A stretch of 64,000 nucleotides of DNA from contig NZ_CP107811.1 in assembly GCF_036346105.1 (NCBI RefSeq), positions 1,798,001 through 1,862,000 on the forward strand. Direction: 5' to 3'. The notes under the pieces were generated by a model. The model did not search any database. It had not been told where the DNA came from and saw only the letters and a program-made list of their open reading frames with translations. Origin of the DNA: Streptomyces sp. NBC_00539. GTDB lineage: Bacteria > Actinomycetota > Actinomycetes > Streptomycetales > Streptomycetaceae. Numbering within the stretch: position 1 is the first letter of the stretch; every line of letters starts with the position of its first letter. A program made the position numbers and the translations under genes. Shown piece after piece: positions 1 through 64,000 of this stretch.

Positions 1-131
1 AGACCGGGGGCCGAGTAGACGCTCCCGGGACGCAGCTCGCCCGCTATCAGGGCTGCTCGGAGGGCGTGACCGACCTGGTCACGGAGCCGTTCCTGGGCCT
101 TGATGAGACTGTGCTGCTTCAGGTCACCCAT
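1..131 (-). CDS. GntR-family transcriptional regulator, N-terminal part (cut by window edge)
   Basis: Only the first 43 or so codons lie in the window. The peptide starts MGDLKQHSL and continues with the pattern ALRAALIAGELRPG followed by an S.YSA element, which is the typical opening of the winged-helix domain of GntR regulators, most like the FadR/FCD branch. It starts at the ATG on the minus strand at 131 and runs off the left edge. It is the last gene of a leftward series of hydroxyproline genes, and a copy of the palindrome ATGTNACAT (168-176) sits 37 bases upstream of its start. This suggests an autoregulated local regulator of the cluster. The family is fairly clear; the subfamily and ligand are inference because the effector domain is outside the window. 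Confidence 0.8.
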   Translation of the reverse strand, partial: MGDLKQHSLIKAQERLRDQVGHALRAALIAGELRPGSVYSAPG

Positions 132-167
132 TGCTGTTCCTCCGCGCATCGAGAGGGACAGCGTACA

Positions 168-176
168 ATGTCACGT
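168..176. promoter_or_regulatory. Putative GntR operator A (ATGTCACGT)
   Basis: ATGTCACGT differs by one base from the palindrome ATGTNACAT, which is perfect at 7248-7256 and recurs at 4177-4185 and 9896-9904. It lies just upstream of the GntR gene and overlaps the stop codon of the reductase gene at 171-173. Such AT-rich words are rare in this GC-rich background. The role is inferred from recurrence. Confidence 0.5.
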
Positions 177-1115
177 TGCTCTGCCGGTCCCCGTCCTCTG
201 GAACAGTGCGACCGCCACGGCCAGATCCTCCCAGGCCATGCCCACGCTCTTGAAGAGCCGCGGACCATTTTGTCTTCCCGGCGCCGGATGGCGGCCGGCG
301 ACGAGGTCGGCGAGGGTACCGGTGATGTGACCGGGGCCGATCGCCCCCTCCGCCTCCGGGATCAGCAGGTCCCCCGCCTCGCGCAGGGCCACCGCGCGCG
401 ACTCCACGTACACCGCCGAGCGGCGCACCAGAGCGGTGTCGGTCTCCCGGGCGTCCGGTTCGTGCGAGCCGACCGCGACGACCGTCGCCCCGGGTCGGAC
501 CAGCCGCCCGTCGAACAACGGGGTACGGGCCGTGGTGCAGCAGAGCACCACATCGGCCCCGGACACGTCCTCGGGGCCACCGGTCCGGGCGGCGAGTCCC
601 AGGGCCCGCGCGTGCGCCGCGAGCCGTTCGGCGCGGTCCGGGGCCCGGGCGACGACCGTCACCCCGGCCAACTCCCGTTCCGCGAGCAGGGCTTCGAGGT
701 GCCCGTACGCCTGCGGTCCCGCCCCGAAGACGACCAGCGCGAGCGGCCGGTCCCGCGGCGTCAGGTGGCGCAGGGCCAGGGCCGACACGGCCGGGGTGCG
801 CAGGGCGGTGAGCGCGGCGCCGTCGAGCAGGGCGACGGGGCGCAGGGTGGGGCCGTCCAGCAGGAGGTAGGAGCCGGTGATCCGGGGCAGCCCGAGCGCG
901 GCGTTGCCCGGCGCGACTCCCGCGATCTTCACCCCGGCGTACGCGCCCGCCGCGGCCGGCATCAGCAGCAGCTCCCCGCCGGGCACGGGCACCGCGGTGC
1001 GCTGCGGGCACCCCTCCGGGTCCAGGCCGGCGCGCAGGACCCCGGCCAGGGCGTCGGCTGCCTCGGCGGGGGTGAGCAGCCCCGCCATGTCCGCGCCGGA
1101 GAGCTGCGCGATCAC
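171..1115 (-). CDS. Ornithine cyclodeaminase/mu-crystallin family protein, likely delta1-pyrroline-2-carboxylate reductase
   Basis: A 314-residue protein of the ornithine cyclodeaminase/mu-crystallin family. Visible are the substrate-side segment GVKIAGVAPGN, the Rossmann glycine motif VVFGAGPQAYGHLEAL near residue 130, and the late GRLVRPGATVVAVGSHEPD element typical of the family. Family members beside proline-racemase-like genes commonly reduce delta1-pyrroline-2-carboxylate to L-proline, the second step of trans-3-hydroxy-L-proline degradation. Here the GTG start overlaps the stop of the upstream racemase-family gene by four bases (1112-1115), so the two are translationally coupled. The reductase role is inferred from family and context; a true ornithine cyclodeaminase or another amino-acid dehydrogenase is possible. 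Confidence 0.8.
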   Translation of the reverse strand: MIAQLSGADMAGLLTPAEAADALAGVLRAGLDPEGCPQRTAVPVPGGELLLMPAAAGAYAGVKIAGVAPGNAALGLPRITGSYLLLDGPTLRPVALLDGAALTALRTPAVSALALRHLTPRDRPLALVVFGAGPQAYGHLEALLAERELAGVTVVARAPDRAERLAAHARALGLAARTGGPEDVSGADVVLCCTTARTPLFDGRLVRPGATVVAVGSHEPDARETDTALVRRSAVYVESRAVALREAGDLLIPEAEGAIGPGHITGTLADLVAGRHPAPGRQNGPRLFKSVGMAWEDLAVAVALFQRTGTGRAT

Positions 1116-2179
1116 AGCAGGAACCCGGCGCCGAGCTCGTCGTACGGGTCGACGGTGAAGGCGTGTTCACCGGTGCGGTAGGCCGTCCCCGTGACCTCCG
1201 TGACCAGGTCGTCCGCGTCCCCGCCCACGACCCGGCCGGTGAAGACCGTGCCGACGACCGACTCGTGCAGCAGGTCCTCCCCCGCACCCAGCCGCCCGTC
1301 CTGCGCGAGCAGTGCGAGCCGCGCGGAGGTACCGGAGCCGCAGGGCGAGCGGTCGGTCTGCCCGTCGGCGAAGACCGTCACGTTGCGCTGGTGCGGTCCG
1401 AAGGGGGTGTCGGGGAGTTCCTCGTAGAGGATCACCCCGTACACGCCGGAGAGCAGCGGGCCGCCAGGGTGCCAGGTACCCGGGTGCGTGGCCAGCGCCG
1501 CCCGGATCTCCTGGCCGGCGCGCACCAGCGAGGGCAGCGCGGCGGTGGAGACCTCCAGCCCGAGGTCCCGGGCCGGGACCGAGGCGTAGCAGGCCCCGGC
1601 GTGCGCGATGTCGGCTTCGGCCAGGCCGAGCGTGGTCGCGACCGGCACCTTGCGGGCGCCGACCCGGGCCGGGACGCCCCGGTAGGTCACCCCCGTGGAG
1701 CGGCCGCCGGAGCGGTGCACGGTGGCGGTGACCCGCCCGGACGGCACGTCGATGCGGACCTGGACGCTGCCGTCGTCCGGGGCCGGGACCCGGCCGGACT
1801 CCACGGCCCAGGCGCCGAGGGCCATGGTGCCGTGGCCGCAGGCGGTGGAGTAGCCGTCCTTGTGCCAGAACAGCACCCCGAAGTGGGCCCCGTCGTCGTC
1901 GGGCGGCACGACGAACCCGCCGTACATGCCGGCGTGCCCGCGGGGCTCCTGCACCAGGAGCCGCCGCAGGTCGTCCAGGGCGCCGCGGCGCGGGGCCGTC
2001 GGGGAGCCGCCGGGCCCGATGGCGGTGGCGCAGCGCTCGGCGACCGTGTCACCGGGTACGGCCGGCATCCCCGCGCAGGCGGTGTCGACGATGCGGAAGG
2101 GTTCGCCGGCCGCGTGGTAGTCGGTGGTGCGGACGGTGGTGGGGGCGGTCGCACGGACCGCGGCCGGGTCGGCGGTCAC
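1112..2179 (-). CDS. Proline racemase-family enzyme (second paralogue; 3-hydroxyproline dehydratase or racemase/epimerase)
   Basis: A 355-residue proline racemase-superfamily protein. It carries the N-terminal DYHAAGEPFRIVD signature, the first catalytic loop ACGHGT with Cys near 114, and the second catalytic loop SPCGSGTSA with Cys near 280. Two catalytic cysteines are what racemases and 4-hydroxyproline epimerases have; classical trans-3-hydroxy-L-proline dehydratases replace the second Cys with Thr. However, the DGYSTACGHG context and the coupling to a pyrroline-2-carboxylate reductase-like gene suggest the 3-hydroxyproline branch. The GTG start at 2179 is supported by GGAGG about 10 bases upstream, in the second copy of a 35-bp tandem duplication. 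Family is sure; substrate is open. Confidence 0.85.
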   Translation of the reverse strand: MTADPAAVRATAPTTVRTTDYHAAGEPFRIVDTACAGMPAVPGDTVAERCATAIGPGGSPTAPRRGALDDLRRLLVQEPRGHAGMYGGFVVPPDDDGAHFGVLFWHKDGYSTACGHGTMALGAWAVESGRVPAPDDGSVQVRIDVPSGRVTATVHRSGGRSTGVTYRGVPARVGARKVPVATTLGLAEADIAHAGACYASVPARDLGLEVSTAALPSLVRAGQEIRAALATHPGTWHPGGPLLSGVYGVILYEELPDTPFGPHQRNVTVFADGQTDRSPCGSGTSARLALLAQDGRLGAGEDLLHESVVGTVFTGRVVGGDADDLVTEVTGTAYRTGEHAFTVDPYDELGAGFLL

Positions 2180-2235
2180 AGCGGGAAACCTCCGGGGGAC
2201 GGGTCGGCGGTCACAGCAGGAAACCTCCGGGGAAC
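2166..2235. repeat. 35-bp tandem duplication at a gene junction
   Basis: Positions 2166-2200 and 2201-2235 are two copies of a 35-bp unit differing at two positions, and a third copy begins at 2236. Each copy contains, on the minus strand, the GGAGG ribosome-binding sequence, a GGTTTCC core and a stop/start GTGA. As a result the upstream epimerase ends at 2211 in one copy, and the true start of the next gene (2179) is in the other. Confidence 0.9.
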
Positions 2236-3215
2236 GGGTCGGCGGGGTCCAGGAAGTACTGGGCCGTGCCGGTGATCCAGGCCCGCCCGGTGACCGTGGG
2301 GATCACCGCGGGGAGGCCGCCCACCGTGGTCTGCGCCACGAGCCGGCCGGTGAACTCGGTACCGATGAAGGACTCGTTGACGAAGTCGGTGCCGAGCGGC
2401 AGCAGCCCCCGGGCGTGCAGCTGGGCCATCCGCGCGCTGGTGCCCGTACCGCAGGGCGAGCGGTCGAACCAGCCGGGGTGGATCGCCATGGCGTGCCGGG
2501 AGCGGCGGGCGTCCGAGCCGGGGGCCGCGAGGTAGACGTGCTTGACCCCGGCGATGGCGGGGTCCTCGCGGTGGACGGGCCGGTCGGCGGAGGCGTTGAC
2601 GGCCCCCATGACGGCGAGTCCGGCCGCCAGGAGGTCGTCCTTGCGGGCCCTGTCGAAGGGGAGGCCGAGGGCGTCGAGGTCGACGAAGGCGTAGAAGTTG
2701 CCGCCGTAGGCCAGGTCGTAGCTCACCGTGCCGTAGCCCGGGACCTCCACCTTCAGGTCGAGCCCCGCACAGTACGAGGCGACGTTGGTGAGCGTGACGG
2801 CGGTGGCCGATCCGCCCTCGACCCGGACGTCCACGCTCACCAGGCCGGCCGGGGTGTCGAGCCGGACCGTGGTCACCGGTTCCACGGCCGGGACCAGGCC
2901 GGTCTCGACCAGGACGGTGGCCACCCCGATGGTGCCGTGCCCGCACATGGGCAGCAGGCCCGACACCTCGATGTAGAGCACGCCGAAGTCGGCGTCGGGG
3001 CGGGTGGGGGGCTGGAGGACGGCGCCGCTCATCGCGGAGTGGCCGCGCGGTTCGTACATGAGCAGGGTCCGGACGTGGTCCATGTGCTCGATGAAGTGGA
3101 GCCGCTTGTCGGCCATGGTGTCGCCGGGGATGACCCCGATTCCCCCGGTGATCACGCGGGTCGGCATGCCCTCGGTGTGCGAATCCACCGCATGGTAGAT
3201 GTGGCGCGTGCGCAT
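2211..3215 (-). CDS. 4-hydroxyproline 2-epimerase (proline racemase family)
   Basis: A 334-residue proline racemase-family enzyme with both catalytic cysteines: MCGHGT (Cys near 91) and SPCGTGTSA (Cys near 255). It also has the family's HTEGMPTRV opening and a DRSPCGTGTS late motif. Such enzymes interconvert trans-4-hydroxy-L-proline and cis-4-hydroxy-D-proline, the entry step of bacterial hydroxyproline degradation. The start ATG at 3215 follows 17 bases after the stop of the DHDPS-family gene, so the two are probably one transcript. Adjacent genes for a D-hydroxyproline dehydrogenase and a DHDPS-family deaminase match the known pathway order and favour 4-hydroxyproline over proline as substrate. 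Direct racemase activity on proline cannot be excluded by sequence alone. Confidence 0.9.
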   Translation of the reverse strand: MRTRHIYHAVDSHTEGMPTRVITGGIGVIPGDTMADKRLHFIEHMDHVRTLLMYEPRGHSAMSGAVLQPPTRPDADFGVLYIEVSGLLPMCGHGTIGVATVLVETGLVPAVEPVTTVRLDTPAGLVSVDVRVEGGSATAVTLTNVASYCAGLDLKVEVPGYGTVSYDLAYGGNFYAFVDLDALGLPFDRARKDDLLAAGLAVMGAVNASADRPVHREDPAIAGVKHVYLAAPGSDARRSRHAMAIHPGWFDRSPCGTGTSARMAQLHARGLLPLGTDFVNESFIGTEFTGRLVAQTTVGGLPAVIPTVTGRAWITGTAQYFLDPADPFPGGFLL

Positions 3216-3232
3216 GGGTCCCCCAACGGGTC

Positions 3233-4156
3233 CTAGTTGAGGCCCTCGGCGAGGGCCTTTTCGGTGGCGGCGCGGACGGCCGCCTCGATCTCGCCGGTGA
3301 GCGGGAAGCGCGGCGGGCGGGTGGCGCCGCCGGGACGGCCGGCCAGGTCCATGGAGAGCTTGATGGCCTGCACGAACTCGGTCTTGGAGTCCCAGCGCAG
3401 CAGCGAGTGCAGGGACTTGTAGAGCGGCAGCGCGGTGGCGAGGTCGCCGGCGACGGCGGCCCGGTACAGGGTGGCGCAGGACTGCGGGAGGGCGTTGGGG
3501 TAGCCGGCGATCCAGCCGACGGCGCCCGCGAGGGCGAGTTCGAGGAGTACGTCGTCCGCGCCGATCAGCAGGTCGAGTCCGGGCGCGAGCTCGGCGATCT
3601 CGTAGGCGCGCCGCACGTCTCCGCTGAACTCCTTGACGGCGACGATGCTGCCGTCGGAGTGCAGCCGGGCCAGGAGCCCGGGCGTCAGGTCCACCTTGGT
3701 GTCGATGGGGTTGTTGTACGCGACGACGGGCAGGCCCGCCCGCGCCACCTCGGCGTAGTGGGCGCGGACGGCGTCCTCGTCGGCGCGGAACGCGTTGGGG
3801 GGCAGCAGCAGGACGGATCCCGCTCCGGCCTCCGCCGCCTGTTCGGCCCAGCGGCGCGCTTCGGCGCTGCCGTAGGCGGCGACCCCGGGCATGACGCGGC
3901 TGCCGTCGCCGGCCGCCTCGACGGCGGTGCGGACGACCCGGGCCCGCTCCTCGTCGGTGAGGGTCTGGTACTCGCCGAGGGAGCCGTTGGGGACGACGCC
4001 GTCGCACCCGTTGGCGATCAGCCAGGCCACGTGCTCGGCGTAGGCGTCGTAGTCGACGGCGAGGTCTTCGCGCAGCGGCAGCGCGGTGGCGACCATGATG
4101 CCGTGCCAGGGGCGGTTGCGGGGCTGGGCGGGCGCGGGGGTGTGCGCGTGGGTCAT
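3233..4156 (-). CDS. Dihydrodipicolinate synthase-family lyase, likely delta1-pyrroline-4-hydroxy-2-carboxylate deaminase
   Basis: A 307-residue class I aldolase-fold protein of the DHDPS/N-acetylneuraminate lyase family. It shows the GSLGEY loop near residue 58, the YNNP motif, and the Schiff-base lysine in VAVKEFSGD (near Lys175). In hydroxyproline clusters this family deaminates delta1-pyrroline-4-hydroxy-2-carboxylate to alpha-ketoglutarate semialdehyde. The ATG start at 4156 is the first gene of its transcript. An ATGTNACAT-type palindrome lies 20 bases upstream at 4177-4185. The family is certain. The assignment to hydroxyproline rather than lysine synthesis or sialic acid breakdown rests on the neighbours: an epimerase directly downstream and the three-subunit dehydrogenase directly upstream. 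Confidence 0.87.
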   Translation of the reverse strand: MTHAHTPAPAQPRNRPWHGIMVATALPLREDLAVDYDAYAEHVAWLIANGCDGVVPNGSLGEYQTLTDEERARVVRTAVEAAGDGSRVMPGVAAYGSAEARRWAEQAAEAGAGSVLLLPPNAFRADEDAVRAHYAEVARAGLPVVAYNNPIDTKVDLTPGLLARLHSDGSIVAVKEFSGDVRRAYEIAELAPGLDLLIGADDVLLELALAGAVGWIAGYPNALPQSCATLYRAAVAGDLATALPLYKSLHSLLRWDSKTEFVQAIKLSMDLAGRPGGATRPPRFPLTGEIEAAVRAATEKALAEGLN

Positions 4157-4176
4157 GAAGGACTCCCTAGAGTGGT

Positions 4177-4185
4177 GTGTGACAT
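4177..4185. promoter_or_regulatory. Putative GntR operator B (GTGTGACAT)
   Basis: GTGTGACAT, one mismatch from ATGTNACAT, sits 20 bases upstream of the deaminase start inside an AT-rich patch (CATTTTACTAA). It probably marks the promoter and operator of the deaminase-epimerase-racemase-reductase transcript. Inference from recurrence; no footprint is known. Confidence 0.5.
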
Positions 4186-4242
4186 TTTACTAAGGGACGT
4201 GAGGGGGCCACAAGGGCCCGGACGTGCCGGATCCGGATCGGA

Positions 4243-5688
4243 TCAGTGAGGGTCCTGCGGCAGTTCGGCCAAGTGGCGCAGCGGTACTGGGCAGGAAAGG
4301 GGACGCCGGTCGGGGGCCGCTCCCGCGGCGGAGGAGGTTTCCCCCGCCAGGGCGGCGACGGCCGGGCCGCACATCCGGCCCTGGCACCAGCCCATCCCGG
4401 CCCGCGTGAGCAGTTTGACGGTACGGGCGTCCCGTGCGCCGAGATCACGGGTGGCCTGCCGGATCCGGCCCGCCGGGACCTCCTCGCAGCGGCACACGTC
4501 GGTGTCCTCGCGCAGCCAGCCGGTCCAGCCCTCGCCGGGGCGGTGTGCGGCGGCCATCGCCCCGGCGAAGGCCCGCAGCCGCGCGCGGCGGCGGACGAGC
4601 GCGGCCGGCGCGGGCCGGCCGGCGAGGGAGAAGGCCGCCAGTTCACCCTCGGTCAGCGCCAATTCGGCACCCCCGATGCCCCCGGTCTCGCCCGCGGACC
4701 AGATGCCGGGGACGGAGGTTCGCTGCCCGGCGTCCAGTTCCAGGGCGACGGTCCCGTCCGCGCCGGGGCGGGTGGCGCAGCCGAGTGCCGTCGCCAGCTC
4801 CAGCTGGGGCACGAGGCCGTGGCCGACGGCGACGGCGTCGCAGGGGATCCGCCGCCCGGTGCCGGGCAGCGGCCGCCAGTCGCCGTCCAGCCGGGCCACG
4901 GTGACGGCCTCGACCCGGCCCCGGCCGTGGGCTTCGGTGACGGCGTGCCGGGTCAGGAGGCGGACGCCGTGGCGCAGCAGCGCGCTGCCGTACGCGGCGC
5001 CTTCGGCGAGCTTGCCGGGGTTGCGCAGCAGGGCGGGCAGCCGGCCCGCGTACGCGGTGTACGAGGCCGCCTCCACGACGGCCGGGACGGTGGCTCCGGC
5101 GGCCGCGAGGGAGCCGGCCACGGCGAGCAGCAGCGGCCCGCTCCCGGCGACGACCACCCGCTTGCCCGGCAGCACCAGGCCGCCCTTGAGCATGGCCTGG
5201 GCCCCGCCGGCCCCGACGACCCCGGGCAGGGTCCAGCCGGGGAAGGGCAGTTGCCGCTCGTAGGCGCCGGTGGCCAGCAGGACGGAGGAGGCCCTGAGCG
5301 TGACGGACCGCTCCTCGGGGCCCGCGACGGCGTGCAGCGTCCAGCGCCCGCCGTCCGGGACCACCGTCCAGACGTGGTGCGCCGGGAGGTAGGTGATCCG
5401 GCCTGCCGATTCGTGGGCGCGCAGGGCGGCTTCGCGGGTGGCGAAGGCGGCCCATTGGTGGTGCAGCGCCTCGGGGCGTTCGGCGCCGAGGCCGGGCGCG
5501 GGCCGGCGGTAGAACTGGCCGCCGGGGCGCTCCCCCGCGTCCAGCAGCGCGACCCGCAGGCCGAGGCGGGCGGCGGTGACGGCGGCGGCCAGCCCGGCGG
5601 GCCCGGCACCGACGACGGCGAGGTCGGGCACGGCCGGGCCGGATACGGCGCGCTCCGGCGACGAGGGGTCAGACGGCGAGGTCGGCAC
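4243..5688 (-). CDS. D-hydroxyproline dehydrogenase-type alpha subunit (FAD/NAD(P)-binding oxidoreductase with BFD-like Fe-S domain)
   Basis: A 481-residue flavoprotein related to the HcnB/sarcosine oxidase alpha and D-hydroxyproline dehydrogenase alpha subunits. The dinucleotide motif VVGAGPAGLAAAV lies near residue 22 and a second, VVVAGSGPLLLAV, in the middle. The C-terminal quarter has a BFD-like cluster-binding region with CRCEEV and later GMGWCQGRMCG. The GTG start at 5688 has GGAAGGG about ten bases upstream and overlaps the end of the ferredoxin-like gene by 20 bases, which indicates coupling. With the small [2Fe-2S] and the DAAO-like subunits upstream it would oxidise cis-4-hydroxy-D-proline to the pyrroline. 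Opine or glycine-to-cyanide oxidation by related complexes is less likely here. Confidence 0.85.
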   Translation of the reverse strand: MPTSPSDPSSPERAVSGPAVPDLAVVGAGPAGLAAAVTAARLGLRVALLDAGERPGGQFYRRPAPGLGAERPEALHHQWAAFATREAALRAHESAGRITYLPAHHVWTVVPDGGRWTLHAVAGPEERSVTLRASSVLLATGAYERQLPFPGWTLPGVVGAGGAQAMLKGGLVLPGKRVVVAGSGPLLLAVAGSLAAAGATVPAVVEAASYTAYAGRLPALLRNPGKLAEGAAYGSALLRHGVRLLTRHAVTEAHGRGRVEAVTVARLDGDWRPLPGTGRRIPCDAVAVGHGLVPQLELATALGCATRPGADGTVALELDAGQRTSVPGIWSAGETGGIGGAELALTEGELAAFSLAGRPAPAALVRRRARLRAFAGAMAAAHRPGEGWTGWLREDTDVCRCEEVPAGRIRQATRDLGARDARTVKLLTRAGMGWCQGRMCGPAVAALAGETSSAAGAAPDRRPLSCPVPLRHLAELPQDPH

Positions 5689-5998
5689 GGCCGGTCCCTT
5701 CCTGGGTGGTGACGGTGTCCCCGGCCCGCGCCGGGACCAGGCAGGCCCGCTGGTTCGGCCGGCCGTTGACCGTGACGAGGCAGTCGTAGCAGCTGCCGAT
5801 CCCGCAGAACGCCCCGCGCGGCGCGCCCCCCTCACGCGTGGTGCGCCAGGCGAGGATCCCGGCGTTCCACAGCACGGCGGCGATGCTCTGGCCGGACTCC
5901 GCGGTCAGTCCGCGGCCGTCGAAGCGCAGGACGTACGTCGCCCGGGGGGCTCCGCCCACGAGTGCGCGGGGCGAGCGGTCACCGGTGGGCCGGCTCAT
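5669..5998 (-). CDS. (2Fe-2S)-binding gamma subunit of the D-hydroxyproline dehydrogenase-type complex
   Basis: A 109-residue ferredoxin-like protein. The cysteine pattern AFCGIGSCYDC, followed about 14 residues later by RAC, is that of a plant-type [2Fe-2S] domain as found in the small HcnA-like subunits of hydroxyproline, opine and sarcosine dehydrogenases. The ATG at 5998 is preceded by GAAGGAG at the right distance, which is why it is chosen over an upstream in-frame start. It lies between the two large flavoprotein subunits and overlaps the alpha subunit gene by 20 bases. It would pass electrons between the two flavoproteins. Confidence 0.87.
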   Translation of the reverse strand: MSRPTGDRSPRALVGGAPRATYVLRFDGRGLTAESGQSIAAVLWNAGILAWRTTREGGAPRGAFCGIGSCYDCLVTVNGRPNQRACLVPARAGDTVTTQEGTGRADLAV

Positions 5999-6062
5999 CG
6001 GACGTCTCCTTCTTCGGGCGCGGCTCGGTAGGGGACTTCGCAAGGGGCTTCGTACGGCCGGC

Positions 6063-7238
6063 TCACGGCTGCCCCTCCGGGTCGGGCTCCCGCGCGAAGG
6101 GCCGCTCCGGCCGGAAGGGCGCGGGGTCCAGCGGTGGTTCGGATCCGGTCAGCGCGGCCGTGATCAGCACGCCGGTGGCCGGGGCCAGGCCGATGCCCGC
6201 ACCCTCGTGCCCGCAGGCGTGCAGCAGCCCGGGCACCCGGGGGTCGGGGCCGATGGCCGGAAGGTGGTCGGGGAGGTAGGGGCGGAAGCCGTGGTAGGTC
6301 CGCAGCACCCGCACGTCGGCCAGTACCGGGAACAGCGCGGCCGCCTGGGACGCGAGCCGGCGCAGGGCGTCCACCGACAGGGAGCGGTCGAAGCCGACCC
6401 GCTCCCGGGTGGCCCCGATGAGCACCGGGCCCGAGGGGGTGCCCTCGACCACCGCCGAGGACTGCAGGGCTGCGGAGCCGCTGGCCACGTCCGCGATGTA
6501 GTCGGCGGCGTAGACCTTGTGCCGCACGACCCTCGGCAGTGGCTCGGTCACCAGGACGAAGCCGCGGCGCGGGAGCACCGGCAGGGTGGTCCCGGCGAGT
6601 TCGGCGATCCGGCCGCCCCAGGTGCCGGCGGCGTTGACGACGGCCGGGGCGAGGAGTTCGCGGGTGCGGGTGCGCACCCCCCGTACGGCCCCGCGCTCCA
6701 GCACGAGGTCCGTCACCTCCTCGCCGAGGTGCACCGAGGCCCCGTCGGCGGCCGCCGCGGCCAGCAGCCGGGCAGCCGCCTGGGCGGGCTGGACCTGCGC
6801 GTCCTGCGGGTAGTGGAAGCCTCCCGCGAGCCCCGGAGCCAGATGGGGCTCCAGCTCGGGCAGGTCGGCGTCCCCCACCTCGACGGCGGTGACGCCCGCC
6901 GCGCGCTGGCCTTCCGCGAAGCTCCGCAGCGCCCTGAGCGAAGCCTCGTCCGGGGCGACGACCAGGCCGCCCTTGTCCTCGTACTCCATCTCCTGTCCGA
7001 GGAGGGCCGCCAGTTCGCGCCACAGGCCCGCGGACAGCAGGGCCAGGTCGAGCTCCGCTCCGGCTTCCTTGTCGGAGACGAGCAGGTTGCCCTCGCCCGC
7101 ACCGGTGGTGCCGCCGGCGACGGATCCGCGGTCGACGACGGCCACGCGCAGGCCCGCGCGGGTGGCGTAGTACGCGCACGCGGCTCCGACGACACCGGCG
7201 CCGATGATGACGGCGTCCAGACCATTTCTGTTGGGCAC
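6063..7238 (-). CDS. D-hydroxyproline dehydrogenase-type beta subunit (DAAO-family FAD oxidoreductase)
   Basis: A 391-residue D-amino acid oxidase/sarcosine oxidase beta-family flavoprotein. The FAD-binding motif VIIGAGVVGAACAY is near residue 10, and the C-terminal CGHEGAGIGLAPATG is the typical second flavin-contacting segment. In three-subunit hydroxyproline dehydrogenases this subunit holds the substrate site. The GTG start at 7238 has no clear ribosome-binding site and lies only 10 bases from the perfect palindrome ATGTCACAT at 7248-7256. Translation may therefore start close to the transcript 5' end. It is the first gene of the beta-gamma-alpha series, which runs leftward into the deaminase and epimerase genes. 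Confidence 0.85.
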   Translation of the reverse strand: MPNRNGLDAVIIGAGVVGAACAYYATRAGLRVAVVDRGSVAGGTTGAGEGNLLVSDKEAGAELDLALLSAGLWRELAALLGQEMEYEDKGGLVVAPDEASLRALRSFAEGQRAAGVTAVEVGDADLPELEPHLAPGLAGGFHYPQDAQVQPAQAAARLLAAAAADGASVHLGEEVTDLVLERGAVRGVRTRTRELLAPAVVNAAGTWGGRIAELAGTTLPVLPRRGFVLVTEPLPRVVRHKVYAADYIADVASGSAALQSSAVVEGTPSGPVLIGATRERVGFDRSLSVDALRRLASQAAALFPVLADVRVLRTYHGFRPYLPDHLPAIGPDPRVPGLLHACGHEGAGIGLAPATGVLITAALTGSEPPLDPAPFRPERPFAREPDPEGQP

Positions 7239-7247
7239 GGCAGTAAT

Positions 7248-7256
7248 ATGTCACAT
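7248..7256. promoter_or_regulatory. Putative GntR operator C (perfect palindrome ATGTCACAT)
   Basis: ATGT-C-ACAT is a perfect palindrome and the best copy of the motif, 10 bases upstream of the beta-subunit start and inside an AT-rich patch. At this distance a bound repressor would block initiation of the dehydrogenase operon. Regulatory role is inferred from copies at 168, 4177 and 9896. Confidence 0.55.
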
Positions 7257-7301
7257 TCTTTATCGAGTGCCTAGGGTCGGCCGGGGGCTCGCCGGCCCCG
7301 C

Positions 7302-7343
7302 CCGGGCCGGTCCCTCCCCCCGTTGCGGCAGGGACCGGCCCGG
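7302..7343 (-). terminator. Intrinsic terminator of the collagenase gene
   Basis: CCGGGCCGGTCCCT (7302-7315) pairs perfectly with AGGGACCGGCCCGG (7330-7343), a 14-bp stem with a 14-base loop, nine bases past the collagenase stop. It separates that transcript from the dehydrogenase operon. There is no long U tract, as is common in Streptomyces. Confidence 0.75.
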
Positions 7344-7351
7344 AGCCGTGA

Positions 7352-9760
7352 TCAGCTGCGCAGCGGGCCCTCGCAGCTGTAGCCCGACGTCCCCGCCGTG
7401 TGGTTGCTCCAGATCTCCACGGGGCCGAAGGAGCAGTTCATGTCGGTGAAGTTGGTGGAGACGGGGGCCGTCCGGTCGAGGATGAAGTAGTCCACCGTCT
7501 CGGACATGTCCTTGAAGTTCTGGTCGTCGCTGCGCCAGTTCTTGAGGTTGGCCGTGATGCGGCCGGTACAGGTGAACCGGCGCTTGCCGGGGTCGCCGTT
7601 CTCCACGCAGTCGGGGGTGTTGTAGGTGGCTGCCGCGAACGAGGACTTCACGTTCGCGAGCGCGGAGTCGCGCAGCCGGTCGTTGGCCGTGAAGCTGGTG
7701 TTCGGCACGTAGAGCTGGTCGACCTTGGCGATCTGCGCGTCCAGGAACTTGTCGTAGTCGCGCTGGAGGTAGGTGTCGGCGCCCATCCGGTGGCGCCACG
7801 CGTCGTACCCGGCGACGTCGTTCTCGCGCAGGTGGGTGTACATCTCGCGCAGCAGGCTGGGCTTCTCGGTCCACAGGAACTCGAAGAACGTGCCCGCGTA
7901 GTTGTAGAAGCGGAAGCCGTCGCCGTCGTAGGTGGCGTTCAGCAGCTGTTCGACCGACATCCGGGGGCCGCCGCCGGCGGTGTCGTTGATGATGCCCTTG
8001 ACCAGGGACTTGCGGACGGCGATGCCGTTGTCGCGGGTCGCGCCGTCGAAGAACTCGGCAGTGCCCTCGTCCATCGCGGTCGTGCGGTCGCCCTCGTACC
8101 AGGGGCCCTCGCCGAAGGAGCCGGGGACGGCGAAGCGGCCGTTGAGGTAGTGCGTGTACTCGTGGCGGAACAGCTCTTCGAGGGTGAGGGTGGAGTCCTG
8201 CGGGACGCGGCGCTGGTAGGTGTAGAAGGTGGCGCCGTTCTCGATGTACATGCCGCCGTTGTTGGTGCCGTAGCCGTTGAGCATCGTCTGGTAGGTGACG
8301 TAGTCGGCGCGGGAGGCGTACAGCACGATGTTCAACGTGGTGTTGGGGTCGCCGGCGAGCGGCTGGTCCGTGCCGAGCACGCGGTGGAACTGCGTCTTGA
8401 CCTGCTTGCTCGCGTAGTAGAGCTGGTCGACGGTGGCCCGGTCGAGTGCGGTGCGGACCTTGATGCCGCCGTTGTCGTACGTGTAGGTGTTGGGGAAGAG
8501 CATCTTCTCGATGTCCTCCTTGCACACCCCGTACTGCTTGCACGCGTTGTAGCTGTTCAGCCAGCTGACGACCTTGGCCCAGGGCTCGCTTCCGTTGCCC
8601 CACGTCGTCTTGACCTGCGCGAGGAGCGTTCCGAGGTCGGCGGTGATCTGGTCCTGGAGGCCGTCGACCTGGCCGAAGCGGCCGTACTCACCCAGCCCGT
8701 CGCGGACGGCCCATTCGTTCGGGGTGCCCTTGAGGTGCGTGTATCCGGCGAAGGCCTTGAAGGCGGCCCGGTAGGAGGGGTCCGCCTTGACCGCGGCGTG
8801 GAAGTCGGAGTCCTCGTTGCCCGGGTACACGCCGAGGTAGTTGATGGTGAGGGCGGCGAGGGCGGCCCCGCCCCAGTTCGCGTCGCCGCTGGTCGCGGGG
8901 TGCGAGGCGTCCAGGGTGGCCAGGACCTTCTTGATGAGGCCGAGCTGGCGGTGGCGCATGCCGGGCCCGACGGAGTAGAGGGCCTCGCGCAGGGTCCGGG
9001 CGTTGGAGGCGGTGGCGTCGAAAGTGTGCGCGGCGTTGCCGAAGTCGGTGACGGCCCGGGTCATGGCGTCGACGGTCGCGGCGTCGGTGAGGTCGATCTC
9101 GTCGCGGGAGAAGTCGTGGTAGATCGCGGCGTGCAGGAAGGTGAACATCTCCTCCAGGTGGGAGGAGTTGCGGCCGTCGTGGGCGGCGGCCAGGGCGGAT
9201 ATCCGGCGGGAGACGGCCTGGACGTGCGCGTCGTCCATAACGGGTGCCAGGCGGGCGTCCCAGGTCCATATGAGGCCGCGCAGGCAGCCGTCCGCGAGGA
9301 CGGCCGGGTCGGCGAGGAAGTCGGCGAACTGCTCGGGCGACAGCGCCTTGATCCCGTCGAGGGTGCAGGGCACGTTGACGGCCAGGCCCCGGGTGGTGGG
9401 AGCGCCCTGGGCGGGCTTGCCGCTCTTGTCCGTGCGCTGCGCGGAGGCGGCGGCGCCCGCGGCCGGGGCGGCGCCGGGAACCTTGCCGTCGGATATCGCC
9501 AGGCCGCCGGGGGCGGGGGCCGGTACCGCGGTGGTCGGCGCCAGGGCGTCGGCCCGGTGCTCGACCTCGTCGAACGGGTTCGGCGCGAGGGCGCCGGGGG
9601 CTCCGCCGGTGGTGCCGGCCGCGGAACCGGAGGTGAAGGTCGCCGGGACCGGAGCGCCCGCCTCGGCCGCGTGGGTCACGGCCTGGCCGGCGGAGGCGAG
9701 GAGCGTGACGGCGACGGCGGCGGAGAGGAGGGACGAACGCACAGCTCTGTGCTGGGACAC
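7352..9760 (-). CDS. Secreted M9-family collagenase
   Basis: A protein of about 802 residues. It has a signal peptide (RSSLLSAAVAVTLLASAGQA, cleavage near AEA), a Pro/Ala-rich spacer, an M9 N-terminal activator-like region, and a metalloprotease domain with the zinc motif HEYTH near residue 533 and the downstream glutamate in DEGTAEF about 30 residues later. The C-terminus has a short Cys-containing domain but no obvious PKD repeats, so it is shorter than clostridial collagenases. Start chosen: the GTG at 9760, with AGGAG six bases upstream, rather than the TTG just before it. It would act outside the cell, releasing Pro/Hyp-rich peptides. It ends at a strong hairpin and is divergent from an Xaa-Pro aminopeptidase gene, which fits a role in feeding the hydroxyproline pathway. 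Confidence 0.92.
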   Translation of the reverse strand: MSQHRAVRSSLLSAAVAVTLLASAGQAVTHAAEAGAPVPATFTSGSAAGTTGGAPGALAPNPFDEVEHRADALAPTTAVPAPAPGGLAISDGKVPGAAPAAGAAASAQRTDKSGKPAQGAPTTRGLAVNVPCTLDGIKALSPEQFADFLADPAVLADGCLRGLIWTWDARLAPVMDDAHVQAVSRRISALAAAHDGRNSSHLEEMFTFLHAAIYHDFSRDEIDLTDAATVDAMTRAVTDFGNAAHTFDATASNARTLREALYSVGPGMRHRQLGLIKKVLATLDASHPATSGDANWGGAALAALTINYLGVYPGNEDSDFHAAVKADPSYRAAFKAFAGYTHLKGTPNEWAVRDGLGEYGRFGQVDGLQDQITADLGTLLAQVKTTWGNGSEPWAKVVSWLNSYNACKQYGVCKEDIEKMLFPNTYTYDNGGIKVRTALDRATVDQLYYASKQVKTQFHRVLGTDQPLAGDPNTTLNIVLYASRADYVTYQTMLNGYGTNNGGMYIENGATFYTYQRRVPQDSTLTLEELFRHEYTHYLNGRFAVPGSFGEGPWYEGDRTTAMDEGTAEFFDGATRDNGIAVRKSLVKGIINDTAGGGPRMSVEQLLNATYDGDGFRFYNYAGTFFEFLWTEKPSLLREMYTHLRENDVAGYDAWRHRMGADTYLQRDYDKFLDAQIAKVDQLYVPNTSFTANDRLRDSALANVKSSFAAATYNTPDCVENGDPGKRRFTCTGRITANLKNWRSDDQNFKDMSETVDYFILDRTAPVSTNFTDMNCSFGPVEIWSNHTAGTSGYSCEGPLRS

Positions 9761-9895
9761 CAAGGACTCCTGTGGGGAAGGGAGGGCCGCGGGTGCGGCG
9801 TGCGAGATGCATGAGGTGCGTAGTGCGTGAACTGCCCTGCTTCACGCGGCGTTTGACGGGGATTAACGCGGCGCGGTGTGAGCTGTAACATAGTA

Positions 9896-9904
9896 ATGTG
9901 AAAT
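9896..9904. promoter_or_regulatory. Putative GntR operator D (ATGTGAAAT) in the collagenase/aminopeptidase divergent promoter
   Basis: ATGTGAAAT differs by one base from ATGTNACAT. It lies in the 198-bp gap between the divergent collagenase and aminopeptidase genes, within the AT-rich run TAACATAGTAATGTGAAATT. This is the weakest member of the set because the mismatch is in an otherwise conserved position. If real it ties both peptidases to the same regulator. Confidence 0.35.
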
Positions 9905-9958
9905 TGCACTGACAACCCCTGTGCGCCCACCAGTTCGCTTCTCTTCCAGGGAGCCCCC

Positions 9959-11329
9959 GTGACCGATGCCTCCTCCCGCCTCCACATCGGCAGCCATGAC
10001 CTGCCCGTCTCTCCGGAGCTGTCCCGTTTCATGGCGGGCGGCTGGGCCCCTTCACCGCTGAGCGGCTCGAGCGGGATTCCGGCGTCCGCCGTCACCCCCG
10101 CCCGCCGGGCCCGCCTGTCGGCGCTCTTCCCGGGCGAGCGGCTCATCTTCCCGGCCGGCGAACTCAAGGTCCGCTCCAACGACTGCGACTACCGCTTCCG
10201 TCCGCACAGCGCGTACGCCTGGCTGACGGGTCTGACCGGCGAGGACCAGGTGGGCCACGTCCTGGTGCTGGAGCCTTCGGGCCCGCACGGACACGAGGCC
10301 GTGCTGTACCTGCGCCCGCGCTCACCGCGCGCGGACGGCAACGAGGAGTTCTACCGGGACCGCCGGTACGGGGAGTTCTGGGTGGGCCGCCGCGCCGACC
10401 TGGCCGAGGCGCAGGCCCTGACCGGCATCCGCTGCGCCCACCTGGACTCCCTCGGCTCACCGACGGGCCGCGACGCCTCACGTGACGCCGGACTCGCCAC
10501 CGCGCTCTCCGAGTTGCGCCTGGTGAAGGACGCCTGGGAGGTGGACCAGCTCCAGTCGGCGGTGGACCACACGGCGGCCGGGTTCGAGGACGTCGTACGG
10601 TCCCTGCCGCGCGCGCTGGAACACCCGCGCGGCGAGCGCTGGATCGAGGGGGTCTTCGGCCTGCGCGCCCGGGCGGAGGGCAACGGGACCGGGTACGACA
10701 CGATCGCCGCCTCGGGCGCGCACGCGTGCGTGCTGCACTGGATCCGCAACGACGGCCGCCTGGACCGGGGCGATCTGCTCCTGCTGGACGCGGGAGTGGA
10801 GACCGACACCCTCTACACGGCGGACATCACCCGCACCCTCCCCCTGTCGGGACGGTTCTCCCCGGTCCAGCGGCAGGTGTACGAACTGGTCCTGGCCGCC
10901 CAGGAAGCGGGCATCGCCGCGCTGCGGCCGGGCGCGAGCTTCCGGGACTTCCACCGCGCGGGCATGCGGGTGATCGCGGAAGGGCTCGCGGAATGGGGGG
11001 TCCTCAAGGACGCGGAGGGTGACCTGCACCGGCGCTACACCTTGTGCAGCAGCGGCCACATGCTGGGGCTGGACGTCCACGACTGCGCGAAGGCGCGGGC
11101 GCAGACCTACCTGGACGGGGTGCTGGAGGAGGGCCAGGTCCTCACGGTGGAACCGGGCCTCTACCTCCAGCCCGACGACGAGACGCTGCCCGCCGAACTG
11201 CGCGGCATCGGGGTGCGCATCGAGGACGACCTGGTCATCACGGCGACGGGCGCCCGACTGATGTCGGGCGCCCTGCCGCGGACGGTCAGCGGGATCGAGG
11301 AGTGGATGGGAACCCTGCTGGAAGGCTGA
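9959..11329 (+). CDS. pepP: Xaa-Pro aminopeptidase (aminopeptidase P, M24B family)
   Basis: A 456-residue M24B peptidase. The N-terminal aminopeptidase-P domain is followed by a pita-bread catalytic domain with the expected metal ligands: Asp in LLLDAGVE, Asp in ADITRT, His in GHMLGLDVHDC, Glu in VEPGLY and Glu in VRIEDD. It removes the N-terminal residue from peptides with proline, and often hydroxyproline, in second position. There is no signal peptide, so it is cytoplasmic. The GTG start at 9959 is preceded by AGGGAG. It is transcribed divergently from the collagenase gene and sits beside the hydroxyproline genes, where it would process imported collagen peptides that ordinary peptidases cannot cut. 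Streptomyces commonly have other copies of this family. Confidence 0.92.
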   Translation: MTDASSRLHIGSHDLPVSPELSRFMAGGWAPSPLSGSSGIPASAVTPARRARLSALFPGERLIFPAGELKVRSNDCDYRFRPHSAYAWLTGLTGEDQVGHVLVLEPSGPHGHEAVLYLRPRSPRADGNEEFYRDRRYGEFWVGRRADLAEAQALTGIRCAHLDSLGSPTGRDASRDAGLATALSELRLVKDAWEVDQLQSAVDHTAAGFEDVVRSLPRALEHPRGERWIEGVFGLRARAEGNGTGYDTIAASGAHACVLHWIRNDGRLDRGDLLLLDAGVETDTLYTADITRTLPLSGRFSPVQRQVYELVLAAQEAGIAALRPGASFRDFHRAGMRVIAEGLAEWGVLKDAEGDLHRRYTLCSSGHMLGLDVHDCAKARAQTYLDGVLEEGQVLTVEPGLYLQPDDETLPAELRGIGVRIEDDLVITATGARLMSGALPRTVSGIEEWMGTLLEG

Positions 11330-11374
11330 AACCGCCGGCAGGCCGGTGTCGGGCGCACCCCGCGGAGCACCGGC

Positions 11375-11629
11375 TCACAGCCCGCCCGACGAGGCACCGC
11401 ACTCGGTACAGACGGAGACGCCGGCCGTTGCCGACACGGCCGGCGCCCCTTCCCCCTCTCGTTTCGCCGCCGCCGAGTTGGCGGTCAGGACGTGCTTGAA
11501 GCGTTGCTGGCGACGCAGCTCGCGGACGTCCATGGAGTGCATACGGCCGACTCCGGATGAGGTCCAAGCGGCACATCCCGTGCCCAGGACAGCGCAGATC
11601 AGCGCGATTCTCAGGAGCATGTCTGGCAC
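11375..11629 (-). CDS. Small secreted or lipoprotein-like protein of unknown function
   Basis: An 84-residue protein beginning MPDMLLRIALICAVLGTGCAAW. The short hydrophobic segment ending in LGTGC looks like a lipobox, but could also be a plain signal segment. The rest is polar (MDVRELRRQQRFKHVL) with a C-terminal CTEC pair that could bind metal. The GTG at 11629 is preceded by GAGAGGAA at suitable spacing. It is convergent with the aminopeptidase gene. No function can be assigned, and the reading frame could be longer at its 5' end. Confidence 0.5.
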   Translation of the reverse strand: MPDMLLRIALICAVLGTGCAAWTSSGVGRMHSMDVRELRRQQRFKHVLTANSAAAKREGEGAPAVSATAGVSVCTECGASSGGL

Positions 11630-11842
11630 AGCGGTTCCTCTCCGGTGACTGGTGGCAGGGCGTCGGCCGTCTGGCCCGCTCACCCACGTCATAACGTCCC
11701 GGCATATGCGGGGTTGCGCCTTGTCAGCCGATTGCCACAACCGCAGAAATGATAAAAGACACTGGTCAAGCCCCGTTTACCGCACACTCGCCGTCACCTG
11801 AACGGCCCGCACCCTCCCCGGCTCCGGATCCGTTTATGGACT

Positions 11843-12139
11843 ATGACAAATGCAAACCACGCAGAAATTTTTCTCCGGAGCGCGGGCGGTCTGGGGCTCG
11901 GCATGAGTGCCGGCACCACGAGGGCGGGGAAATGGACGTACACGAGCTGGACCCCCGACAAGGGCGCGACCCTGCGCAGCCAGCGGCGTGAGGTGGACCT
12001 CCACTACTCGTCCTCGATCTTCGAGGACTTCCTGGAGGCGATGAACCGGATCCAGGACGAGTTCAGCCGGCGCTCGCCGCTCACGGGGCCGGCCGAGACC
12101 GTCGTCAGCGAGTGCTCCGGCGAGATCCCCCGTGTTTGA
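11843..12139 (+). CDS. Hypothetical protein, translationally coupled to a DUF2637-like gene
   Basis: A 98-residue protein with no recognised domain. After the first 20 residues it has GKWTYTSWTPDKG and an acidic/aromatic stretch (DLHYSSSIFEDFLEAMNRIQDEFSRR). The ATG at 11843 has a poor ribosome-binding site; another ATG at 11903 (MSAGTTRAG) is equally plausible. The stop overlaps the start of the next gene by eight bases, so both are probably one small operon. The 213-bp region upstream (11630-11842) contains AT-rich promoter-like patches but no other recognisable feature. Confidence 0.6.
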   Translation: MTNANHAEIFLRSAGGLGLGMSAGTTRAGKWTYTSWTPDKGATLRSQRREVDLHYSSSIFEDFLEAMNRIQDEFSRRSPLTGPAETVVSECSGEIPRV

Positions 12140-12977
12140 GCAGTACGAGCGGCACGACGGCAGCGGATGGCACGTCGCCCACCAGCAACCGCTCCTGGGG
12201 CCTGACGAGGTGGACATCCCGTGGGATCCGGCCGAAGAACTGGCCCACCTCCTCCAGGAGGCCAGGCAGCCGAGGCCGGCGGAGACGTTCGACCACTACG
12301 GCTTCGACGAGACCGGCGAAACCGGCGCCGCCGTGGGCGCGGTCACCGAGCCGGCGCCGGGAGTCTTCGAAAGGCCGGTCCCGCCGGCCCGCACCGGGCA
12401 CCGCCGGACCCCGGCGAAGACGTCCGTGGTGACCCTGTTCGGCACGGGCAGTTTCTTCACCGCCCTGCTGGTCGCCGTCATCGCCGCCGTCGTGAGCATC
12501 TTCAGCGGTCTGGCCATCTGCGAGGCCCTGCGTCACAGCGCCGGCCCGCGCACGGCGGACGACGTCGTCAACTGGTGGCCGCTGCTCATCTACGGGCCGT
12601 GGGTGACCGCTTCGCTGTCCATCCTCCGGGCCGCCCTACATCAGCGGCGCGCGGTCCATTCCTGGTCCATCGTCCTGTTGTTCTCCACCCTCGCCACGCT
12701 CCTGTGCGTCGCCCAGGCACCCAGCACGCTCGCCGCCCAGGCGGCGGCCACGCTCCCACCGATCGCCGCGCTGGCCTGCCTCCAGCAGCTCGTCCGCCAG
12801 ATCACCCTGACACGACCGCCCCGGCAAGCCGTTCCACGACACCGCGGCCGCACGTTCTCCCTGCTCCGGCCACCGACCGTCGTGAGCAGCCCGGACAGCG
12901 CGATCCCCGACTACCCGGTGATGGACCAGAGGGCCGCCCGTGCCGCTACCCCTCCGAGATTCCGCTACGGATCGTGA
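12132..12977 (+). CDS. DUF2637-like multi-spanning membrane protein
   Basis: A 281-residue protein. The N-terminal third is acidic and soluble. Then come about four membrane segments: GSFFTALLVAVIAAVVSIF near 120, a WWPLLIYGPWV segment, WSIVLLFSTLATLLCV, and a late Ala-rich helix (LPPIAALACLQQL). The SGLAICEALRH and YGPWVTASLSILRA segments resemble DUF2637 (SpdB-like) proteins of actinobacteria, often linked to integrated plasmids and to regulators. The GTG start at 12132 overlaps the previous gene by eight bases. The C-terminus is basic and cytosolic. A role in plasmid spread or regulation cannot be told from sequence. Confidence 0.65.
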   Translation: MFEQYERHDGSGWHVAHQQPLLGPDEVDIPWDPAEELAHLLQEARQPRPAETFDHYGFDETGETGAAVGAVTEPAPGVFERPVPPARTGHRRTPAKTSVVTLFGTGSFFTALLVAVIAAVVSIFSGLAICEALRHSAGPRTADDVVNWWPLLIYGPWVTASLSILRAALHQRRAVHSWSIVLLFSTLATLLCVAQAPSTLAAQAAATLPPIAALACLQQLVRQITLTRPPRQAVPRHRGRTFSLLRPPTVVSSPDSAIPDYPVMDQRAARAATPPRFRYGS

Positions 12978-13220
12978 ACTCCCGCCCCTCCGACACTGCT
13001 TCCCTTCCCCCCGGCCGAGGAGCGTGATCACTTGCACTACGAGAACGAAGATCAAAACGCATTAGTCACGGGCTGCGCCCGGTCTCAGCCCTACGGGTGT
13101 GCGCCGTGACCGGCGGCCCTCCACGGGGCCCGGGCCGCGCCGGGGCCACGCCCCGCCGCCCGGGTGGCGCACGCCCTCACCCCCCACACGTTTCCCGACG
13201 TCTCCTGAGAGGACAGCACC

Positions 13221-13481
13221 ATGCCCTACGAGCTCACCCACGCCGAGCGACTCCGGTACAAGCGGAGCCAGGACGCCGCATACCACGCGGGCGAGGAAGC
13301 CGTCACGAACCTCCAGGCCGCGCTCTCCCTCGCCGGCCTGACCCTGCCCTCGCTCTGCAACGACGGACCGGTCGGCTGCCGCGGTCTCGTCCGGCTCGGG
13401 GGGTGCAGCACGGACGTGGCGAACCGACTCGCCGAGGTCATCGCCGCGGGGGCCCACGCCCTGCAAGGCGAGCACCTGTGA
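13221..13481 (+). CDS. Small conserved-type hypothetical protein
   Basis: An 86-residue protein with a well-placed ribosome-binding site (GAGAGGA, nine bases before the ATG at 13221). It is alpha-helical in appearance (HAERLRYKRSQDAAYHAGEEA, then NRLAEVIAAGAHAL), with two central cysteines in LCNDGPVGCRGL and a third in GGCSTDVANR. There is no signal peptide and no membrane segment. It stands alone between the DUF2637-like gene and an XRE regulator. The upstream 243 bases (12978-13220) hold no gene that can be supported. Confidence 0.6.
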   Translation: MPYELTHAERLRYKRSQDAAYHAGEEAVTNLQAALSLAGLTLPSLCNDGPVGCRGLVRLGGCSTDVANRLAEVIAAGAHALQGEHL

Positions 13482-13637
13482 ACTGAGCTCCGCAGCCGGG
13501 CGCATTAGGCCGAACTGATGATGTTGGCCGCGCGGATGTCGCGCGTGTCGGGCGGCCTATGCACAATGCGTTTGCCGATGTAGGCCGTGGGGTGAGGTGA
13601 CCTCTGCGTGATGTCTTGAGCTGGAGGTACACCGCCC

Positions 13638-14498
13638 ATGTCGGGCAACGGCAATCCCACCGTCAGAAGGCGCCGCCTGGGCGCGGAACTCCGGCAGCTC
13701 CGCAAGGCCACGGGCATGACGTCCTCGCAGGTGGCGCAACGCCTGATGGTGTCCCAGCCCAAGATCAGTCTCATCGAGACCGGGCGGCGCCCCATCAACC
13801 CGCGCGACGGCCGCGACCTGTGCCGGATCTACGGGATCACCGACCAGGCCGTCGTCGACTCGTTGATGCGGATGGCGAAGGAATCGGGCCGCCAAGGCTG
13901 GTGGGTGTCCTGCGGCGACGTCCCCTACGGCGTCTACATCGGGCTGGAGACGGCGGCGGCCTCGATCCACTCCTACGACGCACTGCTGGTGCCCGGGCTG
14001 CTGCAGACTCCCCCTTACGCGGCGGCGGTCATCGCCGCGTCCTTCCCGTACCCCACGGAGGAACAGGCCGCCGTCAGCCTGGACGTGCGCCTGCGGCGCC
14101 AACACCGCGCGCACCATCCCGCCCGCCCGTTGCGCTTATGGACCATCCTGGACGAATCAGCACTGCACCGGACGGTGGGCGACCGCGAGGTCATGCGGGA
14201 GCAGCTGGAGCACCTGAACTCCCTTGGCGCCCAGCCGCACATCACCGTGCAGGTCCTGCCCCACAGCTCAGGGGCCCACCCCGGGGTCTTGGGGCAGTTC
14301 TCCCTCCTCACTTATCCGGAGTCCGAGTCGGGGGTCGTCTACCTGGAACGCTTCACCAGCGACCTGTACTTGGAGAAGCACGCCGACCGGTACCCGTACC
14401 AGATCATGTTCGACCACCTGCAGGCCCAGGCCCTGGGCGCCGACGACTCCCGGCATCTGATCAACGACGTGATCAAGACGTACGGCGGGGCCCGCTGA
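13638..14498 (+). CDS. XRE-family regulator with DUF5753-type C-terminal half; contains a TTA codon
   Basis: A 286-residue protein. The N-terminal helix-turn-helix (TGMTSSQVAQRLMVSQPKIS, residues near 24-45) is followed by a large domain of the type common in Streptomyces BldB/WhiJ-like regulators, with YDALLVPGLLQTPPYA and LPHSSGAHPGVLGQF motifs. A GGAGG eleven bases before the ATG supports the start. These regulators usually sit beside a small DUF397 protein, but none is adjacent here. Codon 167 (14136-14138) is TTA, which in Streptomyces needs the bldA tRNA, so translation may be tied to development. A hairpin spanning the stop codon ends the transcript. Confidence 0.88.
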   Translation: MSGNGNPTVRRRRLGAELRQLRKATGMTSSQVAQRLMVSQPKISLIETGRRPINPRDGRDLCRIYGITDQAVVDSLMRMAKESGRQGWWVSCGDVPYGVYIGLETAAASIHSYDALLVPGLLQTPPYAAAVIAASFPYPTEEQAAVSLDVRLRRQHRAHHPARPLRLWTILDESALHRTVGDREVMREQLEHLNSLGAQPHITVQVLPHSSGAHPGVLGQFSLLTYPESESGVVYLERFTSDLYLEKHADRYPYQIMFDHLQAQALGADDSRHLINDVIKTYGGAR

Positions 14499-14519
14499 CG
14501 GTGTCAACGGGCCCCGCCG
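14483..14519. terminator. Bidirectional hairpin between convergent genes
   Basis: CGGCGGGGCCCG (14483-14494) and CGGGCCCCGCCG (14508-14519) form a perfect 12-bp stem with a 13-base loop. It begins inside the last codons of the XRE gene and ends seven bases before the stop of the convergent secreted-protein gene, so it can serve both. Confidence 0.7.
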
Positions 14520-14525
14520 GGCCAC

Positions 14526-14870
14526 CTACCAGCGGCCTCCGTCGTCATGGCCGTAGCCCGACGAGTTGTCCCAACCACCGCCGTTCCAGTTGCCGTTGTC
14601 GTCGTTCCAGTTCCCGTGGTCGTCGTTCCAGTAGCCGTTGTCGTGGTCGTGGTTCCAGCCGGCGTTGCGCCAGTTGCCGCTGTCGTCGTCGTTCCAGCGG
14701 GAGGAGTTGCCGCAGTCGCGCGAGTCGTGGCCGCGCGAGTAGTTGGAGTGCTGCTGGCTGTGTTGCGGAAGGCTCGTGTGGGTGGCGGCGAACGCGCCGC
14801 TCACCGGCATGAGGCCGAGCGTCACCCCGGCGGCCCCCGCCACGACAGCTGCGATGATCCCACGGCGCAT
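14526..14870 (-). CDS. Secreted W/N/D/G-rich low-complexity protein
   Basis: A 114-residue protein. The signal peptide (IIAAVVAGAAGVTLGLM, cleavage near AFA-AT) is followed by a Ser/Gln/His stretch. From about residue 50 to the end the chain is made of short units rich in Trp, Asn, Asp and Gly, such as GNWNDDNGNWNGGGW. GGAGG lies nine bases before the ATG at 14870. The mature part has one cysteine and no known fold. Such chains may bind metals or surfaces or self-assemble, but no function is known to me. A similar repeat could arise by codon-level slippage of the GTCGTCGTTCCAG-type DNA unit. Confidence 0.75.
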   Translation of the reverse strand: MRRGIIAAVVAGAAGVTLGLMPVSGAFAATHTSLPQHSQQHSNYSRGHDSRDCGNSSRWNDDDSGNWRNAGWNHDHDNGYWNDDHGNWNDDNGNWNGGGWDNSSGYGHDDGGRW

Positions 14871-14970
14871 AACGATGCACCTCCGAGAATTTGGGGATGT
14901 TCCTTACGAAGAGGACATTTCCACCCTCTCTCTTCCCCCACCCGCTGTCAAAGGCACCCGCACCGCACCG

Positions 14971-15369
14971 TCAGTCCAGGACGGCGATGCCGTCGAGTTC
15001 GACGAGCGCCTGCTCGTCCCACAGCCTGACGGCCCCCACCACCGCCATCGCCGGATAGTCCCGGCCCGCCAGGGCCCGCCAGATACGGCCGAGTTCCGGA
15101 GCGTGACACCGGTACGACTCCACGTCCACCGGATACACCGTCACCCTGGCCAGCTGCGCCGGGGTCCCACCGGCCGCGGCGAGCGCCGTCAGCAGGTTGG
15201 ACAGGGCGCGCTCGAACTGCTGCGGCAAGGTCTCCCCCACCACCTTGCCGGAGCCGTCCAGCGCGGTCTGGCCGGCCAGGAACACCAGGCGGGAGCCGGT
15301 CGCCGCGACGGCGTGCGAGAAGCCCGCGGGCGGGGCGAGTTCCGCCGGATTGATGCGTTCCACGCTCAT
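14971..15369 (-). CDS. RidA/YjgF family protein
   Basis: A 132-residue RidA-family protein with the VFLAGQTALDGSGKVVG region, the QFERALSNLLTALAAAGG helix and the YPAMAVVGAVRLW plus ALVELDGIAVLD C-terminal strands. RidA proteins hydrolyse reactive enamines/imines. The conserved arginine usually found in the VRLW/VRCL-like segment is present. The start overlaps the stop of the acyl-CoA dehydrogenase gene by four bases (15366-15369), so they are coupled. In an aminobenzoyl-CoA pathway an imine hydrolase would help release ammonia from a non-aromatic aminoenoyl-CoA intermediate. That role is inference from context. Confidence 0.88.
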   Translation of the reverse strand: MSVERINPAELAPPAGFSHAVAATGSRLVFLAGQTALDGSGKVVGETLPQQFERALSNLLTALAAAGGTPAQLARVTVYPVDVESYRCHAPELGRIWRALAGRDYPAMAVVGAVRLWDEQALVELDGIAVLD

Positions 15370-16529
15370 CGCGCGGCCACCTCCCGGTAGAGCTCCTTCG
15401 CGATGATCGTGCGCTGGACCTCGCTGGCCCCCTCATAGATGCGCGGCGCACGCACCTCCCTGTACAGGTGTTCCAGCAGGTGGCCCCGTTGGAGGGCGAC
15501 CGCGCCGTGCAGTTGCACCGCGTGGTCCACGACGTACTGGGCCGTCTCCGTCGCCAGGAGCTTCGCCATGGCCGCCCGCCTCGGCACCTCCGGGGAGCCG
15601 CTGTCATAGGCGCCTGCGGCCGCGTAGACCAGCAGCCGGGCGGCCTCGGTCCGCGTCGCCATCTCCGCCACCCGGTGCGCCACCGCCTGGAGGTCCGCCA
15701 GGACCCCGCCGAAGGCACCGCGGCCCGCGGTGTGCGCGAGCGTCGCGTCCAGTGCCGCCCGGGCCATGCCCACGGCGAAGGCGCCGACGCTGGGCCGGAA
15801 CAGGTTCAGGGTGTCCATCGCGACGCGGAACCCGCGCCCCGGCTCGCCCAGTACGTCCTCGGGGCCGACCGGGACCCCGTCGAAGGAGAGCGAGCCGATG
15901 GGGTGGGGGGACAGCATGTCCAGCGCCTCGCCCGTCAGGCCCGGCCGGTCCGCCGGGACGAGGAAGGCGGTGATGCCCCTCGCCCCGGGACCCTCACCCG
16001 TACGGGCGAACACGGTGTAGAAATCCGCCTCCGGGGCGTTGGAGATCCACCGCTTCTCCCCGGTGAGCCGCCAGCCCCCGCCGTCCGCGCCGCTGCCGAC
16101 GGCTGCGCCGGGCCCCCCGCCGTCCCGCTCCGCCGACAGCGCCAGCGCCGCCGCGTCCGAGCCGGCGCCCGGCTCGCTGAGGGCGAACGCGGCCACCAGC
16201 CGGCCCGCCCGCACCCCCGGCAGCCACCGCTCCCGCTGCGTCGGGCTGCCGGCGCGCAGCACCGGGTACGCCCCCAGCCCCTGGAGGGCCAGCGCCGTCT
16301 CGGCCTCCGTGCAGCCGTACGCCAGCGACTCCCGCAGCAGGCACAGCTCCAGCGCGCCCGAGACGAACACCCGCTCCAGCAGGCCCTCCTCCCCGAGAGC
16401 GGCCAGCAGAGGCCGGTTGACCCGGCCCGGCTCGCCCTTCTCGGCCAGCGGTCGCAGCCGCTGCGCCGCCAGCGCGCGCAGCCGCCCGCACCATTCCTCT
16501 TCATCCACCCCGAGCGCGAATCCGGTCAT
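15366..16529 (-). CDS. Acyl-CoA dehydrogenase
   Basis: A 387-residue acyl-CoA dehydrogenase. Motifs seen: ALSEPGAGSDAAA near residue 125, the GEKRWISNAPEAD flavin region, and RIYEGASEVQRTIIAKELY near the C-terminus. The Glu in YEGASE is in the place of the catalytic base of medium-chain type enzymes. It heads a leftward two-gene operon with RidA, divergent from the CoA ligase gene. In the cluster it probably oxidises a cyclic or ring-opened CoA thioester made by the fused monooxygenase/reductase. Substrate cannot be read from sequence. Confidence 0.88.
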   Translation of the reverse strand: MTGFALGVDEEEWCGRLRALAAQRLRPLAEKGEPGRVNRPLLAALGEEGLLERVFVSGALELCLLRESLAYGCTEAETALALQGLGAYPVLRAGSPTQRERWLPGVRAGRLVAAFALSEPGAGSDAAALALSAERDGGGPGAAVGSGADGGGWRLTGEKRWISNAPEADFYTVFARTGEGPGARGITAFLVPADRPGLTGEALDMLSPHPIGSLSFDGVPVGPEDVLGEPGRGFRVAMDTLNLFRPSVGAFAVGMARAALDATLAHTAGRGAFGGVLADLQAVAHRVAEMATRTEAARLLVYAAAGAYDSGSPEVPRRAAMAKLLATETAQYVVDHAVQLHGAVALQRGHLLEHLYREVRAPRIYEGASEVQRTIIAKELYREVAAR

Positions 16530-16558
16530 GCAAACAACCCCGCATCTATCGCGTCCTG

Positions 16559-16586
16559 TTGACTGCCGTCACCGTCACGATACGCT
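16559..16586 (+). promoter_or_regulatory. Ligase promoter with putative PaaX operator (TGACTGCCGTCAC)
   Basis: TTGACT (16559-16564) and TACGCT (16581-16586), 16 bases apart, look like a -35/-10 pair before the ligase gene. The 13-mer TGACTGCCGTCAC starts in the -35 box and recurs exactly at 23120-23132 in front of the enoyl-CoA hydratase gene. The encoded PaaX-like protein is the natural candidate to bind it. Confidence 0.5.
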
Positions 16587-16627
16587 CGTCACGCGACCCG
16601 CGACCGTCCCGAGGGGGCGAACCAGCC

Positions 16628-18247
16628 TTGGAGCTCAAGCCTTCCGCGCACGTCGACACCTTTACCCGCGACCGTCTCCCGCCCGGCGAAACCTGGCCGC
16701 GCCTGCTGTTCGACCTGCCCGAGCTGGCCTATCCGGACCGGCTGAACTGCGGGTCGGAGCTGCTGGACGCCACCATCGACCGGTTCGGGCCGCACCGCCC
16801 CGCATTCCGGGGGGCGGACGGCGAGGTGTGGTCGTACGGGGAGCTGCGCGAGCGCGTCGACCGGCTCGCCCACGTCCTCACCGCCGATCTGGGTGTCGTA
16901 CCCGGCAACCGGGTGCTGCTGCGGGGGCCGACCAGCCCGTGGCTGGCCGCCTGCTGGCTGGCGGTGATGAAGGCGGGGGCGGTGGCGGTCACCGTACTGG
17001 CCCAGCAGCGCGCGCAGGAGCTGGCCACGGTGTGCGCGATGGCCCGGGCGGGCCACGCCCTGTGTCACGTGGACGCGCTGGACGACCTGGTCAAGGCCGA
17101 GGTGCCGGGCCTGCGGATCACCCCGTACGGCGGCCGGGACCCGGGCGACCTCCTCCGGCTCGCCGCACGGCACTCGGGGCCGTTCCCCGCCGCCGCCACC
17201 TCCGCCGACGACGTGGCCCTGATCGCCTTCACCTCCGGTACCACCGGCCGCCCCAAGGGCTGCATGCACTTCCACCGCGACCTGCTGGCCGTCGCCGACA
17301 CCTTCTCCCGCCATGTGCTGCGCCCCCGCCCCGACGACGTGTTCGCGGGCAGTCCCCCGCTCGGCTTCACCTTCGGGCTCGGCGGCCTGGTGGTGTTCCC
17401 GCTGCGGGCCGGGGCGTCCTCGCTGCTGCTGGAACAGGCGGCGCCGCGGCAGCTGCTGCCGGCGCTCGCCGAGCACCGGGTGACGGTCCTGTTCACCGCG
17501 CCCACCGCCTACCGGGCGATGCTGGACACCCTGGGCCCCTATGACGCGGGTGCCTACGACCTCGGCGCACTGCGCCGCTGCGTCTCGGCGGGCGAGAACC
17601 TGCCGGCCGCGACCTGGCAGGCCTGGTACGAGCGCACCGGACTGCGCATCATCAACGGCATCGGGGCCACCGAACTGCTGCACATCTTCATCTCGGCCGC
17701 CGACGAGGACATCCGGCCCGGCACCACCGGCCGCGCGGTGCCGGGCTGGGAGGCCCGTGTCGTGGATCCGGCGGGGCGGCCCGTGGCGGACGGGGAGCCG
17801 GGGCTGCTGGCCGTCCGGGGACCGGTGGGCTGCCGGTACCTGGCCGATCCGCGTCAGACGGAGTACGTGCGGGAAGGATGGAACCTGACCGGGGACACGT
17901 ACGTGCGCGACGCGGACGGCTACTTCCGGTACGTCGCCCGCGCCGACGACATGATCATCTCCTCGGGCTACAACATCTCCGGTCCCGAGGTCGAGGAGGC
18001 CCTGCTGCGCCACCCGGACGTGGTGGAGGCCGCGGTGATCGGGCGCGCCGACGAACGCCGCGGTCAGATCGCGGTCGCGTACACCGTGCCGCGCGACGGG
18101 GTCACACTGACGGAGGAGACGCTGCGGGCCTTCATGCGCACCGAGCTGGCGCCGCACAAGTGCCCGCGCGCCTTCGTCTTCGTCTCCGCTCTCCCCCGGA
18201 CGCCGACGGGGAAACTTCAACGCTTCCGCCTGCGCGATCTAGAGTGA
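16628..18247 (+). CDS. Benzoate-CoA ligase family protein (likely 2-aminobenzoate-CoA ligase)
   Basis: A 539-residue ANL-superfamily enzyme. The P-loop-like A3 motif is FTSGTTGRPKGCMHFHRD, the A5 motif is INGIGATELLHIF, and the late motifs include LTGDTYVRDADGYF, RADDMIISSGYNI and the catalytic Lys in PRTPTGKLQRF. The GIGATELLHIFIS sequence is characteristic of benzoate/aminobenzoate-CoA ligases rather than fatty acyl-CoA ligases. TTG at 16628 is chosen because GAGGGGG lies upstream and the preceding in-frame stretch is unlike protein; this start is uncertain. The PaaX-like gene follows four bases after its stop. A fused monooxygenase/reductase nearby suggests anthranilate, with salicylate as an alternative. 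Confidence 0.82.
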   Translation: MELKPSAHVDTFTRDRLPPGETWPRLLFDLPELAYPDRLNCGSELLDATIDRFGPHRPAFRGADGEVWSYGELRERVDRLAHVLTADLGVVPGNRVLLRGPTSPWLAACWLAVMKAGAVAVTVLAQQRAQELATVCAMARAGHALCHVDALDDLVKAEVPGLRITPYGGRDPGDLLRLAARHSGPFPAAATSADDVALIAFTSGTTGRPKGCMHFHRDLLAVADTFSRHVLRPRPDDVFAGSPPLGFTFGLGGLVVFPLRAGASSLLLEQAAPRQLLPALAEHRVTVLFTAPTAYRAMLDTLGPYDAGAYDLGALRRCVSAGENLPAATWQAWYERTGLRIINGIGATELLHIFISAADEDIRPGTTGRAVPGWEARVVDPAGRPVADGEPGLLAVRGPVGCRYLADPRQTEYVREGWNLTGDTYVRDADGYFRYVARADDMIISSGYNISGPEVEEALLRHPDVVEAAVIGRADERRGQIAVAYTVPRDGVTLTEETLRAFMRTELAPHKCPRAFVFVSALPRTPTGKLQRFRLRDLE

Positions 18248-18251
18248 ACCC

Positions 18252-19052
18252 GTGGCCGAGCAGCACACCCCGCGATCCCTGATCGTCACGTTCTACGGTG
18301 CCTACGGGAGGGCCTTCGACGGCCCGGTCCCGGTGTCCGCGCTGATCCGCCTGCTGGGCGCGGCCGGCGTGGACGCACCTTCCGTCCGCTCGTCGGTGTC
18401 CCGGTTGAAGCGGCGGGGCTTCCTGCTGCCCGCCCGGGCGGCCGACGGGGCAGCCGCGTACGAGCTGTCCGAGGAGGCCCGGCAGCTGCTGGAGGACGGC
18501 GACCGGCGGATCTACGGGTCCCCCCGGCTGTCGCAGGAGTGGCTGGTCGCCGTCTTCTCCGTCCCGGAGCAGGAACGGCACAAGCGGCACCTGCTGCGCT
18601 CCCGGCTCGCCCGGCTGGGCTTCGGCGCGGTGGCGCCGGGCGTCTGGATCGCCCCGGCGCACCTGTACGAGGAGACCGGCCGCACCATGGAGCGGCTGCA
18701 CCTGACGCCGTACGTGGAGCTGTTCCGCGGCGCGCACCTCGGTTTCGCGCCGACGGCCGAGGCGGTGGCCCGCTGGTGGGACCTGACGGCGCTGGCCAAG
18801 CAGCACGAGGAGTTCCTCGACCAGCAGGAACCGGAGCTGCGGGCCCTCCAGTCGGGCCCCGGTCCGACCCCCGAGCAGGCCTACCGCGGCTACCTGCTGG
18901 CCCTGGACAGCTGGCGCCGGCTCCCCTACGCCGACCCGGGGCTGCCGAGGGAGCTGCTGCCGGCGGACTGGCCGGGCGACCGCGCGGCGGCCGTGTTCGC
19001 CGAACTGCACGCCCGGTTGCGGGACGCCGGGGCCGCGTTCGTGCAGCCCTAG
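18252..19052 (+). CDS. PaaX-family transcriptional regulator
   Basis: A 266-residue PaaX-like repressor. The N-terminal winged helix (PRSLIVTFYGAYGR, then VRSSVSRLKRRGFL near 50) is followed by the PaaX central domain (WLVAVFSVPEQERHKRHLLRSRLARLGFG) and a C-terminal PaaX domain with AYRGYLLALDSWRRLPYADPGLP. PaaX proteins sense aryl-CoA thioesters such as phenylacetyl-CoA. It is four bases downstream of the ligase gene and co-transcribed with it, so it can respond to the product of that ligase. The two outward promoters of the cluster share a candidate operator, TGACTGCCGTCAC. Confidence 0.9.
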   Translation: MAEQHTPRSLIVTFYGAYGRAFDGPVPVSALIRLLGAAGVDAPSVRSSVSRLKRRGFLLPARAADGAAAYELSEEARQLLEDGDRRIYGSPRLSQEWLVAVFSVPEQERHKRHLLRSRLARLGFGAVAPGVWIAPAHLYEETGRTMERLHLTPYVELFRGAHLGFAPTAEAVARWWDLTALAKQHEEFLDQQEPELRALQSGPGPTPEQAYRGYLLALDSWRRLPYADPGLPRELLPADWPGDRAAAVFAELHARLRDAGAAFVQP

Positions 19053-19155
19053 GGCCCGTCGTCCCTGTCGTCGGGGCGGTGCCGGCAGGGCCGGGACGGC
19101 CCCCGGCGGTGAAATGGGGTGCGGGCGGGCCGGGCGGTGGACAGGATGGGGCCGC

Positions 19156-19995
19156 ATGACCTGGACTCTCACCACCGACTTCGCCGCCTTCGTGGCCGCC
19201 GCCCGCCCGGCCGTCGCCGCACGGCCCGTGGAGAACACCTCCCTGCTGACCGCCATGGACGCGCTGGAGCGGCGCGGCCCGACGGCCTACGGGCCGGACA
19301 CCCCGTTCTTCGGCTGGTGGACCGGCGCCGACGGGGCCGTGTCCGGCGGGCTGCTGCGCACCCCGCCGCGCCCGCTGCTGCTGGGCGCGGTGCCGGCCGA
19401 TGCGGTGGAGGCGCTGGGCGCCGCGCTGTCCGTGGAGCCGTTGCTGGCCGGGGTCGACGGCTTCAACGTCCGGCGCCGGGATGCGGCCGTGCTGGCCGCG
19501 TCCTGGGGCAAGCCGTCGCGGATCGAGGCGGAGGACCGGCTGTACCGGCTGGCCGGCCTGATCGCCCCGCACCCCGTCCCCGAGGGCCGGCCCCTGGTCG
19601 CGACCGAGGCGCACCTGCCGCTGCTGGTGGAGTGGGTCAACGCGTTCAAGCGCGAGTCCGGTGAGCCGGGAAGCGCTTCCGAGACGACCCTGCGGGACCG
19701 GCTCTCGTACGGCGGGATGCTGCTGTGGGAGCACGCCGGTACGCCCGTGTCGATGGCGGGCTTCTTCCGCCCGGTCGGCTCGGTCTCGCGGGTCGGCCCC
19801 GTCTACACCCCGCCGGAGCTGCGCGGCCGGGGCTATGCCGCCGGGGTCACGCACGCGGTGAGCGAAGCGGCGTACGGGGCCGGCGCCACGGAGGTGCTGC
19901 TCTACGCGGACCTGGCCAACCCCACCAGCAACGGCGTCTACCAGCGGCTCGGCTACACCCCGGTGGAGGACCGGGTCGAGCTGGCGGCCGTCTGA
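19156..19995 (+). CDS. GNAT family N-acetyltransferase
   Basis: A 279-residue protein whose C-terminal half is a GNAT fold. The acetyl-CoA binding motif is VYTPPELRGRGYAAGVTHAVS, and the end has LLYADLANPTSNGVYQRLGY, typical of GCN5-related transferases. The N-terminal half is the less conserved extension seen in many actinobacterial members. The ATG at 19156 has AGGATGGGG upstream. It lies 104 bases after the PaaX gene and is convergent with the monooxygenase gene. The acceptor is unknown. It may be unrelated to the aryl-CoA pathway. Confidence 0.85.
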   Translation: MTWTLTTDFAAFVAAARPAVAARPVENTSLLTAMDALERRGPTAYGPDTPFFGWWTGADGAVSGGLLRTPPRPLLLGAVPADAVEALGAALSVEPLLAGVDGFNVRRRDAAVLAASWGKPSRIEAEDRLYRLAGLIAPHPVPEGRPLVATEAHLPLLVEWVNAFKRESGEPGSASETTLRDRLSYGGMLLWEHAGTPVSMAGFFRPVGSVSRVGPVYTPPELRGRGYAAGVTHAVSEAAYGAGATEVLLYADLANPTSNGVYQRLGYTPVEDRVELAAV

Positions 19996-20005
19996 TACGC
20001 CGCCC

Positions 20006-22264
20006 CTACCCGCGCCCGGTCGGCGGTTTGCGGCTGCCGGCCCGGTAGGGGGCCGGCCAGGGCGCGGCCGGGCCGGTGTAGGACTGGTCGGCGGCGGCGT
20101 GCAGGGTCCAGTGCGGGTCGTAGAGGTGCGGCCGGCCCACCGCGCACAGGTCGGCGCGCCCCGCCAGGAGCAGTGAGTTCACGTCGTCCCAGGAGGAGAT
20201 CGCACCGACGGCGATCACCGGGACGCCGAGGGCGTTGCGGATCCGGTCGGCGTACGGCGTCTGGTACGAGCGCCCGTACTCGGGGGCCTCGTCCGCCACC
20301 ACCTGGCCCGTGGAGACGTCGATGGCGTCCGCGCCGTGGGCGGCGAACGCGGCGGCGATGCGTTCGGCGTCCTCGGGGCCGGTGCCTCCGGGGGCCCAGT
20401 CGGTCGCCGAGAGCCGGACGGTCATGGGGCGGTCCTGCGGCCACGCCTCGCGCACCGCGTCGAACACCTCCAGCGGGAAGCGGAGCCGGTTGTCCAGGGA
20501 GCCGCCGTAGGCGTCGGTGCGGTGGTTGGTGAGCGGGGAGAGGAACCCGGACAGCAGGTATCCGTGGGCGCAGTGCAGTTCCAGCAGGTCGAAGCCGGCG
20601 TCGGCGGCCCGGCCGGCGGCCGCGACGAAATCCGCCCGGATCGCGGCCATCTCGGCGGTACCGACGGCGCGCGGGACGGCGGAGACGCCGGGCCGGTACG
20701 GCAGCGGGGAGGCCGCCACCACGGGCCAGTTCCCCTCGGGGAGGGGCTCGTCCATGCCCTCCCACATCACCCGGGTCGAGCCCTTGCGGCCGGAGTGGCC
20801 GAGCTGGACGCCGAGCGCGGCTCCGGGCGCGCTGGTGTGGACGAAGTCCGCGATCCGCTTCCAGGCGGCCGTCTGCTCCGCCGTGTACAGGCCCGCGCAG
20901 CCCGGGGTGATCCGCCCTTCGGCGCTCACGCACACCATCTCGGTCATGACCAGGCCGGCGCCGCCGAGGGCCCGGGCGCCGAGGTGCACCAGGTGGAAGT
21001 CGCCCGGCACCCCCTCGCGCGCCGAGTACATGTCCATCGGTGAGACCACGACCCGGTTGCGCAGGGTGAGTCCGCGCAGGGTGAAGGGGGTGAACATGGG
21101 CGGGGTTCCCCCGTCGTCGGGGCAGCCGAAGTCCCGTTCCACCGACCGGGTGAAGCGCGCGTCGCGCATCCGCAGGTTGTCGTGGGTCACCCGGCGGCTG
21201 CGGGTGAGGAGGTTGAACGCGAACTGCCGGGCGGGCTGGTCGACGTACCCCGCGATCTCCTCGAACCACCGCATGCTGGCGGCCGCCGCGCGCTGGGTGC
21301 TGGCCACCGCGGGCCGCCGGGCGGCCTCGTAGGCGGCCAGGGCGGCCGGTACGTCGTCGGGCTGCGCGGCGACGGCCCCGGCGAGCGCGAGGGCGTCCTC
21401 CACGGCCAGTTTGGTGCCGGAGCCGATGGAGAAGTGCGCGGTGTGCGCGGCGTCCCCGAGCAGGGCCACGTTTCCGTGGTACCAGTGCGCGTTGACGACG
21501 GTACGGAACCGGGTCCAGGCCGACTTGTTGCCGCGCAGGGGCCGTCCCCGCAGGGCCTCGGCGAAGGTCTTGGCGCAGCGGGCCGCCGATTCGTCCTCGT
21601 CGCACAGGTCGAGACCCGCGGCCCGCCACACCTCCTCCCGCATCTCGATGATCACCGTGGAGGCGTCGGGCGCGTACGGGTACCCGTGCAGCTGCATGAC
21701 GCCGTGCTCGGTCTCGGCGATCTCGAAGCGGAAGGAGTCGAAGGCGAAGTCGGCGGCGAGCCAGATGTAGCGGCAGCGGCCGGTCGTCACGGTCGGCCGG
21801 AAGTGTCCGGCCCCGCCCTCCCGGGTCGCGCTGTGCACCCCGTCCGCCGCGACCACCAGGTCGTACGACGCGGCGAGCGCGTGCGCGTCCGGTGCCCCGG
21901 TGTGGAAGCGGAGCGTCACGCCGAGGTCGGTGCAGCGCCCGTGCAGGATCTCCAGCAGGCGTCGGCGCCCCAGGGCGGCGAAGCCGTGGCCGCCGGAGGT
22001 CAGCATCCGGCCCCGGTGCACCACGGTCACGTCGTCCCAGCGCGTGAACTCCGCGCTCAGGGCGGCGTGCACGACGGTGTCGGCGCGCTCGATGCCGCCC
22101 AGCGTCTCGTCGGAGAGGACCACCCCGAAGCCGAAGGTGTCGTCGGGGGCGTTGCGTTCGCGGACCTCGACCGTGTGGCCCTGCCCGGCCAGCAGCGCGG
22201 CGCAGTACAGTCCGCCGGGTCCCCCGCCCACCACGGCCACCCGCAGTTTCGTTCCGAGGGGCAC
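20006..22264 (-). CDS. Fused flavin monooxygenase/Old Yellow Enzyme (2-aminobenzoyl-CoA monooxygenase/reductase or salicylyl-CoA 5-hydroxylase type)
   Basis: A 752-residue two-domain protein. Residues 1-370 are a class A flavin monooxygenase with VAVVGGGPGGLYCAALLA near residue 8, a DLVVAADGVHS motif and VALLGDAAHTAHFSIGSGTKLAVEDA. Residues 385-752 are an NADH:flavin oxidoreductase/Old Yellow Enzyme with NRVVVSPMDMYSA, HLGARALGGAGLVMTEM, the ligand-binding ELHCAHGYLLSGFLSPLTN and VIAVGAISSW. This fusion is the known layout of 2-aminobenzoyl-CoA monooxygenase/reductase from the aerobic hybrid anthranilate pathway, and of proteins annotated as bifunctional salicylyl-CoA 5-hydroxylase/oxidoreductase. 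The RidA and acyl-CoA dehydrogenase genes nearby favour the amino substrate. Confidence 0.87.
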   Translation of the reverse strand: MPLGTKLRVAVVGGGPGGLYCAALLAGQGHTVEVRERNAPDDTFGFGVVLSDETLGGIERADTVVHAALSAEFTRWDDVTVVHRGRMLTSGGHGFAALGRRRLLEILHGRCTDLGVTLRFHTGAPDAHALAASYDLVVAADGVHSATREGGAGHFRPTVTTGRCRYIWLAADFAFDSFRFEIAETEHGVMQLHGYPYAPDASTVIIEMREEVWRAAGLDLCDEDESAARCAKTFAEALRGRPLRGNKSAWTRFRTVVNAHWYHGNVALLGDAAHTAHFSIGSGTKLAVEDALALAGAVAAQPDDVPAALAAYEAARRPAVASTQRAAAASMRWFEEIAGYVDQPARQFAFNLLTRSRRVTHDNLRMRDARFTRSVERDFGCPDDGGTPPMFTPFTLRGLTLRNRVVVSPMDMYSAREGVPGDFHLVHLGARALGGAGLVMTEMVCVSAEGRITPGCAGLYTAEQTAAWKRIADFVHTSAPGAALGVQLGHSGRKGSTRVMWEGMDEPLPEGNWPVVAASPLPYRPGVSAVPRAVGTAEMAAIRADFVAAAGRAADAGFDLLELHCAHGYLLSGFLSPLTNHRTDAYGGSLDNRLRFPLEVFDAVREAWPQDRPMTVRLSATDWAPGGTGPEDAERIAAAFAAHGADAIDVSTGQVVADEAPEYGRSYQTPYADRIRNALGVPVIAVGAISSWDDVNSLLLAGRADLCAVGRPHLYDPHWTLHAAADQSYTGPAAPWPAPYRAGSRKPPTGRG

Positions 22265-22268
22265 GGCG

Positions 22269-23096
22269 CTACCTGCCCTTCCACTCCGGCGGCCGCTTCC
22301 CGGTGAAGGCGGCGTGGAACTCGGCGTAGTCCTTGCCGTGCATCAGCAGTGCCTGCGTGTTGGCGTCGAGTTCGACCGAGGCGGCCAGCGGCATGTCCAG
22401 CTCGGCGGTGAGCAGCGCCTTGGTCTGCGCGTAGGCGAGGGCGGGTCCGGCGGCCAGGTGCGCGGCCAGCTCGGCGGCCCGGGTGTGGGCCTTGCCCTCA
22501 TCGGTGACCTCGCTGAGCAGGCCGATCCGCTCCGCCTCCGGCGCGCGTACGGGCTCCCCGAGCATCAGCAGCCGGGTGGCGTGCCCGAGGCCGACGACGC
22601 GGGGCAGCAGGTAGGCGGCGCCCATGTCGCCGCCGGAGAGGCCGACGCGGGTGAAGAGGAAGGCGAAGCGGGCGGTGGGGTCGGCGATGCGGAAGTCGGC
22701 GGCGAGCGCGAGGACGGCCCCGGCTCCGGCGGCGACGCCGTGGACCGCGGCGATGACGGGGAAGGGGCATTCGCGCACGGCGCGGACCACTTGGCCGGTC
22801 ATCCGGTTGAAGTCGAGGAGTTGGGCGGTGTCCATGGCCAGGGTGGCGCCGATGATCTCGTCCACGTCTCCGCCGGAGCAGAAGCCGCGTCCCTCGCCGC
22901 CCAGGACGAGGGCGCGCACGGAACGTTCGCGGGAGAGTTCGGCGAGCAGATCGCGCAGGTCGGCGTAGGCGCCGAAGGTGAGAGCGTTCAGCTTCTCGGG
23001 CCGGTCGAGGGTGACGGTGGCCACGCCGTCCTGCCGGGTCACCCGGAGGTGGCGCCACCGTTCGGTCGCTGGGGTGGAACCGATGAAGGGGCTCAC
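22269..23096 (-). CDS. Enoyl-CoA hydratase/isomerase family protein
   Basis: A 275-residue crotonase-fold enzyme with LDRPEKLNALTFGAY, the oxyanion region GRGFCSGGDVDEII and a second loop VAAGAGAVLALAADFRIAD followed by FAFLFTRVGLSGGDMGAAYLLPR. The Asp in GGDMG is at a site often used for catalysis in isomerases or hydrolases of this fold. The GTG start at 23096 is 23 bases from a palindromic copy of the shared promoter motif. It is the first gene of the leftward transcript, four bases ahead of the fused monooxygenase. It would act on the CoA thioester after dearomatisation or ring opening. Confidence 0.87.
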   Translation of the reverse strand: MSPFIGSTPATERWRHLRVTRQDGVATVTLDRPEKLNALTFGAYADLRDLLAELSRERSVRALVLGGEGRGFCSGGDVDEIIGATLAMDTAQLLDFNRMTGQVVRAVRECPFPVIAAVHGVAAGAGAVLALAADFRIADPTARFAFLFTRVGLSGGDMGAAYLLPRVVGLGHATRLLMLGEPVRAPEAERIGLLSEVTDEGKAHTRAAELAAHLAAGPALAYAQTKALLTAELDMPLAASVELDANTQALLMHGKDYAEFHAAFTGKRPPEWKGR

Positions 23097-23118
23097 GGTC
23101 CGACGGTATCACCGAGTC

Positions 23119-23132
23119 GTGACTGCCGTCAC
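23119..23132. promoter_or_regulatory. Putative PaaX operator (GTGACTGCCGTCAC)
   Basis: GTGAC-TGCC-GTCAC is a palindrome with perfect 5-bp arms, 22 bases upstream of the enoyl-CoA hydratase start. Thirteen of its bases are identical to the site at 16560-16572 in front of the ligase gene. Confidence 0.5.
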
Positions 23133-23153
23133 AGAAACGCGACGACTCTCGGA

Positions 23154-23177
23154 GGGCCGGCCTGTGGGGGCCGGCCC
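23154..23177 (-). terminator. Terminator hairpin of the ornithine carbamoyltransferase gene
   Basis: GGGCCGGCC (23154-23162) pairs with GGCCGGCCC (23169-23177), a 9-bp stem with a 6-base loop, 20 bases past the stop of the leftward carbamoyltransferase gene. Confidence 0.6.
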
Positions 23178-23196
23178 CGGGTGAGTGCGCGTATGA

Positions 23197-24219
23197 CTAT
23201 GCGGGCAGCTGCGTACCCGGCGCCGCGAGGGTCGCCACGAGGACGGCCTTGATGGTGTGCAGCCGGTTCTCGGCCTCGTCGAAGACGACGGAGTGCGCCG
23301 ACTCGAACACCTCGTCCGTCACCTCCAGGGACTCCAGGCCGTGCGTGGCGTGGATGTCGCGGGCCACCTGGGTGCCGAGGTCGTGGAAGGCGGGCAGGCA
23401 GTGCATGAACTTCACGTCCGGGTTGCCGGTCGCCCGCAGCACGTCCATGGTCACCGCGTACGGGGAAAGCAGCCGGATCCGCTCGTCCCAGACCTCCTTG
23501 GGCTCGCCCATGGACACCCAGATGTCCGTGACGACGAAGTCGGCCTGGGCGACGCCCTCGGCGATCTCCTCGGTGAGGGTGATCCGGGCGCCGCTCGCCC
23601 CGGCCAGCGCGCGGGCCGCCGTCACCACCGACTCGGCCGGCCAGTACGCCTTCGGCGCGACGATCCGTACGTCCATGCCCAGCAGCGCGCCGGTCACCAG
23701 GTAGGAGTTGCCCATGTTGAAGCGGGCGTCACCGAGGTAGGCGAAGGCGATCCGCTCCAGCGGCCGGCCCGCGTGCTCGGTCATGGTGAGCACGTCGGCC
23801 AGCATCTGGGTGGGGTGCCAGTCGTCGGTGAGGCCGTTGAAGACGGGCACGCCCGAGTACGCCGCCAGCTCCTCGACGGTGCCCTGGCTGTCGCCGCGGT
23901 ACTCGATGCCGTCGAACATCCGGCCGAGGACGCGGGCGGTGTCGCGGACCGACTCCTTGTGGCCCATCTGGGAACCCGTGGGGTCGAGGTAGGTGGTGCT
24001 CGCGCCCTGGTCGGCGGCGGCCACCTCGAAGGCGCAGCGGGTGCGCGTGGAGGTCTTCTCGAAGATCAGCGCGATGTTGCGGCCCTTGAGGTACTGCTGC
24101 TCGGTGCCGTTCTTCTTGGCGGCCTTGAGGGCGGCGGCGAGCTCGAGCAGACCGCGGAACTCGGCGGCGGTGAAGTCGAGCTCCTTGAGGAAACTGCGGC
24201 CGACGAGGTCGGTGGCCAT
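23197..24219 (-). CDS. argF: Ornithine carbamoyltransferase
   Basis: A 340-residue ornithine carbamoyltransferase. It has the carbamoyl-phosphate motif [12 protein letters not shown], the substrate loops [10 protein letters not shown] and [11 protein letters not shown], and the ornithine-binding/catalytic [10 protein letters not shown]. The enzyme joins ornithine and carbamoyl phosphate, or runs in reverse on citrulline. It lies directly downstream of arginine deiminase on the same strand, so it may be the catabolic type (ArcB). The 105-bp gap between them contains an AT-rich palindromic region, so it may have its own promoter. No carbamate kinase gene is visible nearby. Anabolic versus catabolic use is open. 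Confidence 0.93.
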
Positions 24220-24258
24220 GGGGACGCTCCAAGGTGACGCTGACAGGGGATGTTGGAA

Positions 24259-24290
24259 GTCTATACGACCTTCCGTATTGATATACAGAC
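24259..24290. promoter_or_regulatory. AT-rich palindromic operator/promoter region before argF
   Basis: The gap between arcA and argF contains ATACG/CGTAT and GTAT-TGAT-ATAC inverted elements in a 32-base AT-rich island, which is unusual here. The pattern recalls arginine-repressor boxes, but the match is loose and the binding protein is not identified. Confidence 0.35.
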
Positions 24291-24324
24291 CCCCCTGACG
24301 CGCTGCGGCCCTTCCGCCCCTGGG

Positions 24325-25551
24325 TCAGATGGCGTCCCGCTCCACGGGGCAGCTCATGCACCGCGGGCCGCCCCGGCCGCGGCCCAGCTCGCTGCCGGGG
24401 ATCTCGATCACCTCGATGCCCTCCTTGCGCAGATGGGTGTTGGTGGTGACGTTCCGCTCGTACGCGACGACCACGCCCGGCTCCACCGCCAGCACGTTGC
24501 AGCCGTCGTCCCACTGCTCGCGTTCCGCCGAGTGCACGTCCTGGGTGGCGGTGAGCACCCGGATGCCACCGAGGCCGAGGGCCGCGGCGATGGCCCGGTG
24601 CATGTGCTCCGGCGGGTGGTCGGTCACTTTCAGCTCGCTCGCGCCGGCGCCCGGCTCGATCGTGTAGGAGCGCAGCATGCCCAGGCCCGCGTACTGGGTG
24701 AACGTATCCGCGTCCACCATCGTCATCACCGTGTCCAAGTGCATGAAGGCCCGCCGCTTGGGCATGTCCAGCGCCACGATGCTCGTCGCGGACCCCGCTG
24801 CGAACAGTCCGCGCGCCAGCATCTCCACCGCCTGCGGCGTCGTACGCTCGCTCATCCCGATCAGTACGGCGCCGTTGCCGATGACCAGCAGGTCACCGCC
24901 CTCGATGGTGGACGGGTAGTCGGCCAGGCCCTGCGACCAGTAGTGGAAGGCGCCGGAGGAGGTGAACACCGGGTGGTGCTTGTAGATCGCCTCGAAGTGC
25001 ACGGTCTCGCGCTGGCGGGCGGGCCAGCGCATGGCGTTGATGGAGACGCCGTCGTAGATCCAGGCGGAGGTGTCCCGGGTGAACAGGTGGTTGGGCAGCG
25101 GCTGGAGGAGGAAGTCGTCCAGCTCCAGCGCGTGGAAGCGGACGGAGACCGGCTCGACGTGCCGCTCCAGGAACTCGCGCTTGGTCATGCCGCCGACCAG
25201 CGCCTGCGCCAGCCGGTCGGAGGTGAGGCCGTCGAAGATCTGCCGCAGGTGATCGGTGGCGAGGGGGCCGTACTCCTTCTCGTGGAAGACCCGGTCCAGG
25301 ACGAGGTGTCTCGCCTCCGGGATCTCCAGGGCCTCGCGGAGCAGGTCGCCGAAGAGGTGTACCTCGACGCCCCGGTCGCGCAGCACGTCCGCGAAGCCGT
25401 CGTGCTCCTGGCGGGCGCGGCGCACCCACAGCACGTCATCGAAGAGGAGGGCGTCCTTGTTGCTCGGTGTGAGTCGCTTCAGCTCCAGGTCGGGCCGGTG
25501 GAGGATGACGCGGCGCAGCCGCCCGGTCTCGGAGTCGACATGGAATCCCAT
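24325..25551 (-). CDS. arcA: Arginine deiminase
   Basis: A 408-residue guanidino-group hydrolase. It shows the N-terminal [17 protein letters not shown], the Asp/Glu-rich FTRDTSAW and [21 protein letters not shown] motifs, the catalytic histidine in [10 protein letters not shown], and the nucleophile Cys in the C-terminal RCMSCP motif. It converts arginine to citrulline and ammonia in the cytoplasm. It precedes ornithine carbamoyltransferase in the same direction, giving the first two steps of the arginine deiminase route. The ATG start at 25551 fits the family's usual beginning. The third enzyme, carbamate kinase, is not in the window. Confidence 0.95.
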
Positions 25552-25618
25552 GCCCTACACGTTCCCAGACCGGACGGCCTTTTGACCCGGCGTCGGCCGG
25601 ACCCTGTCCGCGGAACGC

Positions 25619-26122
25619 TCAGCGCAGGCCGAGAAGCGCCGCCGGGGTACCCACGAGCTCGGGGGCGGACAGTCCCAGCTTGGGGGTGATGACGTTCGGG
25701 ATCCCGAAGTTGCTGCCGTCCGGCATCGACAGCGGGGCGCCCACGATCGCGCCGGGGGTCCGGGCGTGCAGCTTCGTCTCGGGGGCGTCCAGGGAACCCT
25801 CGCCGTCCGTCTCGGGGCGGCCCGCCAGGTTCGGCAGCGGGGAGCTGACGAGCGTGTGGCCGAGGTCCATGGTGACGGGGACCACCGGGAGCAGGGGGGT
25901 CGGGAGCAGGTCGCCGGTGTGCAGGCGCGGCGCCTCGGGCGCGCCCACCATCGGCACCGGCACCCCGGTGGCCACGCGCGGGGCGTCCACGCCCAGCGTG
26001 GTCTTCACGGCGTCCAGCGGGACACCCACCGGAACCGAGTCGGCCACGGCCGGGGTGGCCGCGCCGGCCGCGGCCATACAGGTCATGAGCGCCGCAATGC
26101 TTCCGCGCGCGGTCATCTTCAT
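25619..26122 (-). CDS. Secreted protein of unknown function
   Basis: A 167-residue protein with a clear signal peptide (ARGSIAALMTCMAAAGAATP, cleavage after AVADS or just before). The mature part is rich in Pro, Val, Leu and Gly, with recurring short PLLPVVPV-like and NLAGRPE-like pieces and no cysteine, and no domain is recognised. It ends 67 bases before arcA begins, in the same direction. Upstream lies a promoter-like AT patch including the palindrome CTAATTAG (26228-26235). Streptomyces encode many such exported proteins. No function is proposed. Confidence 0.7.
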   Translation of the reverse strand: MKMTARGSIAALMTCMAAAGAATPAVADSVPVGVPLDAVKTTLGVDAPRVATGVPVPMVGAPEAPRLHTGDLLPTPLLPVVPVTMDLGHTLVSSPLPNLAGRPETDGEGSLDAPETKLHARTPGAIVGAPLSMPDGSNFGIPNVITPKLGLSAPELVGTPAALLGLR

Positions 26123-26282
26123 AGGTGACGTTCCGTCCTTCCAGGGTCGCGGACATTCCGCTGCCCTGGATGAACGATCCCGCCGGTGGGTTTCCCGGAG
26201 TTCTCGGGCAAAGTTCCCCCATACGACCTAATTAGCGGCCGTACGGGGGCGGCGCCTTTACGCGTGGGCGGCGCCGTTGCAC

Positions 26283-26322
26283 GCGGGCCGGTGGTCACAG
26301 GCGCGGGCCGGTGGTCACAGGC
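26283..26322. repeat. 20-bp perfect tandem duplication covering the pnkp stop codon
   Basis: GCGGGCCGGTGGTCACAGGC occurs twice back to back (26283-26302, 26303-26322). The stop codon of the RNA repair gene (TCA on the plus strand, 26315-26317) is in the second copy. A third, partial copy follows. Confidence 0.9.
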
Positions 26323-28948
26323 GCGGGTCGACCGGCTCCGACTCCAGGGCGAGCACGGCGAACACCGCCTCGTGCACCCGCCACAGCGGCTCGCCGTCCG
26401 CCAGCCGGTCCAGCGCCTCCAGCCCCAGCGCGTACTCGCGCAGCGCGAGCGAGCGCTTGTGCCCGAGGAAGCGCCCGCGCAGCCGCTCCAGGTGGTCGGC
26501 GCGCGTGTACTCGGGGCCGTAGATGATCCGCAGGTACTCGCGGCCGCGCACCTTGAGCCCCGGCTGCACCAGCCGGCCCTTGGCGTCCCGGGCGTAGGCC
26601 TGGAGCGGCTTGACCACCATGCCCTCGCCGCCGGCCCCGGTGAGCTCCAGCCACCACTCGGCGCCCGCGCGTACGGAGTCCTCGTCGGCGGTGTCCACGT
26701 AGAACCGGCCGGTCCGGCGCAGCAGGCCGGTGCCGGCCGCCTCGTCGGCCGCCACGAGCCGGTCCAGCCAGGCCAGCTGCTCGTCGTGCGGCACCGCGGC
26801 CAGCGACCGCCCGGCCGCCGCGAGCAGCTGGAACGGCGCGAACCGTACGCCGTCCAGCCCGTCGGTGGTCCAGCAGTAGCGCCGGTAGGCCTCGGTGAAG
26901 GCGGCCGCGTCGGCGGCCCGGGCGTGCTGGCGCTCCAGCAGGGCGCCGGTGTCCACGCCCCGGGCGCCGGCCGCCGCGAGAGCGGCGAGGGCATCGGGGA
27001 AGACGGCCCCGGAGGCGGCGCCGACGGCGGCGTACTGGTTGCGGAGCAGGCCGGTGGACTTGAGCGACCAGGGCAGGAGTTCCCCGTCGATCAGCAGCCA
27101 GTCGGTGGCCAGTTCCTCCCAGAGTCCGGCGTCGGTGACCGCCGCCCGGATCCGGCCGAGGACCTCCTCGGTGACCTCGGGGTCGGTGAAGAACGGCCGG
27201 CCGGTGCGGGTGTGGACCGAGCCCGTGGGTCCTTGCGGCACCCCGAAGCGCTCGCGGGCGGCCGCCGCGTCACGGCAGACGAGGACGGTGGCCCGGGAGC
27301 CCATGTGCTTCTCCTCGCACACGACCCGCCCGATCCCGTCGGCGCGGTACTGGGCGAACGCCTCCGCCGGGTGCTCCAGGTAGCCGTCGGCGGCGGCCGA
27401 GGCGGGCGCCGGCGCCATGGTCGGCGGCAGGTACGGGAGCAGCCGGGGGTCCACCGCGAAGCGGCTCATCACTTCGAGGGCCGCGGCCGCGTTCTCCTCG
27501 CGCACGGTGACGTTGCCCAGGTGCCGGGTCTCCACGACGCGGCGCCCGTGGACGTCGGCCAGGTCGAGGGGCCGTCCCTCGTGTCCTCCGGGGGCCTCGG
27601 CGGCCAGCGGCTTGACCGGCTCGTACCAGACCTTCTCCGCCGGTACGTCGACCAGTTCGCGCTCCGGCCAGCGCAGGGCGGTCATCTTGCCGCCGAAGAC
27701 GGCTCCCGTGTCCAGGCAGATGGTGTTGTTGATCCAGGAGGTGTCCGGGACCGGGGTGTGGCCGTAGACCACCGCCGCCTTGCCGCGGTAGTCCTCGGCC
27801 CACGGGTAGCGCACGGGCAGGCCGAACTCGTCCGTCTCGCCGGTGGTCTCCCCGTACAGCGCGTGCGAGCGGACCCGGCCGGAGGTGCGGCCGTGGTACT
27901 TCTCGGGCAGCCCGGCGTGACAGACCACCAGCCTGCCGCCGTCGAGCACGTAGTGGCTGACCAGGCCGGCGATGAACGTCCGGACTTCCCGGACGAACTC
28001 CTGCGGCTCGCGGCCGAGCTGTTCGACGGTCTCGGCGAGGCCGTGGGTCAGCCGCACCTTGGATCCCTTGAGGTAACGGCCGAGCTTGTTCTCGTGGTTC
28101 CCGGGCACGCACAGGGCGTTGCCGGAGGCGACCATGCCCATGACGCGGCGCAGTACGCCGGGGCTGTCCGGTCCGCGGTCGACGAGGTCGCCGACGAAGA
28201 CGGCGGTGCGGCCCTCCGGGTGGAGCCCGTCCGTGTAGCCGAGCTTGGCGAGGAGGGTCTCCAGCTCGGAGGAGCAGCCGTGGACGTCGCCGATGATGTC
28301 GAAAGGGCCGGTGAGGTGGGTGAGGTCGTTGTACCGCTTCTCCCGGACCACCTCGGCGGTCTCGGCCTCCTCGACGGTGCGCAGGACGTGCACCTTGCGG
28401 AAACCCTCGCGCTCCAGGCCGCGCAGCGAGCGGCGCAGCTCGGAGCGGTGGCGCTGGATGACCCGGCGGGGCAGACCGGCCCGGTCGGGGCGGGCGGCGT
28501 TGCGTTCGGCGCAGACGGCTTCGGGCATGTCGAGGACGATCGCGATGGGCAGCACGTCGTGGTCGCGGGCCAGCTTCACGAGCTGACGCCGGGCCTCCGG
28601 CTGCACGCTGGTCGCGTCGACCACGGTGAGGCGGCCGGCGGCGAGCCGCTTGGCGGCGATGTAGTGGAGGACGTCGAAGGCGTCCTTGCTGACGCTCTGG
28701 TCGTTCTCGTCGTCGGCGACCAGGCCCCGGCAGTAGTCGGAGGAGATCACCTCGGTCGCCTTGAAGTGCCTGCGGGCGAAGGTGGACTTGCCCGACCCCG
28801 TTGCTCCGATCAGAACCACGAGGGACAGGTCGGTGACGGGGAGGACGCGGGTACGGGCGGCCCCGGTCTCAGTGGTGGGCTCGGTCCCGGTGGTGGTCCC
28901 GGTCTCGGTGGTGCTCCCGGTTTCGGTGGTGCTCCCGGTGGTGGTCAT
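26315..28948 (-). CDS. pnkp: Bacterial polynucleotide kinase-phosphatase-ligase (Pnkp) of RNA repair
   Basis: An 877-residue three-domain RNA repair enzyme. A Thr/Gly/Glu-rich leader made of TTETGS-like units (residues 1-29) precedes the 5' kinase with P-loop GATGSGKST near 48-56. Next is a 2',3' metallophosphatase with GDVHGC near 220, GDLVDRGPDS, GNHEN and YGHTPVP. Last is a ligase-like adenylyltransferase with the nucleotidyl lysine in EEKHMGSRA near 547. It heals and seals broken RNA, but family members need Hen1 to complete ligation. Its start overlaps the stop of hen1 by four bases (28945-28948), so the two are coupled. The leader repeat is unusual and probably disordered. Confidence 0.94.
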   Translation of the reverse strand: MTTTGSTTETGSTTETGTTTGTEPTTETGAARTRVLPVTDLSLVVLIGATGSGKSTFARRHFKATEVISSDYCRGLVADDENDQSVSKDAFDVLHYIAAKRLAAGRLTVVDATSVQPEARRQLVKLARDHDVLPIAIVLDMPEAVCAERNAARPDRAGLPRRVIQRHRSELRRSLRGLEREGFRKVHVLRTVEEAETAEVVREKRYNDLTHLTGPFDIIGDVHGCSSELETLLAKLGYTDGLHPEGRTAVFVGDLVDRGPDSPGVLRRVMGMVASGNALCVPGNHENKLGRYLKGSKVRLTHGLAETVEQLGREPQEFVREVRTFIAGLVSHYVLDGGRLVVCHAGLPEKYHGRTSGRVRSHALYGETTGETDEFGLPVRYPWAEDYRGKAAVVYGHTPVPDTSWINNTICLDTGAVFGGKMTALRWPERELVDVPAEKVWYEPVKPLAAEAPGGHEGRPLDLADVHGRRVVETRHLGNVTVREENAAAALEVMSRFAVDPRLLPYLPPTMAPAPASAAADGYLEHPAEAFAQYRADGIGRVVCEEKHMGSRATVLVCRDAAAARERFGVPQGPTGSVHTRTGRPFFTDPEVTEEVLGRIRAAVTDAGLWEELATDWLLIDGELLPWSLKSTGLLRNQYAAVGAASGAVFPDALAALAAAGARGVDTGALLERQHARAADAAAFTEAYRRYCWTTDGLDGVRFAPFQLLAAAGRSLAAVPHDEQLAWLDRLVAADEAAGTGLLRRTGRFYVDTADEDSVRAGAEWWLELTGAGGEGMVVKPLQAYARDAKGRLVQPGLKVRGREYLRIIYGPEYTRADHLERLRGRFLGHKRSLALREYALGLEALDRLADGEPLWRVHEAVFAVLALESEPVDPRL

Positions 28949-30486
28949 GCCGCCTCACCCTCCTTCGGGGTCTCGGTGTGGTCCTGGGCGCGGGTGAAGA
29001 CGGCCATCTGGGTCGGCGGCCCCACCTCGGGGTCGTCGTCGCCGACGGGTGCGTGGGCGACGGCGTAGCCGAACCGGGCGGCGACCTGCTCCGCCCAGCC
29101 GCGGAACTCGGCGCGGGTCCACTCGAAGCGGTGGTCGCGGTGGCGGACCCGGCCGGCGGGCAGCGACTCCCAGCGGACGTTGTACTCGACGTTCGGCGTG
29201 GTCACGACGACGGTGCGCGGGCGGGCCGCGCCGAACACCGCGTACTCCAGGGCGGGCAGCCGCGGCAGGTCCACGTGCTCGATGACCTCGCTGAGCACCG
29301 CCGCGTCGTAGCCGGTCAGCCGCTTGTCGGTGTACGCGAGCGAGCCCTGGATCAGCGCGACACGGGAACTCTGACGCTCCCCCAGGCGATCCAGCCGCAG
29401 GCGCCGCGCGGCGATGCCGAGGGCGCGCACGGAGACGTCGACGCCGATGATCTCGGTGAAGGCCACGTCGTCGAGCAGGTCCCGTACGAGGTGTCCCTCC
29501 CCGCAGCCCAGATCGAGTACCCGCGCCGCCCCCGCGGCGCGCAGCGCGCCAAGGATCGCCGCACGGCGCCGCGCGGCGAGCGGAACGGGCCGCTGCGGGG
29601 CCTCTTCGCCGTCCACGGCTCCCTCGGGGACGGCGTCATGGGGCTCGGTGTCCTCGGGTACGGCGTCATCGGACTGGGTGTCATCGGGCTCCGTGTCATC
29701 GGGACCGGCGCCCTCCGCTTCCGTGAGGCGCAGGAGTTCCAGGCGCCCCAGCGCGTCCTGGGTGAGCCGCTTGTGCCGGGCCAGGTAACGGGCGGTGATC
29801 AGGGCGTGCTCGGGGTGTTCGGCCAGCCATCCGTCCCCCGCGCGGAGCAGCTTGTCGACCTCGTCCGGGGCGATCCAGTAGTGCTTGGCGTCGTCGAGGA
29901 CGGGGAGCAGCACGTACAGCCCGCGCAGGGCGTCGGCGAGGCGGACCTCACCCTCCAGCACGAGCCGCACGTACCGGCTGTCGCCCCACTCCGGGAACCG
30001 CTCGTCGAGCGGTACCGGGGTGACGGTGACCTTCTCCCAGCCGAGCGGTCCGAAGAGCCGGTGCACGAGCTCGGCGCCGCCCCGGGCGGGGAGCGCCGGT
30101 ATCTCGATGCGCAGCGGCCGTGCCCGCCCGGCGAGTTCGGGCCGGGCGGTGCAGTGTCCTGCCAGCGCGCTGCGGAACACTGCGCTGAGCGCGACGGCGA
30201 AGAGGGAGGACGCCGCGTAGGGGCGGTCGTTGACGTACTGCGCGAGCGCGGCGTCCGGCGCCCCTCCCCGGCCCTTGCCCCGGCCTTGCCGCACGAGCGC
30301 GAGCGGGTCCACCTCCAGCAGCAGCGCGGCCGTGCACCGTTCGGCCGAAGCCTCGGGGTAGAAGACGTGGGCGGTGCCGTGGGAAGTGCTGAACGCCTGC
30401 GCCCTCGCGGGGTGCTTGTGCAGCAGGAAGCCCAGGTCGGTAGCCGGTTCTTCGGCCGTGCCGGTGGTGGTGATCGTCAGGAACAT
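28945..30486 (-). CDS. hen1: 3'-terminal RNA ribose 2'-O-methyltransferase Hen1
   Basis: A 513-residue Hen1. The N-terminal half is the bacterial Pnkp-activating domain, beginning MFLTITTTG. A long acidic, Thr/Asp/Glu/Pro-rich linker (around residues 255-300) joins it to a SAM methyltransferase with VLDLGCGEGHL and the metal-binding EVIEHVDLPRL. The end carries VVVTTPNVEYNVRW and the HRDHRFEWTRAEF motif with another metal-binding His. It methylates the 2'-OH at the repair junction, protecting it from being cut again. ATG at 30486 is chosen because the family usually begins MFLTI; an ATG four codons upstream is possible. It is the first gene of the pair. Confidence 0.94.
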   Translation of the reverse strand: MFLTITTTGTAEEPATDLGFLLHKHPARAQAFSTSHGTAHVFYPEASAERCTAALLLEVDPLALVRQGRGKGRGGAPDAALAQYVNDRPYAASSLFAVALSAVFRSALAGHCTARPELAGRARPLRIEIPALPARGGAELVHRLFGPLGWEKVTVTPVPLDERFPEWGDSRYVRLVLEGEVRLADALRGLYVLLPVLDDAKHYWIAPDEVDKLLRAGDGWLAEHPEHALITARYLARHKRLTQDALGRLELLRLTEAEGAGPDDTEPDDTQSDDAVPEDTEPHDAVPEGAVDGEEAPQRPVPLAARRRAAILGALRAAGAARVLDLGCGEGHLVRDLLDDVAFTEIIGVDVSVRALGIAARRLRLDRLGERQSSRVALIQGSLAYTDKRLTGYDAAVLSEVIEHVDLPRLPALEYAVFGAARPRTVVVTTPNVEYNVRWESLPAGRVRHRDHRFEWTRAEFRGWAEQVAARFGYAVAHAPVGDDDPEVGPPTQMAVFTRAQDHTETPKEGEAA

Positions 30487-30593
30487 GCGGTTCAGCATGA
30501 CTGCCGGTTCGGGCCCGGGCCAACGGATTTCGCGGCGGAGCCCAGGGCCTCCGGGCGATCTCCCCGGGCCCGAGAGGATCGCCCGGACAGCCC

Positions 30594-31007
30594 TCAGGGG
30601 TTCCGGGTGCGGGGGTTGCCGTACTGCCGGTCGGTGACGGGCTCGGCCCAGGTGGTCTCGGGCGTGCCGTCGCCGGTGCTTTCCCACATGGCGAGGTGTT
30701 CCATGAACCGGTCGGGGGCGGCACCGTGCCAGTGCTCCTCGCCTGGCGGGCAGCTGACGGTCTCGCCGGGACGGGCTTCGAGGACGGTGCCGTCGCGGGT
30801 GCCGACGAGGGCGGTGCCGGATACCACGTGCAGGGTCTGGCCGACGGCGTGGGAGTGCCAGTTGGTGCGGGCACCGGGTGAGAAGCGCACCAGGTTGACC
30901 CGCATGCGGGAGGGTTCCTGTCCGGCGACGATGACGTCCCACCAGACGTCGCCGGTGAACCATTCGGCCGGCGCCTTGCTGGTGGGCTGCTGCGTGACGA
31001 ATTCCAT
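30594..31007 (-). CDS. Cupin domain protein
   Basis: A 137-residue single-domain cupin. Cupin motif 1 is NWHSHAVGQTLHVVSG, with metal ligands His, His and a later Gln/Glu position. Motif 2 is PPGEEHWHGAA. The ATG at 31007 has AGGAGGAG five bases upstream. Proteins of this type include small carboxymuconolactone-decarboxylase-associated cupins and stress-related metal enzymes; the substrate is not deducible. It stands alone between the RNA repair pair and a 966-bp stretch without a gene. Confidence 0.85.
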   Translation of the reverse strand: MEFVTQQPTSKAPAEWFTGDVWWDVIVAGQEPSRMRVNLVRFSPGARTNWHSHAVGQTLHVVSGTALVGTRDGTVLEARPGETVSCPPGEEHWHGAAPDRFMEHLAMWESTGDGTPETTWAEPVTDRQYGNPRTRNP

Positions 31008-31973
31008 GCGGCTCCTCCTGAGGGTGGTGCGGCGGTTGACGGGCCGGCCCCGGGCGATCACGTCGCTGATCGTGCCGTGGCAGCCGGCATTGCTGCGGAT
31101 GCCGCGCGGGGTGCGGCCACGGGCGGCGTCGGTGTGGGGGATCCGCAGCAATGCCGGCGTTGCGGGCCGGCTCGAGGCGGCCGGGCACTTCCACGGAGCG
31201 GTCTGCGCGGCGCGCGGCCCCTGTCCGGGCGGTCTTCGAGGTCCGGCCCGCGACGTCGGATGCGGTGCGTCCCGAGGCGGAGTTCCCTGCGTCGGCGAGC
31301 GCCCGATGACGTCCGGTACGAGGGTGACCGCTGTCTGCGCCGGGCGGGAACGGAGCGGCCTGGCCGGTCCGGTCCGCCGGCGCGGCGACGACCGTCGGCG
31401 GGGGCGCGCCGGGCTCCGCTGGGAAGCGGCCCTTCGACGAAGGGGCAGCTGGTCCACCCCGTGGGCCACAGCGGCACCCACGAGGACGTGGCCCTGCCCG
31501 GGCGAGCGTCTCGCTCCCGCGGCGGCAGCCACGGCACCTTGGGCAGCGGGGGGGAGGCGGGGGCGGCCACCGCCGGCCCTGCCGCAGGGGGCACCGAACG
31601 GGATGGAGCGGCCGACGCCCGCGGCGGCGAGTGCGGCGTCTCCACCGACCCCGCGGGCGGCAAGCCCGCAGGGGCCGCGGTCCGGAACGGGCCGTGGCGA
31701 CGGGTCACATGACCGGCCGGGGAGGGGAAGCCGAGGGGACGCCGCCGACGCGGGCCGACGTCGAGCCGCCCCTCATGCGGGGGGGGCCGGGGCACGGCCG
31801 GTGGCGCGGCCGGGAGCCGGGAGGCCGGGAGCCCGGAGCCCGGGAGGCCGGGAGCCGGGAGCCCGGGACTCCGGCCGTGCGGCACTGCGGCCTGGCGGCC
31901 CGGCGCTGTCGGCGCGCCGTCGGTGGACCACCGGCCTGCGAGGGGGCGGCGGGGCCCTGCGCGGCAGCGCGGG
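31008..31973. other. 966-bp stretch with no supportable gene
   Basis: No reading frame here has a convincing protein on either strand. It holds an 18-bp inverted repeat (31083-31158) and GGGAGCC/GGCCGGGAGCC-type short repeats (about 31811-31873). It separates the cupin gene from the homocysteine methyltransferase gene, both leftward. It may be decayed DNA. Confidence 0.6.
31083..31158. repeat. 18-bp perfect inverted repeat with a 40-base spacer
   Basis: GCCGGCATTGCTGCGGAT (31083-31100) and ATCCGCAGCAATGCCGGC (31141-31158) are exact reverse complements. They lie 76 bases upstream of the cupin start, in a region without genes. They could be a cruciform, the ends of a small miniature element, or a large operator. 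Confidence 0.85.
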
Positions 31974-32858
31974 CTACCCCGCGCGCAGGCGCGCGGCCAG
32001 GGCCTCGATGGCAGCGGGGTCGATGCGGCAGCAGCCGCCGAGGAGGCGGGCGCCGGTGGCTCGCCAGGCGGGGAGGTCCCAGGGGGGCGGGGTGGGCGGG
32101 GAGTGCCACCGGCCGGTGGCCGCGTCCCAGACCGAGCCGTCGTTCGGGTAGGCCAGCAGCGGCTTGCGGGTGACGGAGGCGGCCGCTTCGAGGGCGGGGC
32201 CCACGTCCTGGGGGTCGCAGCAGTTGACGCCGAGCGCGATGACCTTCGGGGTGTCGGCCGCCAGGGCGAAGGCTTCGGCGAGGGGCTGGCCGGCCCGGGT
32301 GCGGCCGCCGGCCACGGTGTAGCTGAGCCAGGCGGGTGCGCCCGTCCCCGCGAGCACGCCGAGCAGGGCCTCGGCCTCGGTGGTGTCCGGGACGGTCTCC
32401 AGGGCCAGCACGTCGGGCCCCGCCTCCAGCAGCGCCTCGATGCGGGGCCGGTGGAAGGCGGCCAGCTCCGCCACGCCGAGGCCGTACCGGCCGCGGTACT
32501 CGGAGCCGTCCGCGAGCACCGCCCCGTACGGGCCCACCGAGGCGGCCACCCAGACCTCGTGGTCCGCGGCCCGGGCCGCGCGGCCGGCCGCCTCGACGCT
32601 GCGGCGCAGCAGTACGCCGGCCTCCGGCGCCCGGTACCCGACCTGGTAGCTCGCGGTGATGAGCACCTCGGCGCCGGCCCGCGCGTACGCGGTGTGGGCG
32701 GCCTCCACCTGGTCCGGCCGCTCCGCGAGCACCCGGCCCGTCCAGAGGCCGCCGGACAGGTCGCAGCCCCGGGCGGTGAGCTGGTTGCTCAGTCCGCCGT
32801 CCAAGAGCACCACCCGCTCGGCGAGTGCCGCGGCGAGCGGGCCTGACGCACGGGGCAC
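31974..32858 (-). CDS. mmuM: Homocysteine S-methyltransferase
   Basis: A 294-residue single-domain homocysteine S-methyltransferase. It has LLDGGLSNQLTARG at the N-terminus and the zinc ligand motifs GVNCCDP in the middle and GARLLGGCCRIDP near the C-terminus. It makes methionine from homocysteine, usually with S-methylmethionine as donor. A GTG start at 32858 is preceded by GGGGAGG. The LLM oxidoreductase gene ends 16 bases upstream, so the two are probably co-transcribed. The large cobalamin-dependent synthase domains are absent, which is normal for this subfamily. Confidence 0.92.
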   Translation of the reverse strand: MPRASGPLAAALAERVVLLDGGLSNQLTARGCDLSGGLWTGRVLAERPDQVEAAHTAYARAGAEVLITASYQVGYRAPEAGVLLRRSVEAAGRAARAADHEVWVAASVGPYGAVLADGSEYRGRYGLGVAELAAFHRPRIEALLEAGPDVLALETVPDTTEAEALLGVLAGTGAPAWLSYTVAGGRTRAGQPLAEAFALAADTPKVIALGVNCCDPQDVGPALEAAASVTRKPLLAYPNDGSVWDAATGRWHSPPTPPPWDLPAWRATGARLLGGCCRIDPAAIEALAARLRAG

Positions 32859-32874
32859 GGGCCGTGGCCTCCCC

Positions 32875-33798
32875 TCAGCCGATCTGGGAGAGCACCTGGG
32901 CGGAGATCAGCTCCAGGTGGTCGAGGTCGTGGAGGTCGAGAAGCTGGAGGTAGACGCGGGAGCAGCCGATGGCGCCGTACGCGCCGATCTTCTCGACCAC
33001 CTCGGCCGGGGAGCCGGCCAGGCCGTTGGCCTTGAGTTCGTCCACGTCCCGGCCGATGACGGCGGCCCGGCGGGCCACCTCGGCGTCGTCCTTGCCGACG
33101 CACACCACCAGGGCGTTGGAGTAGACGAGGTCCCCGGGCCCGCGGCCGGCTTCCCGGGCGGCCTCCCGGACCCGGCCGAACTGCCGCTCGCTGTCCGCGA
33201 TCGACGCGAACGGCATGTTGAACTCGTCCGCGTACCGGGCGGCGAGGCGCGGGGTGCGCTTCGCTCCGTGGCCGCCGATGAGGAGGGGCACCTTGGTCTG
33301 GGCGGGCTTGGGCAGCGCCGGGGAGTTCTCCAACTGGTAGTGGACGCCCTGGTAGTCGAAGGTGGCGCCGGGCTTGGTGGCCCACAGACCGGTGACGATG
33401 GCGAGCTGCTCCTCCAGCCTGGCCATCCGGTCCGCCGGGAAGGGGATCCCGTACGCCTTGTGCTCCTGCTCGAACCACCCGGCTCCGAGGCCGAGTTCGA
33501 TGCGGCCGCCGGACATCTGGTCGACCTGGGCCACCTGGATGGCGAGCACTCCGGGCAGCCGGAACGTGCCGGCTGTCATCAGCGTGCCCAGCCGGATCCG
33601 CTTGGTCTCGCGGGCCAGGCCGGCGAGGGTGATCCACGCGTCGGTGGGGCCGGGCAGGCCGTCGGTGGACCCCATGCTCACGTAGTGGTCCGACCGGAAG
33701 AATGCGTCGAAACCGAGCTCCTCCGTGGCCCGGGCGACCCTGAGGAGGGTTTCGTAGCCGGCGCCCTGCTGCGGCTCGGTGAAAATGCGAAGATCCAT
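32875..33798 (-). CDS. LLM class (F420- or FMN-dependent) oxidoreductase
   Basis: A 307-residue luciferase-like TIM-barrel protein with RATEELGFDAFFRSDHY, RIRLGTLMTAGTFRLPGVLA, GRIELGLGAGWFEQEH and PLLIGGHGAKRTPRLAARYADEFN motifs typical of F420-dependent actinobacterial members. The N-terminal MDLRIFTEPQQGA is also characteristic of that group. ATG at 33798 has AGGATAGGA upstream. It precedes the homocysteine methyltransferase gene by 16 bases. The substrate cannot be told. Confidence 0.88.
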   Translation of the reverse strand: MDLRIFTEPQQGAGYETLLRVARATEELGFDAFFRSDHYVSMGSTDGLPGPTDAWITLAGLARETKRIRLGTLMTAGTFRLPGVLAIQVAQVDQMSGGRIELGLGAGWFEQEHKAYGIPFPADRMARLEEQLAIVTGLWATKPGATFDYQGVHYQLENSPALPKPAQTKVPLLIGGHGAKRTPRLAARYADEFNMPFASIADSERQFGRVREAAREAGRGPGDLVYSNALVVCVGKDDAEVARRAAVIGRDVDELKANGLAGSPAEVVEKIGAYGAIGCSRVYLQLLDLHDLDHLELISAQVLSQIG

Positions 33799-34004
33799 GT
33801 TCCTATCCTGCCTCGGGCCCACCCCTGCGGGGTGAATCTCCGTCAACCGGACGGCCCGCGGCGCGCCGCGCCAGTGACCAGCGTGGAAGGTGGTCGTTGG
33901 CTCGGACGGAGCCGGACCGCCCGGCCCGCGTGCCGGCGGCTCCCGTCCGGTGCGTCCGTCCACCGCCCTTCCCTCGTGGAAGGGCCAGGGCCGAGGAGGC
34001 CGCC

Positions 34005-34346
34005 ATGTCCCACGAGGCCGTGCCGGAGACCCGCCACCAGAACCCGCAGAGCTACCAGTCCGGGCAGGCCGGGCAGGCCGGGCAGGCCGGGCAGGCCGGG
34101 CAGAACGGGCGCGCCGGTCGGGCGGCGCACGACGAGGCCCCCGCCCCGGCAGACGACCAGGACCGGCGGGAGTCCGCCGCGCCCGCCCCGGCAGGCGGCG
34201 CGCCGAAGGGGCTGCTCCAGCAGATGGAGGAGCTGATGGCGGCGCTGAACGCCGACCTGTCCCGGCTCGACGCCGACCTCCAGTCCTCCACGGACCGCAC
34301 GCCGCCGATCACCCCTCCGGCCCCGGGCGGCGCGGCACACAGCTGA
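34005..34346 (+). CDS. Small protein with Gly-Gln-Ala repeats
   Basis: A 113-residue protein. GAGGAGG lies five bases before the ATG at 34005. The chain starts with a His/Gln/Ser polar head, then a GQAGQAGQAGQAGQ repeat from a 9-bp DNA repeat (34062-34106), then an Ala/Pro/Asp linker. An amphipathic helix (GLLQQMEELMAALNADLSRL), probably coiled coil, follows before a Pro/Thr-rich tail. There is no signal peptide or cysteine. No family is recognised. Confidence 0.65.
   Translation: MSHEAVPETRHQNPQSYQSGQAGQAGQAGQAGQNGRAGRAAHDEAPAPADDQDRRESAAPAPAGGAPKGLLQQMEELMAALNADLSRLDADLQSSTDRTPPITPPAPGGAAHS
34062..34106. repeat. 9-bp tandem repeat, four exact copies and one degenerate
   Basis: GGGCAGGCC repeats at 34062, 34071, 34080 and 34089, followed by GGGCAGAAC. 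It encodes the GQA run of the small protein gene. Copy number is likely to vary between strains. Confidence 0.9.
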
Positions 34347-34504
34347 CACGGCGCAGGTCAGCGCGACGTAAGGCGGCGCCCCTTCCGGGCAGCGACGGCA
34401 CTCGTACCGGTCCGCCTGACCGGTACCGCCGGTCCGGCGCCGTGCCGGCGTGCCGGTGGCCCGCACCCTGCCACGTCGGGGACCGTAGGGCGCCGCCGGG
34501 CGCC

Positions 34505-34987
34505 TCAGGTCACGCCGGAGGCGGAGCCGCGCTCGCGCACACTGATGCGGCGCAGGAGGGCCCGTACCCGGTCGCTCGACTCGTCAGCCGCGTCGATCGA
34601 CTCTATGCACTGCCAGTACAGCGTCTCGTCGTCCGTGCCGCAGGCCACCCCGACCAGGGCTATGCCTACCTCGCCGAGCAGCGCCTGGAGTCCCAGCAAC
34701 GCCTGCCGCGGATCGGACACTTCGGTCAGCTGCGCGGCCCGCGGCGGATAGTCGGGCACGCTGACCTCGCCCACGGCTGCTCTGTCGAGCAACCCGCAGC
34801 CTCTGCCTCCCGCCTCACCCAGTCCCCGTGCCTCCGCTCTCAGCTCCGGCGGCCCGGTGACCGCCAGCCAGCTCCCTATCCCCTGCGTCAGCGCCTGCGC
34901 CTGCCAGGCCTCACCGACGATGTCCCACGCAGCCCCGCTCTGTGCCAGCGCGTGCCGGCCGGCCGCGATGAGCCGTACCGCATCCAT
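34505..34987 (-). CDS. Hypothetical protein conserved-type, mostly helical
   Basis: A 160-residue soluble protein. It begins MDAVRLIAAGRHALAQSGAAW, and continues with helical Ala/Leu-rich segments, a QALLGLQALLGEVGIALVGVA stretch, and ends with RVRALLRRISVRERG. There is no signal peptide or membrane segment. Streptomyces genomes carry proteins of this length and start that are classed as domains of unknown function. ATG at 34987 is chosen for GGGGGACGG upstream and because the preceding in-frame residues look unlike protein. No function is proposed. Confidence 0.7.
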   Translation of the reverse strand: MDAVRLIAAGRHALAQSGAAWDIVGEAWQAQALTQGIGSWLAVTGPPELRAEARGLGEAGGRGCGLLDRAAVGEVSVPDYPPRAAQLTEVSDPRQALLGLQALLGEVGIALVGVACGTDDETLYWQCIESIDAADESSDRVRALLRRISVRERGSASGVT

Positions 34988-35110
34988 ATGCCGTCCCCCG
35001 TCCGCACGACATCCCGCCGTTCCCTCACTACCCAGAGTGAGGGCAAGCAGCCAGTAAAGCCAGGGGTAATCGGAAATCTGTGGACACAAACAAGGTTGTG
35101 GCTGACGCCA

Positions 35111-35551
35111 TCACTCCGAAGAGTGACGATTCGGGCCGGAACCCCCCTTCGGGGGGAAGCGGAGTTCGTTCTTCTCGATCTTCGCGGCGAGCGCATCCAG
35201 CACGTCCACCCCGAGGACCTCGCAGAACTGCAGCAAGTACGCCAGCACATCGGCCACCTCATCGGCCACCCGGTGCGCGCTTTCGGGCCGTTCCATGACC
35301 TTCGCCGACTGTTCCGGCGTCAGCCACTGGAAGATCTCGACGAGTTCAGAGGCCTCCACGCTCAGGGCCACGGCCAGGTTCTTCGGGGTGTGGTACTCGG
35401 CCCAGTCGCGGGCGGCCGCGAAGTCGGCCAGTCGCCGCTGGAGCCGGTAGAGCCGTTCGTCCGCCTTTCCGCCGGCCGTGTCGTGCATGTCCTGCGCGTC
35501 CTGCGCGTCCCGGGTGCCGTGCGCGTCGTGTGCGTCGTGCGTGTCGCTCAT
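35111..35551 (-). CDS. MazG-like nucleotide pyrophosphohydrolase
   Basis: A 146-residue MazG/RS21-C6-type protein. After a His/Asp/Ala-rich leader (DAHDAHGTRDAQDAQDMHD) comes the catalytic fold: LAVALSVEASELVEIFQW with the first ExxE set, and HRVADEVADVLAYLLQFCEVLGV with the second ExxD set, which bind magnesium. Such enzymes hydrolyse non-canonical or damaged nucleoside triphosphates. Its start overlaps the stop of the ATPase gene by four bases (35548-35551). The leader has an odd repeated 6-9 bp composition. Confidence 0.87.
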   Translation of the reverse strand: MSDTHDAHDAHGTRDAQDAQDMHDTAGGKADERLYRLQRRLADFAAARDWAEYHTPKNLAVALSVEASELVEIFQWLTPEQSAKVMERPESAHRVADEVADVLAYLLQFCEVLGVDVLDALAAKIEKNELRFPPKGGSGPNRHSSE

Positions 35552-36819
35552 GGACCCAGGTCTACCACCGAGACGCCCGGCAGGACGCGGGCGGTTCCCG
35601 CCGTCTCCTCGCCGATCGCCCCGACCAGCCGGATGTGGCCGCGCGCGCAGGACATCAGGGCGAGGCGCAGCAGTTCGGCGCGCTGACGACCGTCCAGGCC
35701 CTGGTCGAAGCCGTCCGCGAGCACCGTGAGGGCCTGCTGCGCCGAGAGCAGTTCGGCGGCCGGGTCGACGGCCAGCACGCCCGGCCCCGTCAGCAGGACC
35801 AGCGCCAGGGCGAGGAAGCGGAGCTCGCCCGCTCCGAGGCGGCCCAGCTCCGTGGCCGGCGCGGCGGGGCCGCGGTCCAGCAGCGCCGCCACCGAGCCGT
35901 CGGGGTGCGGCCGTACGTCGAGCCCGGCCACCGGTCCCGCACAGCCGGTGCGGGCGGCTTCGGTGAGCAGCGCGTGGCGGGTGCCGCATTCGTGGCGGGT
36001 CCGGCGCAGTACGTCGGCCAGGTTCGCGCAGTCGACCCGCAGCCGCCCGGGTCCCGGCCGGACGGGTGCCCGCATCCGGTCCGGTCGGGGGTCGCAGGGG
36101 AACACCGAGCGCAGCGCGACCACCACCTGCTCGGCGGCGGCCAGCACGCGCCGTTGCCCGGCGGTGGCCCCGGCGACGCGCAGCGGGAGCAGGGCGGTGC
36201 CGAGCCGGTCGTCGGGGAGCGGGGCGCGGGTCATGCCGGTGGCTCCGCCGGTGAGCCAGGCCGCCTGGACGGAACGCCGGCCGGGGTCGCGCAGGGCGGT
36301 GGTGAGCAGGATCTCCCCGTCCAGGCTGAGCCGTTCGCCGACGAGGCGGAGCGCGGGCTCGGCCTGGACGGCGAGGTCGAGCCGGACCGGCCCGACGGGC
36401 CCGTCGACGGTGCAGCCGATCCGGAAGCCGCGCCGGCGTTCCGCGTCGGGCACGGCGCGTTCGGGCACCCGGGCGCGGGGATCGGGGAACGCCTCGGCCA
36501 GGGTGGCGCCGGAGGCGAGCTGGGACAGGGCCTCGTAGGCGGCCAGCACATGGGACTTGCCGCTGCCGCTGGGCCCGGTGAACAGCGTCACCGGCTCCAG
36601 GCGGAACACGGCCGACCGGTGCACCCCGAAGGCCGCCAGCCGTAACTCGGTCACGGAGGGCCGCTGATATCCCGCCCGCGCCGCGCCCCCTCCTCGGGGC
36701 CCCGCCTGCGGCCCGGGGCCGAGCCCCGCGGCCGGGCCGGCGGCCCGCACCGCGGGCGGCTGCGCGTCGTGTGCCGTGTCCCACTCACTGTCCGGCCGGG
36801 TGTCCAAGGTGGCGTCCAT
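35548..36819 (-). CDS. AAA/ABC-like ATPase of the RecF/SMC type (degenerate signature)
   Basis: A 423-residue P-loop ATPase. LTELRLAAFGVHRSAVF-type entry and P-loop TLFTGPSGSGKSHVL near residue 85-90 resemble RecF/SMC-like heads. The late region has LGRLGAGELRFLALALVLL as an ABC-like signature and VLAVDPAAELLSAQQ as a Walker B analogue with a shifted acidic residue. No transmembrane domain is present, so this is not a transporter. The ATG at 36819 is chosen; a GTG at 36843 is possible, and neither has a good ribosome-binding site. The gene is coupled to the MazG-like gene downstream. The pairing hints at a nucleotide-damage or DNA-maintenance role, but function is unknown. Confidence 0.7.
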   Translation of the reverse strand: MDATLDTRPDSEWDTAHDAQPPAVRAAGPAAGLGPGPQAGPRGGGAARAGYQRPSVTELRLAAFGVHRSAVFRLEPVTLFTGPSGSGKSHVLAAYEALSQLASGATLAEAFPDPRARVPERAVPDAERRRGFRIGCTVDGPVGPVRLDLAVQAEPALRLVGERLSLDGEILLTTALRDPGRRSVQAAWLTGGATGMTRAPLPDDRLGTALLPLRVAGATAGQRRVLAAAEQVVVALRSVFPCDPRPDRMRAPVRPGPGRLRVDCANLADVLRRTRHECGTRHALLTEAARTGCAGPVAGLDVRPHPDGSVAALLDRGPAAPATELGRLGAGELRFLALALVLLTGPGVLAVDPAAELLSAQQALTVLADGFDQGLDGRQRAELLRLALMSCARGHIRLVGAIGEETAGTARVLPGVSVVDLGP

Positions 36820-36886
36820 GCGCCGGACAGTACGGGCCGGCACGAACCGGGGCGCCCCGGCGAACCGTTCCGTCGCCGGGACCTTC

Positions 36887-37285
36887 CTACGATCGGGGGA
36901 CGGCCGCGGCCGCGATGCCCTCCACCTCGGTGCCGACCGGCGCCAGCAGGAACACGTTGCGGTCCACCCGGTGCATCCCGCTGCCCAGTCCGAAGACCAC
37001 GCCGCTGCTGAAGTCGAGGATCCGCTTCGCCACTTCGGTGTCCGCCCCCGTCAGGTCCAAGAGCACCGGGATCTGCGCGATCAGGTACTCCGCCACCTCA
37101 CGGGCGTCCGCGAAGATCTGGACCCGGATCACCACGAAGCGGCGCTGCTGCTCGGCCGCCGAAGTCCCCTGTCCCGCCGGGATCGTGCGGTGGTCCACCC
37201 GGGAAGGCCACTCGTTGCGACTGCGCAGGGGGACCACCTGCGCGAGTCCCTCCCACTGTTCGTCCGTGACGTCGTACCTGCTCAC
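36887..37285 (-). CDS. SepF-like cell division protein paralogue
   Basis: A 132-residue SepF-domain protein with the signature VAEYLIAQIPVLLDLTG, RILDFSSGVVFGLGSGMHRV and NVFLLAPVG. It lacks the N-terminal amphipathic membrane helix and long linker of the canonical SepF encoded in the division cluster. That fits the stand-alone SepF-like (Sfl) proteins that modulate FtsZ ring assembly in Streptomyces. GTG at 37285 is used because family members begin close to this YDVTDEQWEGL segment. It is divergent from the oxidoreductase gene. Confidence 0.85.
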   Translation of the reverse strand: MSRYDVTDEQWEGLAQVVPLRSRNEWPSRVDHRTIPAGQGTSAAEQQRRFVVIRVQIFADAREVAEYLIAQIPVLLDLTGADTEVAKRILDFSSGVVFGLGSGMHRVDRNVFLLAPVGTEVEGIAAAAVPRS

Positions 37286-37507
37286 CGGACCGCCTCGGCC
37301 GCGCGCTTCATGTGCATCCCGCCATCCTCTCGCGTTTCACCCGTTCAGCCCAACAGCGACACGACGCGCGCGGGGCCGGTCGGCCCGTGGGCCACCCCCG
37401 GGTTCGCGAGCGCATCCGGAACACCGGGATCCAGCCGAAAACAGACCAGAAACAGACCAATGCGGGGCTGCGGGAAACAGACTCCGCCCGGGTCCGTTGG
37501 GACGTAC

Positions 37508-38425
37508 ATGAAGGCAATCACATACAACGCGTACGGAACTCCCCCGGCCCTCTCGCTCGTCGACGTACCGCACCCCCGGGTCGGCCCCAGCGAGGTCCTC
37601 GTCCGGGTCAAGGCCGCCGGCGTCAACCCGGTGGACTGGAAGCTCGCCGCCGGTTTCCTCGACTCGACGCTCGAAGTCCGCTTCCCCGTCGTACCCGGCT
37701 GGGACGTCGCCGGGGTGGTCGAGGCGGTCGGCGACGACACCTTCGACTACGCCGTCGGCGACGAGGTGTACGGGTACGTCCGCAAGGAGTGGGTGGAGCT
37801 CGGCACTTACGCGGAGCTGGTCTCCGCCCCGGTGCGCACCATCGCCCACAAGCCCCGCAGCCTCGGCTTCGAGGAGGCCGCGGGCATACCGCTGGCCGGT
37901 CTCAGCGCCTACCAGTCGCTGACCCGCGTCGGAGCGAGCGCGGGCGAGACCGTCGTCATCCACTCGGCGGCGGGCGGCACCGGGTCCTTCGGCGTGCAGA
38001 TCGCGGTGGCGCTCGGCCTGCGCGTCATCGGCACGGCCGGTGCGCACAACCACGACTACCTGCGCTCGCTCGGCGCCGAGCCCGTGCTCTACGGCGAGGG
38101 GCTGGCGGACCGCATCCGGGAGCTGGCGCCCGAGGGCGTCGACGCCGGCCTCGACTTCTACGGGGACGGGATAGAGCTCCTCCAGTCACTGGTCACCAAG
38201 CGCGACCGGGTGGCCTCCCTGGCCGACCCGGACGGCGCCGCCAAGGGCGCGCACCGCCCGTGGACCCGGCCCGACACCGCAGACCTGGCCTTCCTGGCCG
38301 ACTTGGCCGACGCCGGGAAGTTGACGGTGAACGTGGCGCACGCCCTGCCGCTCGACGAGGCGGCCAGGGCGTGGGAGCTCAGTGCCACCGGCAAGATCCG
38401 GGGCAAGATCGTCCTCACCGTCTGA
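37508..38425 (+). CDS. NADP-dependent quinone-oxidoreductase-like protein (MDR superfamily)
   Basis: A 305-residue medium-chain dehydrogenase/reductase without the structural or catalytic zinc cysteines. It has the VKAAGVNPVDWKL substrate-domain motif, GDEVYGYV, and the nucleotide-binding VVIHSAAGGTGSFGVQIAVALG. ATG at 37508 matches the family's MKAITYNAYG beginning. It belongs to the quinone oxidoreductase/zeta-crystallin-like group that reduces quinones or enones with NADPH. It is alone, with 222 bases of intergenic DNA upstream shared with the SepF-like gene. Confidence 0.9.
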   Translation: MKAITYNAYGTPPALSLVDVPHPRVGPSEVLVRVKAAGVNPVDWKLAAGFLDSTLEVRFPVVPGWDVAGVVEAVGDDTFDYAVGDEVYGYVRKEWVELGTYAELVSAPVRTIAHKPRSLGFEEAAGIPLAGLSAYQSLTRVGASAGETVVIHSAAGGTGSFGVQIAVALGLRVIGTAGAHNHDYLRSLGAEPVLYGEGLADRIRELAPEGVDAGLDFYGDGIELLQSLVTKRDRVASLADPDGAAKGAHRPWTRPDTADLAFLADLADAGKLTVNVAHALPLDEAARAWELSATGKIRGKIVLTV

Positions 38426-38496
38426 GGGAAGGGACGGCCCCGGACCCACAGCGCCCAAGCGGTCCGCTCAGGCGCTGCGGGCGCGGGGCGGGTTGC

Positions 38497-39828
38497 TCAG
38501 GCGGGGGACCCGGCGTACCGGTTCGCCGGGCGGGGCAGGCCGTAGTTCTCGCGCAGCGTGCGGCCGGTGTACTCGGTGCGGAACAGACCGCGGCGCTGGA
38601 GGATCGGCACGACGTGGTCCACGAAGTCGGTCAGGCCGGTGGGCAGCACGGGCGCCATGACGTTGAAGCCGTCGGCGGCGCCCCGCGTGAACCACTCCTC
38701 CAGCTGGTCGGCGATCTGCTCCGGGGTGCCGGCGAAGACCCGGTGTCCGCGACCGGCGCCGAGGCGGGCGATCAGCTCGCGCAGGGTGAGTCCGTCGCGC
38801 CGGGCGAGTTCGGCGACGAGGGTGAACCGGCTCTTGTTGCCGTTGATGTCCCGTTCCTCGGGGAGTTCGGGCAGCGGACCGTCGAGGGGGAGACCCGTGA
38901 GGTCGGTACCCAGCATTCCGGAGAGCTGCGCGAGACCGTACTCGGGCACCTGGAGCTCGGTGAGCTGCTGCTCCAGGGCCTTGGCCTCGGCTTCGGTGGA
39001 ACCGATGACGGGCGCGATGCCGGGCAGGACCAGCAGGTCGCCCTCGGCGCGGCCGTACTTGGCGAGGCGGGACTTGAGGTCCTTGTAGAAGGTCTGGCCG
39101 TCGGCGAGGGTCTGCTGCGCGGTGAAGACTGCCTCGGCGTACTGCGCGGCGAACTCCTTGCCGTCCTCGGAGGAGCCGGCCTGCACGAGGAGCGGGTGCC
39201 CCTGGGGGGAACGCGGCACGTTGAGCGGCCCGGCGACGCCGAAGTACTCGCCGCGGTGGGCGGCGGGGTGCAGCTTGTCGGTGTCGGCGTAGACGCCGCG
39301 CTCCTTGTCGAGGACGATCGCGTCGTCCTCCCAGCTGTCCCAGAGCTTCGTGGCCACGTCGAGGAACTCGCGGGCGCGGTCGTAACGGAGGCGGTGCTCC
39401 AGGTGCTCGTCCCGGTTGAAGTTGCGGGCCTCGTCAACGGTGCCGGAGGTGACGATGTTCCAGCCGGCGCGGCCGTTGCTGATGTGGTCGAGGGAGGCGA
39501 ACTTGCGGGCGGTGTGGAAGGGCTCGTTGAAGGTCGTCGAGACGGTGGCGATCAGGCCGATGTGCTCGGTGACGGCGGCGATGGCGGAGAGCAGGGTGAG
39601 CGGCTCGAAGCCGCCGAGGGCGTTGTAGCGGGCCTTGCCCCACAGGGCGAGGCCGTCGGCGAAGAAGATCGAGTCGAGCCGGCCGCGCTCGGCTGTGCGG
39701 GCCAGTTCCTGGAAGTACCGCAGGTCGGTGACGCGCTCGGGGCTGCTGCCGGGGTGGCGCCAGGCGGCGTCGTGGTGGCCCGCGTTCATCAGGAACGCGT
39801 TGAGGTGAAGGGTCCGGGGTGCGGTCAT
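38497..39828 (-). CDS. FMN-dependent monooxygenase of the NtaA/SnaA/DszA/DmoA family
   Basis: A 443-residue LLM-type flavin monooxygenase with LNAFLMNAGHHDAAWRHP at the N-terminus, LDSIFFADGLALW, STTFNEPFHTARKFASLDH and GRAGWNIVTSGTVDEARNF motifs, and the C-terminal ADGFNVMAP. The family oxidises organosulfur compounds and aminopolycarboxylates with FMNH2. It is the last gene of the six-gene organosulfur operon and would use FMNH2 from the SsuE-like reductase encoded upstream. Likely a sulfone, dialkyl sulfide or sulfonate monooxygenase; the exact substrate is not deducible. Confidence 0.85.
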   Translation of the reverse strand: MTAPRTLHLNAFLMNAGHHDAAWRHPGSSPERVTDLRYFQELARTAERGRLDSIFFADGLALWGKARYNALGGFEPLTLLSAIAAVTEHIGLIATVSTTFNEPFHTARKFASLDHISNGRAGWNIVTSGTVDEARNFNRDEHLEHRLRYDRAREFLDVATKLWDSWEDDAIVLDKERGVYADTDKLHPAAHRGEYFGVAGPLNVPRSPQGHPLLVQAGSSEDGKEFAAQYAEAVFTAQQTLADGQTFYKDLKSRLAKYGRAEGDLLVLPGIAPVIGSTEAEAKALEQQLTELQVPEYGLAQLSGMLGTDLTGLPLDGPLPELPEERDINGNKSRFTLVAELARRDGLTLRELIARLGAGRGHRVFAGTPEQIADQLEEWFTRGAADGFNVMAPVLPTGLTDFVDHVVPILQRRGLFRTEYTGRTLRENYGLPRPANRYAGSPA

Positions 39829-39908
39829 GGTGTGGTCCTCGGGGTGGGTGCGGGGTGCTCTGCAAAGGGGCGGCTGCGGGCGGGGTGCCCGGGCCCGGCC
39901 CGTCGGGT

Positions 39909-40901
39909 TCAGGCCGGGACGCGCCAGAGACTGAGGCGGCGTTCGACCGTGACGAGGAGCTGGTTGAAGGCCACCCCGATCGCGGAGATCGTCACGATGC
40001 CCGCGTACATCTGGGGAATGGCGAAGTTGAACTGCGAGGCGTTGATCAGATAGCCCAGTCCCGCCTTGGCGCCGATCATCTCGGCGGCGACGAGGACCAG
40101 GATCGACACCGCGCCGGCCAGCCGGATGCCCGTGAAGATCGCGGGCACCGAGGCGGGCAGGATCACCTTCTGGAACAGCCTCGGGGTGGACAGGTCCATC
40201 GAGCGGGCCAGTTTCACCAGCGTCGGGTCGGCGTTGCCCACCGCGCTGATGGTGTTCAGCAGGATCGGCCAGACGCAGGCGTAGACGACGATCGACACCT
40301 TCGACGTCTCCCCGATGCCCAGCAACAGGACGAACACCGGCAGCAGCGCCAGGGCCGCCGTGTTGCGGAACACCTCCAGCAGCGGCCCGAGCAGGACGGC
40401 GACCGGCCGGTACCAGCCGATCAGCAGGCCGAGCGGGACGGCGACGACGACGGCGATGGCGAAGCCGCCGAACGAACGGGTGAGGCTGGCCCGGGTGTGT
40501 TCGGCGAGCTGTCCGTCGCCGAGCAGCTCCCACCAGGCGCGGGCCACTTCGCTGACCGGGGGCAGGAAGGTCGCGTCGACCAGGCCGAGCCGCGGCGCCG
40601 TCTCCCAGACGACGAGCAGGGCGATGATCGCCGCCGAGCGGAGCAGCCCGGCACCCAGCCGGCGCAGCGCCGACGCGCCGATGGCGGCGGCGCGGCCTGG
40701 CGGGCGGGCCGCGGCCCGGGCTGCGGGCGGCGCCGGACGCGGGGGGTTCCGTACCGCCCCGGTCGCGGTGGCAGGCGCGCCGGCGGCGGCGTGCACGGCG
40801 GTGGCGGGCACGGCGGCGGCAGGCGGCGCGACGGCCGCCGCGGGGGCGTCGTCAGCCGCCTCCGGCGCGACGAGGGCGGTGGTGTCGGTTCCGGCGCTCA
40901 T
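39909..40901 (-). CDS. ssuC: ABC transporter permease (sulfonate/nitrate/taurine type)
   Basis: A 330-residue permease. A long Ala/Pro-rich cytosolic leader (about 70 residues) precedes the six membrane segments of the SsuC/TauC family, with the EAA-like loop AVGNADPTLVKLARSMDLS followed by LFQKVILPASVPAIFTGIRLA. The start overlaps the stop of the ATPase gene by four bases (40898-40901). With the ATPase and binding protein it forms an importer for aliphatic sulfonates or similar compounds. The long leader is unusual compared with about 260-residue relatives. Confidence 0.88.
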   Translation of the reverse strand: MSAGTDTTALVAPEAADDAPAAAVAPPAAAVPATAVHAAAGAPATATGAVRNPPRPAPPAARAAARPPGRAAAIGASALRRLGAGLLRSAAIIALLVVWETAPRLGLVDATFLPPVSEVARAWWELLGDGQLAEHTRASLTRSFGGFAIAVVVAVPLGLLIGWYRPVAVLLGPLLEVFRNTAALALLPVFVLLLGIGETSKVSIVVYACVWPILLNTISAVGNADPTLVKLARSMDLSTPRLFQKVILPASVPAIFTGIRLAGAVSILVLVAAEMIGAKAGLGYLINASQFNFAIPQMYAGIVTISAIGVAFNQLLVTVERRLSLWRVPA

Positions 40902-41728
40902 ACGGTGGCCTCCTCCTTCTCCAGTTGCCGGGCGCGGACCACTTCGTCGTGGAGCAGCGCCCAGATCTCGTGGCGGTAGCGGGCGAACTCCGGGCTGGAG
41001 CGCAGGTCCTCGCCCGTCGCCCCGTCACCGCGGTCGCCGAACGACACCGGGACGACCGCCTTGACCCGCCCCGGGCGGGAGGTGATGACGGCGACCCGCT
41101 GACCGAGGTACACGGCCTCTTCGATGCCGTGCGTGATGAACACGATGGTTTTGCCGGTGCGCTGCCAGATGCGCCGCAGCTCGTCCTGGAGCGATTCGCG
41201 GGTCTGGGCGTCGAGGGCGGCGAACGGCTCGTCCATCAGCAGTACGTCCGGGTCGTAGGCGAGCGAGCGGGCGATGGCGACGCGCTGGCGCATGCCGCCG
41301 GACAGCTCGTGCGGATGCCGGTCCTCGAATCCGCTCAGGCCGACCAGGTCCAGGAACTCCCGCGCCCGGTCCCTGCGTTCACGACGGGGGACGCCCCGCG
41401 CCTCCAGGCCGAATTCGATGTTGCCGAGGGCGGTCCGCCAGGGCAGCAGCGCGTACTGCTGGAAGACGATGCCCCGGTCGAGCCCGGGCCCGGTGACGGG
41501 CTCGCCGTCGAGCAGGATCCGGCCGGAGGTGGGCCGGGTGAGACCGCCCAAGAGGTCCAGCAGGGTGGACTTGCCGCAGCCGCTGGGGCCGACGACCACG
41601 AGGAACTCGCCCGCCCGGATCTCCAGGTCGATGCCGTCGAGGGCGGTGAACTCCCCCTCGCCGTCCTCGCGCTTCTTCTCCTTGGTCGGGAAGGTCTTCG
41701 TCACGGAGTCGAACACGATCTTCGCCAT
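40898..41728 (-). CDS. ssuB: ABC transporter ATP-binding protein (sulfonate/nitrate/taurine type)
   Basis: A 276-residue ABC ATPase with Walker A GPSGCGKST, the Q-loop FQQYALLPW, signature LSGGMRQRVAIARSLA, Walker B VLLMDEPFAALD and the H-loop FITHGIEEAVYL. The LLPWRTALGN sequence is typical of the SsuB/TauB/NrtD group. It lies between the substrate-binding protein gene (8 bases upstream) and the permease gene, with which it overlaps by four bases. The protein would energise sulfonate uptake. Confidence 0.92.
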   Translation of the reverse strand: MAKIVFDSVTKTFPTKEKKREDGEGEFTALDGIDLEIRAGEFLVVVGPSGCGKSTLLDLLGGLTRPTSGRILLDGEPVTGPGLDRGIVFQQYALLPWRTALGNIEFGLEARGVPRRERRDRAREFLDLVGLSGFEDRHPHELSGGMRQRVAIARSLAYDPDVLLMDEPFAALDAQTRESLQDELRRIWQRTGKTIVFITHGIEEAVYLGQRVAVITSRPGRVKAVVPVSFGDRGDGATGEDLRSSPEFARYRHEIWALLHDEVVRARQLEKEEATV

Positions 41729-41736
41729 GGCGGCCG

Positions 41737-42768
41737 TCAGCCCTTTCCGAGCCCGTTGAACTCGTTGGTGTAGAGATCGCCGGGCCTCAGCCGGCCCTTC
41801 TTGATCTCGCCGCGGCCGCCGAGCCAGTCGAGCCAGATCTGGAACTCCTTGTCGGCGATGCGGCCGCCGGGCTCGGCGACCCCGTAGGAGCGCCAGTACT
41901 GGAGCGTCGAGGTGTCCTCGTTGCGGCCGCGCTTCTTGATGATCTCCGTCATGCGGGCGATGACCTCCTCGCGCGGGGTGGTACGGGACCACTCGATGGC
42001 CTTGGCCACGCCGGTGGTGAAGGTCCGTACGGTGTCGGGGTTCTCCTTGATGAAGCGCCGCGTCATCACGTACGAGCCGGCGCTGAACGCGCCCAGCAGC
42101 TCGAAGTCCTTGAACAGCGGGCGTATCCCGCCGGCCGCCAGGGCCTTGTCGCGCAGGACACCGCTGAGCACACCGACCTCGATCTGCTTCTGCCTCAGGG
42201 CCTGTTCGGTGTTGACGGGCGGGACGACGAGGGATTCGACCTTGCCCGCGTCCGCTCGGGAGAGGCCGTTGCGCTCCAGGTAGATGTCGAGGAGGGCCTG
42301 GGCGTGGGCGCCCAGGGTGTTCATGCCGACCTTCTTGCCGATCAGGTCGCGGGCGGAGCGGATCGGGCTGTCCTCCAGGACGTAGTAGCCGAGGTAGGTG
42401 TCCTTGTCGGAGCCGTAGTAGGAGACGACGGCCTGGATCTGGGCCTTGCTCTCGGCGAGCTTGACGATCGCGCCGTTGAAGGCGCCGCCGAAGTGGGTCT
42501 GGCCGGTGGCGGCGGACTGGATGTCCTGGGGGCCGCTGATGGTGTTGCCGACCCATTCGAGGGTGAGTCCGCCGAGGTGGCCGAGGTCGGCGGCGAGCTC
42601 GGGGAGGGTGACCGAGCCGACCGCGCCCTGGTACTTGAGGGTGGTGACCTGCTTGCCGGAGCCGCCGTCGGCGGTGGCCGTGCCGCAGCTCACCGCGGCC
42701 GCCGAGATGCCGAGCAGGGTGAGGAACTGGCGCCGGGAGGTGGGGGTCGAGGTGAAGGCTGCGGGCAT
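41737..42768 (-). CDS. ssuA: ABC transporter substrate-binding protein (sulfonate type)
   Basis: A 343-residue SsuA/TauA-like binding protein. The N-terminus has twin arginines (TSRRQFLTLLG), a hydrophobic stretch and a lipobox-like AAAVSCG, so it may be a Tat-exported lipoprotein. The core includes LKYQGAVGSVTLPELA, the LIGKKVGMNTLGAHAQALL ligand-binding region and PVNTEQALRQKQIEVGV. The first gene of the transporter, it precedes the ATPase gene by eight bases. The bound compound is likely an organosulfonate, inferred from the TauD-like, SsuE-like and monooxygenase genes. Confidence 0.9.
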   Translation of the reverse strand: MPAAFTSTPTSRRQFLTLLGISAAAVSCGTATADGGSGKQVTTLKYQGAVGSVTLPELAADLGHLGGLTLEWVGNTISGPQDIQSAATGQTHFGGAFNGAIVKLAESKAQIQAVVSYYGSDKDTYLGYYVLEDSPIRSARDLIGKKVGMNTLGAHAQALLDIYLERNGLSRADAGKVESLVVPPVNTEQALRQKQIEVGVLSGVLRDKALAAGGIRPLFKDFELLGAFSAGSYVMTRRFIKENPDTVRTFTTGVAKAIEWSRTTPREEVIARMTEIIKKRGRNEDTSTLQYWRSYGVAEPGGRIADKEFQIWLDWLGGRGEIKKGRLRPGDLYTNEFNGLGKG

Positions 42769-42800
42769 GGCGGGTCCTTGTCGCGGGATCTGGGAAAGGG

Positions 42801-43358
42801 TTACGGGGCGGGGGTCAGGACGGCGCCGGCCGTGGCGCGCAGGGCTTCGGCGAACTCGTCGACCGCCTGGAACAGGTCCAGCTCCGCCTCCGGCCGCAGC
42901 CGGTCGGGGCCGGAGCCGCGCTCGACGGAGGAGTCCAGGACGAACCGGCCGGCGGTGACGTGGCGGGCGCCGAGCGCGGCGAGGACCGGGCGCAGGGCGT
43001 AGTCGATGGTCAGGACGTGGGCGAGGCTGCCGCCGGTGGCGAGCGGCAGGACGGTCTTTCCGGCGAGACCGTCCTGCGGGAGCAGGTCGAGGAAGGCCTT
43101 GAGCAGACCGGTGTACGAGGCCTTGTAGACCGGGGTCGCGATGACCAGGCCGTCCGCTTCGGCCACGGCTTCCAGGGCCCGGCGGATCTCCGGCTCGCCG
43201 CGGCGGGCGGACAGGAGGTCGGCGGCGGGCAGCTCGCGCAGGGCGAGGTGCGCGGTCTCGAAGCCCGCGTGGGTGAGTCTGCGCAGGACGTGGTCGGCTA
43301 CGACGGCGGTGCGGGAGTGGACGGAGGGGCTGCCGGTGAGGGCGAGCAGTCGGGGCAC
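42801..43358 (-). CDS. ssuE: NADPH-dependent FMN reductase (SsuE/MsuE type)
   Basis: A 185-residue flavodoxin-like FMN reductase with LLALTGSPSVHSRTAVVADHV at the N-terminus and the flavin motif GLVIATPVYKASYTGLLKAFLDLLP. It supplies FMNH2 to two-component monooxygenases. The GTG at 43358 has AGGAG eight bases upstream. Located between the TauD-like dioxygenase gene and the binding-protein gene, it matches the LLM monooxygenase at the end of the operon. Confidence 0.9.
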   Translation of the reverse strand: MPRLLALTGSPSVHSRTAVVADHVLRRLTHAGFETAHLALRELPAADLLSARRGEPEIRRALEAVAEADGLVIATPVYKASYTGLLKAFLDLLPQDGLAGKTVLPLATGGSLAHVLTIDYALRPVLAALGARHVTAGRFVLDSSVERGSGPDRLRPEAELDLFQAVDEFAEALRATAGAVLTPAP

Positions 43359-43397
43359 GGGGGTCTCCTGGTGCGGCGGGTCGCGGGGCGGGGAGGG

Positions 43398-44333
43398 TCA
43401 GTCGGTCGCCGTGGAGGCACCGGACGGGATCCCGAAGGCGGGGTCGGGCACGGCCTCCGGGCTGATCAGGCGGGACGGAACCCCGTCCGGGCCGACCGGG
43501 ACGTCGCCGTCGACGGTGACGCGGCGCAGGGTGCGCTCGTGGTCGTCGGAGTCGTCGACGCCGTAGTGCTGGGTGGCGCGGTTGTCCCAGATCGCCACGT
43601 CGCCGGCCTGCCACCGGTGGCGGACGGTGTTCTCGGGGCTCTCCACGTGCGCCTGGAAGAGGTCGAGGAGGAGTCGGGAGTCCCGGCCGGTGAGGCCGCT
43701 GATCCGCTGGACGAAGTTGCCGAGCAGGAGGGTGCGTTCGCCGGTCTCGGGATGGACGCGGACGACCGGGTGCTCGGTGAGGAAGGTGGTGGAGGTGAAC
43801 ACCTCGCGGTACTGGGCGAGGGCCTCGGGGAGGGCGTCGGGACGCAGGGCCGCGTAGTCGTACTCGTTGGAGTGGACGGCGCGCAGGCGGTCGGCGAGGG
43901 CGCGGAGCGGCTCGGGGAGGTGGGCGTAGGCGCTGGCGGTGTTGGCCCAGAGGGTGTTGCCGCCGTACGGGGGGACGGTGACGGCGCGGAGGATGGAGAA
44001 GGCGGGGTAGGCGGGCACGAAGGTGACGTCGGTGTGCCACTGGTTGGCGCGGGCGCCGTGGTGCGAGTCGATGCCGAGGGCGTAACGGCCGTCGGCGGAG
44101 GGGACGGTGGGGTGCGCGACGGGCGTGCCGAGCAGGTGGGCGAAGGCTTCGTGGCCGGCTTCGTCGAGGTGCTCCTGGCCGCGGAAGAAGACGACCTTGT
44201 GGGCGAGGAGCGCGGCGCGGATGTCTGCGACGGTGGCGGCGTCGAGGTCGCCGCCGAGGCGGACGCCGTCGATGCGGGCGCCGATGCGCCCGCCGATCCT
44301 GGTCACGGTGACGGCGGTGGTGGCGGTGGTCAT
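43398..44333 (-). CDS. TauD/TfdA family Fe(II)/alpha-ketoglutarate dioxygenase
   Basis: A 311-residue dioxygenase. The iron ligands are visible in NQWHTDVTF (His and Asp) and [15 protein letters not shown] (His), with the alpha-ketoglutarate arginine in [11 protein letters not shown]. Family members hydroxylate sulfonates (taurine), sulfate esters or herbicides. The ATG at 44333 has AGGGAG seven bases upstream. It is the first gene of the six-gene organosulfur operon. A short Cys-ending peptide ORF lies about 250 bases upstream. Taurine, alkyl sulfonate or alkyl sulfate are all possible substrates. Confidence 0.9.
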
Positions 44334-44404
44334 GGGGGCTCCCTGAATGTGCGCGCCGGACTCCACCGGCGCGGGGAAGGCGCCGGTGGGTGGCAGCGGT
44401 GGTG

Positions 44405-44560
44405 ACGGGACCCGGCGCTCGGGCCGGGCGGGGGTACGGCGTTCAGGCCGACGGTGATACGGCGGTGGCGCGCACCCGGGCCGTTGGGGGTGCGGCGCTC
44501 CGACCTGCGGGGTGCGGCGATGGTGCGGCGCTCCGGCCCGCCGGGGTACGGCGTTCGGGC
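44405..44560. repeat. Degenerate repeats around a GGGGTRCGGCGYTCNGGCCG core
   Basis: About five imperfect copies of a ~20-bp unit (near 44407, 44431, 44487, 44520 and 44542) fill the gap between the peptide ORF and the tauD-like gene. They may form competing hairpins in the leader of the organosulfur operon. No gene is supported here. Confidence 0.55.
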
Positions 44561-44585
44561 CGGGCGGACGCCTCGGGGGCGGCGC

Positions 44586-44687
44586 TCAGGCGCGGCGGGG
44601 GGCCGGACAGCGGCCCTGACACTCGCCCGGCGCGGTACAGCGGCCGGGGGTGTGGAGCCGCGGGGCGAGGAGCTCGTTCGCGGACAT
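44586..44687 (-). CDS. Putative cysteine-containing leader peptide of the organosulfur operon
   Basis: A 33-codon ORF beginning MSANELLAPRLH and ending with three cysteines within 12 residues (RCTAPGECQGRC) before PAPRRA. All three cysteine codons are TGT, unusual where TGC dominates. Small Cys-ending leader ORFs are known upstream of sulfur-assimilation operons in actinobacteria, where ribosome stalling at Cys codons senses low cysteine. It is on the same strand as, and 252 bases before, the TauD-like gene. The ribosome-binding site is weak; a longer in-frame start at 44789 exists. This is a hypothesis. Confidence 0.35.
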   Translation of the reverse strand: MSANELLAPRLHTPGRCTAPGECQGRCPAPRRA

Positions 44688-44924
44688 GTCCCGGAGCGTG
44701 GCAGCGGCCGGCTCGACGGTCAACCCCCGCCGAGCGACCCCGGAGCGGCCCGTCCCGCGCACCCCCATACCCCTGACCAGCACGTTCATCCCCCACCGCA
44801 GGGCACGCCGATCCCGCCGGAGCGGCCGGAAACGGTGGCCGGATTTCACACCTCTGCAACGCCCCCGCCACGCCGGCGCCCCGGACCCGGCGTGAACCAG
44901 GTGGTCCGGCCACTCGCCCCGGCC

Positions 44925-44972
44925 GCGCGGGCCGGCGGCGCGGGCCGGCGGCGCGGGCCGGCGGCGCGGGCC
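44925..44972. repeat. 13-bp GC-rich tandem repeat, about 3.7 copies
   Basis: GCGCGGGCCGGCG repeats at 44925, 44938 and 44951 with a partial copy at 44964, about 80 bases upstream of the mutase small subunit start. Able to form strong secondary structure. Confidence 0.85.
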
Positions 44973-45050
44973 TGGGTGTCTGACCTGGGAGTGCGAGATC
45001 ACATCCGGGGGTTATGGTCTCGATTGAGCGGCCCCCCTAGCATTCGAGCC

Positions 45051-46906
45051 ATGACGGTCCTGCCTGACGACGGGCTCTCCCTGGCCGCCGAGTTTCCTGA
45101 CGCGACACATGAGCAGTGGCAGCGCCTGGTTGAGGGCGTACTGCGCAAGTCGGGCAAGGAAGTCACCGGCGAGGCAGCTGAAGACGCTCTGTCCACGACG
45201 CTTGAGGACGGGCTCCGCACCCGCCCGCTGTACACCGCACGCCCCGGCGGGGACGCCACCGGTTTCCCCGGCTTCGCCCCCTTCGTACGCGGCGGCCGGC
45301 CCGAGGGCACCTCCGCCTCCGGCTGGGACGTGCGCCAGCGGCTCGCCGGGACCGATCCGGCGCGGGTCAACGAGGCCGCGCTGGCCGATCTGGAGAACGG
45401 CACCACCTCCCTGTGGCTGACCCTCGGCGAAGGCGGCTTCCCCGTCACCGGCCTCGGCCGCGCCCTTGAGGGGGTCTACCTCGACCTCGCCCCGGTCACC
45501 CTCGACGCCGGCGCCCAATACGCCGACGCCGCCCGCGCCTTGCTGGCCCTGTACGCCGAACGCGGGGTGGCCCCCGGGGCCGCCCGCGCCTGCCTGGGCG
45601 CCGACCCGCTGGGCCACGAGGCCCGTACCGGTGAACCGCTGGACCTCGCGGAAGCCGCCGCCCTCGCGGCCGGCACGGCCGACGCCTGGCCCCACGTACG
45701 GGCCCTGACCGTGGACGCCCTGCCCTACCACGAGGCCGGGGGCAGCGCCGCCGAGGAGCTGGGGCTGTCGCTGGCCACCGGCGTGGCGTACCTGCGCGCC
45801 CTCACGGAGGCCGGTCTCGGCCGGGCGGCGGCCCTCGGGCAGCTGGAGTTCCGCTACGCCGCCACCGCCGACCAGTTCCTGACCATCGCCAAGCTGCGCG
45901 CCGCGCGCCGCCTGTGGGCCCGCGTCGCCGAGGCCTGCGGGGCCCCGGAGGCGGGCACGCAGCACCAGCACGTGGTGACCTCGCCGGTGATGATGACCCG
46001 GCGCGACCCGTGGGTGAACATGCTGCGCACCACCGTCGCCTGCATGGCGGCGGGCGTGGCCGGCGCGGACGCCGTCACCGTGCTGCCCTTCGACCACGAG
46101 CTGGGCCTGCCGGACGCGTTCGCGCGCCGGATCGCCCGCAACACCTCCACCATCTTGCTGGAGGAGTCGTACCTGTCCCGGGTGATCGACCCGGCCGGCG
46201 GCTCGTACTACGTCGAGCAGCTCACCGATGAACTCGCCCACGCCGCCTGGGCCTTCTTCCAGACCATCGAGAAGGCCGGCGGCCAGGCGGCCGCCCTGCG
46301 CTCCGGTCTGGTCGCCGAACGGCTCGCCGCCACCTGGGCCGAGCGGTCCGAGAAGCTGGCCAAGCGCCGCGAACCCGTCACCGGCGTCAGCGAGTTCCCG
46401 CTGCTGTCGGAGAAGCCCGTCGTGCGGGAACCCGCACCCGCGGGACCCACGGGCGGTCTGCCGCGCGTGCGGCGCGACGAGGCGTACGAGGCGCTGCGCG
46501 CACGCAGCGACGCACACCTCGCCGCGACCGGCGCCCGGCCGAGGATCTTCCTCGCCGCGCTCGGCCCGGCGGCCGCGCACACCGCGCGCGCCACGTTCGC
46601 CGCGAACCTGTTCCAGGCGGGCGGCATCGAGCCGGTCCACGACCCGGTGTCCGTGGACCCGCAGACGGCGGCCGCGGCCTACGCCGCGAGCGGCGCGGAC
46701 GGCATGGCGGTGCTGTGTTCCAGCGACGCGCTGTACGAGGAGCAGGCCGGGGCGGTGGCCGCGGCGCTGCGCTCGGCGGGCGCGACGACCGTGTTCCTCG
46801 CCGGGAAGCCCGGAACCGCCCAGGACGCAGTGGACGAGTACGTCTTCGCCGGCTGTGACGCCGTCGCCGTGCTGTCCTCCGTACTCGACCGGATGAAGGT
46901 GGCGTC

Positions 46907-46910
<4 letters not shown>
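45051..46910 (+). CDS. mutA: Methylmalonyl-CoA mutase small (beta) subunit
   Basis: A 619-residue non-catalytic subunit. The TIM barrel includes [20 protein letters not shown], an [28 protein letters not shown] element and the [13 protein letters not shown] region. The C-terminal flavodoxin-like domain ([20 protein letters not shown]) lacks the DxHxxG motif that holds cobalamin, as expected for the small subunit. ATG at 45051 has a poor ribosome-binding site and may be near the transcript start. Its stop overlaps the mutB start. With MutB it interconverts methylmalonyl-CoA and succinyl-CoA, supplying or using polyketide extender units. Confidence 0.93.
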
Positions 46911-49099
<2,189 letters not shown>

Positions 49100-49114
49100 G
49101 GGCGGCGCGAGACG

Positions 49115-50101
49115 ATGGCTCCGAAGATCGACGTCGAGGCCTACGCCAAGGGGGTGCTCGACGGGAAGCGCGCGTTCATCGCGCGTGCCATCACCCTCGT
49201 CGAGTCCACCCTGCCCGCCCACCGGGGCTTGGCACAGGCGCTGTCGACGGAGCTGCTGCCACACGCGGGGCGCGCCCGGCGGATCGGCATCAGCGGGGTG
49301 CCGGGCGTCGGCAAGTCGACGTTCATCGACGCGTTCGGGACGATGCTGACGGGCCTGGGCCACAAGGTGGCGGTCCTGGCCGTCGACCCCTCGTCGACGC
49401 GGACGGGCGGCTCGATCCTGGGCGACAAGACCCGGATGGAGCGGCTCGCCGTGGACCCGGCGGCCTTCGTGCGGCCCTCGCCGTCGGCGGGGACACTGGG
49501 CGGGGTCGCCAAGGCGACGCGCGAGTCGATGATCGTGATGGAGGCGGCGGGCTACGACGTGGTCCTCGTCGAGACCGTCGGCGTGGGCCAGTCGGAGACG
49601 ACGGTCGCGGGGATGGTCGACTCGTTCCTGCTGCTGTCGCTGGCCCGTACGGGCGACCAGTTGCAGGGCATCAAGAAGGGCGTCCTGGAACTGGCGGACG
49701 TCCTGGCGGTCAACAAGGCGGACGGCCCGCACGAGCGCGACGCGAAGGCGGCGGCGCGCGAACTGTCGGGCGCGCTGCGGCTGATGCACCCGGCCGACGC
49801 GGCGTGGACCCCGCCGGTCCTGACGTGCAGCGCCCGCGAGTCGGCGGGCCTGGACGAGGTCTGGAACCGGCTCGAACAGCACCGCCGGCTGCTGGACGCG
49901 GGGGGCCGCCTCGCCGCCAAGCGGGCGGCGCAGCAGGTCGAGTGGACGTGGTCCATGGTCCGGGAGGAGCTGCTGGAGCGGCTGCGCGCCGACCCGGCGG
50001 TACGGGCCCTCGCGCCCGGCCTCGAAGCGGCGGTCCGGGAGGGCACCGTGACCCCCACGCTGGCGGCGGACCGGATCCTGGGCGCCTTCGGGGGGCTCTG
50101 A
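49115..50101 (+). CDS. meaB: Methylmalonyl-CoA mutase-associated GTPase MeaB
   Basis: A 328-residue G3E-type GTPase with P-loop GISGVPGVGKST near residue 64, SSTRTGGSILGDKTRM, VETVGVGQSET (switch region) and VNKADG. MeaB loads and protects adenosylcobalamin in the mutase. It is 16 bases after mutB, the usual arrangement. Convergent with the asparaginase gene. Confidence 0.94.
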   Translation: MAPKIDVEAYAKGVLDGKRAFIARAITLVESTLPAHRGLAQALSTELLPHAGRARRIGISGVPGVGKSTFIDAFGTMLTGLGHKVAVLAVDPSSTRTGGSILGDKTRMERLAVDPAAFVRPSPSAGTLGGVAKATRESMIVMEAAGYDVVLVETVGVGQSETTVAGMVDSFLLLSLARTGDQLQGIKKGVLELADVLAVNKADGPHERDAKAAARELSGALRLMHPADAAWTPPVLTCSARESAGLDEVWNRLEQHRRLLDAGGRLAAKRAAQQVEWTWSMVREELLERLRADPAVRALAPGLEAAVREGTVTPTLAADRILGAFGGL

Positions 50102-50157
50102 GCCGCAGGGCTCGGGGCCTGAGCCCGGATCCCGTGCGGGCCCGGGCCCCCGGCGGG

Positions 50158-51159
50158 TCAGGCTCCGACCAGGACCGGGTCGCCCGAGGACAGTGCCGCC
50201 CGCAGCACCCGGGACTGCTCGGCCGGGTCGTCGGTGGCGAGCAGAGCGGACAGGACCGCGATCCGGGCCTGTCCCGCGCGCAGGGTGCCCGTCGGCACGG
50301 CTCCGGCGGCGACGAGGTCGACCGCGCCGCCGTGCGTGTAGATCTCCGTGACCGGGCCTGCCGCCACGCGCGTGGTGAGCGCGACGAGGACCCCGCGGGC
50401 GACGGCGGCGGCGACGGCGTCCACGATTTCCGGCGTGGCGTTGCCGGCGCCCGTCCCGATCAGGACGATCCCGCGCGCCCCCGCCTCAACGGCGGCGTTC
50501 AGCAGCGTCGCGTCACCGTCGGCGTGGTGCATGACCATGTCCACGCGCGGCGGGAGTTCCGGCATCGCGGGCAGTGCGAGCGGGGCCGGTCGCTGCGGGG
50601 TGCGCAGTACGGTGACCTTCCCGAAGCCGACCTTGCCGAGCAGTTCCTTCGAGGGGTCCGCGAACGCGTCCAGGGCCACGGCCTGCGTCTTCACGGTGCC
50701 GCGGGCGGCGTGCACCCGGCCGGCGAAGGCGACAAGTACGCCGAGCCCGCGCGTGGTGGCGGCGGTCAGCAGCGCGTCGTAGAGGTTGCCGGGGCCGTCG
50801 CCGTCGGCGGAGCCCATGGGCAGCTGCGAGCCGGTGAAGACCACGGTGCGGGGGTCGTGGTGGTGCAGGTCGAGCAGGAAGGCCGACTCCTCCAGGGTGT
50901 CGGTGCCGTGCGTGACGACGACGCCCTCCACGTCCGGGTCGGCCAGCACCTCGTGGACCGTGCGCAGCAGGGTGAGCTGGTGGGCGGTGGTCAGCCGGGG
51001 GCTGTTCACGCTGAACAGGTCGACCACCTCGACGGTGACGCCCTCGGGCAGGGGCGCGGTGGCGATCACCTCGCTGCCGTCGGCGTCGGCGGCGAACCCG
51101 GAACCCTGCCAGCGGCTGGCTATCGTCCCGCCGGTGCTGATGACGACGACGCGTCCCAT
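50158..51159 (-). CDS. Type I/II asparaginase family protein
   Basis: A 333-residue asparaginase with the first catalytic threonine in VVISTGGTIASRW, the second motif GVVVTHGTDTLEESAFLL, and the following VVFTGSQLPMG. No signal peptide is present, so it is cytoplasmic. ATG at 51159 is chosen (AAGGG-type sequence upstream) over a GTG four codons earlier. It converts asparagine to aspartate and ammonia. A divergent Lrp/AsnC regulator gene begins 131 bases away, the typical partner of asparagine metabolism genes. Confidence 0.93.
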   Translation of the reverse strand: MGRVVVISTGGTIASRWQGSGFAADADGSEVIATAPLPEGVTVEVVDLFSVNSPRLTTAHQLTLLRTVHEVLADPDVEGVVVTHGTDTLEESAFLLDLHHHDPRTVVFTGSQLPMGSADGDGPGNLYDALLTAATTRGLGVLVAFAGRVHAARGTVKTQAVALDAFADPSKELLGKVGFGKVTVLRTPQRPAPLALPAMPELPPRVDMVMHHADGDATLLNAAVEAGARGIVLIGTGAGNATPEIVDAVAAAVARGVLVALTTRVAAGPVTEIYTHGGAVDLVAAGAVPTGTLRAGQARIAVLSALLATDDPAEQSRVLRAALSSGDPVLVGA

Positions 51160-51231
51160 CCCTTGCCCCACCTTCTCTCGTACGACGTCCGCACAGATTT
51201 GCTACAACCGGCAATGATAGAGAGATCTACG

Positions 51232-51253
51232 CGCAATGCGATTGCCGATTGCG
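51232..51253. promoter_or_regulatory. Palindromic operator in the asparaginase/Lrp divergent promoter
   Basis: GCAAT-GCG-ATTGC (51233-51245) is a perfect palindrome with 5-bp arms, followed by CCGATTGCG, which repeats one arm. It lies in an AT-richer gap 38 bases before the regulator gene. AsnC/Lrp proteins bind such repeated half-sites, so autoregulation and control of the asparaginase gene are plausible. Confidence 0.5.
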
Positions 51254-51290
51254 GCACGATGGTCGCGAACGCTTGGGTGATAATTGCGTG

Positions 51291-51740
51291 ATGGACGCCA
51301 TTGACCGGGAAATCTTGCGCGAGCTCCAGCGCGACGGCCGCCTCAGCAACCAGGAGCTGGCCCAGCGCGTGGGCCTGACCCCCTCCCCCTGCATGCGCCG
51401 GGTGCGGCAGCTGGAACAGGACGGGGTGATCCAGGGCTACCGCGCGGTGATCGACCCCGAGGCCGTCGGCCGGGGCTTCGAGGTGCTGGTCTCGGTCGAA
51501 GTCCGCCGCGACCGCGCCGCCGTGGAGGCCTTCGAAGCCGCGCTCCAGGACATCCCCGACGTCATCGAGGCCTACCGCCTCTTCGGCAGCCCCGGCTGCC
51601 TGCTGCGCATCGCGGTGGCGGACCTGCGGGCGTACGAGCGCCTGTGGATCGAGCAGCTCACGGCCCTGTCGGGGGTCACCGAGGTCAACTCGCAGATCAT
51701 CATGAAGCGGATCAAGGAACCGACCGGCCTGCCGGTGTAG
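51291..51740 (+). CDS. Lrp/AsnC family transcriptional regulator
   Basis: A 149-residue protein. An N-terminal helix-turn-helix (MDAIDREILRELQRDGRLSN, then LAQRVGLTPSPCMRRVRQL) is followed by a RAM effector domain with YRAVIDPEAVG and LTALSGVTEVNS. It binds amino acids, probably asparagine or another amide. ATG at 51291 is used since the family begins MDAIDREIL. Divergent from asparaginase. Confidence 0.93.
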   Translation: MDAIDREILRELQRDGRLSNQELAQRVGLTPSPCMRRVRQLEQDGVIQGYRAVIDPEAVGRGFEVLVSVEVRRDRAAVEAFEAALQDIPDVIEAYRLFGSPGCLLRIAVADLRAYERLWIEQLTALSGVTEVNSQIIMKRIKEPTGLPV

Positions 51741-51786
51741 CAGGGACCGGCCCCCGTCCCGTCAGCCCGCGGCGGCCCCGTCCGCG

Positions 51787-54700
51787 TCAGCCCGCGGCGG
51801 CCCGCGTCCGCACCACCCCCACGTCCACCGCGTCCACCGGCACCCGCGGATCGGACCGCACCTGGGCCAGCACTCCGGCGAAGGACGCGGCGAGCGCCTC
51901 CACCGTGCTGCGCTCGTAGGAGTCGGAGCGGAAGTCGAGGGTGAACCGCGTACCGGCCCCGGCGACGCGCAGCGTCAGCGGGTACGGGGAACACCCCGTG
52001 GAGCGGACGCCCTTGAGGGTGATGCCCGCCGAGGTGGCGGCCCCGCACGAGCCGTCCGGACCGTACGGGCCGTCCGGGCACGCTTCGTGGACCACCAGCG
52101 AGTCGAACGGCCTCGCCGGGCCCTCGCCCGGGTGGCGGTCCAGCGCCCGCACGAGCTGCGCCACCGTGTCGCCCCGTGCGTAGCGGACCCGTACCGCGAC
52201 GGTGCGGGCGAACAGGCCGACCGGTTCCCGGGCGCCGGGCGGTTCGGTCGGCCGACCGGTCTCGCTCACGCCGAACACCACGTCGCGGCGGCCGGCCAGC
52301 CGGGCGAGCAGGATCGCCCAGGCGCCCCGCACCAGCGTGTCCGGGGCGATCCCCAGCTCCGCGGCGCGCCGGGACAGCCCCAGCGCGTCGCCCGCCGCCA
52401 CCTCGACCTCGACCCGGCCGGTCCCGGCCCCGTCCGCAGGCCCGGCGGCCAGGGGGGCGGCCTGGGCCGGGGCGTGCGCCTCCCCCCGCAGCGGCCCGAG
52501 CCCGTGCAGGTGGTCCCCGCGGCCCGGCGCGGCCGCGAGCAGCGAGGCGTCCCCGCCGACGCCGTAGAGCCGGGCCAGGTCCTTCATCAGCACCGCTGCC
52601 GACCGGTCGTCGAACAGCGCGGGGTGCGCGGTGACCACGAGGTGCGCGCGGTCCCCGAGGCCGATCAGGGCGAGCCGGACCAGTGGCGGGGCGAGCGGGT
52701 CGAAGCGGGCGGCGCGCTCGGCGGCGAGGAGCCGCCCGCTCTCCGCGTCACGGACGGCCTCGTCGGCTCCCGCCAGGTCGAGGTGCCGCCAGGGCAGCGG
52801 CACGTCCTCGGGGACGATCCGCACGAGGTCGCCGCCGGCGGCCGTGACGAACCCCGCCCGCAGGTTGGGGTGGCGGACCGCCAGGGCCTGCCCGGCGGCC
52901 CGCATCCGTACGGGGTCCACCCGGCCTTCCACCGGGATGACGAACTGCACGGGGTGGACGGCGGGCGGGGACCCGGCCGGGCCGGCGGGACGCAGGAGGG
53001 CCGACTGGGCGGCGGATACCGGCCACACCTCGGCCAGCCGCCCGTAGCGGGCCTCCCACTCCTCGATCTCCGCCTGCGCCACCGTCACCAGCGGCACGTC
53101 CGAGGGCGTCAGGCCACCGGCACCCGGCCGCCGGGCGTCGCGGGCCAGGCCGGTGAGCGCGGTGACCCAGAGGCCGGCCAGCTCCGACACCTCCGCCTCG
53201 GACAGCACGCCCGCCGGGAAGCCGAAGGAAGCGGTGAGTTCGCTGCCCGCCCCGCCTTCGGTCGCCCGGGCTTCGATCTCCAGCGCCGAGGGCGCCGGCG
53301 CCTGCCCGTCCGGCGCCGGAACCCGCTCCTGCCCGTCGGCGGCCGGTAGCCAGCCGAGGCCCCGCAGACCGACCGGCATGTCGCCCTCGCCGAAGCGGCG
53401 CAGGAACCCGAAGCCGATCTGCGGCTCCGGGTACGCCGCCAGTTCGGGGGCGGTCCCCGGGTTGAGGTGGCGCAGCAGCCCGTAGCCGAGTCCCTCGCCC
53501 GGGACGGCGCGCAGCTGCTCCTTGACGGTCTTGAGGGCGAGCCCGGCGGCGGGGCCCCCGGCGAGTGCCTCGTCCAGGTCGATGCCGCCGACGTCCAGGC
53601 GTACGGGGAACGCGGCGGCGAACGGGCCGAGGGTCCGGTCCGGATCGGCGCCCGCCGCCGCGTCGAGGTTGCGGCCGTGGCCTTCGAGGCGGATCAGGGA
53701 GGAGGTCTGCGCACCGCCCCGGCCCCGGCGCCATTGGGCCAGCGCCACGGTCAGGGCGGTGAGCAGTACGTCCTCGGCCCGGCAGCGGAAGGCGGCGGGG
53801 ACGGTGGTCAGCACGGGTTCCCCCACCGCCGCCGGGACCCGTACCCGTACGGTCTCCATGGTGGCCGTCACGTCCACGGCGGGGTCGGGACGGCGGCTGC
53901 CGAGGACGGCGTCCGGAGCCGCGAGGACCTCCCGCCAGGCCGGCAGCTCGGCGACCTGCTCCGGACGGGCCGCCTGTCGTTGCCGTGCGTGCGCCCAGCG
54001 GCTCACGGAGGCTCCCGCCCGGGGCAGCGCGGCGCGCCCGCACCGGGCCCGGGCCCAGGCGTCGGCCAGGTCGGGCAGCAGGATCCGCCAGGACGCGGCG
54101 TCGGCGACGAGCCGGTGCAGGACGACCAGCAGCCGTCCGGTGCCGCCCCGCCCCACGGCGCTGCGATCGAACCACACGAACTGGGCCATCACCCCGGCGG
54201 CCGGGTCCAGCCGGCCGGCGGCCGCGTCCAGTTCGGCGGCGATGAGGTCTTCGTCCCACGGGCCGCCGCACGGGATCCGGCGCACCAGCGTGGCCGGGCC
54301 CACGAGATGGACGGGCTCGATCCGCAGCCCGGGTTCCGGGTACTGCACCAACCGGGTGCGCAGCACGTCGTGGCGGTCCAGGACCGCCCCGAGGGCCGCC
54401 ATCAGGGTCGACCGGTCGGTCTCCAGGGGGAGTTCGAGCAACTGCGCCCGCGCGGACCGGTCCGTGACGCCGCCCCGGCCCAGCAGTTGCCGGGCCGCGG
54501 GGAGCAGCGGCATCCAGCCGGTGCCGTCGCCCTCCGGTTCGGCGGGCTCCGGGGTGTCGCGGGTCCGTCCGGCGGCGACCACCGCCAGGTCGGCCACGGT
54601 GCGGTGCTCGAATATGTCCTTCGGGGTCACGTCGGCGCCCCGGGAGCGGGCCCGGGCGGCGGCCTGGACGGAGCGGATGCTGTCACCGCCGGCCAGGAAG

Positions 54701-55287
54701 AAGTCCTCGTCCACGCCGACCCGTTGCAGGCCGAGCACCTCCCCGACCGCCTCTGCGAGCACCTCCTCCGTGGCGGTGCGCGGGGCGCGGTGGACGCGGT
54801 CGGCGAGGTCGGGTGCGGGCAGCGCCGCCCGGTCCAGCGTGCCGTCCGCCGTCAACGGCATCCGGTCGAGCACCGTGAAGGAGGCCGGCACCAGGTGGTC
54901 GGGCAGCCGCGCGCAGACGAAGCGCCGCAGCTCGGCCCCGTACCCGCCGCCGACGCCGTCCTCGCCGCCGCCGAGTACGACGTAGGCCACCGGGCAGGGG
55001 CTGCCGCCGCGGCCCTCACCGGCGACGACCACGGCCTGGGAGACGGCCGGATGGGCCGTCAGCGCGCCCTCCACCAGAGCCGCTTCGATGCGCAGCCCGC
55101 GCACGGTGACCTGCGCCGCGGCGGGGCCGAGGACCTCCAGCCGGCCGTCTGCGCCCCATCGCGCCAGGTCGCCCGTCCGGCACATCCGGCCACCGGCCGG
55201 GCCGAAGGGGTCCGCGACGAACCGCTGCGCCGTCGCGCCGGGCCGCCCGGCGTGGCCGCGGCCGACGTCGCCGGCGCCGGCGCCGGC
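51787..55287 (-). pseudogene. NRPS, downstream part (rest of A, then T, E-like, C-like domains), out of frame with its start
   Basis: Continuous with the upstream part but in a different frame after the palindrome at 55265-55311. In order: the end of an adenylation domain (ATAQRFVADPFGPAGGRMCRTGDLARW, MPLTADGTLDR), a carrier domain (DFFLAGGDSIRSV, Ser near 54679), an epimerisation-like domain with HRLVADAASWRIL in place of HHxxxDxxSW but EGHGR intact, and a terminal condensation-like domain where the HHxxxDG motif is AHPALFDD. No thioesterase follows. The reading frame is open for 1,160 codons, so decay may be recent. A sequencing or assembly error at the palindrome is possible. Confidence 0.7.
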
Positions 55288-55311
55288 AGCCGGCGCCGGC
55301 GCCGGCGACGT
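55265..55311. repeat. 47-bp perfect palindrome at the NRPS frameshift
   Basis: Two 23-bp arms (55265-55287 and 55289-55311), made of GCCGGC units and ending in ACGTC/GACGT, are exact reverse complements with one base between them. Reading across gives YVAGAGAG in one frame and AGAGAGDVGRGHAGRPG in another, where one NRPS adenylation motif is expected. It could be a fold-back duplication or an assembly artefact. Confidence 0.92.
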
Positions 55312-57676
55312 ACAGTGCGCCGACCGCCCCCGGCGGCACGGGCGCCAGACCCGGCCCGAGTACGTAGGTCCGTACGCCGGTGGCGTCCGGGCCGTGCTCG
55401 GGGAACTCCGGGAGGCAGAAGGCGTCAGCCCGGCCGTAGGCGTCGACCACCCGTACACCGGGAACGGCCGCCCGGGCCCGGTCCGCGAGCCACGCGGGCA
55501 GCGGCTCTCCGGTGAAGACCAGCGCGCGTACGCCGGTCCCGGGCGGGATCCGGTCCGCCAGGGCGGCGAACGCGTACGGGGTCGTACTGATCACCTGCGC
55601 GGGGCGGCCACGGGACTGTGTCAACGCCTGCTCCGCATCGGTGAGTTCGACGCTGCCTCCGGCGCAGAGCGGGGTGAGGATCTCGTACGCCGACGCGTCG
55701 GAGCCGGACCGGGACCCGGCGAGCATCCGCCGGCCGGCGAGGACACCGAGGCGCCGGGTCAGCCTGCGGACGCCGTCGGCCAGGTTCCGGTGGGTGACGA
55801 CGAGCCCACCGGGCTCTCGGGCTCCGTACAGCACGCAGGCCAGGTGGTCGGGGAGCGGGCCGGCGCCCCGGACCGGGCCTCCGGCAGCCCCGTCGCCGAT
55901 GTCCTCCACGCACAGCAGCGGGACGTCGCCGCAGGGCAGGGTGGCCGCGGTGGCGGAGCCGGTCAGGATCAGCACCGGGCGCGCGTCGGCGAGTACGGCG
56001 TCGAGCGGCGGCGCGCCGGCCCGGTCGGGATCCAGCGGCAGGCAGCCCGCGCCGGACTTGAGGACGGCGAGCAGGCCGACGACGTGCGCGGCGCTCCGGG
56101 GCAGCGCGAGCCCGACGAGGCTCTCGGGACCGGCGCCCCGCCGGATCAGCTCCCGCGCCACCTGGTCGGCCCGGGCGTCCAGTTGCCCGTAGGTGAGGGA
56201 GCGGTCCGCATCGAGGACGGCCACGGCGTCCGGAGTGGCCCGCGCCTGACGCGCGAAGAGCGCGACGACCGTCTCCCCGGGCCCCGCGGCGGCCGTCTCC
56301 CCGGGCCCCGCGGCGGCCGTGCCGCCGGCCGGCCCCAGCAGCCGTTCGCGCTCGTCGTCGTCGAGGACGTCCACGGCGCCGACCCGGACGCCCGGGTCCG
56401 CCACGATCCGGCGCAGCACGCGCAGGAACCGGGCGGCGAGCCCCTCGATCGTGCCGCGGTCGAAGAGGTCGGTGGCGTAGGAGAGGCGGACCCGCGCTCC
56501 CCCGGCCGGGTCCGGGACGATGAGGAAGGACAGGTCGCAGGTGGCGGCGGCGGTGCAGGCGGGCTCGAAGGCGACCCGGAGGCCGGGGACCTCGATCTCG
56601 GGCGGGGCGGGCTGCCAGGCGCACCGCACCTGGAACAGCGGGTGGTAGGCGGTGGAACGCTCGGGGGCGATGAGCTCCACCAGCCGCTCGAACGGCACGT
56701 CGTGCAGGTCGTACGCGTTCAGCGCCTTGGTGGCGGCCGTCCCGAGGAGGTCCGAGAAGGAGGGGTTGCGGGTCAGGTCCAGCCGTAGCACCCAGGTGTT
56801 GACGAAGAAGCCGACGAGGTCGGCGAAGGCTTCCTCGGTGCGGTCGGTGACGGGGCAGCCGATCGTGAGGTCGTCGCCCGCGCCCAGCCGGTGCAGCAGC
56901 ACGGCCAGGGCGGACTGCATCGTCACCGGCACCGTCGCGCCGTGGCCGGCGGCCAGCTCCTCGATCCCGGACAGCAGCTTCGGCTCGATCGTGAACTCGT
57001 ACAGGTCACCGCGGTAACTCGCCGCCGGGGGACGCGGGCGGTCGGTGGGCAGCGCCGACGGCTGGGGGACGCCCGCCAGTTCCTCGCGCCAGCAGGACAC
57101 CTGGGCCGCCGCGAGGCCGGCGGGGTCGTCCTCCTCGCCCAGCAGGTGGCGCTGCCACACCGTGTAGTCCTGGTACTGCACGGGCAGTTCCCCCTGCCCG
57201 GGTGCGCGTCCCGCGCGCCGCGCCCCGTAGGCGGCGAACAGGTCGCGCGCGAGGGGCCTGCCCGACTCGTCGTCGCAGGCGATGTGGTGGGCGACCAGCA
57301 CCAGCAGGTGCTCCTCGGGTGAGCACCTGAGCACGCTCGCCCGTACGGGGATCTCCGCCGTGAGGTCGAACGGATAGGACACGGCGCGCGCCACGGCGGT
57401 CGGCACCTCCTCGGGCGCCACGTCGGTCACCGGCACGGACAGCGGCACGCCGGCCGGCGGCACGATGCGCTGGAACGCGTCGCCGTGCTCGTCCTCGACG
57501 AACAGCGTGCGCAGGCTCTCGTGCCGGGCCACCAGGTCCCGTACGGCCGCCTCCAGCGCGTCCGTGTCCAGTTCGCCCCGCAGGCGCAGGACGAAGGGCA
57601 CGTTGTAGGTGGCCGAGGGGCCTTGGAGCCGGTGGAGGAACCACAGGCGGCGCTGGGCGAACGACAGGGGGATCAT
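55289..57676 (-). pseudogene. NRPS, upstream part (C and first two-thirds of A domain)
   Basis: The gene starts at the ATG at 57676 and stays open to 55016, but homology ends near 55288. Residues 1-440 are a condensation domain beginning PLSFAQRRLWFLHRLQG, with AHHIACDDESG in place of HHxxxDG. From about 465 an adenylation domain begins (SLTYGQLDARADQVARELI), but its phosphate-binding A3 motif is LYGAREPGGLVVTH instead of the usual S/T-G-rich ..PKG loop, and A5 reads AYGRADAF. These changes predict poor adenylation. No MbtH-like or carrier export genes are adjacent. The gene is an orphan module, leftward, next to PAP2 phosphatases. Confidence 0.72.
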
Positions 57677-57846
57677 CTCCGACCCCGGGGGCGGCGTCCG
57701 GTGTGCGCTTGCCGGGTGACCGGATCGTTCGTGGTGCCGATGTCAGACATCCCGCCCCATCCCCACGGCCGACCGGCCGTGTCCGCGTGTCGTCGCGATG
57801 CCTCGCCGGTCGCCCGGGAGGTGCTCGGAACCTTCTGACGGGCAGG

Positions 57847-58563
57847 TTAGGGAAGGGCGCCGTATCGACCCGCTGAGCGGCGCTCGAACTTCGGACGAGG
57901 CCCACTGGGAAGTGCCTGCAAGGGGCGCGTCCCCGTCCGCGCGGCATGCGCGAGCGCGGCGTGGCCCGCCGCGAGCCAGGTGAGGGCGTACAGCCATCCC
58001 CCGAGGACGTCGCTGGGCCAGTGCACGCCGAGGTAGATCCGGCTGAGTCCGACGGCCACCGCCCAGCAGACGAGCAGTGCCGTGCCGGTGCGGGCGACAG
58101 CGGGGCGGGTGGTGCGGTACAGGGCCCAGGACAGCAGCCCGGCCACGAGGGCGGAGGTGGTGGTGTGGCCGGAGGGGAAGGCGTAACCGGCGGCGGTGGT
58201 CGCCCAGTCGGCCGTGGCGGGGCGCGGCCGGTGGACCAGGAAGAGCGCGGCGTAGCGGGTGGCCTGGGCGAGGAGGAGGAAGAGGAGCGCGGCGGGCACG
58301 GCCAGCCGCCGCTCCCGCGCGTCGCGGCCCGCGATCATTCCGGCCGCCACCGCGCCCAGGTAGGGCAGGGGCCAGGTACCGGTCGCGGTGAGGAGGCGGG
58401 CGCAGTCGGCGGCCCAGGGGGGCCGGTGGCGTACGGACCAGACGTGCAGGCTCCGGTCGAGGGGGAACGGGAGGCCGTGCCGGACGGCGACGGTGACGGC
58501 GAGCAGGGCGAAGAGCGCGGCGCACACGGCTGCCGTCCCCGCCGCCGCCACCGCTCGGGTCAC
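57847..58563 (-). CDS. PAP2 family phosphatase (second of an overlapping pair)
   Basis: A 238-residue membrane phosphatase with about six membrane segments. The three-part catalytic signature is present: RYAALFLVHRPRP, FPSGHTT and SRIYLGVHWPSDVLGG. The start GTG at 58563 overlaps the stop of the preceding PAP2 gene by four bases (58560-58563). Such enzymes remove phosphate from undecaprenyl pyrophosphate, phosphatidic acid or similar lipids on the outer face of the membrane. The exact lipid cannot be told. Confidence 0.87.
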   Translation of the reverse strand: MTRAVAAAGTAAVCAALFALLAVTVAVRHGLPFPLDRSLHVWSVRHRPPWAADCARLLTATGTWPLPYLGAVAAGMIAGRDARERRLAVPAALLFLLLAQATRYAALFLVHRPRPATADWATTAAGYAFPSGHTTTSALVAGLLSWALYRTTRPAVARTGTALLVCWAVAVGLSRIYLGVHWPSDVLGGWLYALTWLAAGHAALAHAARTGTRPLQALPSGPRPKFERRSAGRYGALP

Positions 58564-59195
58564 CTCGGCGCGACCAACGGCCGCAGCCGGGTGGCGCGGG
58601 CCCGCTCCACCAGGGGGGCGCCGCGTCGGGCCGCGACGGTCAGGCACCAGCCCACGGCGGCGCCGACCACCAGGCCGAGCACCGCGTCGTGGGGGTAGTG
58701 GGCGCCGACCCAGACCCGGGACAGCGCCATCAGGAGGGCGGCCAGGGCGGCGAGGGCGCCGATGCCCCGGTCGACGAGCCAGAGCGCGGCCGCCGCGGCG
58801 GCCGCGAGGGCGGCGTGGTTGCTGGGGAAGGACCAGTCGTCCGGGCCGGGGCACGCCTCCAACGTGACGGTGTGCAGGGTCCGGCAGGGGCGCTGTTCCC
58901 GGACCAAGGCCTTGATCAGGGCGTTGGCCGCGTAGGCGAGGACGACGACCACCGGCGCGGCCAGTGCCATCGCCAGGCGCGGGGCGTCCCCGGGCCGGGC
59001 GCGCCACCAGGCGGCCAGCATGAGTACGGCGAACAGGCCCAGGCCGTACGCCGACCAGTGCGAGACCAGCGCGTCGAACCAACCCGGCGACCGGCCGGCG
59101 AGCCCGGTGACACGGGTGTACAGGCGGCCGTCGAGGGAGGCTCCGTCGAGGGCGGGAAGTGCGCTCGGGGCGGGGACGTGTGCGGGAAGGGTCAT
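58560..59195 (-). CDS. PAP2 family phosphatase (first of an overlapping pair)
   Basis: A 211-residue membrane phosphatase with motif 1 KALVREQRP, motif 2 FPSNHAA and motif 3 SRVWVGAHYPHDAVLG, and about five membrane segments. The PSNHA form is close to undecaprenyl-diphosphatases of the BcrC type. Its stop overlaps the start of the next PAP2 gene. The two may recycle cell wall lipid carrier. ATG at 59195 is chosen for a normal N-terminus (MTLPAHVPA). Confidence 0.87.
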   Translation of the reverse strand: MTLPAHVPAPSALPALDGASLDGRLYTRVTGLAGRSPGWFDALVSHWSAYGLGLFAVLMLAAWWRARPGDAPRLAMALAAPVVVVLAYAANALIKALVREQRPCRTLHTVTLEACPGPDDWSFPSNHAALAAAAAAALWLVDRGIGALAALAALLMALSRVWVGAHYPHDAVLGLVVGAAVGWCLTVAARRGAPLVERARATRLRPLVAPR

Positions 59196-59298
59196 GGATC
59201 GCCGCTCCCTACTACGGGTGACGTAGACGGTTCACGTCACTGTAGGAGACGGCGGTCCGTTGCGCAGGCGAGGCGTAGGCCAGGCGGCGCACCGGGGG

Positions 59299-60273
59299 TC
59301 AGTGGGAGTGCTCCTCGGGCGCTTCGGGCTCCCGGGGCGCTTCCGGAGCGGCCGGAGTCGCCGGAGCGGGGGGAGCCGCCTGGCCGCCGGCCCGCACCGT
59401 GAAGGCGGCGGTGTGGACCTTGCCCTGGTGCTGGAAGTCCAGGAAGAGCCGGTAGGCGCCCGCGCTGGGGGCCGTGGCCGTGAACGAGACGTCCGGCCCG
59501 GGGCCGCCGGCGTTCGGGTGGACGTGGAGGTAGGCCAGGTCTCCGTCGCGCAGGGCGACGAGGTGGCCGTAGGCGCCGAGGTAGGGCTCCAGGTCGGTGA
59601 CCGGCTTGCCCTCCTTGCTGACGGTGAGCCTCAGCTCCCCCGCCTTCCCCGGGTCCAGCGTGCCTGCCAGCGCCACCTGGTAGCCGTCCACCTCGGCGGT
59701 GGGCGCGACCGGGGGCAGCGGGGCGGGGGCGTACGGGCCGGGCACGGACACGTCCGCTCCGAGGGTGACGCCCTTGGCGCCGGCGGCGGGGGTGAAGTCC
59801 GCGAAGACCTTGTAGGCGCCGGGCGCCGGCAGGTCGACGGGGGTCGACCAGGTGCCGTCCTCGGCGCGTACCGGGTGCAGGTGCCGGTAGACCGTCAGGT
59901 CGCGCGAGGCGACGATGAAGTGCAGCTCCTTGCCGTGTTCCGTCTTGAACGCGGTGACCTTGCGGCCTTCGCGGTCCTTGACGGAGAACCTCAGCTCCCC
60001 CGCCCCGGGCGCGACCTGCCGGGTGTCGAGGGCGAGCGTGTAGCCGCCCTCCGAGATCTGCAGCCCTCCCGCCGCCGGCCCTTGGGCCGCCACCTCCTCA
60101 TGGCCCGCGTGCCCGCCTCCGGCGGCGGGCGCAGCGGCCTGCGCCGCATGGGCGGCGTGCTCCGTGGACGCGGGGGCACTCACGGGACCGACCCCCTTGC
60201 CGACCCCGTACGCGGCTCCGAAGGCCGCGGCGAGCGCGGCGGCATAAGCGGTGATCCTCACTCCGGTGTTCAT
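59299..60273 (-). CDS. Secreted/membrane-anchored His-rich protein of the copper locus (YtkA-like beta domain)
   Basis: A 324-residue protein with one N-terminal hydrophobic segment ([21 protein letters not shown]), then a His-rich spacer ([18 protein letters not shown]). Two beta-rich units each end in a LHVHP or HLHPVR motif (YRHLHPVR near 140, YLHVHP near 265), and the tail is Pro/Glu-rich, ending EEHSH. Histidines on both sides suit metal binding outside the membrane. The ATG at 60273 is divergent from the copper operon, 55 bases from a CsoR-type operator. Function is inferred from context. Confidence 0.75.
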
Positions 60274-60327
60274 GGCTGATCTCCCGTACGACGTGGGCCC
60301 GCGTTCGGCGGTTCGATGCACTTCACC

Positions 60328-60344
60328 ATACCCCTGGGGGGTAT
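60328..60344. promoter_or_regulatory. CsoR-type operator 1 (ATACCCCTGGGGGGTAT)
   Basis: A 17-base palindrome ATACCC/GGGTAT between the His-rich protein gene and the copZ-like gene. Matches the TACCC...GGGTA pattern known for copper-sensing CsoR repressors. First of three in 100 bp. Confidence 0.85.
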
Positions 60345-60374
60345 CAAGTCAAGTCGGATCGGACCTTGCGCCGG

Positions 60375-60391
60375 ATACCCATGGGGGGTAT
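60375..60391. promoter_or_regulatory. CsoR-type operator 2 (ATACCCATGGGGGGTAT)
   Basis: Second 17-base palindrome of the set, 47 bases from the first and the same length, between divergent copper genes. Confidence 0.85.
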
Positions 60392-60409
60392 ACCTGGAAG
60401 CCGACAGGG

Positions 60410-60426
60410 ATACCCCCACAGGGTAT
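60410..60426. promoter_or_regulatory. CsoR-type operator 3 (ATACCCCCACAGGGTAT)
   Basis: Third 17-base palindrome, 24 bases before the copZ-like start, close enough to block transcription or early elongation. Confidence 0.85.
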
Positions 60427-60450
60427 CTCCGACCGACGAAGGAGAGATCC

Positions 60451-60738
60451 ATGTCTTCCTGCTGCACCCCCGAAGGCAGCTGCGGCACCGGCGCCGCGCA
60501 GACGGCCGTCGCCATCGCCGACAGCACCGCCACGACCTACCGCGTCTCCGGCATGACCTGCGGCCACTGCAAGAGCGCCATCACCGCCTCGGTGAGCGCG
60601 CTCGACGGCGTCCTGTCCGTAGAGGTCGACGTGGACGGCGGCCTGGTCACCGTGACCACGGCCGGCGAGCCCGACGACGCGGCGGTCTCCGCCGCGATCG
60701 ACGACGCCGGCTACGAGCTCATGGGCCGGGCCGCCTGA
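60451..60738 (+). CDS. copZ: Copper chaperone CopZ-like (heavy-metal-associated domain)
   Basis: A 95-residue protein. A Cys-containing head ([14 protein letters not shown]) is followed by an HMA domain with the copper-binding [11 protein letters not shown] motif and the usual ferredoxin-like fold ([18 protein letters not shown]). ATG at 60451 has GGAGAG. The P-type ATPase gene follows by 101 bases. It would carry Cu(I) to the ATPase. Three CsoR-type sites lie just upstream. Confidence 0.93.
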
Positions 60739-60839
60739 CACCCGCCCGGCCCGGCCGCCGGGGCCCGCCGCCGCACCCTGCGCCATCCGCCCGGCCCCGG
60801 GCCCCGGCCCCCACCCCGCTCGAACGAGGAGCAGTTCTC

Positions 60840-63092
60840 ATGACCACCACCACAGCCGGCGCCGCCCAGGTCGAGCTCGCCATCGGCGGCATGACCTGCG
60901 CCTCGTGCGCGGCCCGCATCGAGAAGAAGCTCAACCGCATGGACGGGGTCGAGGCCACCGTCAACTACGCCACCGAGAAGGCGAAGGTCACCTTCGACGC
61001 CGACATCTCCGTGGCGGACCTGATCGCCGCCGTCGAAGCCACCGGCTACACCGCCCGGGAGCCCGTCAAGGCCCCCGAGAACGGCGGCCCCGAGGCGCCC
61101 GCGCAGGAGACCGACGAACTGCTCCCGCTGCGCCAACGACTGGTCGCCGCCGTCTGCCTGGCCGTGCCGGTCGTCGCGCTGGCCATGGTCCCGGCCTTCC
61201 AGTTCGAGTACTGGCAGTGGCTCTCCCTGACCCTGGCCGCGCCCGTGGTCACGTACGCCGCCTGGCCCTTCCACCGCGCCGCGTGGACCAACGCCCGGCA
61301 CGGCGCCGCCACGATGGACACGCTGATCTCGGTGGGTACCACGGCCGCGTTCCTGTGGTCGCTGTGGGCGCTGTTCTTCGGCAGTGCCGGGACACCCGGC
61401 ATGACGCACGCCTTCGAGTTCACCATCGCCCGCACCGACGGCGCCGGGAACATCTACCTGGAGGCGGCGGCCGGAGTCACCGCCTTCATCCTGGCCGGCC
61501 GGTACTTCGAGGCCCGCTCCAAGCGCAAGGCTGGCGCCGCGCTCAAGGCGCTGCTGGAACTGGGCGCCAAGGAGGTGACGGTGCTGCGCGGCGGCCGCGA
61601 GGTCACCGTCCCCACCGCCGAACTGCAGGCCGGCGACCGCTTCCTGGTCCGCCCCGGCGAGAAGATCGCCACCGACGGCACCGTGGTGGAGGGCTCCTCC
61701 GCCGTGGACGCCTCCATGCTCACCGGTGAGTCCGTGCCCGTCGAGGTCGGGGTCGGGGACCCCGTCACCGGCGCCACCCTCAACGCGGGCGGACGGCTGG
61801 TCGTCGAGGCCACCCGGGTCGGCGCCGACACCCAACTGGCCCGGATGGCCAAGCTGGTGGAGGACGCCCAGAACGGCAAGGCCGCCGCCCAGCGCCTCGC
61901 CGACAAGATCTCCGCCGTGTTCGTACCGGTCGTCATCGCCCTGGCGCTGGCCACCCTCGGCTTCTGGCTCGGCTCCGGCTCGGGGCTCACCGCCGCGTTC
62001 ACCGCCGCCGTCGCCGTACTGATCATCGCCTGCCCGTGCGCCCTGGGCCTGGCCACCCCGACCGCGCTGATGGTCGGCACCGGCCGGGGCGCCCAGCTCG
62101 GCATCCTGATCAAGGGCCCCGAGGTCCTGGAGACCACCCGCAAGGTGGACACGATCGTCCTGGACAAGACCGGCACCGTCACCACCGGCAAGATGACCCT
62201 GCTCGCGGTGCACACCGCCGAGGGCACCGCCGAGAACGACGTACTGCGCCTGGCGGGCGCACTGGAGCACGCCTCCGAGCACCCGATCGCGCAGGCCGTG
62301 GCCTCCGGCGCGGCAGCCCGGGTGGGCGCCCTGCCCGCCCCCGAGGACTTCGCCAACATCCCCGGCCTCGGCGTCCAGGGCGTCGTGGACGGGCACGCCG
62401 TGCTCGTCGGCCGCGAGAAGCTGCTGACCGAGTGGGCGATGGTCCTGCCGGCCCACCTGGAGCGCGCCAAGGCCGCGGCCGAAGCCGCGGGCCGTACCGC
62501 GATCGCCGTCGCCTGGGACGGGGAGGCCCGCGCGGTCCTGGAGGTCGCCGACGCCGTCAAGGACACCAGCGCCGAGGCGATCAGGCGGCTGCGCGCCCTC
62601 GGGCTCACCCCGATCCTGCTCACCGGCGACAACGAGGCGGTGGCCGAAGCCGTCGCGGCGGAGGTCGGCATCGACGAGGTCATCGCGGAGGTCATGCCGC
62701 AGGACAAGGTCGACGTCGTCAAGCGGCTCCAGGCCGAGGGCCGCAGCGTGGCCATGGTCGGCGACGGCGTCAACGACGCGGCCGCCCTCGCCCAGGCCGA
62801 CCTGGGCCTCGCGATGGGAACCGGCACGGACGCCGCGATCGAGGCGGGCGACCTGACCCTGGTGCGCGGGGACCTGCGGGCCGCCGCCGACGCCATCCGC
62901 CTCGCCCGCAAGACGCTCGGCACCATCCGCTCGAACCTGTTCTGGGCCTTCGCCTACAACGTGGCCGCCCTGCCGCTCGCCGCGGCCGGACTGCTCAATC
63001 CGATGATCGCCGGAGCGGCCATGGCCTTCTCCTCCGTCTTCGTCGTCGGCAACAGCCTGCGTCTGCGCGGCTTCCGGGCCGCCGACAACTGA
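60840..63092 (+). CDS. copA: Copper-translocating P1B-type ATPase
   Basis: A 750-residue heavy-metal P-type ATPase. One N-terminal HMA domain has GMTCASC. Further on are the membrane CPC motif ([15 protein letters not shown]), the TGES actuator motif, the phosphorylation site [11 protein letters not shown] and the hinge [10 protein letters not shown], plus the HP pair in SEHPIAQAV. It pumps Cu(I) out of the cytoplasm. ATG at 60840 follows GAGGAG at 11 bases. The csoR gene follows nine bases after its stop. Confidence 0.95.
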
Positions 63093-63101
63093 GGAGTCCC
63101 C

Positions 63102-63383
63102 GTGGCCGGTTACTCAGCACACAAGGAAGACGTCATCAGACGCCTGCGGCGGATCGAGGGCCAGGTCCGCGGGGTGCAGCGGATGGTGGACGACGACGTC
63201 TACTGCATCGAGGTACTGACCCAGGTGTCCGCGATCAACGCCGCACTCCAGTCCTGCGCGGTGACGCTGCTGGACGAACACCTCGCCTGCTGCGTCACCG
63301 AGGCCATCGCGCAGGGCGGCGACGACGCGAAGGTCAAGGTCGGCGAGGCCACCAAGGCGATCGCCCGGCTGATCCGCACCTGA
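63102..63383 (+). CDS. csoR: CsoR-family metal-sensing repressor
   Basis: A 93-residue all-helical repressor of the CsoR/RcnR/FrmR family. The metal ligands Cys (DDDVYCIEVLTQV), His (LLDEHLACC) and Cys (same segment) match the copper-sensing set. The start GTG at 63102 has GAGGAG. It is the third gene of the copper operon, followed by a strong terminator. It likely binds the four 17-base palindromes at 60328, 60375, 60410 and 63466. Confidence 0.92.
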   Translation: MAGYSAHKEDVIRRLRRIEGQVRGVQRMVDDDVYCIEVLTQVSAINAALQSCAVTLLDEHLACCVTEAIAQGGDDAKVKVGEATKAIARLIRT

Positions 63384-63394
63384 TCCGGACACGA

Positions 63395-63438
63395 CGAACT
63401 GCCCTTCCGTGGAGCCGACTTCACGGGAGGGCAGTTCG
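63395..63438 (+). terminator. Intrinsic terminator of the copper operon
   Basis: CGAACTGCCCTTCCGTG (63395-63411) pairs with CACGGGAGGGCAGTTCG (63422-63438), a 17-bp stem with one G-U-type wobble and a 10-base loop, 12 bases after the csoR stop. Confidence 0.85.
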
Positions 63439-63465
63439 CCGTTCCCGCTCCCCCGCGACGCCCGC

Positions 63466-63482
63466 CTACCCGGTGGGGGTAT
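63466..63482. promoter_or_regulatory. CsoR-type operator 4 (CTACCCGGTGGGGGTAT)
   Basis: Same 17-base spacing and ACCC/GGGTAT arms as the three sites at 60328-60426, with the first base changed. It lies 67 bases before the BlaI-like gene, so copper may also control that gene. Confidence 0.7.
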
Positions 63483-63549
63483 GCCGCCCGGGGAGGGGCG
63501 GCCCGTACGATGAACCGCTCGCGAGGGGTGAGGGCCGAAAGGGGTGCGC

Positions 63550-63939
63550 GTGCGGCGACTGGGAGATCTGGAGGCCGAGATCATGGACCGGCTCTGGCTG
63601 TGGCAGCGGCCCGCTTCCGTCCGTGAAGTCGTCGACGACATCAACCTGGGGCGCCGGGTCGCCTACACCACCGTCATGACCGTGGCCGACATCCTGCACC
63701 GCAAGGGCTGGCTGCGCCGCGAGAAGTCCGGCCGCGCCTGGATCTACGAGGCGGTCCGCAGCCGGGAGGAGTACACGGCGGCGCTCATGCAGGACGCCCT
63801 GGGCGACAGCCAGGACCGCAAGGCCACCTTGCTGCGGTTCGTGGAGCGCATGTCCCACGAGGACGTCGAGGCACTGGACGCGGCCCTGCGCGCCGCCCGC
63901 CCCTGCCCCCGCCCCGAAGCCCGGGGCAGCGAGCGGTGA
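63550..63939 (+). CDS. BlaI/MecI/CopY family transcriptional regulator
   Basis: A 129-residue winged-helix repressor with LGDLEAEIMDRLWLW, VAYTTVMTVADILHRKGWLRR and the dimerisation end LLRFVERMSHEDVEAL. The GTG at 63550 matches the usual MRRLGDLE start and has an AAAGGGG sequence; a GTG two codons upstream is possible. It overlaps the M56 peptidase gene by four bases. The pair is the actinobacterial version of BlaI-BlaR1. A copper-type operator stands in front. Confidence 0.92.
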   Translation: MRRLGDLEAEIMDRLWLWQRPASVREVVDDINLGRRVAYTTVMTVADILHRKGWLRREKSGRAWIYEAVRSREEYTAALMQDALGDSQDRKATLLRFVERMSHEDVEALDAALRAARPCPRPEARGSER

Positions 63940-64000
63940 ACCACCACGTCCTGCCGCCGCTCGGCCTGGCCCTGGTCACCGGGCTGGTCCTCCCCTGGCT
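63936..64000 (+). CDS. M56 family metallopeptidase (BlaR1-like), N-terminal part (cut by window edge)
   Basis: The first 21 codons are in the window: MNHHVLPPLGLALVTGLVLPW, a hydrophobic membrane segment. The GTG overlaps the BlaI-like stop by four bases (63936-63939). A BlaR1/M56 membrane peptidase is the usual partner of a BlaI-like gene; the rest lies outside the window, so the family is inferred. Confidence 0.65.
   Translation, partial: MNHHVLPPLGLALVTGLVLPW

Follow-up and report, generated by a model that had tools for sequence, protein, structure and literature searches.

We found that genes for collagen cutting, peptide import, peptide trimming, and hydroxyproline catabolism lie in one chromosomal stretch of Streptomyces sp. 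NBC_00539, and that they make up, in all likelihood, an extended form of the known Streptomyces HypR regulon, gathered at one locus and serving the use of collagen-type (Pro/Hyp-rich) proteins. The sharing of one operator by its units is well supported by the sequence, and one FadR/GntR repressor very probably controls them, considering a site identical to a footprinted one, matching contact residues, and conservation across the genus. The joint regulation proposed in an earlier note on this DNA therefore stands, but its claim that such coupling had not been described does not: the available text of PMC6608401 (2019) reports that in S. coelicolor HypR represses an M9 collagenase as well as the hydroxyproline operon, and that of PMC5343134 (2016) predicts HypR regulons in Proteobacteria that take in collagenases, Pro-peptidases, and a peptide permease.

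The gene order given in the earlier note (a reductase, two Pro_racemase proteins, a DHDPS protein, three dehydrogenase subunits, an M9 collagenase, and a divergent aminopeptidase) was confirmed; all of these genes lie within the window (the whole 64-kb stretch analyzed). The GntR gene that it placed ahead of them, hypR, is also real, coding for a FadR-type repressor (GntR HTH plus FCD domain), but only its 5' end of about 44 codons lies inside (positions 1-131, minus strand), the remainder being found at C1:1797421-1798000, beyond the left edge. Four further minus-strand genes code for an OCD/mu-crystallin family protein resembling delta1-pyrroline-2-carboxylate reductase (171-1115; best NCBIfam model below its cut-off), a Pro_racemase paralog of the racemase/epimerase type with a Cys/Cys active-site pair (1112-2179), a 4-hydroxyproline 2-epimerase-like protein (2214-3215), and the DHDPS-family protein HypD (3233-4156), named by its family and by neighbors like those of SCO6292. 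The 2214-3215 product has the Pro_racemase fold and the Cys/Cys catalytic pair, which fits a 4-hydroxyproline 2-epimerase, and scores just under the NCBIfam cut-off (358 bits versus 376). Beside hypD, and on the same strand, a predicted three-subunit D-hydroxyproline dehydrogenase is encoded by an FAD/BFD [2Fe-2S] subunit (alpha-like, 4246-5691), a 2Fe-2S subunit (gamma-like, 5672-5998), and a DAO flavoprotein subunit (beta-like, 6066-7238). The collagenase (7355-9763, minus strand) is a secreted-type M9 protein of a subgroup with a low Pfam M9 score; it has a Peptidase_M9 domain, the HEXXH motif as HEYTH at residues 534-538, and a downstream Glu in EGTAE, as expected of a candidate collagenase. 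Divergent from it, on the plus strand (9959-11326), is a pepP-like M24 Xaa-Pro aminopeptidase (AMP_N/M24) in which no signal peptide was evident by eye.

The operator upstream of hypR, TACAATGTCAC (164-174, plus strand), has the same letters as the site footprinted with DNase I in S. coelicolor, and nowhere else in the 7.5-Mb genome is TRCAATGTSAC matched exactly. HypR-type operators are also found at the hypD promoter (TAAAATGTCACAC, 4177-4189, minus strand), ahead of the start codon (7238) of the dehydrogenase operon (TAATATGTCACAT, 7244-7256, plus strand, with a perfect palindrome at 7248-7256), and between the divergent collagenase and pepP genes (TGCAATTTCACAT, 9896-9908, minus strand), those of the dehydrogenase and the collagenase having variant letters relative to the footprinted site. 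The four copies of the palindrome ATGTNACAT listed in the earlier note are all present, and there is a fifth at 9883 with one mismatch. A putative core promoter of the collagenase, judged from its sequence, spans 9887-9915 on the minus strand and consists of TTGTCA (9910-9915) and TATGTT (9887-9892) with the operator in the 17-nt spacer. This TTGTCA-N17-TATGTT element with its operator is common to the importer and collagenase promoters and, at up to 3 mismatches, occurs at three places in the genome versus none for the control.

PDB relatives of the hypR product are the GntR/FadR-type proteins 3fms and 3sxy, the latter named TM0439. The residues S, T, R, R, and N at positions 50, 52, 55, 71, and 72 of S. 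coelicolor HypR, predicted to contact DNA, were found here at +1 numbering, judged from the letters named for that protein. Relatives of hypR occur in 101 of 121 genomes of the genus (E <= 1e-45), and its probable orthology to SCO6294 is judged from its family, its operator, and the surrounding genes.

Scanned as it was written in the earlier note, the palindrome was statistically weak: at one mismatch, ATGTNACAT had 5 matches in 64 kb versus 2.2 +/- 1.4 expected (5 of 100 shuffles reach 5), and its exact form is found at six places in the genome, only one of them in this window. It was rejected as a working motif, being too weak alone, and the published HypR motif and a 13-nt weight matrix were used instead. 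Recast as TRCAATGTSAC, the signal is strong, with 62 genome matches at up to 1 mismatch versus 25 for the reversed control; 12 of the 62 are repeated rRNA sequence (by identical letters, with one stretch, L108, checked against Rfam), and 4 lie inside 10.6 kb of the locus (Poisson 2e-6, for a region picked post hoc). The matrix, trained on five promoter classes of 79 named loci with the sites of NBC_00539 left out, puts the four promoters above all else in the 64-kb window: each has a best site of 22.6-25.7, and all eight best matches fall there. These scores are partly circular, since the training classes were the promoters of hypR, hypD, the dehydrogenase, the collagenase, and the importer. 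Among 2000 random stretches of 300 nt taken from 12.5-64 kb as a control, none exceeded 8.9. The sites at the S9, S33/second binding protein, LysR, and type-A collagenase genes lie outside the training set.

Conservation was counted in this locus and 79 others as an operator with no more than 1 mismatch in the 300 bp before the gene, the relatives being phylogenetically non-independent and the gene starts approximate (taken or projected from alignments). The operator precedes hypD in 43/49 cases, the collagenase in 68/76, the importer binding protein in 36/37, and pepP in 49/51, and 51 of the 52 GntR rows (NBC_00539 itself included) have it letter for letter upstream of hypR, the sole miss being the second fragment of one gene. 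For the dehydrogenase, 13/68 upstreams have it at up to 1 mismatch and 67/68 at up to 2, the match in some loci being that of the divergent importer promoter. Controls gave 0/54 for an operon-internal gene at up to 2 mismatches and 0/356 for coding stretches at up to 1. The genes, the sites, and this conservation are direct observations of the present analysis.

A second count among relatives took matrix scores of at least 15 and dropped GntR matches below 60% identity, upstreams shorter than 300 nt, and alignments whose start lay over 400 residues into the query, one of these being that of the second M9 gene of NBC_00539 itself. Upstreams of type-A collagenases, the second M9 subgroup, reached 15 in 14/16 linked and 23/24 unlinked cases, versus 0/1000 stretches of the window. 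In a separate tally, collagenases within 20 kb of hypR or the dehydrogenase were 32/38 for type B and 17/55 for type A. Scores below 15 were found for 8/13 hypD, 6/17 pepP, 1/3 S33, and 2/36 hypR upstreams. Random 650-nt stretches of 60 relative loci, promoters included, reached 15 in 90 of 1200 cases, because those loci hold many such promoters.

Beyond the window there are further candidate members. To its left, an oligopeptide ABC importer has a conserved HypR-type site upstream, and an adjacent DPP-IV-like S9 peptidase has one with a score of 20.8, present in 8/8 relatives having S9 (13 stretches examined); this peptidase probably belongs to the regulon. A prolyl-iminopeptidase-like (S33) gene 80 kb to the right, accompanied by a second binding protein, also has a HypR-type site, and both may belong to the regulon on this lesser evidence; a LysR gene beside the second binding protein gene has similar sites. 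The second M9 gene of NBC_00539 had seemed to have no site, since a search allowing 1 mismatch found none; the matrix overturned this with a score of 20.2 about 60 bp before the likely ATG. The sites at the importer, the S9 and S33-like genes, and the second M9 subgroup are apparently new: a search mostly of freely accessible papers, preprints aside, found none in which Streptomyces HypR controls an oligopeptide importer or a DPP-IV-like gene.

It could be argued that HypR is limited to hypR and the hydroxyproline genes, and that the collagenase, importer, and peptidases are merely clustered with them and answer another regulator with a similar TGTNACA-like site. One conserved position of the hypR site is indeed changed in the collagenase and importer sites (TRCAATTTCAC), and the LysR gene mentioned above, with its similar sites, points the same way. 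However, S. coelicolor HypR binds and represses its own collagenase promoter at TGCAATGTCAC, according to the text seen of PMC6608401; this exact form is found in 4/76 collagenase upstreams, and 64/76 are one base off the pattern. We consider such a restricted HypR very improbable. A regulon for plant Hyp-rich proteins such as extensins, or for general X-Pro peptides, with another substrate for the M9 enzyme, would be a less remote alternative, if still a rather unlikely one. The family roles of the importer and the M24/S9/S33 peptidases are generic for Pro-containing peptides and fit a use other than collagen, and hydroxyproline is also found in plant and algal cell walls (PMC6608401, in part). 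Against this, the best solved relatives of the M9 catalytic domain are the Clostridium-type ColH, ColT, and ColG, and HypR-type sites are found at two M9 subgroups.

The function of the racemase paralog is a separate matter. The earlier note saw both hydroxyproline branches in the locus, the paralog and the OCD reductase making up the trans-3-hydroxy-L-proline branch. The best NCBIfam models are indeed trans-3-Hyp dehydratase for 1112-2179 and P2C reductase for 171-1115, and neighboring 4HypE and t3HypD genes occur in some species (available text of PMC4113996), but both matches are far under the cut-off (255 of 540 bits and 220 of 322, respectively). The active site of the paralog is Cys114/Cys280, a pair found in 50 of 54 relatives (the first motif is unmatched in the other four), unlike the Cys-Thr or Ser-Thr pair of trans-3-hydroxy-L-proline dehydratases (PMC4364671, as far as its text was available), and its best solved relative is the proline racemase 6r76, with the trans-3-Hyp dehydratase 7qpo second. 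It seems unlikely, then, that this branch is encoded here.

The passage to alpha-ketoglutarate, which the earlier note placed within the locus, is not complete there. No aldehyde dehydrogenase match was found between C1:1127917 and C1:2107355, and none within 0.3 Mb, and of 21 matches in all, the 20 upstreams scored (the 21st was under the cut-off) had no HypR-type site by the matrix, the best reaching 9.2; since these upstreams were taken relative to domain starts, a distant gene start could escape. An alpha-ketoglutarate semialdehyde dehydrogenase was thus rejected as a regulon member, as was kgd, with a best score of 7.0 over a start inferred from the open frame. The available text of PMC6608401 gives kgd (SCO5281) as a HypR target in S. 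coelicolor, a difference from NBC_00539, where the site is absent; we count its operator as a peripheral, not a defining, target of the Streptomyces HypR regulon.

By the same text, the S. coelicolor A3(2) regulon shares with this locus a FadR/GntR HypR with TACAATGTCAC at its own promoter, the three-subunit D-HypDH, HypD, epimerase, and M9 collagenase, and an aldehyde dehydrogenase encoded elsewhere. It differs in that the collagenase SCO5912 is unlinked to SCO6289-6294, and the portions drawn on here name neither an importer nor a DPP-IV-like peptidase among the targets, for which sites are present in NBC_00539. In the Alteromonadales/Aeromonas regulons (PMC5343134, in part), a GntR-family protein is likewise predicted to control collagenases, proline (di)peptidases, and Hyp catabolism together, with a di/tripeptide permease in place of the ABC importer and DPP-IV-like enzyme. 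They belong to a different phylum; the likeness is one of gene content and regulator family, and the proteobacterial spacing of 2 nt between GT and AC (PMC4494728, in part) is not found here, where it is 1 nt (GTNAC). The lhp pathway of Pseudomonas, as cited in PMC6608401, has the same three-subunit D-HypDH, Pyr4H2C deaminase, and epimerase, but its LhpR is an AraC-type activator and that text describes no collagenase coupling. S. lividans likewise grows on trans-4-hydroxyproline with induction of hyp genes; the parts of PMC4113996 consulted treat neither regulator nor collagenase.

We infer repression in NBC_00539, its effector, and the substrates of the importer and peptidases. HypR would sit on ATGTNACAT-like operators in or beside the core promoters that drive five transcription units: hypR; hypD-epimerase-racemase-reductase; the D-hydroxyproline dehydrogenase; the collagenase, with the divergent pepP; and the oligopeptide ABC importer. 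A hydroxyproline-derived metabolite would relieve the repression. In the S. coelicolor work (PMC6608401, in part), L-hydroxyproline induces the regulon promoters in vivo, neither L-Hyp nor D-Hyp released HypR in vitro, and the epimerase is needed for growth on L-Hyp; no activity was seen for the SCO5911 promoter, which diverges from the collagenase, so the regulation of pepP may not hold here. The collagenase would cut outside the cell, the peptides would be imported, and Pro-specific peptidases would free Pro and Hyp, the latter being epimerized, oxidized, and deaminated to alpha-ketoglutarate semialdehyde, with the final oxidation left to an aldehyde dehydrogenase encoded elsewhere.

For Streptomyces as a whole, we propose with moderate confidence that a complete collagen-utilization regulon (two M9 subgroups, ABC importer, M24/S9/S33-like peptidases, and Hyp catabolism) has HypR as its dedicated controller, that the operator follows these genes whether packed or scattered, that second hypR copies accompany collagenase, and that proteobacterial FadR-type regulators with a differently spaced operator have equal gene content. 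A report on one species would thereby become a genus-wide regulon with named promoters, in which peptide import and Pro-specific trimming fill the missing middle of the pathway. It would also exemplify one operator shared by two collagenase subgroups and similar regulons occurring in two phyla. Streptomyces collagenase expression is predicted to be switchable by hydroxyproline-derived signals or by the loss of one repressor, which may help in producing collagenase and in explaining how animal protein is recycled by soil bacteria.

The locus has both the gene content and the palindrome sites that the earlier note had given it. In the genome (7.5 Mb, two contigs; window, G000:C1:1798001-1862000), the GntR gene hypR starts at 131 and extends beyond the window; its product, HypR, has GntR and FCD domains and 3fms and 3sxy as the nearest solved structures. 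The minus strand codes for an OCD-family reductase (171-1115), a Pro_racemase paralog (1112-2179), a 4-hydroxyproline epimerase-like protein (2214-3215), a DHDPS-family deaminase (hypD, 3233-4156), three dehydrogenase subunits (4246-7238) and an M9 collagenase (7355-9763), divergent from which is the M24 Xaa-Pro aminopeptidase gene pepP (9959-11326, plus strand). ColH, ColT and ColG are the best solved relatives of the collagenase catalytic domain, and the nearest collagenase among the matches listed is from Streptomyces cirratus (94% identity). Left of the window, the fetched stretch L007 contains the SBP_bac_5 protein (ending at L007:15513) and the OppF-like ATPase (L007:11536-12516) of an oligopeptide-type ABC importer, and an S9 peptidase with a DPPIV_N domain (L007:9383-11434, plus strand).

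The hypR promoter carries, at 164-174, TACAATGTCAC, the sequence on which Streptomyces coelicolor HypR (SCO6294) was footprinted upstream of its own gene (PMC6608401) and the only exact match to the published motif TRCAATGTSAC in the whole genome. At one mismatch or fewer there are 62 places (25 for the reversed control), 4 of them within 10.6 kb of the locus (expected, 0.09; Poisson, 2e-6, for a region picked post hoc). Besides the exact match at hypR, these four are the one-mismatch places in the promoters of the importer (C1:1797311), hypD (4179-4189) and collagenase/pepP (9898-9908). The dehydrogenase site (7244-7256), with two mismatches, holds the perfect copy of the short palindrome proposed by the earlier note. 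Weak as its own statistics are, that palindrome thus forms the core of a genuine operator.

In PMC6608401, S. coelicolor HypR also bound TGCAATGTCAC in two further places, the hydroxyproline operon and the intergenic region between SCO5911 and SCO5912 (collagenase). In that study, hypR deletion led to derepression, L-Hyp induced the hypR and SCO6289 promoters (Figure 7 therein), and growth on L-Hyp was lost without the epimerase. With these data, the motif and its conservation, the predicted shared operator appears right and better supported than could be known from the sequence of the window.

We took 79 loci with collagenase relatives and mapped their genes by tblastn. The collagenase is followed directly by the dehydrogenase in 49 and by the racemase paralog in 10; a hydroxyproline gene or hypR was found anywhere in the fetched stretch in 70, the complete set of ten genes in 33, and the collagenase as sole mapped gene in 5, several of them short or ending at a contig edge. 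One locus, L061, labelled Streptosporangium nondiastaticum, is arranged as in Streptomyces, with importer, pepP, dehydrogenase and a 67% collagenase, and its species label may be wrong. Within 300-bp upstream regions (79 loci plus our own, some regions being common to divergent neighbors), the motif was exact in 51/52 hypR rows, the single miss being the second fragment of one gene, and was present at one mismatch or fewer upstream of hypD (43/49), collagenase (68/76), importer (36/37) and pepP (49/51). Dehydrogenase upstreams had it in 13/68 at this threshold and in 67/68 at two mismatches. Controls gave 0/54 upstream of the operon-internal racemase paralog (two mismatches or fewer) and 0/356 in coding stretches (one or fewer). 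The core is better conserved than the flanks at the hypR, hypD and dehydrogenase sites. Collagenase and importer promoters have in common a longer block, TTGTCA and TATGTT separated by a 17-nt spacer that encloses the operator, an arrangement suggesting that HypR would repress them by blocking polymerase.

The earlier note had assigned both hydroxyproline branches to the locus. According to PMC4364671, a Cys-Cys pair marks racemases and epimerases, and Cys-Thr or Ser-Thr trans-3-Hyp dehydratases. Both Pro_racemase proteins here have Cys/Cys (Cys91/Cys255 and Cys114/Cys280), as do 57/57 epimerase rows and 50/54 paralog rows in relatives, the remaining four lacking a first-motif match. Therefore, for the paralog beside the P2C-reductase-like protein, a role as proline racemase or hydroxyproline epimerase is likelier than the dehydratase branch. 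Nor does the regulon seem to reach alpha-ketoglutarate. We scored upstreams with a 13-nt weight matrix from five promoter classes of the 79 loci (own sites excluded; counted site, at least 15), whose maximum in 2000 random 300-nt stretches of window 12.5-64 kb was 8.9. There was no site upstream of kgd (7.0) or of 20 aldehyde dehydrogenase genes (9.2 at most); therefore, by this motif, kgd and the last pathway step are predicted not to belong to the regulon. kgd is, however, a HypR target in S. coelicolor (PMC6608401).

Outside the window, the S9 upstream scores 20.8. The S9 gene is present in 8/13 stretches fetched beside hypR in relatives, all eight with upstreams of at least 15, and a ATTTCACAT-like palindrome near its start is kept in our genome and 8/8 relatives (one letter changed in L206). 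The long collagenase/importer element occurs at three places in the whole genome at three mismatches or fewer (control, 0): these two promoters and C1:1886589, between the genes for a second SBP_bac_5 protein and for a divergent, S33-like alpha/beta hydrolase whose prolyl-iminopeptidase matches are weak and fall below cut-off. This promoter scores 21.0. A hydrolase relative (79-85%) directly follows hypR in three genomes (G030, G058, G090), two with a strong upstream site and the third without, and G054 has one with the same long element, which is absent at the commoner relatives of ~52%. In G054 the S33-like gene consists of two adjacent pieces (L148; 92% and 94% identity) and therefore may be broken. 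Adjoining the second oligopeptide-binding protein is a LysR-type regulator gene (L141:12528-13526) with overlapping HypR-like sites upstream (L141:12462-12477; 21.9 and 21.1).

Among 121 genomes of the genus, our own included and overlapping in part with the 79 named loci, hypR was found in 101 (E <= 1e-45), a dehydrogenase subunit in 98 (E <= 1e-60) and M9 domains in 73. Pfam score divided the M9 matches above cut-off (3 sub-cut-off matches left out) into high-scoring group A (55) and low-scoring group B (38), the window's kind. Within 20 kb of hypR or dehydrogenase were 32/38 of B and 17/55 of A, both counts being lowered by contig ends. Type A lay outside matrix training, and we fetched 16 of 17 linked and 25 of 38 unlinked genes. 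Upstreams reached 15 in 14/16 linked and 23/24 unlinked cases (our own truncated copy, the 25th, uncounted), in 0/1000 window stretches and in 90/1200 stretches drawn at random from the 60 fetched loci, whose promoters were part of the sample. A few "unlinked" genes lie near other members, such as pepP, OppF or the racemase pair. Among the upstreams scored in this count, 8/13 for hypD, 6/17 for pepP, 1/3 for S33 and 2/36 for hypR scored below 15. In the 269 kb around unlinked genes, 30 matches preceded an M9 gene, a single site sometimes counting on both strands, and 3 were counted elsewhere, all in our own stretch L247: one in fact before the likely ATG of the truncated M9 gene, which the count had misplaced, and two forming one palindrome further on. 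Five genomes (G030, L216; G058, L217; G064, L218; G055, L219; G096, L220) have a hypR copy beside collagenase and pepP, and the first three have another by the hydroxyproline operon.

The truncated second M9 gene (L247:5158-6168; G000:C1:6826657-6827667) codes for 336 aa; the N-terminus of its product is signal-like and the M9 domain match is shortened. TAAAATGGCACAT, a HypR-like site (20.2), lies ~60 bp before its likely ATG (L247:5230). Nearby, an inverted repeat with 14-bp arms (L247:6956-6987; CTTGTGTGATGTGA-TATT-TCACATCACACAAG) precedes a gene for a small protein of secreted type; the repeat contains the HypR-like core but may belong to another regulator.

Coupling to collagenase had been called undescribed, which overstated its novelty: besides PMC6608401, comparative genomics in Proteobacteria assigned a peptide permease, proline (di)peptidases and three collagenases to the HypR regulons of Alteromonadales and Aeromonas (PMC5343134), and Streptomyces lividans was shown to grow on t4Hyp, which induced the genes concerned (PMC4113996). 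That one regulon may span collagen and the breakdown of Hyp is therefore an already known idea. As far as our literature search reached, what is new is its single-locus form, the putative HypR-type site at the oligopeptide importer and DPP-IV-like gene, the S33/second-binding-protein unit as a probable member, and the predicted occurrence of the site, genus-wide, in front of two subgroups of M9 genes.
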